DNA of 28,588 nucleotides from a virus. Made by a program: the position numbers and the translations under genes. This document shows, piece by piece, positions 1 to 28,588 of the stretch. The stretch is taken from the IMG/VR virus record IMGVR_UViG_3300031774_000105, positions 1 to 28,588 of that record; one strand, 5' to 3'. How positions within the stretch are numbered: the first letter of the stretch is position 1; each line of letters starts with the position of its first letter. Below the pieces are notes generated by a model. That model was not told the DNA's origin and did no database searches. It saw only the letters and a list, made by a program, of their open reading frames with translations.

Positions 1-1635
1 AGTTCTGATACCTTCTCCCACATCTACGGGCACTTCGACAACCATAGTAGTTTCTTCTGAACCAAATGCTGGTTCTAATTTATAATTAGCTTTCTTCAAT
101 GGTTCTAATAATTCTGAATGTTTTGATAACCTTACTCTTCTAATGTAAAAACGACTCTCAGGGTAATGCAATCCTGGAGTCGCTCCGGCAAGAAGTGAAA
201 CCGTACCAGATGGTTTCACGGATGTAGTCTTGATAGATCGTGGTACTGCAAACCAATCTGAATATTGCTTATCCCAATCTTGTATTACATTATACCCACC
301 ATTCAACCATTCCTTAAATTCATCTAAACCTCTATTGGTAACAAACTGAGCAACCCCACTTACTGAACATCCAATTCTACGATTTCTTAACATCACTCTA
401 TTTGTATCAGCCCAATGTGTTCTACCCAATGTAACTGTTTTAGCATATAGGTAAGCATACTTTAATGTTCTGGCATAATCTTCAAATGAATCGTGATTAT
501 TTGGAAATGTCTCCACTAAACAACATAGTTCATAACTTTCTAATGATTGTTCTAAACAAGGATTGCCACCCATAACTCTATGGTCTTTATTATCTCCACC
601 ATTTTTCATCCTTGAATATTGTCTCATGTTATCTAACCAAGCAAATCCAGGCTCACCATTATCCACAATTCGTTTGGCAGCCTCTGTATAATCCATACCC
701 AATTCAGCGAATATACTATTATTAGATGTCCATCCATATGTTTCCCTATGTTTGTTGACTTTATAATTCTTTAAATCTAAATATTCTTCTGAGTGTGGAT
801 CACCAAATACAATCTCAGCAGTTCTCCTTACATTACCTGCAACAACACACTTACCGATTAGGTTCATTATATCCACGATTGTCGTAATTGTGATTGCTTC
901 TCCTGCATTCTTTTTTAACACCTCTGTGATATCACCATGTATTTCTTTTAATGGCTCATGACCACTTGCAACACCACCGAAACCACTAATAGGTTCACCA
1001 GCTTTTCTTATCTTTGAGTAATCAAATTCTACTTTACCTAAATTATGAAAATAACTTTCTAATAATAATCTTAATGATTCTACCCAACCCTCACGAGTAT
1101 CTGGTATTACATAGGTTGCTGTAGTTTTATCTTTATCCACACCCTTGACTACTATTTCTCCCGCACCTTTTGTATCAAAACCAACACCGACACCCAACAT
1201 ACTTGCATCCATAAGAAAACAGAAAGGTTTAGCATAGTCTTCTTTTAATGTCTTCGTTGATACGAAAGCACAATTGTTTAGGGCGGCGTATAATCCTTTG
1301 TCCTCTGTAATAGGCGTTCCCATAGCCCACAGACCACGACCAGGTGGCAAAAACTTCATCGTAAAAATACGCTCATACATATCTTGAGCACTTCTTTGAG
1401 CTTGCCAGGGATTCCACCCTAATTGATGTGATTCAATATGATTCATTTGCATGTTGTAAGTTCCCTCTACAACCCTTCGTACAGTTTCCCACCATCTTTC
1501 ATTTTTTCCATTTTCTTTGATTCGAGAATATGTTCTCATATAAACTAATTCACCTAAACCATTGAAACCAAACGGAGCTTTTCTTCTTTTATATTTGTTT
1601 ATAAAAGTGTCCGTTAATGTAAACTTTTTATTCAT
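1..1635 (-). CDS. Adenosylcobalamin-dependent ribonucleoside-triphosphate reductase (class II), 3' end outside window
   Basis: Reduces ribonucleoside triphosphates to deoxynucleotides using coenzyme B12, supplying dNTPs for phage DNA synthesis. I translated the frame from the ATG at 1635; it stays open for 545 codons to base 1, so roughly the last quarter of a protein of about 740 residues (Lactobacillus leichmannii enzyme length) lies outside. The N-terminus reads KRRKAPFGFNGLGEF, typical of the monomeric RTPR type. Active-site positions are visible: Cys122 in LNNCAF, Cys360 and Glu362 in GGNPCLEQ (thiyl-radical Cys and general-base Glu) and Cys371 in YELCCLVE, matching Cys119, Cys408, Glu410 and Cys419 of the L. 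leichmannii enzyme in order and in the 11-residue C360-C371 spacing. The C-terminal redox cysteines are not in view. A weak AGAGG lies 8 bases before the ATG. It is last in the replication operon, 77 AT-rich bases after the methyltransferase gene. Confidence 0.95.
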   Translation of the reverse strand, partial: MNKKFTLTDTFINKYKRRKAPFGFNGLGELVYMRTYSRIKENGKNERWWETVRRVVEGTYNMQMNHIESHQLGWNPWQAQRSAQDMYERIFTMKFLPPGRGLWAMGTPITEDKGLYAALNNCAFVSTKTLKEDYAKPFCFLMDASMLGVGVGFDTKGAGEIVVKGVDKDKTTATYVIPDTREGWVESLRLLLESYFHNLGKVEFDYSKIRKAGEPISGFGGVASGHEPLKEIHGDITEVLKKNAGEAITITTIVDIMNLIGKCVVAGNVRRTAEIVFGDPHSEEYLDLKNYKVNKHRETYGWTSNNSIFAELGMDYTEAAKRIVDNGEPGFAWLDNMRQYSRMKNGGDNKDHRVMGGNPCLEQSLESYELCCLVETFPNNHDSFEDYARTLKYAYLYAKTVTLGRTHWADTNRVMLRNRRIGCSVSGVAQFVTNRGLDEFKEWLNGGYNVIQDWDKQYSDWFAVPRSIKTTSVKPSGTVSLLAGATPGLHYPESRFYIRRVRLSKHSELLEPLKKANYKLEPAFGSEETTMVVEVPVDVGEGIRT

Positions 1636-1712
1636 GTATTTTGCCTCTTGGAATTATTAACTAATTTGGAGATTGTTACCAAATATAAGTATAATATATA
1701 TTGACCTTTGAA

Positions 1713-2786
1713 TCACTTTTTAAACACAAATATTGGTTCATATTTGTATCCAGCCCCCATTACACTTGATAATGTTAGTTCTATTGTTTTCTCTTTTTTG
1801 AATCCCAACTCCTTTGAAATTCGTATTGTTTCTTCTTCTATAAATTTGTACTTTGGAGTATTTGCTATGTTGATCAACATGTATTTATTACCCTTCAATC
1901 CTCTGTAGCAATTTTCAATTGTCTTTTGTAAAAATCCATTTATCCATTCTTCCTTAGTTGGATACTTAATATAGCTTTGTGTTGGTTCATCGCTATATTT
2001 CTCTGTATCAAAATATGGTGGTGAAGTAAAACATAAGTCCAAAGATTCTCTCTTTGGTTCATAAACTTCACTACCTAATTTATGTAATTCTACTGACTTT
2101 GTCAAGTAAAAAAAATCTTTTTTTATTTGTTCCAATCCTTTGAATGTCCTACTCGATGGCTCTGTTCCAATATACTTAGGTCTTGAACTTGCTAGAAATC
2201 CAAGTAACCTACCACCCCAACCACAACTCATATCCCAAATTGTATCACCACCAAATTTTTCATAAATCAATTTAGCAGCAGTTGGTCGGAAATTACTTAC
2301 GGCTTGTGAATTAGTATGTATCTTTAGAGTTTGTCTAAATCTATTCTCATGAAATAATTTTTTTGAATCTTCATTCTCACCCTTAAAAGATTTAGCACAC
2401 CAATTCCAAGTCTTTCGTATTGCTGATTTACACTTATCATCATCAAGAAAAATTTCCATAGGTGTATATTTAGCATTTCCACATCTGATCTCCCAAAAGA
2501 AAGGAAAGTAAGACCAAGCCAATCTCAACCCATGCATTGTTTGAACAATCTTATTATCCTTCAATATGGTATCGGTATCAAACCTTTGCATCTTTCTCAT
2601 GTGCTGATGTTTCTCATCTTCACGAATCTGATAATGAGGAAATCCATGTCGGCGATAATAATTAAATATTACATCAACACCATAATCTTGATCCGTAGTA
2701 TCTATTGAGTTGATAACTTTTTCATACTCCAAATCCATTGGATTATATCCCATGACATCTGTTAATATTTTAGCTTTACTAATCAC
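1713..2786 (-). CDS. DNA methyltransferase, N4/N6-amino type (SPPY motif)
   Basis: A SAM-dependent amino methyltransferase, probably modifying phage DNA. The SAM-binding motif I region is DMSCGWGGRLLG (residues 185-196), preceded by FRPTAAKLIYEKFGG. Catalytic motif IV is TSPPYFDTEKYS (254-265), the SPPY form used by N4-cytosine and N6-adenine methylases. Motif I precedes motif IV by only about 60 residues, and the first 160 residues are an extension I do not recognise, possibly target recognition. The assigned start is GTG at 2786, overlapping the helicase stop by 8 bases with no strong Shine-Dalgarno; an in-frame ATG at residue 12 (base 2753) is an alternative. No partner restriction enzyme is visible, so it is more likely a solitary phage methylase for host-defence evasion or genome marking than part of a restriction-modification pair. 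The target base is not deducible. Confidence 0.85.
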   Translation of the reverse strand: MISKAKILTDVMGYNPMDLEYEKVINSIDTTDQDYGVDVIFNYYRRHGFPHYQIREDEKHQHMRKMQRFDTDTILKDNKIVQTMHGLRLAWSYFPFFWEIRCGNAKYTPMEIFLDDDKCKSAIRKTWNWCAKSFKGENEDSKKLFHENRFRQTLKIHTNSQAVSNFRPTAAKLIYEKFGGDTIWDMSCGWGGRLLGFLASSRPKYIGTEPSSRTFKGLEQIKKDFFYLTKSVELHKLGSEVYEPKRESLDLCFTSPPYFDTEKYSDEPTQSYIKYPTKEEWINGFLQKTIENCYRGLKGNKYMLINIANTPKYKFIEEETIRISKELGFKKEKTIELTLSSVMGAGYKYEPIFVFKK

Positions 2787-4140
2787 TCATCAAATCATCA
2801 TAACGAGCAGACAACATCTGTTTCGTTTGATTATCTCTATTTTTTATTTTATTCTGTACATCTTTACCTTGTGTTGATGTAGATTCAAATAACTCTATCT
2901 TACCGATATTTGTATTTATCTTTGCTGGATAGGTTAATCCATCAGGACCAAACCTATTCTTAATAACATGAAATCTACCCGTATTAGCAATCTTATCCTC
3001 TATCTTACGACTAACTGATATAACAAAATCTGCTGTCATAACTTTAGCATAAGATTCAGCAACCTTACTAGCATCAATAACATCTTCATCTAAAGCACTT
3101 CTATTGGCTTGTGATGCCGTCCATATTGGAATCTGCATCTCACCAGCCAATCCTCTTAAATCCTCATAGATATTTCCCAACTGATGTCTCATCTCTGTAC
3201 TCTTACCCACATCTCTCATAATGTCAGCATAGTCCACGAGTATCATATCCACTTCAGCACCAAATGATGTTGCTTTCTTAATATGGGCAGATAAGGTGTT
3301 TACTGTACAACTTCTTGTTGGATAGTATTTTATGGTTAAATCACCTTCTACCTTTTCAACCTTTTCCAATATCTCTTCCTTATGGTACATTAAGTTCTGT
3401 CCTTCCACACCACTAAAGATACTATCGTATCTCAAACCAACATAAGCCTCATTCAATTCTAAAGTGTAGTGAACTACATTCTTTCCTTGTGATATGGCAT
3501 AAGCACCCATAGCACTTAACACCCAAGACTTACCAATACCAGCAGGTGCTACAACCACACCTAACTCACCTTGACCTAATCCACCTTGCATTAATTCATT
3601 TATTATATCCCACGGTGTTGGTGTAGTGATACGGGCAGTTTCAGAGTATCTTTCCTCAAAGTCTTCTAAGTAATCATGACCTAAGTTTCTCTCCGTTCCA
3701 GCCTTCATGGCATCATCAACCAATAATTTGATTTCTTCTACATCACCATCCCTTTCTAATATTTGAGCAGACCTAACTATAGCATCTTTCAGAACCTGTG
3801 TCTTATGAAAGTCTAATGACTTGTCCTTTATATACTCCAAATCAGCAGCCTCTACATACTTCCAAGCCTCTCTTAGCGTATCCTTTACATTTTGTTGTAA
3901 CAACTCAGTATCTAACTCACCAACCTTTACCTTAAAGGTATCCATAGTGATTGTCGTCTTATACTTACCGTAATATTCTTTTATCTCCTTGACTATCCAA
4001 TGAAATGCTTCATTACCTAAATATTTCTCATCTAAGATATCGATAATCTGTTCCAAGAATAGCTTATCTGTAATCAAGCATACGATGAACTTTACTTGAA
4101 AGTTATACCCATACTCCGATATCGATTTTGTTTTATTCAT
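2779..4140 (-). CDS. Replicative DNA helicase, DnaB/T4 gp41 family
   Basis: Hexameric 5'-3' helicase that unwinds the fork and would normally recruit a primase. The N-terminal 150 residues resemble the small helical domain of this family. The RecA-fold motor has Walker A APAGIGKS (198-205), the conserved segment HYTLELNE (224-231) and Walker B VDMILVDYADI (297-307). The motif PIWTASQANRSA (338-349) and the C-terminal HVIKNRFGPDG (391-401) are typical of the DnaB/gp41 family. At 453 residues it is close to T4 gp41 (475). It overlaps the upstream exonuclease gene by 4 bases (ATGA), implying coupled translation. No primase gene (T4 gp61 type) lies in the window; it may be elsewhere in the genome. 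Confidence 0.92.
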   Translation of the reverse strand: MNKTKSISEYGYNFQVKFIVCLITDKLFLEQIIDILDEKYLGNEAFHWIVKEIKEYYGKYKTTITMDTFKVKVGELDTELLQQNVKDTLREAWKYVEAADLEYIKDKSLDFHKTQVLKDAIVRSAQILERDGDVEEIKLLVDDAMKAGTERNLGHDYLEDFEERYSETARITTPTPWDIINELMQGGLGQGELGVVVAPAGIGKSWVLSAMGAYAISQGKNVVHYTLELNEAYVGLRYDSIFSGVEGQNLMYHKEEILEKVEKVEGDLTIKYYPTRSCTVNTLSAHIKKATSFGAEVDMILVDYADIMRDVGKSTEMRHQLGNIYEDLRGLAGEMQIPIWTASQANRSALDEDVIDASKVAESYAKVMTADFVISVSRKIEDKIANTGRFHVIKNRFGPDGLTYPAKINTNIGKIELFESTSTQGKDVQNKIKNRDNQTKQMLSARYDDLMSD

Positions 4141-5213
4141 ACATTATTCCAATAATGACCTAATATTATAAACTCTGTTACCCAATTATCAAAGTTAGGA
4201 ATATGCCCCCATAGCTTATCCTGTACCAATAACCTCTGTAGATTATACTTTGTTGTTTTGGGTATCACATCACGAATTGTATTCGTAATCCTTAGTTTAG
4301 TATGATTAGATATTTCTGGCTCCTTTAACTGCATTAGTAAATAATTTCTTTTTATCACATACTCATGATTGTTTATTAATTTTGATACTTTGGTCTCTCT
4401 ATCTTTTGCCGAATCCATCAGTTGTAATATATCAAATGGCTTATCTTCGGATAATTCAGGATATTCTTTTACCAAAGACTTAATCCCCACACCTTTTACA
4501 CCTGGTATACTATCTGATCTATCACCATCTATGGTTCTACCAGTTAGCACATTCTGTGGATATAAACCAAACTCTTCATATACCAAATCCACATCATATG
4601 TTATCTTCTTAGTAGGGGAGTATACTTTAACTCTTTCATCTACTAACTGAAAGAAGTCCTTATCGGTAGACATGATTGTAACATTAGAGTCCTTTAATGA
4701 AGTATTACTAACATAGGCCATTACATCATCCGCTTCAAGTCCATCAATAGATAGAATAGTCAATGGTAAGTTCTCCAAGTATTCAACCAATCTACTCAAT
4801 TGTAACTTCATAGCCTCGGATTCATCTTGTGGATTTACCGTCCAATCAACCACTCGGTTGAGCCTTGATCTAACCTTACGCCCACCTTTATACTCAGAAT
4901 AAATCTTTTGTCTTGATTTAGAACCACCCTTACCATCAAACACAATAATACATCTCGTTGGTTTGAATTTATTGATAGCAAATCTGATTGATTTCAGAAA
5001 TCCCACTAAACCACCTACATGACTTCCATCTTCGTTTAAAGATGGATTAACCGAAAAAGCTCTAATAAATGTATTTAATCCATCTATTATAAGAGCGTGG
5101 TCATCAGGTTTCCGTTGTGCTGGTTTAGTGGAAATTTCATCTTTGTATTCAGCGAATCGTTTCTTTAATAACTCATTACTCATCTGTGAATTCATCGGTT
5201 GTTGATACATCAT
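4137..5213 (-). CDS. 5'-3' exonuclease / flap endonuclease (T4 RNase H-like)
   Basis: Metal-dependent 5' nuclease expected to remove RNA primers and flaps during lagging-strand maturation. Conserved acidic residues are all visible: Asp44 in LIIDGLN, Asp93 in VFDGKG, Glu160/Asp162/Asp163 in LEADDV, Asp184/Asp186 in STDKDFF, and Asp231/Asp234 in GDRSDSIPGVKGVG, which begins the helix-three-turn-helix DNA-binding element. At 358 residues it is somewhat longer than T4 Rnh (305). The start is uncertain: ATG at 5213 overlaps the recA-like gene by 38 bases and has no good Shine-Dalgarno. ATGs at residues 7 and 11 (bases 5195 and 5183) are possible, and the last would cut the overlap to 8 bases. The first 35 residues are not needed for the nuclease fold. 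Confidence 0.9.
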   Translation of the reverse strand: MMYQQPMNSQMSNELLKKRFAEYKDEISTKPAQRKPDDHALIIDGLNTFIRAFSVNPSLNEDGSHVGGLVGFLKSIRFAINKFKPTRCIIVFDGKGGSKSRQKIYSEYKGGRKVRSRLNRVVDWTVNPQDESEAMKLQLSRLVEYLENLPLTILSIDGLEADDVMAYVSNTSLKDSNVTIMSTDKDFFQLVDERVKVYSPTKKITYDVDLVYEEFGLYPQNVLTGRTIDGDRSDSIPGVKGVGIKSLVKEYPELSEDKPFDILQLMDSAKDRETKVSKLINNHEYVIKRNYLLMQLKEPEISNHTKLRITNTIRDVIPKTTKYNLQRLLVQDKLWGHIPNFDNWVTEFIILGHYWNNV

Positions 5214-6273
5214 CTATACCAAGTTTACCCGAATCATACTTTAATATGGTTTTCTCACAGATCAAATCATAAACATATTTTTGAGTATCTTCATCAGCCA
5301 TAAGTGATTCAAAATCTTTCGATTGAAACTTATGATCTTTACCATCTTGATCTGTTAAGGTATACCACGCACCACCTTGTTTGACAAGGTTGTGTTGTTT
5401 AAGCACCTCTAACCAACTACCGAAATCATCAATACCTTTATCAAAGTATAGTTGAAAGTCAGCACTTCTCAGAGGTGGACCTAAACGATTTTTTATAACC
5501 TGTGCCCTAATCTTAATACCAATGGTGTTCTTCTTGGTGTCCTTGATCTGCCCCATATTCTTTAATCGAATACGAGTTGAAGCATGGAAAGGTAAGGCTT
5601 TTCCACCACTTGTTGTCCATGGATCACCAAACATCACACCCATCTTCTGACGCAACTGATTGGTAAATATTAAACACACTTTTTGACGAGCAATCATTTG
5701 GGTGATCTTTCTCATAGCTTTAGACAAAACTATAGCTTTAGATGTAGCCCACCCATCCTTATCAAAGTCAGCATCCATCTCCACCTTAGTGGAAGCAGCG
5801 GCCAAACTATCGACAAGTATCGTAACCAATTTATCTTTACTCGATTCACGAATTTTTGTAACAATCGTTTCAATGGTATCAAATATATCTTCAACGGTTT
5901 CCAAATGAACATATAACATATTCTCGGTATCTATACCAATAGCCTGTAAGAATTCACTTGATACGGCAGACTCGGTATCTATATAGACAGCAAGACCACC
6001 TTTCTTTTGAGTAGCAGCAAGAGCGTGAGCTCCAATCAAAGATTTACCACTACCTTCAAGTCCATTGATCTCTGTAATCCTACCAGCAGCCAATCCACCA
6101 TGAGGTCTATTCGATACTGCTAAATCCAAGATAGTGGCACCAGTTGAAACCCAATCCGTAACATCAGTTGGAGTTTCATCTACACCATCGAGAAAATAAG
6201 CAACTTGATGTGATTTAAATTGTTTGTTTAATTCCGAAGCAATTACTTCGGCTAATTCATCTTTATTAGACAT
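5176..6273 (-). CDS. RecA-family recombinase (UvsX role, bacterial RecA-like sequence)
   Basis: ATP-dependent strand-exchange protein for recombination and recombination-dependent replication, probably filling the role of T4 UvsX. Walker A is GLEGSGKS (71-78). The catalytic Glu lies in YIDTESA (Glu101) and Walker B is VTILVDSLAA (150-159). The DNA-binding loops look bacterial: SKAMRKI (184-190, loop 1 region) and TNQLRQKMGVMFGDP (204-218) followed by TTSGGKALPFHAS (220-232, loop 2). T4 UvsX and cyanophage UvsX are much more divergent there. At 365 residues, with an acidic C-terminal tail, it has the size of bacterial RecA. A good ribosome-binding site (GGAG, 5 bases before the ATG) precedes it. 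It follows the SSB gene after a 70-base gap holding a hairpin. Confidence 0.93.
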   Translation of the reverse strand: MSNKDELAEVIASELNKQFKSHQVAYFLDGVDETPTDVTDWVSTGATILDLAVSNRPHGGLAAGRITEINGLEGSGKSLIGAHALAATQKKGGLAVYIDTESAVSSEFLQAIGIDTENMLYVHLETVEDIFDTIETIVTKIRESSKDKLVTILVDSLAAASTKVEMDADFDKDGWATSKAIVLSKAMRKITQMIARQKVCLIFTNQLRQKMGVMFGDPWTTSGGKALPFHASTRIRLKNMGQIKDTKKNTIGIKIRAQVIKNRLGPPLRSADFQLYFDKGIDDFGSWLEVLKQHNLVKQGGAWYTLTDQDGKDHKFQSKDFESLMADEDTQKYVYDLICEKTILKYDSGKLGIDDVSTTDEFTDE

Positions 6274-6303
6274 AACTTCTCCGAGCAGAAAGGGATGAAC
6301 GAC

Positions 6304-6332
6304 AAAAGGAGGAAAGTCAATCCACCCCTTTT
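6304..6332 (-). terminator. Imperfect hairpin after the SSB gene
   Basis: On the coding strand AAAAGGGGTGGA pairs with TCCTCCTTTT across a 7-base loop, allowing one mismatch and two G-U pairs. It ends in TTTT, 12 bases past the SSB stop codon and 31 bases before the next ATG. The U tract is short, so it may act as an attenuator, limiting RecA relative to SSB, rather than a full terminator. It shares the AAAAGGGG start with the two stronger hairpins after gp23 and the 153-residue gene. Confidence 0.45.
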
Positions 6333-6343
6333 CCGCGGTTTAT

Positions 6344-7099
6344 TTAAGAATTAAATAACTTATCGAAATCGTCTTCGACATTAGAGGATTTCTGAGTTGT
6401 AACCATTTCTGGTTCTTTCTTCTCAGTAGTAGTTTCCTCTGGCTCACCATTAGGATTTAAAAAGGTCGATAAGTGCCCTTTTAAAGTCTCAAAGTCTGGC
6501 TCTGTATAGAGTTCGACAATGTTAGGTTGAACGGTAAGTAATTTCTTACTCAAATCCATGTCTTCAACGAGTGCCGTCTGATTTGGTTTCACACGAATGG
6601 TAGTCTTACCATATTGGTTACCAGCCTCAGCAGCAGTTTGCCTCTCCACAACAATATCACGACCTGTCATAGCATCAGAGATATCACCATAGTCTGGATC
6701 AGCAATAATTGAAAGAAGTTCTTGGTAAACGGTTTTACCAAATCCCCACCATTTAACACCTTCGGATTCTTCTCCCCTAACGATTACAGGAACAAATGTC
6801 CTCATCTTAGGTTCGATTCTCTTACCTTGAATCCATTCATCTTTATCGCCAGTAGACTTTAGTTTATCGGCAAATTGTTGAACTGGATCAGGTCTTCCAA
6901 AGGAAAGTGGTGAAAGTACCGTTTTATTTGGTACTAATGAATAGTGAAAAAACAACTCTACGAATGGGTTGTCTTTGTTCTCAACATAAGGCGTAATTCT
7001 AATTTGTGTCTTACCAGCTGGTGGTTTCCAAAATGAATTAGCGGTTGAGGAAGTGCTTTGTAACTGATTCAAGCGTGACTTGATGGCATTTATATCCAT
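6344..7099 (-). CDS. Single-stranded DNA-binding protein, T4 gp32-like
   Basis: Coats ssDNA at the fork and coordinates replication and recombination proteins. The N-terminus MDINAIKSRLNQLQ resembles the gp32 self-association (LAST) segment. It is followed by SFWKPPAGKTQIRITP, the start of the OB-fold core, and EPKMRTFVPVIVRGE (116-130), a signature of gp32-like proteins in marine T4-like phages. The C-terminus is acidic and flexible, ending SNVEDDFDKLFNS, as expected for the partner-binding tail. The protein contains no cysteine at all, so the His/Cys zinc site of T4 gp32 is absent. An AGGAG Shine-Dalgarno lies 7 bases before the ATG, and the upstream region carries a late-promoter-like inverted repeat. 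At 251 residues it is shorter than T4 gp32 (301). Confidence 0.88.
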   Translation of the reverse strand: MDINAIKSRLNQLQSTSSTANSFWKPPAGKTQIRITPYVENKDNPFVELFFHYSLVPNKTVLSPLSFGRPDPVQQFADKLKSTGDKDEWIQGKRIEPKMRTFVPVIVRGEESEGVKWWGFGKTVYQELLSIIADPDYGDISDAMTGRDIVVERQTAAEAGNQYGKTTIRVKPNQTALVEDMDLSKKLLTVQPNIVELYTEPDFETLKGHLSTFLNPNGEPEETTTEKKEPEMVTTQKSSNVEDDFDKLFNS

Positions 7100-7124
7100 A
7101 GTTATTCTCCTGTGTTTAGATTGT

Positions 7125-7151
7125 TATTTATAGTTTATCTACTATAAATAT
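7125..7151 (-). promoter_or_regulatory. Inverted repeat with TATAAATA elements upstream of the SSB gene
   Basis: A perfect 9-base inverted repeat, TATTTATAG / CTATAAATA, is separated by 8 bases. On the coding strand it presents CTATAAATA, identical in its core to the T4 late promoter -10 box TATAAATA (7125-7132), about 25 bases before the start codon. It also presents the ATATTTAT element (7144-7151) found upstream of five other genes here. The 101-base gap has no gene. It probably contains the promoter for the SSB-to-reductase operon; a hairpin role is also possible. Confidence 0.5.
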
Positions 7152-7200
7152 TGTACATTCCTATAATATACAACATTTTTTTGTAAAAAACAAGCGTTTT

Positions 7201-7596
7201 TTATGTATTTATTATTTTTAATATTCGTGTTGAAATTCGTGATAACCCGTCCTTATTGGTAATAAGAATCATATTTTTATACATCTCCCAAGGCAACTGA
7301 AACTTAGTATCCAGCACACCATTGTTTATTGTTTTGATCAATTCATTTAGAGCATTTATTGTATACAATGTGTTGCTCATCTTCTTTCTATGTAACGATA
7401 TTGTGTTCTGTACGGCATTGAAATCTAGTTGAGCATTCTTCTCCACATTGTATGTGCAGATCAGCTCATGGTTCTTGTCCTCATTCTGTAGGACATAAAT
7501 CTTTTCAAACACTATTGTGAAATTCTTCTGAATATCAGTTAAGGTTTGATCCAACCCTTTGGTTGTTGTAAATGTACAGAGAAGTTGTGTGTTCAT
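7201..7596 (-). CDS. Hypothetical protein (131 aa) upstream of SSB
   Basis: I do not recognise a family. The sequence starts MNTQLLCTFTTTKGLDQTL and has the central segment NTLYTINALNELIKTINNG (91-109). It is soluble-looking, mixed alpha/beta, without signal peptide, membrane segment or obvious catalytic motif. It begins at the end of the 677-residue gene with a 1-base TAATG overlap, so it is translationally coupled to it, and ends 101 bases before the SSB start. The position between polymerase-associated genes and SSB suggests a replication or transcription accessory role, but this is inference from context only. Confidence 0.75.
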   Translation of the reverse strand: MNTQLLCTFTTTKGLDQTLTDIQKNFTIVFEKIYVLQNEDKNHELICTYNVEKNAQLDFNAVQNTISLHRKKMSNTLYTINALNELIKTINNGVLDTKFQLPWEMYKNMILITNKDGLSRISTRILKIINT

Positions 7597-9629
7597 TAAG
7601 CTCTCGGTGCCTGTTTTAACTCACTTTTATGTGCTTCTTTACATTTGGTAGCAAAATCATTTGACAATGACATGTCAAATCTTAATGAATTTCCATAACC
7701 AATACCATCCTCTCTTATGTTTATTGTAGCTACAATTATGGGTTTTCCAACACCTTTACCGATATATTTAATAACCGGTGGAACTTCGTCTAAATCTACT
7801 TGTAAATCATCTTTAATTTTATCAAAGTCATCTGTTCCAAATACTTTTGCCATAGTTCTCTTATCCATTATAAAATCACCAACAGCCATTGACTCTTCAC
7901 CAGAAACTAAACTTCTCAAAGGTAATTTTTCTTTTACAGATTCAAGCATTTTTGACTTGATGGGATCTACACCAATAGCTTTTGTTATGTTAGATAAAAC
8001 TTTTTTAGTGTTATTATTAACATCATCAATAACAGCTTGTCCATTTGGTATCTGTTCAGCAGCCTGTAAAAATAATTTGTTTCTAACTCTAGCCAATCCT
8101 TTTCCGTTTAAAATATAATCTAGTCTCTCTTCAGGATTATTACTATCAATACCTAATTTATTTAATGTGGCTTGACTAATTTTACCGTCTTTTATTAATC
8201 TAACAATTTCATTACGATTTTGATTCCCAAATTCTAAATATTTTTTTTGTTGATATTCTGAATAAGCGGTGTTTTTAACATCTTCAATATCAGTTTTACC
8301 ATCACCTGGTTTTGGTACATCTTCAATACCCACATCTTTTAGATTATTTTCCAATTCTTTTTTCTCATCTTCGGTAAAATTTTTCATATCAACTAACGCT
8401 TCTGGTGTGGTATTGGTCAATCTAATACTTTTAGTTTTTTTCAAAGAAATTTCAACTAAATGTGTCTTACCATCCGGCGTTTTAACCTTCATATACTGAT
8501 CGGTTGATCCACCCTTATTCTTACCAATTGGCGGCTCCATACCCAATGCTTCCGCCTCACTATCCACATCCCAAGCACTAGCTATGACTTCATAACCATC
8601 AGGATATTCAGTATTTAATGAATCATCTATTGCTTGATTATTTAATCTAGCTGCTTGTACCCAACTCTTATCTGCAACCAAGTTATTCCCATTGTTATCC
8701 ATATGTTCTTCTAACATTTGAAAAAATTGTTCTCGTTTTTTAGGATCTTGAATTGAACTACCGACCATTCCAATTAACTCACCAGCTTGTGATCTAATTT
8801 CACCAGCACCACCCTCATTGGTATAGTGTCCTAATTGACCTACAGGTGGTCTTATCTTACCTTGTCTAGTTACCATCCCCTCAACACTCGTATTTAACAT
8901 TCTACCCAATGTTTTTAAATACTTCTTTGGAAATCTCTGTGGTCTAAATCTTCTTTCCATCTCTCTTTCAAAATTTAATTGACTTTGAGCCGAATGTTCT
9001 GAATTACTTTGTGTAAAGGAATCGTCATCCGGTTCTGTTTCGGTTCTACTGAATGTTTCTTGTTCAAAGGTATTAATACTTTGATTTAATTCTTTGTTCT
9101 TACCATCAACTGTTTTTGGTTTTTTAACTTTCTTAATTTCTGGATCTACCAATCCACCTGTATTTTTAAGATTGTCATCTGCCTCTCCTGTTTTAGGATC
9201 ATTGAACATTGGATTATTACCTTGTTTTACATCTGTACCACCAGTTTCACCACCGGCTTGACCACCAACCTTCTCCTTTTCCCTATCTGATTTTTGTTTT
9301 TCCAAATCATCTTTATTTGCTGGAACTAATTTACCATTTAATGTTTTATGAGTCATTGGTCCATCTTTATCCTTTCCCCATCTACCAAAACCTTGTGAAA
9401 CCAATCCCTGGCTCTTTGCCTTTTCTATTTCATCAGCGTCTAACCCACCATCATCTTTTGCTTCTAATGCCAATAAAACACTATTTATAATATTTTCAGA
9501 AATACCACGCTTTAAACAAATCTCTTTTAATAAAAATAAGTGATAACCGTTCTTTGTATTCGGATGTAAAGAACCTTCGGGTAAGGAAGCTCTCCATTCT
9601 GTAAATATTGAATCAACTATTAAACTCAT
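7596..9629 (-). CDS. Large unknown protein (677 aa) with a marine-phage N-terminal domain
   Basis: Function unknown. Residues 1-60 (IFTEWRASLPEG, YHLFLLKEICLKRGI, VLLALEAKDDGG) form a small domain of a type I associate with large marine T4-like virion proteins. It is followed by SQGFGRWGKDKDGPMTHKT (78-96), a short cassette of similar distribution. Residues 105-230 are low-complexity and charged. Residues 265-300 contain GGAGEIRSQAGELIGMVG. Around residues 340-400 the arrangement GSTDQYMKVK followed by HLVEISLKK could be a degenerate PD-(D/E)xK nuclease core, but I cannot confirm this. The rest is helical and basic. It overlaps the polymerase gene by 17 bases and is coupled to the 131-residue gene. 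It is either a virion protein stranded between modules or a DNA-processing protein. Confidence 0.8.
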   Translation of the reverse strand: MSLIVDSIFTEWRASLPEGSLHPNTKNGYHLFLLKEICLKRGISENIINSVLLALEAKDDGGLDADEIEKAKSQGLVSQGFGRWGKDKDGPMTHKTLNGKLVPANKDDLEKQKSDREKEKVGGQAGGETGGTDVKQGNNPMFNDPKTGEADDNLKNTGGLVDPEIKKVKKPKTVDGKNKELNQSINTFEQETFSRTETEPDDDSFTQSNSEHSAQSQLNFEREMERRFRPQRFPKKYLKTLGRMLNTSVEGMVTRQGKIRPPVGQLGHYTNEGGAGEIRSQAGELIGMVGSSIQDPKKREQFFQMLEEHMDNNGNNLVADKSWVQAARLNNQAIDDSLNTEYPDGYEVIASAWDVDSEAEALGMEPPIGKNKGGSTDQYMKVKTPDGKTHLVEISLKKTKSIRLTNTTPEALVDMKNFTEDEKKELENNLKDVGIEDVPKPGDGKTDIEDVKNTAYSEYQQKKYLEFGNQNRNEIVRLIKDGKISQATLNKLGIDSNNPEERLDYILNGKGLARVRNKLFLQAAEQIPNGQAVIDDVNNNTKKVLSNITKAIGVDPIKSKMLESVKEKLPLRSLVSGEESMAVGDFIMDKRTMAKVFGTDDFDKIKDDLQVDLDEVPPVIKYIGKGVGKPIIVATINIREDGIGYGNSLRFDMSLSNDFATKCKEAHKSELKQAPRA

Positions 9630-10812
9630 AATCCTTCATTTCTCCGTAATTGTGACCGGCTTTTGATTTAACCACATAACCATTTTGTTGGAGTATTCCC
9701 TTTATCTTATAAATAGTCTCCACCCCATCTTTCCGATCATAATCAAATAAAAAGCTATCATAGTTATAATGAACTATGTTCGTGCCCCTATTGTATAAAT
9801 ATCTATGTATTTCGCATAACAACTTAACATTTCTCTCTGTCTCATATGCCTGAATGTAGTAATTGAATAACTTTTGTGGATTCATGTCGGGTAAATTCTT
9901 TTTATACAAAATTCTACGATATATCTTAGTTTTAATAAATTGATTATCATTGTATTCTTTCCACATCTTACTGATAAAATTCTTAGTTAAATTTAAGAAT
10001 TCGACTTTATCAGCAACTGCTTTAGGTATCCCACCATACATGTATTGAAATGTTTTGTTCTTACCCTCTTTGACATCAACTCCATATTTCTCCGACAAAT
10101 ATTCGTGAACTGATGACTTGGGAAATTTATATCCAACAAGTTCTCCGATTAACCTCGGGTGATAAGCATCAAAATCCATATCAACAAATATATCATTCAA
10201 TGGAGAAAAACTCTTTCGCTGTTCATTAGTTAGAGCGGCAAAATTCAAATTATTTATAGCATTTGATGGTCTTGATGTCGTGGTGAAAAAATTATAATTT
10301 TGAAATACTTTTTTATCACATATATACTTAGCATACTTATGTCCGAATGTAGATATAAAATTAGTATTTACACCGATACCATTCTTCTCTATGTTGTAGA
10401 AAGCATTAGTGAAGTCATCATGAAATTTAGCAAACTTTTCAGCATGTAGTATCCTATCATCTATGATAAACTTACCCAATGATTTACATTTCTCTATTAA
10501 CTTCATATAAGGATAGTAATAAGTGAAGTCATCCATCTCAGAGTAGAAGTTGTCATATTCCATCTCCCACTTTGGTTTATTATATAACCAAAAACTTACA
10601 GCATTTATATCATAACATTTATATCCATTCTTCATAAATGTTTTATAATCAAGACAAAGGTAATGCTCCTCTTTATCTAATTTATTCAGACACATACGCT
10701 CACGATGTTCAGCAAATATTGTCTCTTCTACAAAGTTATCATATACAATGACCAAATCATTCTTTGGATGGCACTTGGACCACAAAGGCAACTTTATTAT
10801 AGGGATAACCAC
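9613..10812 (-). CDS. Family A DNA polymerase, compact (polymerase core without recognisable exonuclease)
   Basis: Likely phage replicative polymerase catalytic subunit. Motif A is DMDFDAYHPRL (211-221), where Asp213 aligns with E. coli Pol I Asp705 and Arg220 with Arg712. Motif B is KNKTFQYMYGG (251-261), with Lys251, Phe255 and Tyr259 matching Lys758, Phe762 and Tyr766. Motif C is HYNYDSFLFD (348-357), with Asp352 matching Asp882. The motif order and the segment TTTSRPSNAINNLNFAAL (177-194) before motif A support family A. The protein is only 399 residues; its first 140 residues show no DEDD exonuclease motifs. His218 replaces the usual motif A Glu (Pol I Glu710) and Ser353 replaces Glu883. 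The assigned start is GTG at 10812, but its only Shine-Dalgarno (AAGGAG) overlaps that codon, so the true start is uncertain. It follows the baseplate hub gene by 43 bases. Confidence 0.82.
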   Translation of the reverse strand: MVIPIIKLPLWSKCHPKNDLVIVYDNFVEETIFAEHRERMCLNKLDKEEHYLCLDYKTFMKNGYKCYDINAVSFWLYNKPKWEMEYDNFYSEMDDFTYYYPYMKLIEKCKSLGKFIIDDRILHAEKFAKFHDDFTNAFYNIEKNGIGVNTNFISTFGHKYAKYICDKKVFQNYNFFTTTSRPSNAINNLNFAALTNEQRKSFSPLNDIFVDMDFDAYHPRLIGELVGYKFPKSSVHEYLSEKYGVDVKEGKNKTFQYMYGGIPKAVADKVEFLNLTKNFISKMWKEYNDNQFIKTKIYRRILYKKNLPDMNPQKLFNYYIQAYETERNVKLLCEIHRYLYNRGTNIVHYNYDSFLFDYDRKDGVETIYKIKGILQQNGYVVKSKAGHNYGEMKDYEFNS

Positions 10813-10826
10813 TCCTTAATATAAGG
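10812..10826 (-). promoter_or_regulatory. Polymerase ribosome-binding site in a small hairpin
   Basis: On the coding strand CCTTA-tat-TAAGG (10826-10814) forms a 5-base-pair hairpin whose 3' arm contains most of the Shine-Dalgarno AAGGAG (10817-10812). The annotated GTG start shares its first base with this AAGGAG, which is too close for a normal start. The frame downstream has no ATG until residue 40. At ordinary spacing the in-frame codons are ATC (10806) and ATA (10800). Either the start is non-canonical or a TTG further in is used. A hairpin over the polymerase RBS recalls the T4 gp43 translational operator, but that is an analogy only. Confidence 0.35.
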
Positions 10827-10855
10827 ATATTTTAGGTAAAAGTCAATGTTTTTAT

Positions 10856-13800
10856 TTAATTTACTATTTTTATCGAGTCTTTATATCCAGCAAATACCAT
10901 AGCAGCATCTAGTTGTTTTTTATATATGTTATAAGTATCATTTAATATTTGACATAAATCTCCTATAGGTTTTCTTAAAACCCATTTTGGAATTATTAAT
11001 GTTGGAAAAACTGAAATACCGTTAGTACCTGTCTGTTGTAAAGCGAATATGTCCTCACCCACATCATATTCAGTTTTCAAACCACCCTTGTCGTGTATCT
11101 CTGTATGTCTTTTTAGTTTTTCACTTCTAATAGCTAAACATCTAATAAAAGTTGGAAATGTACTACCCCCAACTAAATCATTAGCAATACCAGTTGTTGC
11201 TGTCATAAATTTACCTATAAATGGCACATTACCACCAATTGTTGGTATTTGCCCAGGAAGCACACCAAACTCAACCTCAGTAAAACCATATAGAGATTTT
11301 GGAGAATTTTTATTTACAAATTGCATAGCATTTTCAAATTTTTCTTGAACAACTTCATTTATATTAGAAGGATCAAAAAGATTTATTAAATCCTCTACAT
11401 CATCTTCATCAGATATAAAAACTTTATATACAGCTTTTTCACCTTGTCCTCTTAATAAGTCACCGTATGTCTTTGTTCCAATATCCATTGGATCTTTTTG
11501 CCAAAATCCATCATCATCGAAGACATCAACCCCACCTTCACCTACCGAATCGCTACGATTTAAATAAGTTCCATTTAACAGTATGTTTCTAATTGTATAA
11601 GCCCAAGCAACATTATTTGTATATTTTAAATCATCTAAATTACCTATTGGTGATTGATGGTATATATCCTGACCATTCTTTTTTGATGTTCTATATTGCT
11701 CAACCCTACTATATTTATAATGATATATATCAAATGATAGTTCATCTTCCCCACCGGTAAATGTATCAACCTTTCTATAGTTTGAATATCCATTTATCTT
11801 ACCACCCGATTTATCGTATATAGCCTCAAACTCTTCCTTTTTAAGAACTGGCGGAGGTTTCTTTTTAGTCTTAGAAGATGGTTTTTGATAATCAAAACCA
11901 CTAACAATACTCTTTTTAGCCGGATTAACCCTCATCACACTGGTATAAGATGTTGACCAACCATTTGGATCTATCTTATCTTCGATGCCAACTATTTGAA
12001 AGTATGTTCTGTCTTTATATTGAGTTGGTAAATAATTTACGGTGAAATAATCTCCTATGTTTAAGTAATTATTTCCATATATTGATAAATCTATTTCTAT
12101 TGGCAAAATAGGTGAAATTGTGTCTTGGTCGGAATCATCATATAACTTTTGTTTAGCCTGTTTTCTCCATATATCACGACCATTATTTACCACATCAGCA
12201 TCACCATAATCAAATCCAGCATTTTTTCTTGCTTGTTCTTCCTTCGTATCCGTATTGCCTTGTCTTTCGCGGCTTATATGTTCTTGTATTTTTCTAAAAG
12301 CTCCTAATGCATCCATTGTACCACGGGTACCTGGTATCGAACCTGGAGGTAAAGTTGAAATTGACTTATTCAATCTATTAAAATTTAAATTTAAAGCGGG
12401 TTCATCGGTATTATCATTTGAATTTTGTAGTGGTAAGCTTCTAACCGATACATATTGATCAGCAGCTGACTTTTTACCACTGGTAAATTTTGGTTGATTT
12501 AATAAATTTAAATTATTTAAAGCAGCCATATTATGCTCTTTAAAATGCCGTGCAGTTCCTAAACTATCTATCGCTATCATTGAACCTAATCCATCTTTTG
12601 GAGTTGTGAATTGTAAATTACATTGTGATACGATTGATGTCTCCGATGTTATGTCAAATGTTAAATTATCTCTTGGATTATCAGACATTCTTGGTTGAAG
12701 ATTAGAATCATAAGCAGTAATATGACTATTTGAATTATCAGGACTTGTTATTTTTAAATTCCATATCTTATAAGAATCTTCATTTAGAGCATCTAAGATA
12801 TAAATAAGAGCATCATTAACATTATCTTTCATAGAAAAAGCTTGTGATATCAGATTAACTGATACAAATATATCTCTAAAGGGTATTATTTTTTTTCCAA
12901 TAAATTCACCTGAAGTTGCCTTTTCGCTACAATCCTTTGGAAACCACGGTTGATCGTATAAATCTTTTTTAGTATTTTTTATCACATTAACATTATATGT
13001 GTTTACCACCCGAGAAGCTTTTCCTGTTAAATTATCACCTCGTTTGTTATACTTAAATTCAAGTGTTTTTGGCATTATAAAAGTGGGCAAGGTATCATTA
13101 GAACTCAATGGTTCGTGTTGCATCTGATATAAATCATCATCCCATCTTACAAAGGATTCTCTGCTATCATATTGTACAATTGGGTTAATCTCATCTGCTT
13201 CAAAAGTTTTATATAAATTCTCTTTACTATTTGAATCTGTTGATTTATTTCCTATAGTACCAACAACAAAATTATTTAAAAACATATCTTCAAACTTACC
13301 CCAAGCTATATACATAATTTCTTTAGGTGTTTCTTTTGTCGATACACCATGCATAAGTTTATCAAATACATTAGTGTGTCTTGACATACTTCTTAACCAA
13401 CTTTTGACCACACCTTTATTATTTGTAATATCTTGATAAAAAACACCATGATTTTTTGCAAAGGCACTTAACAATGATGTGTTTGATCTTTCATCATTAA
13501 TGGCTCTTCCAAAATTTAATTTACTTAAAAAATCTTTTGATGTATCTTCATAGTCCTTAGAAGTTAATATTTTATTTAATTCATCAGATAATTCTCCACT
13601 AATAGATTTTTTAATAATAGAAAGACTTTGCTGTAAATCTTCTGCTTTTGCACCAACAGTCGATGCTAAACCAACCTTTATTATATCATCTATCACATTT
13701 GAAAAGATAAACCTAAGCTTATTATCGTCACTTAACTCCTTATCCAATATACCAGTATTTCTAGAAGTTATCTCCAAAGAACATTGAAATGAACCATCAT

Positions 13801-14590
13801 TATTTACACTCGCATCATAAGTAACCACATTACCCATAACAGTATTAACCAATCCTTGATTTTTAATTAGAAATCCTGTTTCTTTGTGATAAATGTACTT
13901 ATTGAATTCTGACATATCCAATGTCTTATCTTTTATCTGATTTATAGGATCATATAATTGAAATGAATCATCAGACCAACCATAATCAACACAAACCACA
14001 GCTCCTGGTCTTAAAAAGTAAGGTAAGAATATATTTTCAAAATCATGTCTATTATGAACAATAAATTCAACAACCGTACTCCTTATAGCACCTAAAGCAC
14101 CTTGAGTCTTTGATGTGACGGAAGTTATACCAGCCGCTGGTTTCATATATGGATTACCCGCACCTAACTCTTCACTTAGTTGAGATATATATCTGACATT
14201 ACCAGTAGAACCCTTTTGCATGGATTCTAATATATTTTTATCATAGGATTTTTCTCTATTTTCATTTACAGAAAAAACTAATGTCTCACTATCAGCATCT
14301 GTACCCACGATTTTGGATGTAGTGGGATCCCCATTTGGGTGATAATAATGCACACCTTTTGAGTTTCTTTTTATTAATTCATCATCTGGACCAGTCTTAG
14401 GTAGTTTATTTATATTAACAGCACACCACATTCTACTAAATGGTGTTCTCTCCCCTAAGTATTTTTTAAATGTTGGTTTTACCTCACCTAAAATATTTGT
14501 TTGTGTGCCACCACCAGCCAATTCTTCAAATTTTTTGATTATTTTGGGATCTACCTGAGAACCAAATACTCTGTCTTTGAATGTTGCCAT
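10856..14590 (-). CDS. Large baseplate hub protein (gp27-type region)
   Basis: Probable central baseplate hub component, the largest gene in the window (1244 residues). Near residues 185-215 it has FLRPGAVVCVDYGWSDDSF, and around 825-895 the segment IEIDLSIYGNNYLNIGDYF followed by YFQIVGIEDKIDPNGWST, a pattern typical of hub/tail-tip proteins in which the N- and C-terminal halves form the gp27-like barrel platform. No lysozyme motif or needle repeats were recognised. It is far longer than T4 gp27 (391), so it may combine hub with additional wedge or spike-binding functions. It lies 1 base after the LysM gene stop and directly after gp48 and LysM, consistent with a hub-assembly cluster. Followed by an AT-rich 43-base gap before the polymerase. 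Confidence 0.72.
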   Translation of the reverse strand: MATFKDRVFGSQVDPKIIKKFEELAGGGTQTNILGEVKPTFKKYLGERTPFSRMWCAVNINKLPKTGPDDELIKRNSKGVHYYHPNGDPTTSKIVGTDADSETLVFSVNENREKSYDKNILESMQKGSTGNVRYISQLSEELGAGNPYMKPAAGITSVTSKTQGALGAIRSTVVEFIVHNRHDFENIFLPYFLRPGAVVCVDYGWSDDSFQLYDPINQIKDKTLDMSEFNKYIYHKETGFLIKNQGLVNTVMGNVVTYDASVNNDGSFQCSLEITSRNTGILDKELSDDNKLRFIFSNVIDDIIKVGLASTVGAKAEDLQQSLSIIKKSISGELSDELNKILTSKDYEDTSKDFLSKLNFGRAINDERSNTSLLSAFAKNHGVFYQDITNNKGVVKSWLRSMSRHTNVFDKLMHGVSTKETPKEIMYIAWGKFEDMFLNNFVVGTIGNKSTDSNSKENLYKTFEADEINPIVQYDSRESFVRWDDDLYQMQHEPLSSNDTLPTFIMPKTLEFKYNKRGDNLTGKASRVVNTYNVNVIKNTKKDLYDQPWFPKDCSEKATSGEFIGKKIIPFRDIFVSVNLISQAFSMKDNVNDALIYILDALNEDSYKIWNLKITSPDNSNSHITAYDSNLQPRMSDNPRDNLTFDITSETSIVSQCNLQFTTPKDGLGSMIAIDSLGTARHFKEHNMAALNNLNLLNQPKFTSGKKSAADQYVSVRSLPLQNSNDNTDEPALNLNFNRLNKSISTLPPGSIPGTRGTMDALGAFRKIQEHISRERQGNTDTKEEQARKNAGFDYGDADVVNNGRDIWRKQAKQKLYDDSDQDTISPILPIEIDLSIYGNNYLNIGDYFTVNYLPTQYKDRTYFQIVGIEDKIDPNGWSTSYTSVMRVNPAKKSIVSGFDYQKPSSKTKKKPPPVLKKEEFEAIYDKSGGKINGYSNYRKVDTFTGGEDELSFDIYHYKYSRVEQYRTSKKNGQDIYHQSPIGNLDDLKYTNNVAWAYTIRNILLNGTYLNRSDSVGEGGVDVFDDDGFWQKDPMDIGTKTYGDLLRGQGEKAVYKVFISDEDDVEDLINLFDPSNINEVVQEKFENAMQFVNKNSPKSLYGFTEVEFGVLPGQIPTIGGNVPFIGKFMTATTGIANDLVGGSTFPTFIRCLAIRSEKLKRHTEIHDKGGLKTEYDVGEDIFALQQTGTNGISVFPTLIIPKWVLRKPIGDLCQILNDTYNIYKKQLDAAMVFAGYKDSIKIVN

Positions 14591-14591
14591 T

Positions 14592-14861
14592 TTACTCTAA
14601 ATTAGCTTGTTCTAATGATATCGGTACTCTTATTTGTGTTCCAGCTTCAATATGATTACTAGATAACTTATTTACACTTGCTATAAACCACCAATGTTCT
14701 GGTGAACCATAATACTCCTGTGATAATTGATCACATCTATCACCATTGGTGGCAATTAATAAAATATCAGAATTATCATCTTGGTAATCAGGTAAGGTTG
14801 CAGTTCCAATTCTTTGAATCTTTTTATCCGCAACTCTTTTTACTGAATCATATCTACTCAT
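14592..14861 (-). CDS. LysM-domain baseplate protein (gp53-like / hub adaptor)
   Basis: A short protein of 89 residues that is essentially a LysM-type domain. After a basic N-terminus (YDSVKRVADKKIQRIG) it has ILLIATNGDRCDQLSQEYYG (33-52), then SPEHWWFIASVNKL and a closing GTQIRVP. The YYGSPEHWW core is the pattern seen in phage baseplate LysM proteins such as T4 gp53 and small contractile-tail adaptor proteins that bridge hub and tube. It overlaps gp48 by 4 bases (ATGA) and ends one base before the hub gene, so all three are probably translated together. Its small size favours an adaptor at the tube-hub junction over a full wedge protein. Confidence 0.75.
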   Translation of the reverse strand: MSRYDSVKRVADKKIQRIGTATLPDYQDDNSDILLIATNGDRCDQLSQEYYGSPEHWWFIASVNKLSSNHIEAGTQIRVPISLEQANLE

Positions 14862-16672
14862 TGATTAGCTCCATAGACACCTGGATAAAATTTGGTTGTA
14901 AGTGATGGTGGTCTTTTACTTAAAATCTGATACCCAATGGATATTTCAAACAATCTCGGTGTAGCAGTTAAAGCATCCCAATCCCCATTATCGGGTACGG
15001 TATAGGTTAGGGATTTTATAAATCCAAATTGTCCTTTCTTACGAGTTCCGATATGTCCCATATAAAGTTCTGTGAATGGAGCTTTCATTCTGATTAAAGA
15101 ATTGTCATTTTCTTCTGACAAATACTCTGGATATGCTAAACTTGTCAATCTGTTTATCTTAGTGTACATAACATCAAATTCTTCGGCATTAGCAGGATAA
15201 ACCTTTAGATTAAATGATACATCTCTATCCCCTTTTTGATAAACATAAACATCTTCTGATCTACCGATGTATTGTGTTGGATTAAAAGTTGGATTTACAT
15301 TTTCTACTATACCCGTTACATATCCCCTAAAATAAATGTATTTACCATCTCTTAAATCTCGTATTTTTACATAAAAATCACCTTTTCCTACTGCAAAACT
15401 TTCTTTTGGAACATATGTATCATCAATATCATAATCACCCCAAAAATTATAATTATTAAAAAGTGATTCTTCAACTCCAAGTTGAGATATTTTGTCTTTA
15501 GAAGTATGTTTTTTGCCACCACCCAATCCTAAGTATTTAGGTGATTTAAATGTAGGCATATCAATATCATACCATCTTGTACCAAAAAAATCAAATGGTG
15601 CATCACCAAGATGATTAAATGGAAGAGCTGTAGCCGTTCTCTTTGAATATTCAAAAACAAAAGGTTTTCTAAAACTACCCAAAGCACCTGGCAAATCTCT
15701 AAATTTATTTGTAAAATTTAAAAATCCAGTATTACCCTGTACCGGATTAGGGAGTGCTGGTAATAATATCTTATTAATTGCATTTAAATCACCACCCGCT
15801 TTTATACCAAAAAGTATTGGAGCTGGGTTATTTGATGGTGCCGCTCCAATAAGTTGATTTGTTATATTTTCCTTTAATAAATTTAAAAGACCACTCGGTG
15901 AGCTTTGATAAGCAAGAACTCTAACAAAATCCTCAACGGCAGCACCTATTGGTAAGAGGTCTCTATTGAATAATACAGGATTGGTTGATTTTTTTGGTAT
16001 TGCTTTCATTATATATGGTTCTTTAAATTTTCCTAAAGAACCACCTCTGAATCTCGTCCCACTTTCCCTCACATCTAAATTCTTCGTTGATTGTCCTATG
16101 AAAACCTCACCTTTATCTGGTGTGCTTGAACCATGAGTTGGATCAAATATCTTATCCAATGTAAAACTACCAAATCCCAATTTATTATCCTTACCGATTA
16201 AAGCACCATCTACATATCTTTTACGGACATCGGAATCCAATCCTTCGAAATGAACAACCCCACCTCGTGTTTGAGCTTCCACACCCTTTTTATTTTCATG
16301 TCCAGAATATGTGAATGTTGTTTGTTCCTTTTCAGATGATATCAATATCTTGCTCAATGGAGCATCATCTTTTTGAGCCTTAATTGGAATTTCACTCAAT
16401 GGTTTATAAGTACCATCGGGTTGTAAAACTTGATTCAATGAGGTAAAATTACTACTATATGTTCCTGTGTAAACTCCTTGATAAACTGATCTACCGATAT
16501 CCTCTACTGGTAAACCATCGGTAGCACTATTGATATTAATCTCTGGATTATTTAGTTTGTTTGGAAATACATCATCATAAGAACTTTCAACTTGATCAGC
16601 CTTTACATCACTATATGTTTCCTTATTCTTAGATATATCACTAAAAGGTGAGCTTAAATTTTCTAATCCCAT
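14858..16672 (-). CDS. Baseplate tail tube cap protein, gp48-like
   Basis: Likely caps the hub and initiates tail tube polymerisation. The C-terminal 200 residues carry the recognisable part: YFRGYVTGIVENVNPTFNP, IGRSEDVYVYQKGDRDVSF, YTKINRLTSLAYPEYL and GFIKSLTYTVPDNGDWD, which match the pattern of gp48/gp54-type proteins whose fold is related to the tube protein. The first 380 residues are longer than in T4 gp48 (364 total) and contain glycine- and charge-rich segments with no recognised domain. It sits immediately downstream of the tape measure with a 1-base overlap and upstream of the LysM and hub genes, the expected position. It could alternatively be a fusion of gp54 and gp48 roles, as no separate gp54-like gene is visible here. 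Confidence 0.78.
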   Translation of the reverse strand: MGLENLSSPFSDISKNKETYSDVKADQVESSYDDVFPNKLNNPEININSATDGLPVEDIGRSVYQGVYTGTYSSNFTSLNQVLQPDGTYKPLSEIPIKAQKDDAPLSKILISSEKEQTTFTYSGHENKKGVEAQTRGGVVHFEGLDSDVRKRYVDGALIGKDNKLGFGSFTLDKIFDPTHGSSTPDKGEVFIGQSTKNLDVRESGTRFRGGSLGKFKEPYIMKAIPKKSTNPVLFNRDLLPIGAAVEDFVRVLAYQSSPSGLLNLLKENITNQLIGAAPSNNPAPILFGIKAGGDLNAINKILLPALPNPVQGNTGFLNFTNKFRDLPGALGSFRKPFVFEYSKRTATALPFNHLGDAPFDFFGTRWYDIDMPTFKSPKYLGLGGGKKHTSKDKISQLGVEESLFNNYNFWGDYDIDDTYVPKESFAVGKGDFYVKIRDLRDGKYIYFRGYVTGIVENVNPTFNPTQYIGRSEDVYVYQKGDRDVSFNLKVYPANAEEFDVMYTKINRLTSLAYPEYLSEENDNSLIRMKAPFTELYMGHIGTRKKGQFGFIKSLTYTVPDNGDWDALTATPRLFEISIGYQILSKRPPSLTTKFYPGVYGANQ

Positions 16673-18831
16673 TATGATAAACTCCCAAAACCAGCATCCC
16701 CACCAGAGATTGGTCTGTTATTTGTAACATAATGTATATCCTTACCTCGTGTAACACCTTGAACATTTACATTGATATTCCCACCATTTGCCCCTGGCGC
16801 TTGACCTGCTGGAAAGCTTTGAAAATCATTTACAGGTATTGGATTGGTTGTTGCCAATACGGAGTCTCGTGGATTTAATTGAAATGTTCCGGCAGGACCT
16901 GCCATATGAGTTATCCCACCAGGACCGGATTTAAAATCATTTACCTTTACCGCAGAAACACCACTAGCTATAGCCGCACCTATTGCTGCGATAGCACCTA
17001 TCGCTAAAGCAGGTCCTATAAAAGGTATACCAGCCACCGCAGCAGCTGCTGCTTTGATCGCAACTATACCGAGAGCAATTGCTAAACCACCAGCAATAAC
17101 TCCCATTATCTTCATAGCAATAACATTCTCTCTTAAAAATCCAGCAATACCTGAAAATGCTCCACCTATCGTTTCTAAAGCAGGACCCAAAGAGTTTAAT
17201 GCTTCAGCAGTCAATGCTTTAAAACCATTTATAAATTGTGTTAGTTGACTTATAGAATCTTTACCGAGTAAATCTGAAAAACTACCACCCTTTGATAATT
17301 CATCCGATAGACTATTAACCTCGTCTTGTTTTCCTACAAATTTTGCTAGTTCAGCGGTACTGACTCCGATTGATTTTGCCAATGATTGTCTCTGCAGAGC
17401 ATTTAGTTTATTGAACTCAGCTTCCGAACCCAATTGATCAACCACGGCTTTCATAGCACCCTCAATGTCATTATTAAGAGCAGCCTCTCTTGCTTTCTGT
17501 AAATTAATCTGTCTACCGATCATCACCGATGCTTCTTGTTCAGCTTTAATAGAAGATTCAAAATCTAACAATCCTTCGGCAATTTTAGCACTCGTGTCAA
17601 GACTCACACCCAATGCCCTTGCTTGAACGGCAGCCCTTGCTATATTATCCCCACCATCTTTTGTAAAGGTAGCAACTGCTTCCGTTGAAGAAGCAATATC
17701 TTTCATTACAGCAGTTGGAGCAACTCCAGCCGCCGCTGCCATTTGAAAAGTTCCTTCAGCAAGACTTTCAGCCTGTTCAGCCGAAAGATTTGCAGTTTCC
17801 ATTAGAACACCGAATAAATTAGCACCCTCTTGTGCTGATAATCCCAATGCTTTAGATGTGTCAAATACCTTAGAAGATAAATCAACAGCCTCATCTAATG
17901 ATAAACCAAATTCACTGGTTAAAGATTTGGTTATATCTATGGTGTCTTGCATTGAACCACCGAGAGCTATAGCATCCGTCCCAGCGTCTTTTACATTTTT
18001 CTTAAAGTCACCACTAAATACAACAAGACTACCAAATGCATTTCCAATATCATCTATTACAGAAGAAACTTGATTTATAATACTAGCCAAGGCACCAAAA
18101 GCAATAGTAGCTGTACCGATATTTTCAGAAAATTCCTGTTGTTTTTTAGCAATTTCTTCTTGATTTTTTTGGTTAGCGTCTCCTGATTGGCCCAATTCTA
18201 CTAAGCTAGTTGCTACATCACCGTCAATATCCAAACCTTTTAATTTTAATTTATTTACCAATTCTTGAGCGTCAGCTTCTCCATAGATTCCTTCTTGAAT
18301 ACCTTTGGTTAGATCCTGAATTTCCGCTTTTCCTTCAGCACCCCCTAATTCTGCTGCATTTGTATCTTTAATAACTTCTAGATTGTTTTTGGATTGCTTA
18401 GCTACTAGTATATCTTGCGCAAGACCTTGCTTACCTATTCGATTAGAAGCAATCTCTTCATAATTACCTTGTATGAGATTCCCAATCGTTGATGATAAGG
18501 ATTTTGATTTTTGTCTTTCAAGTTTTTCTAAAGCCTTATTAGCAGTTACAAGTGATTTTGTACTCTTGGTTTGTTCTTTAAAAGCAGCCTTCTGTTGTTG
18601 ATATTCTCTCTCCTTTTGATCTGCTGTCTTTTTGGCTTCTTGAGCCAGTTTTCTCTCTTCTTTTCTCTGTTCTTTATAATTGTCTAGTGTAATAGAAGAA
18701 GATTTAAGGTTTAACTCTCTCCATTTTGCGATATCAGCTTCTACTGCCTCCTGTTCCCTTATTTCAGCAGTTTTTTGAGCTTCTAATCGATTGATCTCTT
18801 TTAAGTTTTTTGGATCCCATCTATTAGCCAT
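16672..18831 (-). CDS. Tail tape measure protein (gp29-like role)
   Basis: Probable tape measure, setting tail length and later released ahead of DNA. The first 130 residues are strongly coiled coil and charged (KEQRKEERKLAQEAKKTAD). The middle is alanine-rich helical with repeated heptad-like patterns (250-520). Residues about 570-630 form a long hydrophobic, glycine/alanine-rich stretch (VIAGGLAIALGIVAIKAAAA, IPFIGPALAIGAIAAIGAAI), the membrane-active segment typical of tape measures. The C-terminus is glycine/asparagine-rich with GGNINVNVQGVTRG. At 719 residues and about 0.15 nm per residue the tail would be roughly 105-110 nm (inference). It follows the 72-residue gene with a TAATG overlap and precedes gp48, matching T4-type order. 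Confidence 0.85.
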   Translation of the reverse strand: MANRWDPKNLKEINRLEAQKTAEIREQEAVEADIAKWRELNLKSSSITLDNYKEQRKEERKLAQEAKKTADQKEREYQQQKAAFKEQTKSTKSLVTANKALEKLERQKSKSLSSTIGNLIQGNYEEIASNRIGKQGLAQDILVAKQSKNNLEVIKDTNAAELGGAEGKAEIQDLTKGIQEGIYGEADAQELVNKLKLKGLDIDGDVATSLVELGQSGDANQKNQEEIAKKQQEFSENIGTATIAFGALASIINQVSSVIDDIGNAFGSLVVFSGDFKKNVKDAGTDAIALGGSMQDTIDITKSLTSEFGLSLDEAVDLSSKVFDTSKALGLSAQEGANLFGVLMETANLSAEQAESLAEGTFQMAAAAGVAPTAVMKDIASSTEAVATFTKDGGDNIARAAVQARALGVSLDTSAKIAEGLLDFESSIKAEQEASVMIGRQINLQKAREAALNNDIEGAMKAVVDQLGSEAEFNKLNALQRQSLAKSIGVSTAELAKFVGKQDEVNSLSDELSKGGSFSDLLGKDSISQLTQFINGFKALTAEALNSLGPALETIGGAFSGIAGFLRENVIAMKIMGVIAGGLAIALGIVAIKAAAAAVAGIPFIGPALAIGAIAAIGAAIASGVSAVKVNDFKSGPGGITHMAGPAGTFQLNPRDSVLATTNPIPVNDFQSFPAGQAPGANGGNINVNVQGVTRGKDIHYVTNNRPISGGDAGFGSLS

Positions 18832-19049
18832 TACTTACCCTTCTTCTTAGCTAACATTCTTTTCAATCTATCTTCTGCGTTTTTAGCATTTCTAAGAATC
18901 AAATCTATATTTTTTTTAAATTCGGAATCGTTTTTATATAAATGTTTTTCAAGAGTAGTTAATTTTAAATCCCTTACATCTTTTGGTAATCTTTTAAATA
19001 GATCAAAAAACCCCTCTGATAATATATTTTTTCTATCCATATACGACAT
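18831..19049 (-). CDS. Small hypothetical protein (72 aa) before the tape measure
   Basis: Unknown function. It begins MSYMDRKNILSEGFFDLFKR and is otherwise a short, lysine-rich helical protein ending KRMLAKKKGK; the NILSEGFFD start occurs in small proteins of marine T4-like phages, as far as I recall. A clear AGGAG lies 9 bases before the ATG and an ATATTTAT element 24 bases before it. The stop overlaps the tape measure ATG (TAATG), so it is co-translated with it. The basic charge and position suggest a tail assembly accessory, perhaps tape-measure handling, but this is inference. Confidence 0.75.
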   Translation of the reverse strand: MSYMDRKNILSEGFFDLFKRLPKDVRDLKLTTLEKHLYKNDSEFKKNIDLILRNAKNAEDRLKRMLAKKKGK

Positions 19050-19072
19050 GATATACTTCTCCTAATATATTA

Positions 19073-19080
19073 ATAAATAT
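19073..19080 (-). promoter_or_regulatory. AT-rich upstream element (ATATTTAT) before the 72-aa/tape measure genes
   Basis: The coding strand carries AGATATTTATTA, nearly the same context as the copy before the tail tube gene. It lies 24 bases before the ATG and just after the stop of the gp51-like ORF. It is one of six intergenic copies and a candidate late promoter element. Confidence 0.4.
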
Positions 19081-19089
19081 CTAAAATGC

Positions 19090-19347
19090 TTATTTCTTTG
19101 GATTAAATCGTCTTGGAATCTTAGACGATTGAGGTGCGTTTGCCTTATCTATTTGTTTCTTTTCCTTCTTTTTTAATTCCATGAATTCACGGAAATAGAA
19201 GTTTTTAAGATGTACAGGCATGTTATACACATCGGCAAAACTAAAACCAGGTGTGCCGTATATAAAATAAAATATGGATTGGTGTATTTCTTTCTTATCA
19301 GATGGTTTGAGGCCAAAAAAACTCGACTGAAAGCGGAATAGACACGC
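19090..19347 (-). CDS. gp51-like extension ORF, probably expressed by ribosomal frameshift
   Basis: An open frame not started by its own ATG. It runs from just after a stop at 19350-19348 to TAA at 19092-19090 and reads SSFFGLKPSDKKEIHQSIFY, then YGTPGFSFADVYNMPVHLK and NFYFREFMELKKKEKKQ, a lysine-rich end. The DVYNMPVHLKNFYF segment resembles the conserved core of T4-like baseplate hub assembly protein gp51. The only ATG lies inside that conserved core, and neither it nor the nearby GTG has a Shine-Dalgarno. The frame overlaps the end of the gp26-like gene and meets it at a run of seven T (plus positions 19315-19321). A +1 or -2 shift there would give a protein of 318 or 319 residues, of which 74 come from this frame after the slip site. 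Confidence 0.7.
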   Translation of the reverse strand, partial: ACLFRFQSSFFGLKPSDKKEIHQSIFYFIYGTPGFSFADVYNMPVHLKNFYFREFMELKKKEKKQIDKANAPQSSKIPRRFNPKK

Positions 19348-20047
19348 TCACAGTTTCACCTCCCATTTCGACTTCCGATGTCATATCAATATCGGGAGAA
19401 ACTTCATTAATGTAATTTCTCAATGCTACAGAATCACGAGCTAACATATTTTGTGAAAAACTCGTTATTGTTTCTTTTTTATTGTCCCCATCGACTTCAA
19501 TTATACTATGTCGTAATCTAGTGGTTATAGAAGTATCATATCCGAATTTAGCAGATTGTTCTATATCTTTATTCATCAATACTTCATCAGCACCCGTTAG
19601 AATTTTAAATTTTAAGTCATTTTTACCAACGGGTAGTTTAAAATCAAAGGAATTGTTGGTATAATCAACATCTTCCGATATATTTTTAAAAGGGCACTTA
19701 GATAAGTCAAATGTATGTTTAATTTTTTGATCTAAATCGTTTGGATTGACAATTTCCGTTGTATATTCAGGCCCATATGCTAAAATACGAGCCGCAACCA
19801 ATACAGCGTTTTTATCTCCAAGAATTAAGTCTTTTTGTGTAACTTTTGGTGTTACTATTAGAGAATCCAATAGTTTATCGATAACAACACCCTTTTTTAT
19901 AAGATTTTGGGACATCAAAATATCCTCTTCTCGTGTTGTCATGTATTTTAACTCTAATTTACCATCGGCAATTGGTGAATCCTTTGGATATACTTTTCCT
20001 TGAGACGGTAAATCAATAACTTCCGTAGGGAACTTATGTTCAGCCAT
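19298..20047 (-). CDS. Baseplate hub subunit / tail assembly protein, T4 gp26-type
   Basis: Belongs to the T4-type baseplate protein family: the N-terminus KFPTEVIDLPSQGKVYPKDS, then LKYMTTREEDILMSQNLIKK and VVIDKLLDSLIV are diagnostic. It is predicted to act in hub assembly or as a tail assembly chaperone. At 249 residues it is slightly longer than T4 gp26 (208). It has an AAGGAG Shine-Dalgarno 7 bases before the ATG. It lies directly after the tail tube gene, the position where many tailed phages encode chaperones expressed as short and frameshifted long forms. The last codons, GAG TTT TTT TGG, contain a T7 run just before tandem stops TGA TAA, and the gp51-like frame continues from that run. 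Confidence 0.85.
   Translation of the reverse strand: MAEHKFPTEVIDLPSQGKVYPKDSPIADGKLELKYMTTREEDILMSQNLIKKGVVIDKLLDSLIVTPKVTQKDLILGDKNAVLVAARILAYGPEYTTEIVNPNDLDQKIKHTFDLSKCPFKNISEDVDYTNNSFDFKLPVGKNDLKFKILTGADEVLMNKDIEQSAKFGYDTSITTRLRHSIIEVDGDNKKETITSFSQNMLARDSVALRNYINEVSPDIDMTSEVEMGGETVSVSIPLSVEFFWPQTI
19315..19321 (-). other. Candidate ribosomal frameshift (slippery) site, T7
   Basis: On the coding strand the gp26-like frame reads GAG TTT TTT TGG CCT and ends 12 bases after the TGG with TGA TAA. Phe-tRNA on TTT can re-pair after sliding +1 or -2 within the seven T, entering the frame TTT GGC CTC AAA that encodes the gp51-like segment. A -1 slip would not reach that frame. No downstream pseudoknot is obvious by eye. 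Confidence 0.55.
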
Positions 20048-20075
20048 TATATAACTCCTTGATGTTGTAAACTAT

Positions 20076-20564
20076 TTAGAATTCAAGTATAGCGTAATCA
20101 AATGTTAGTGTTAAAGCGATTTCGACTGGATTTGAATCAGTAAAATCCATATCACCAAATGTAGCATCTTGAATCCATGTACCATAACATGTCCATTTTT
20201 CAATGATATCACCAACTGGTCCCAATACTTTGAAATTTATGTTCTTTTTATAAAAATCTTGATATCCATCTCTACCTGTAGCACTCTCATGATGTAGTCT
20301 TACCCACTCCATTACGGCTCCAGCAGCTGATGGCACAATAGGATCATACAAAGTAATATTCATATCTTGCCACTTACCCTTACCTTTTATATACTTTGTG
20401 ACATTCATATGTTCTAATTCCACTTTATCAAAAGTAATTTGTGGTCTTGCCGCTGTTTTGATTGTAAAAGCTGGTATACCTGCAATCTCCATAATAAATC
20501 GATTTTTTACCTTCGGTTCATACGGGGTGTAAAATATATCACTTGCTTCTAATAATTCTGCCAT
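20076..20564 (-). CDS. 19: Tail tube protein gp19
   Basis: Forms the inner tube of the contractile tail through which DNA passes. At 162 residues it is the same size as T4 gp19 (163). The sequence shows FIMEIAGIPAFTIKTAARPQ, the segment after it ending TKYIKGKGKWQDMNITLYDP, and the C-terminal GDMDFTDSNPVEIALTLTFDYA, all typical of gp19. An AGGAG Shine-Dalgarno lies 7 bases before the ATG, and an ATATTTAT element lies just upstream, suggesting its own strong transcript besides read-through from the sheath gene. It follows the sheath gene by 41 bases, in the T4-like order 18-19. Confidence 0.95.
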   Translation of the reverse strand: MAELLEASDIFYTPYEPKVKNRFIMEIAGIPAFTIKTAARPQITFDKVELEHMNVTKYIKGKGKWQDMNITLYDPIVPSAAGAVMEWVRLHHESATGRDGYQDFYKKNINFKVLGPVGDIIEKWTCYGTWIQDATFGDMDFTDSNPVEIALTLTFDYAILEF

Positions 20565-20582
20565 TGTTTATCTCCTATGATA

Positions 20583-20590
20583 ATAAATAT
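20583..20590 (-). promoter_or_regulatory. AT-rich upstream element (ATATTTAT) before gp19
   Basis: The coding strand reads GAGATATTTATTATC, 19 bases before the tube protein ATG and inside the 41-base gap after the sheath stop. It shares GATATTTATTA with the copy at 19073-19080. A candidate late promoter element; the short distance to the ATG would leave a very short leader if it were a -10 box. Confidence 0.4.
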
Positions 20591-20605
20591 CTCTTTTCCT
20601 AAAAA

Positions 20606-22810
20606 TTACTCAGGAAAAGCAGCACCTGTTGGTTGAACTATGAAGTCAAGTAATATGAACTCCGCAGTTCTTGTTGGTTGTAAAAATATCTGTCCAATTA
20701 ACTGATTTCTATCAATCGTTTCAGGTGTATTATTTTGATCATCCATCTGAACTCTAAAAGCATTTAATCCACTATTTGATTGTACTTGTTCTAAGAATGG
20801 ATTGACAGTATTTAAAAATTGATCTCTTAAAGCACCCGTATTCTGTTCAAATACTAATAAACGAGATGTTCTTGAAATAAAAGACTTGACATTAATTAAA
20901 AGTCTTCTTACATTAACTCTGTCTAAAGCACTCGCTTTCTTCTGTGTTGTCTTTTGTCCAAATACCGTAACACCTTGACCTGGAAAGGTAGCAATCGGAT
21001 TTACATTTGAATCATAAAGATCATCACGATTACCTTGTGTTAATTTTCTATATGCCTGAATAGCACTATCGATTCCACCTCTATTCAAACCAGCAGGAGC
21101 AAACCACGGTTGTCCAACCACATCATTGAAGTGATAAACACCAGCAATAACAACTGATGGTGGAACAAATCTATATGTTCCTAATGAGTTGTCTTGAATC
21201 TGTACCCACGGATAGTAAGCAGCCGCATAACTTGAATTACGAGCCTCTGTATTCGTTTTAGCAGTAGCTACACTGGAGGTTTTTCCAACATTATCTATTA
21301 CTAAGAACGCATCACCACGAGTTTCACACATATCTATTGCTTGTGTTATAACAGGCGAATGATTAGTTGTTTGATCGATAACACCAGGTAAGAATAATAA
21401 ATTAAAATTATATTCGTCTTTATTACTCAAAATACTTAGAGCAGTAGCATATCCACCACCCGATCCACCAATTCCGGTACTACTTTCTGACATCTTAACA
21501 CCCTGTGAGTTAGTTGAATCTATGTTTTCATAAAAGTTAAACGGATGATCTATTTGTTTTCCAAAGAAAGCACCATCAAAAGTTCCATTGTAACTTCCAC
21601 TACCAATAGATGGTAATGAACCAGATTGACTTCCCACAATAACATCACCATTTTCATCTAAATAATCTGGTGTTTTACTTGTATCAGGAAAGTTACTTAC
21701 TCTGACATATTTTGATTTATTTGGAAAATCACCGACAGGTTGTAGATAAGCCACACCATCTTCTGTAGCAATAGTATTAGCTTGATTTCCAATTCTCTTT
21801 AAAATATAATCACTTGATTCAGGATCTAAACTAAGATTAGCATGTGTTTCTAAAATTTGTTTTTTCTTAATCGTATCATTACCGGATCTGATCAATAGGG
21901 TAAATGTACCTTTTGAATTATTTACATTCGATACTTCCCATCTAACATTATCAATACGACCACCATGACTACCAGAACTGAAATGGTCATTTGCAGTTGC
22001 AGTTTGTCTTGCTGAAATTAATTGATCAGTACCCACAGATGATGTGTTATTAAAAATAGTACCATCACCGAGAACTTCAAGTGTTAATAGTTCAGTTCCA
22101 GAACCTTTCCCTACTCCACCACTAAGTGTTAAAACATCAGACATATTGGAAGCAGATCCAGTATCTACCGTTATATTATTACCCGCAGTACCTACAGAAG
22201 ATGCTGATATAATTAAATGTGTGTCAGCAGATCCAGTTACCGTTACTCCTATTCCCGCGGCATTAACTTTAGTAGATATTTTTTTAATTGTATCTAATGT
22301 AGAAGATCCAGTAGCAAAAAAGAATAAAGGTGTGGAGTCAGCAGGTAAATTACCCGATGTATCTACATCTTGAGCAACAAATCTATACTCTGTACCATCT
22401 ACAGTTATTTGAATTTCTTCATTTTCAACTTGACCAAGATTATTTATCAATTTTAAAGAACCACCAGCTGCTGTTGCATCTGAATCACTTCCAGCAGATT
22501 TATTAATTTTTGCAGTAGCACGAGTGGCAGCAGGATCAGCAACCCTAACAACAGTTAGAGGTCCACCCTGTCTTAAATATTCTTGAGCAGTATGTGATGT
22601 TAAATATTGATATTTATCCGAACCACTTTCTATTAGTTCTCCAAAAGTTTGAACATACTCTCCATATGAACTAACGACTGTTGGTGTTAAAACAGGACCT
22701 TTAACAGTTGGTCCTACGATAGCCGCACCTACTTCTCCAAGTGCTGCCGGAATAAATGATTGGTCTATTTCTTTGGTGAATACACCTGGTGATACAATTT
22801 TTTCTGCCAT
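20606..22810 (-). CDS. 18: Tail sheath protein gp18
   Basis: Contractile sheath subunit. The N-terminus KIVSPGVFTKEIDQSFIP is the classic sheath start. The C-terminal domain is strongly conserved: GVTVFGQKTTQKKASALDRV, then NVRRLLINVKSFISRTSRLL, and IGQIFLQPTRTAEFILLDF. At 734 residues it is larger than T4 gp18 (659), the extra length lying in the Ser/Thr/Gly-rich middle (about 110-330), which should form surface-exposed domains. A GGAG Shine-Dalgarno lies 9 bases before the ATG, with an ATATTTAT element 44 bases upstream. No terminase genes (16, 17) separate it from the neck genes, unlike in T4. Confidence 0.96.
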   Translation of the reverse strand: MAEKIVSPGVFTKEIDQSFIPAALGEVGAAIVGPTVKGPVLTPTVVSSYGEYVQTFGELIESGSDKYQYLTSHTAQEYLRQGGPLTVVRVADPAATRATAKINKSAGSDSDATAAGGSLKLINNLGQVENEEIQITVDGTEYRFVAQDVDTSGNLPADSTPLFFFATGSSTLDTIKKISTKVNAAGIGVTVTGSADTHLIISASSVGTAGNNITVDTGSASNMSDVLTLSGGVGKGSGTELLTLEVLGDGTIFNNTSSVGTDQLISARQTATANDHFSSGSHGGRIDNVRWEVSNVNNSKGTFTLLIRSGNDTIKKKQILETHANLSLDPESSDYILKRIGNQANTIATEDGVAYLQPVGDFPNKSKYVRVSNFPDTSKTPDYLDENGDVIVGSQSGSLPSIGSGSYNGTFDGAFFGKQIDHPFNFYENIDSTNSQGVKMSESSTGIGGSGGGYATALSILSNKDEYNFNLLFLPGVIDQTTNHSPVITQAIDMCETRGDAFLVIDNVGKTSSVATAKTNTEARNSSYAAAYYPWVQIQDNSLGTYRFVPPSVVIAGVYHFNDVVGQPWFAPAGLNRGGIDSAIQAYRKLTQGNRDDLYDSNVNPIATFPGQGVTVFGQKTTQKKASALDRVNVRRLLINVKSFISRTSRLLVFEQNTGALRDQFLNTVNPFLEQVQSNSGLNAFRVQMDDQNNTPETIDRNQLIGQIFLQPTRTAEFILLDFIVQPTGAAFPE

Positions 22811-22853
22811 TTTAAGGTCTCCAATAGGGTAAAATGTCTATGATAATTCATAT

Positions 22854-22861
22854 ATAAATAT
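22854..22861 (-). promoter_or_regulatory. AT-rich upstream element (ATATTTAT) before gp18
   Basis: The coding strand reads ATAATATTTATATATGAA, 44 bases before the sheath ATG in a 76-base gap. This extended form (AATATTTATATA) is shared with the copies before gp13 and the 153-residue virion gene. A candidate late promoter for the tail operon. Confidence 0.45.
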
Positions 22862-22886
22862 TATATAAAATCCCAAAGACTAATTT

Positions 22887-23144
22887 TTAAGACTCAGATG
22901 GCGTAAAAACTCCTGTATTTGGGTCCAAAGTACCTGGTCCATACTTTTCTGTAATACCTTTAAGAACTTCTTGTTCCCTCACCTTAACGGATTCAAAATC
23001 TATCTCAGCTTGTTCTTCTTGTTTCTGTAGGTTGTACTTTGTTAATTGTATTTGTCCAAAACGATTTGTAATTTCAGCATAAGCTGTTCTTATGTCTGAT
23101 ATTTGTTTTAATTCATCGTCTGAAAATTTGATGTCTTTTGCCAT
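22887..23144 (-). CDS. Small coiled-coil protein (85 aa) between gp15 and sheath
   Basis: Unknown function. The protein is almost entirely helical and charged (EITNRFGQIQLTKYNLQKQE, then EEQAEIDFESVKVREQEVL), predicted as coiled coil, and ends YGPGTLDPNTGVFTPSES. The YGxGxLDxxTGxF ending recurs in small proteins of marine T4-like phages, as I recall. It has a clear AAGGAG Shine-Dalgarno 7 bases before the ATG. It sits between the tail terminator-like gp15 gene and the sheath gene, suggesting a structural or assembly role, but no partner can be named. Confidence 0.8.
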   Translation of the reverse strand: MAKDIKFSDDELKQISDIRTAYAEITNRFGQIQLTKYNLQKQEEQAEIDFESVKVREQEVLKGITEKYGPGTLDPNTGVFTPSES

Positions 23145-23177
23145 CTGTAACTCCTTGTGTTAAGTATATATATATAA

Positions 23178-24017
23178 TTATATAATTTTTTCTGAAAAGG
23201 ATACTTTTTTTGGTATGACTTCTCGTTCCGTATTTGCCCCTTTACCATAAATATCCTTTGTAAATTCCGCTAAAATATACCCTTTAATCGACATGGTAAA
23301 ATCACTTCGTATAAATCTCTCACCATTCGATTCCATACTTGAGGCATCACTTATATCACCTTCTAAATCCGATAAAAATTTGTGACTTGTAGAATCTCCA
23401 AAATATGATTGTAAATTATGTAACATCAGTTCAGTTAATCCATTCATCTGTTCTATATAGTTTGTCATCATAGCAACTTCATATGTGAGATTTATAAAGT
23501 CTGGCATAACTGTTTTTATCGTTTCCATCACTGGTTTCTGTCCCGTTAGAACAGCAAACCTATCATATCGGTTACTATCACTCCATTGATTTAACCTTAT
23601 ATATTGTGCAAATTTACTTCTTATATCATGATCAAAACTCATCGGCATTTCATCACTATATGAAATACTTGTTCTTTTCACTACAATTACTGGCATCAAT
23701 AGAGCTCCAGTTGAATCTCTTAGGGTTGATCTCGATCTGACTGATTTCCACCTCTCTTCATTACCATATACAACAGGAACCTTGATTATTTCATTAGCTT
23801 CCTTGACAGTTGGGCTGATATTAAGTGTCATATGTCTCATAACCGATGTATCAACATCTTTAAGTCTAATAGCATACCCTTTACCAACATCTCTACCACT
23901 GGATTTTCGTATTACTACCTTGGCATTACCCTTCTCAGAACGAAATGATGTTTGTTCGGCTCTATTGATCTCTGCTTTATTTAAAGTATGTTTATTTGTT
24001 ATCGGTTTAGTAGCCAC
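23178..24017 (-). CDS. 15: Tail completion / sheath terminator protein, gp15-like
   Basis: Expected to cap the finished tail and connect it to the neck. The recognisable parts resemble T4 gp15: IKVPVVYGNEERW (78-90), PDFINLTYEVAMMTNYIEQM, and the terminal strand motif RSDFTMSIKGYILAEF. At 279 residues it is close to T4 gp15 (272). The start is GTG at 24017, supported by AAGGA 9 bases upstream; it overlaps the preceding gene by 11 bases. Its stop falls inside an AT-only palindrome (23171-23184). It lies after gp13/gp14, as expected for a tail-neck joining protein. Confidence 0.75.
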   Translation of the reverse strand: MATKPITNKHTLNKAEINRAEQTSFRSEKGNAKVVIRKSSGRDVGKGYAIRLKDVDTSVMRHMTLNISPTVKEANEIIKVPVVYGNEERWKSVRSRSTLRDSTGALLMPVIVVKRTSISYSDEMPMSFDHDIRSKFAQYIRLNQWSDSNRYDRFAVLTGQKPVMETIKTVMPDFINLTYEVAMMTNYIEQMNGLTELMLHNLQSYFGDSTSHKFLSDLEGDISDASSMESNGERFIRSDFTMSIKGYILAEFTKDIYGKGANTEREVIPKKVSFSEKII

Positions 24018-24339
24018 GCTTCAATTTCCTTAGTTTTTTTAATTTACTTTCCGTTGTATTTTCAAATACCTCAGATTTCAGTCCCTTTGTCGATGCCTTA
24101 TCAATCGCTATCTGTTTAACTATAGGCACCTCAACGGCGCCCATATTTATGTTCTTTTCCTCACCATAGATATTACCTTGTTTTAGTAAATCTATTATCT
24201 CGTCAAATCTATCGGGTTGTGGTTCACCATAGATGTTATCAATAGATGTATCTATTGCCTTTTCCACAGGTGTGGATTTTACCAAATGAGACCTTCTTGG
24301 TTTCATCACTAACACGGTATCTAACATTTGAACAGCCAT
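24007..24339 (-). CDS. Hypothetical neck-region protein (110 aa)
   Basis: Not recognised. It contains two copies of NIYGE (DNIYGEPQP and GNIYGEEKN) about 20 residues apart, and the gp14-like neighbour has the related ENLYGE. The C-terminus is lysine-rich and helical (ESKLKKLRKLKRGY). No signal peptide or membrane segment. It starts directly after the stop of the 176-residue gene and overlaps gp15 by 11 bases, so it belongs to the neck operon and is probably a minor virion or assembly protein. Confidence 0.7.
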   Translation of the reverse strand: MAVQMLDTVLVMKPRRSHLVKSTPVEKAIDTSIDNIYGEPQPDRFDEIIDLLKQGNIYGEEKNINMGAVEVPIVKQIAIDKASTKGLKSEVFENTTESKLKKLRKLKRGY

Positions 24340-24870
24340 TTACCACTTCCTACACGACCAATAACGAGCTTTATATCTTGGTCCTGGATTATCACAATTA
24401 TGTCTTGCCCTAAATGATTTTCTTCTATCAGGATTTGATTTTTTAATATTCATTCCCTTTTGTCCAAAATTAACTTTAACTACATTACCCTTATCATTCT
24501 TGACATATACTTTAAATTTTTTAACATCACCTTGCATTGGTTTTCCAAGTTTTACCTTACGACCATCATACTCAGCTTCATTCATTTTTTCATCTTCATC
24601 TCTATCTATCTCTATGGTATAACCACAGGATTCATCCCACACATCATATGATTCAGGAACACAATTAGGAACTTTCTTACCATTCTTTTTTTTCATTCCC
24701 ACCTGTTTATAATCATCCCAACAAGGATCATCATCTTCATCTATATCCAAAGTTTTAGGATAATCTTCATCACCAGGTTTAGCTGGTTCTTCTCCTCTTT
24801 TTCTTTTAGCATGAATATTATGCCAAAGACCTTTACTTTTTTCGTTCAATAAGTTTTTTAATTTAATCAT
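24340..24870 (-). CDS. Cysteine-motif protein of marine T4-like phage type (176 aa)
   Basis: Function unknown. It is built from short cassettes that I recall in many marine T4-like virion proteins: MIKLKNLLNE at the start, GLWHNIHAKRKRGEEPAKPG (15-34), PCWDDYKQVGMKKKNGKK then VPNCVPE (52-76), and a C-terminal block SFRARHNCDNPGPRYKARYW followed by SCRKW. The paired cysteines (CW..NCVP and HNC..SC) may bind a metal or form disulfides. The protein is strongly charged (an acidic patch around 42-52, basic elsewhere). It overlaps gp14 by 4 bases (ATGA) and abuts the 110-residue gene. A structural or head-maturation role is inferred from position. Confidence 0.75.
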   Translation of the reverse strand: MIKLKNLLNEKSKGLWHNIHAKRKRGEEPAKPGDEDYPKTLDIDEDDDPCWDDYKQVGMKKKNGKKVPNCVPESYDVWDESCGYTIEIDRDEDEKMNEAEYDGRKVKLGKPMQGDVKKFKVYVKNDKGNVVKVNFGQKGMNIKKSNPDRRKSFRARHNCDNPGPRYKARYWSCRKW

Positions 24871-25343
24871 CTAGGTCTAGCCTCAATTTGTAATGATGAT
24901 AATCTACTTCTATGTGCTGTAGCTTTTATAGCATGATTGAAACTTGGTGAACCACCGATTAATTGTGGTTCTGTAACACCATTGATTTCCCAATACTGAT
25001 TATTCCAATCACATATATCACTAGATTCAGGATAGAAGTTTAATGAACCACTTGCTAAATTATTTCTCTGAAACATCAGTTCTATCGATGAATTATTATC
25101 AGGTCCCACATCATTAAATTGTTCCACTTCTGGTGGATTAAATCTGATCAGACAATTAACTCTGAAACCTACATTGAAATATTTTGTTGTTGATTCCCCA
25201 TAGAGATTTTCTTTTGTATGTTGAGTATTTATCTTATATATATCAACAGATTGACCAACCATCTCATCTATTAACTCTTCGTTCATAGAATCAAATAAGG
25301 TTATCTCTTTATCGGATATAAAGAATGGTTTTGTAGCGGACAT
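24867..25343 (-). CDS. 14: Neck protein, gp14-like
   Basis: Probable head-completion/neck protein that joins with gp13 to close the portal after packaging. The central part, FRVNCLIRFNPPEVEQFNDV, and NFYPESSDICDWNNQYWEIN followed by GVTEPQLIGG resemble the beta-rich core of gp14, where a hydrophobic strand and a WxI turn recur. At 158 residues it is shorter than T4 gp14 (256), lacking the C-terminal extension. It starts 4 bases after the gp13 stop and overlaps the next gene by 4 bases. The assignment depends largely on its position after gp13 and before gp15; similarity alone is modest. Confidence 0.62.
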   Translation of the reverse strand: MSATKPFFISDKEITLFDSMNEELIDEMVGQSVDIYKINTQHTKENLYGESTTKYFNVGFRVNCLIRFNPPEVEQFNDVGPDNNSSIELMFQRNNLASGSLNFYPESSDICDWNNQYWEINGVTEPQLIGGSPSFNHAIKATAHRSRLSSLQIEARPR

Positions 25344-25347
25344 CAGA

Positions 25348-26523
25348 CTATCCTATGAATATTGGTAGTGGAGCTTTATTCAATACCTCTTGTTGAGCAT
25401 TTGCCTCTTCAGCTTCAGCTTTGAGTTTTTCAGTCAAACTAACTGAATCTAAAAATTCTTTCAACTCTTCTAATAACTGTACCTTTTCCTCTCTACCCTC
25501 TGCTTTCAATCCCTCTCCATCCAAAGTCACCTCACCATCGGGTATGGGCATGGCACTATACTTACTTCGTATGATACCAAGTAATTCTTTTGCTATTGCA
25601 GCCGTATATTTCCTAATCCATTGTCGACCTGGTGCATTTATTGAACTATAAGTTATAAATTTATAAGGTACATTAGAAGGATCTGATACACCACCTGTCA
25701 TTTCATCATTAGAATTATTTGTGTTTCGTATATCCTTTTTCAAATAATATTCAAAATATATTTTTTCACCAGCATCACTAGATAATGGTCTTGGAAAAAT
25801 TCTTAAATTATTATTATGTAATTCAAATGAATAAGCACTTTTTCTGATTAAATCAGATGTTTCTATGGCATTTGCCCTAGCTAAGTCATAAGAAATTGGT
25901 TTCAATACAAATGATATTGCTGGAGAAACATTACCAAATCCAAAAGCATCTAATAATTGTCTTTGGTCAAATGAACCAGCATAGGGATCGTAAAATCTTG
26001 ATACGGCTGCTGGTGGTGAATTATATACTTTTTGAACTTCAATTCTTTGACCACTTTCTGTTACATTAGCCCATAAATCCTGTAAATCATAATCTTGTTT
26101 TGAACCAGTTAATGTTATATATCCTTTTTTTAAATCAATATTTCCACCAGTATTTACTACCTGTCCATATTTTTCAGATAACCCAATTGATGGTCCTAAT
26201 GTCGGTGTAATGGGATCTAAAGAACCTGTTCCAATAGAACCCGATATTCTATTTTTCTCACCATATTGTTCCCACATCCAATTCTTAATATTGTAATTAT
26301 TGATATGTGAGGAGTATTCGTTTATAGATTCTTCAAAACAAGCATAGATTGAACTACTTGGTATTTCAAGTTGTAAAACTGGAAATCCTAATCTACGAGC
26401 AACCCATTTTGTAACAGATACCACATCGGTTTGAAAGGTTGAATCTGCATCATATGTTCCATATGGTGTCTCTCCACTTGAAAATGTTGTTGGATCAGTA
26501 TAAGTGTAAGTTGATTTTGGCAT
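25348..26523 (-). CDS. 13: Neck protein, gp13-like
   Basis: Head-completion/neck protein. The N-terminal helical module, WVARRLGFPVLQLEIPSSSI, then YACFEESINEYSSHINNYNI, matches the start of T4-like gp13 (RRLG..., EL, IY.C...A...Y). Downstream ATVNARAN-type sequence is replaced by AISFVLKPISYDLARANAIE and IRKSAYSFELHNNNLRIFP. The C-terminal third (GAINAPGRQWIRKYTAAIAK region and a following Glu/Lys-rich coiled coil) is also helical. At 391 residues it is longer than T4 gp13 (309). It has a weak AAGGA ribosome site 5 bases before the ATG and is separated from the upstream gene by a strong hairpin, so it likely begins a new transcript. Confidence 0.75.
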   Translation of the reverse strand: MPKSTYTYTDPTTFSSGETPYGTYDADSTFQTDVVSVTKWVARRLGFPVLQLEIPSSSIYACFEESINEYSSHINNYNIKNWMWEQYGEKNRISGSIGTGSLDPITPTLGPSIGLSEKYGQVVNTGGNIDLKKGYITLTGSKQDYDLQDLWANVTESGQRIEVQKVYNSPPAAVSRFYDPYAGSFDQRQLLDAFGFGNVSPAISFVLKPISYDLARANAIETSDLIRKSAYSFELHNNNLRIFPRPLSSDAGEKIYFEYYLKKDIRNTNNSNDEMTGGVSDPSNVPYKFITYSSINAPGRQWIRKYTAAIAKELLGIIRSKYSAMPIPDGEVTLDGEGLKAEGREEKVQLLEELKEFLDSVSLTEKLKAEAEEANAQQEVLNKAPLPIFIG

Positions 26524-26537
26524 AATATTCCTTGTAT

Positions 26538-26545
26538 ATAAATAT
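26538..26545 (-). promoter_or_regulatory. AT-rich upstream element (ATATTTAT) before gp13
   Basis: The coding strand reads GTAATATTTATATACAAGGA: the element lies just after the terminator hairpin and 15 bases before the gp13 ATG, almost touching the Shine-Dalgarno. It shares AATATTTATATA with the copies at 22854 and 27159. If a promoter box, the transcript would be nearly leaderless. Confidence 0.42.
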
Positions 26546-26561
26546 TACGATTATATAAAAC

Positions 26562-26587
26562 AAAAGGGGATGAATGACCATCCCCTT
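26562..26587 (-). terminator. Rho-independent terminator after the 153-aa virion gene
   Basis: On the coding strand AAGGGGATG pairs perfectly with CATCCCCTT around a 6-base loop, followed by TTGTTTTAT. It lies 32 bases past the virion-gene stop and before gp13. The GC-rich stem with U-rich tail is a standard intrinsic terminator on the minus strand. Confidence 0.8.
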
Positions 26588-26618
26588 ATGTATTGTATTC
26601 AATAGTTAAGTTTTATTA

Positions 26619-27080
26619 TTAACTAACTACCATTTCAGCAGTACCAGTGATTTCACCAGATATTACTTGCCAATTTGTTCCATCAAATACCAATCCTACA
26701 CATCTTGATGGTAAATTAGAAGTCAATAATGATCCATTCGCAAAATTAGCAGGAGTAATTACTAAATCAGTAGTATTACCTCTTGTCTTGTGGATGACAT
26801 ACTTAACCTGTCCTGTTACCCCATCTGCAATATTCACATGAGTTGAATTAGTTGCTGTAGTTACGAAATGAAAAGTTGCAGCAGCATCTAATGTTACTGT
26901 ACCATCTCCATCACCAGCAGCTACCGTTTCAGTTCCATAAACCATAGCTCCACTTTGTGTTGTTGTACCACTAAGTACGTTATCACCTTGTTCAACACCA
27001 GCTATAGCAGCTTTTTCTATATCACCTAAGTTGGCTTTTGCCCCTTTAGCTAATGTTACTTGATTAATTGAATTTGCCAT
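26619..27080 (-). CDS. Small virion protein, possible capsid decoration (153 aa)
   Basis: Probable abundant structural protein. The sequence is Thr/Ala/Gly-rich and beta-rich; the C-terminal half, FHFVTTATNSTHVNIADGVT followed by GQVKYVIHKTRGNTTDLVIT and GLVFDGTNWQVISGE, is a repeat-type beta domain that recurs in phage head decoration, fibre and other virion proteins. No signal peptide is seen. It is a single-gene transcript unit: a terminator after gp23 and an ATATTTAT element precede it, a strong AAGGAG ribosome site lies 7 bases before the ATG, and another terminator follows it. That isolation right after the capsid gene fits an outer capsid decoration protein, but a fibre-related role is possible. 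Confidence 0.75.
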   Translation of the reverse strand: MANSINQVTLAKGAKANLGDIEKAAIAGVEQGDNVLSGTTTQSGAMVYGTETVAAGDGDGTVTLDAAATFHFVTTATNSTHVNIADGVTGQVKYVIHKTRGNTTDLVITPANFANGSLLTSNLPSRCVGLVFDGTNWQVISGEITGTAEMVVS

Positions 27081-27158
27081 TTGTTTTTCTCCTTGATTTA
27101 CCCAGCCTCCGAGAAATCATATATTGTTTGTTTAAAGAAATTTGTCTTATAGACATAT

Positions 27159-27166
27159 ATAAATAT
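27159..27166 (-). promoter_or_regulatory. AT-rich upstream element (ATATTTAT) before the 153-aa virion gene
   Basis: The coding strand reads GAATATTTATATATGTC, 12 bases after the gp23 terminator hairpin and 79 bases before the ATG. This extended form is shared with the copies before gp13 and gp18. It is a candidate late promoter for this monocistronic gene. Confidence 0.45.
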
Positions 27167-27178
27167 TCATATAAAAAC

Positions 27179-27206
27179 AAAAGGGGAGATAAAAATCTCC
27201 CCTTTT
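27179..27206 (-). terminator. Strong terminator after the major capsid gene
   Basis: On the coding strand AAAAGGGGAGAT pairs perfectly with ATCTCCCCTTTT (12 base pairs, 4-base loop TTTT) and continues TTGTTTTTAT. It begins 24 bases past the gp23 stop. Because the stem has A and T ends it could also terminate in the other direction. Confidence 0.88.
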
Positions 27207-27230
27207 ATTAGTTAGAGTTTAACCTATGAT

Positions 27231-28588
27231 TTACAGTAAATCTAAAGATTTAACTTTAATCAATCCGTAGAACTCTGGACGGATCATCTTCTTAGCGTAA
27301 CGAGTCATCACACCTTTTCTTGGAGTAAAATCACTTGGATCATAAACCAATGGAGTTGTAATTAACGGAACGTAAGGAGAATAGACAGCACCTGTTTCTA
27401 AGAAGTTACTTCCACGGAATCCAACCAAGATTTGGTTTTCACTCATGTAAGGGTTCTTATAGATAGTGTAGCGTCCACCAGCTTGTCCAACACGGGAAAC
27501 ACCCATAGAGAACTGCTGTTGTGTAGCATCACCATCACCAGGAGCCGACATATATCCAGGAATCGATTCTAGGATTGTAGCAATCTTAGGACCAACAACC
27601 ACGAAATTAGCACCACCGCGTAGTGTTAATCTGTGAATTTCATTGGATACTTTCTGTAGTTTAGCAACTAGAGTCTGATACCATTCGAAACGAGTACCAT
27701 AAAAGGTAGTAGTTACGAAACTCTTAGTAGCAGCATCATAGTCTTCACCAGACTTAGCAGACCAGTAATCTGTTGTTTGAGCATCAGAAATCAACATATC
27801 AAGGATTTCCAAATCAATTTCCATTGAGATGTAATCACTTAACATAGATGTTAATTCAGCTTCAGCATCAACAGAGTGATAAGCGTTCAAGTCTTGAGCA
27901 AGCTCAGGAGACCATACAGCTTTCAACTTACGAGTCTTAGCAACAATTGGTAGTGATCTCATCTCTAAGTTCACTTCAGGAATTGCTAGAGTATCTAGTG
28001 TAGCATCACCAACACGGTCTTCAAAGTCACCTCTGTTTCCAGCGTTTGTTTGTTCCGTGTAAGCAACTTCATATGAACCTGTAGCAGGATCATTACCAGA
28101 AGCAGATACGATTAGCGTTAATGTACCATCATTAGCAACTTTAGTAAACTGAGACAATACTGAATGGAATGTTCCATCACCATCGACTGGTTTATTAAAC
28201 TGCCATGATCTTACAGCTAAAAGATCAGGTCTTGTTAAACCACTTGTACTACCCGTTACTTTATAAAGTTGAGTAGCGGAACTAGCAGATAGTTCAGAAT
28301 CAAAATCAATATCTTGATAAGATACATTAGTTGTTCCACCAAAATCTACAGCAGCAGATTGTGATTGTTGTGTGTATCCATAACGACCTACACCATAAAA
28401 TCCACCCTCACCGTAAGGACCTTGAGATCCAGATGGTGTGTTAGGACCAGTATCACCTTGTAAAGAATCACCAGCGCTGAACTTATTACTATTATTTCCA
28501 TATTTGAAATCTAGGAAGAATACAAGTCCAGATGGTAGATTCATTGGTTGAACAGAAACAAGTTCCTGTGCAACAATGTTACCGAAAA
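27231..28588 (-). CDS. 23: Major capsid protein gp23, 5' end outside window
   Basis: Hexamer-forming shell protein of the T4-type head. The frame continues upstream of the first in-window ATG (28544) as FGNIVAQELVSVQP followed by MNLPSGLVFFLDFKYG, so that ATG is internal and the true start is beyond the window edge. Further diagnostic parts are EMRSLPIVAKTRKLKAVW, QDLNAYHSVDAEAELTSML, LRGGANFVVVGPKIATIL and the C-terminal RKGVMTRYAKKMIRPEFYGL. In view are 451 codons; T4 gp23 has 521. The N-terminal prohead-cleaved segment is not seen. A strong terminator follows. Confidence 0.97.
   Translation of the reverse strand, partial: FGNIVAQELVSVQPMNLPSGLVFFLDFKYGNNSNKFSAGDSLQGDTGPNTPSGSQGPYGEGGFYGVGRYGYTQQSQSAAVDFGGTTNVSYQDIDFDSELSASSATQLYKVTGSTSGLTRPDLLAVRSWQFNKPVDGDGTFHSVLSQFTKVANDGTLTLIVSASGNDPATGSYEVAYTEQTNAGNRGDFEDRVGDATLDTLAIPEVNLEMRSLPIVAKTRKLKAVWSPELAQDLNAYHSVDAEAELTSMLSDYISMEIDLEILDMLISDAQTTDYWSAKSGEDYDAATKSFVTTTFYGTRFEWYQTLVAKLQKVSNEIHRLTLRGGANFVVVGPKIATILESIPGYMSAPGDGDATQQQFSMGVSRVGQAGGRYTIYKNPYMSENQILVGFRGSNFLETGAVYSPYVPLITTPLVYDPSDFTPRKGVMTRYAKKMIRPEFYGLIKVKSLDLL

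Follow-up and report, generated by a model that had tools for sequence, protein, structure and literature searches.

The window analysed here is a single viral record of 28,588 nt (IMGVR_UViG_3300031774_000105), and all features described below were checked on its minus strand. Immediately downstream of a tail tube gene (20076..20564; phrog_4542, E 5e-32) lies a gp26-type open reading frame of 249 residues (19298..20047), which has its own ATG and the Shine-Dalgarno (SD) sequence AAGGAG and whose product is referred to as TAC-N. In the zero frame the 3' end of this gene reads GAG TTT TTT TGG CCT CAA ACC ATC TGA. It contains a run of exactly seven T (19315..19321), preceded immediately by a G (19322), and the run opens the conserved slip box TTTTTTTGGCCT (19310..19321); the stop codon TGA (19298..19300) follows five sense codons beyond the putative P-site codon. 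Between 19347 and a stop at 19092-19090 there is a second open frame, in a phase that equals +1 or −2, and the part of it behind the slip (TAC-C, 19090..19314) encodes 74 residues and the stop and is startless ahead of its conserved core. From the stop that bounds this frame upstream as far as the slip there is no ATG, GTG or TTG, and the earliest start-type codons, a GTG and an ATG, both fall within the conserved DVYNM core. A preliminary description, made from the sequence alone, had reported both frames and the lack of an ATG before the core, and its coordinates proved correct. The predicted long form TAC-NC (19090..20047) has 318 residues when read +1, with TGGC taken as one step. The statement that the second frame has no Shine-Dalgarno sequence holds in that no such sequence is positioned to serve the second ORF, but a strong SD-like sequence, GGGAGGTGA (19356..19364), ends 34 nt upstream of the T7 run and is a candidate stimulator. 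Downstream of the extension follow a 72-residue ORF with a good SD of its own (18831..19049), for which Pfam and PHROGs searches at E 0.01 gave no match, and the tape measure protein gene (16672..18831; phrog_58, E 1.4e-9). The putative chaperone locus is thus placed between the tail tube and tape measure genes, an order shared with Mel-JY01, immuto, SP-15 and LIS04.

Relatives were drawn from viral contigs, genome contigs and phage records, giving 221 sequences with the N part, the window included. Both parts are present in 212 of them, with the extension in the +1 phase in 211 and in the −1 phase in one (LR756511, or L039). The nine without an extension match comprise contigs that end early (L023, L032, L067, L158, L219) as well as L040, L220, L221 and L222; L040, L221 and L222 nonetheless have an open +1 frame after a similar box. 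The alignment of relatives that had been proposed as a check therefore bears out a conserved box followed by an out-of-frame extension. The box is exact in 164/221 sequences and, because several contigs had entered twice (e.g. L002 and L043), it was also counted by distinct context: with repeats removed, 138 of 184 distinct 120-nt contexts have TTTTTTTGGCCT exactly, and most of the others read TTT TTT TAC CCT or TTT CTT TGG CCT. L050 was dropped from the box count, its box not being findable and its N frame being broken by a stop. Phage isolates carry TTT CTT TGG (immuto), TTT TTT TGG (Mel-JY01), TTT TTT CAC (SP-15), TTT TTT AGT (LIS04) and TTC TTT CGT (GXN1), all with the same phase. RM378 has the same box, but matches the extension profile only at E 0.25; the profile of the +1 extension was built from 143 of 148 representatives of the +1 clade, the rest being cut or outside the length limits.

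Among the 148 representatives the second codon of the box is TTT in 140, CTT in seven and CTA in one, and never TTC, which makes up 21% of the Phe codons in the same genes. The three least variable of 107 synonymous columns are codon 1, codon 2 and CCT. The last serves both frames, coding for Pro in frame 0 and for Leu in the extension. Codons 1 and 2, by contrast, are read before the shift and in one frame only, so that their constancy is attributed to the shift itself. Past the slip the zero frame reaches its stop after a median of four codons, whereas the +1 frame stays open for a median of 73 and at least 61 (n=141); the zero-frame A-site codon is TGG in 122/148. These features suggest a real programmed frameshift in the T4 gp26 family, ordinary in kind and in the less common +1 direction, and the locus very probably encodes a PF12322-type tail assembly chaperone in a short and a frameshifted long form.

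The direction of the shift, which the preliminary description had given as +1 or −2, can be narrowed by the re-pairing of the P-site tRNA. With wobble allowed, this is possible at +1 in all 148 representatives, at −2 in 144 and for a tandem −1 shift in one; in LIS04 the +1 re-pairing works only with codon 1 as the P site. Immediately before the run, 134/148 have G or C and one has T, against 23% G/C at third positions overall, and a G or C at this place removes the −1 heptamer; the window itself, with G TTT TTT, does not have the X XXY YYZ pattern. A −2 shift, as in phage Mu, would yield the same chaperone pair in an identical phase, and in the window taken alone both +1 and −2 re-pair. Nevertheless, −2 fails where +1 works in L035 (TTT CTA TTC), L038 (TTC TTT CGT), L106 (TTC TTT TAC) and L221 (TTC TTT CAT). 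It also needs no T or C after codon 2, yet this base is T in 144 and C in three of the 148, as +1 re-pairing requires. We regard −2 as unlikely, and these patterns are best explained by a +1 shift on the second codon of S TTT YTT T. In the window the likely P-site codon is the second TTT (19318-19316), re-pairing one base forward on 19317-19315, and we infer the same direction for the window's own phage. Other +1 sites are CUU U in prfB and UUU CGU in influenza PA-X; CTT TGG of immuto re-pairs in the P site like prfB, and TTT CGT C of GXN1 resembles PA-X. The site of the +1 clade differs in having no stop codon in the A site and no SD sequence at 3 nt.

The extension might instead be translated on its own, from an internal or coupled start, as overlapping TAATG starts in the distant relatives Cygsa01 and K351, and the combination of a heptamer with an overlapping ATG in D527, YB07 and RHph_N34, would allow. 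Some in-frame ATG, GTG or TTG is found upstream of the slip in 77 of the 148 +1 representatives, but 71 have none of these three codons, as is the case in the window, the position of the start is not conserved, and in just 12 is a candidate preceded, at 4-14 nt, by an SD-like sequence. The independent start in relatives that had been named as grounds against a programmed shift is accordingly confined to Cygsa01 and K351, with none conserved in the +1 clade, and separate initiation is improbable. Still less probable is slippage of RNA polymerase on the T7 run, which would produce mixed mRNAs: the run is present in 164/221 sequences, but the same phase is kept with the broken runs TTTCTTT (8/214), TTCTTT (four) and TTTCTA (one). 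Homopolymers are prone to indel errors, but a sequencing error or a decayed frame is refuted by the run and phase held constant in 138 distinct contexts and in phage isolates, a common phase that therefore reflects neither indel error nor chance, and by the conservation of the extension as a protein, so that we give it practically no credence.

Besides the slip box, a programmed +1 shift may depend on an upstream element. In the +1 clade the energy of pairing with the anti-SD sequence peaks at two places ahead of the run, ~34 and ~23 nt away, where it falls below −6 kcal/mol in 40% and 48% of the representatives, respectively (background 1.8%). Of the K, E and Q codons at these peaks, 64-84% have G as their third base, vs 30% overall. 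When codons were synonymously reshuffled, in a test that covered 74 of the 148 representatives, the best pairing was −5.83 as against −8.68 in the real sequences, which were stronger in 63/74; in a control stretch they were stronger in 33/74, i.e. there was no effect. Judged by this comparison, the SD-like element 22-36 nt upstream is under synonymous selection and is not explained by amino acids alone. The stimulatory SD sequences of prfB and dnaX sit 3 nt and ~10 nt from their sites, so that the candidate element of the +1 clade is far from either spacing, and we know of no case in which an SD sequence stimulates shifting from 22-36 nt. No general trend towards RNA structure was seen downstream of the slip (mean z −0.64, 15% below −2, n=147). 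In L096 and other +1 relatives, G+C-rich third bases before the slip stand out in AT-rich genomes, where they form the SD-like double peak at −34 and −23.

The fold of the N part is consistent with a chaperone. A structure model of the window's N part (pLDDT 90.4) was compared over residues 1-93 with the PDB, where the best matches were 2ob9, the tail assembly chaperone of HK97, with Z 5.9 over 78 residues, and 3klu, YqbN, with Z 5.8 over 86 residues, both below Z 8 and hence no proof, followed by a third match at Z 2.1. Against viral models it matched gp26-type proteins, including that of SP-15. The N-terminal ~90 residues are therefore predicted to have a chaperone-like fold. In the model of T4 gp51 (pLDDT 82.9) a helical tail begins at residue 206; a Foldseek search of the PDB with this model gave no match under E 0.001, and among viral models it matched gp26/gp51 proteins. 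Searched by sequence among solved structures, the N profile and T4 gp26 and gp51 gave only chance and zinc-finger matches. Conservation, gene order and fold together give good support to the earlier proposal of a G/GT-like chaperone pair in a T4-type phage.

In the proposed mechanism, most ribosomes would read the gp26-type ORF through to its stop and make TAC-N. Some would slip +1 from UUU to UUU while tRNA-Phe occupies the P site at the second TTT, decode GGC in place of UGG and yield TAC-NC, whose 318 residues would include an additional helical tail. If assembly proceeds as with lambda G/GT, the tape measure protein would be coated by many copies of TAC-N and few of TAC-NC, and the extension would recruit tube subunits. 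We infer that the shift occurs, as well as its frequency and the role of its products in assembly. Lambda G/GT, P2 E/E' and HK97 gp13/14 resemble the window locus in gene position, in the pairing of a short with a long form and, as predicted, in a chaperone-like N fold; the shift in all three is −1, not the +1 predicted for the window locus. A 2016 review calls G/GT frameshifting general in long-tailed phages 'except T4', and describes the chaperone of the haloarchaeal myovirus HSTV-2 as very likely made by a +1 shift, the direction predicted here (PMC5009743). Phage 0305phi8-36 was suggested in 2007 to encode its chaperone in two genes, with no frameshift (PMC2147016).

A second group of gp26-type genes apparently shifts in the other direction. 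In the cyanophage S-RIM8 gp26 and its 80 relatives, T TTT TTC is followed by one sense codon and a stop in 81/81, and none of the 81 has a start in the −1 frame ahead of the slip; two of them have short extensions, of 15 and 42 residues. Across 76 distinct contexts the heptamer is invariant, with an SD-like GAGGG ~10 nt upstream. These Kyanoviridae-type genes, with gp26 and a short gp51 ORF, are like the window locus in having a homologous N part and a homologous startless extension; they differ in the predicted −1 shift at U UUU UUC and in the near GAGGG, whereas in the +1 clade a G/C precedes the run and the SD-like element is 22-36 nt ahead of it. T-run heptamers are also found in Aeromonas 65.2, SRB7757, Atu_ph07, HTVC008M and Ochrobactrum OC. 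YB07, RHph_N34 and D527 have both heptamer and overlapping ATG, Cygsa01 and K351 the overlapping ATG and no heptamer, and Vi01 neither clear heptamer nor ATG. In the Salmonella phage Vi01 record (L325), an unannotated −1-phase extension follows gp26 at ~2012-2190, with E 1.2e-6 to the −1 extension HMM. LR756511, the sole sequence related to the +1 clade that has a −1-phase extension, has it at T TTT TTC, which suggests a change of shift direction.

The relation to T4 runs through this −1 group. The window's own protein does not match PF12322 (T4_baseplate) at E 1, but 11 of 14 of its aligned relatives do, the best at 1.5e-28. Profile-profile comparison links the N parts of the +1 and −1 groups at 98.5% (E 1.6e-15), the −1 N part to gp26 at 99.5% and to gp51 at 97.6%, and gp26 to gp51 at 98.9%; direct links of the +1 group to T4 are weak (gp26 7.0%, gp51 28.4% over 41 columns). 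The +1 extension matches the −1 extension at 93.5% (at most 10.3 in 20 column shuffles), and the −1 extension matches gp51 residues 207-253 at 96.5% (shuffles at most 5.2). An HMM of the −1 extension, built without gp51, finds the C-termini of 13/13 gp51 proteins (E 1e-9 to 3e-4; L318, with a broken frame, was excluded from the C-terminal alignment) and has no match beside gp26. The description of the extension as gp51-like is thus partly right: the +1 extension appears to correspond only to the last ~47 residues of T4 gp51, and is tied to them because the −1 group bridges both, the direct match (0.4%) not being significant. As judged from these profiles, the whole of T4 gp51 is a second gp26-type protein with an extension-like tail in frame. 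T4 is therefore like the window in the family of its N parts and in the gp51 tail that is the extension's probable counterpart, but has two genes and no shift where the window has one gene and an out-of-frame extension. PF12322 is found twice in T4, in Klebsiella KP-21068 and in seven further T4-type genomes (one with gp51 in two pieces), two-copy genomes that have the extension in frame, as gp51, and once in the 16 other genomes examined, in which the extension frame adjoins the single copy, with a profile match of only E 0.25 in RM378; immuto and Mel-JY01 gave no PF12322 match. In KP-21068, gp51 and gp26 are adjacent on the same strand, and a phylogeny of 56 N parts groups gp26 with gp51 (99/95), beside Aeromonas 65.2 and D527 (84/83). 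Copy number, gene adjacency and tree grouping point to an origin of T4 gp26 and gp51 by duplication from a frameshifting ancestor. In L318 (~2330-2420), a T4-type gp51 is split into two ORFs at A5CCC, by sequencing error or a real break, and Klebsiella phage KPV15 likewise has two short 'baseplate proteins' among the viral models.

Taken together, the shift may have switched direction within one homologous chaperone family: −1 at U UUU UUC in T4-like phages and cyanophages, +1 at S TTT YTT T in a large clade with marine, Bacteroidota, cyanobacterial and Bacillota phages, and −1 once more in LR756511. In this history a T is barred before the +1 run, which keeps it from shifting −1, the distal SD-like element helps, and T4 later came to use a duplicated gene in place of the shift; we hold the chances for and against this history to be even. 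Parts of it have precedents: Vladimirov, Gautam and Davidson reportedly described T4 genes 26/51 as TAC-N/TAC-NC in 2022, with frameshifting in several T4-like groups, and in view of this work the T4 and −1 parts appear to be published and are not new. A later article lists that paper as its reference 76 (Virology 566:9-15; PMC12846349). Our literature search, in which most subscription papers were beyond reach, returned no +1 report for the gp26-type family, and the clade-wide +1 site, the barred −1 shift and the distal SD-like element may be new.

If this is correct, the annotation of the gp26-type 'baseplate hub' gene lacks the true long product in hundreds of phage genomes, the tail piece being overlooked or labelled a separate gp51. 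The family would also allow −1 and +1 recoding to be compared naturally within a single gene family under equal protein constraint, with the direction predicted to depend on which base precedes the run, which base follows codon 2 and how the SD is spaced. In cyanophages, the short ORF annotated 'gp51 / hub assembly catalyst' appears to correspond to the inner part of the −1 extension. The cyanophage and pelagiphage ORFs annotated as 'baseplate hub assembly catalyst' from an internal ATG (L225, 4732-4869; L320, 1953-2090) appear to be such inner parts of the extension.
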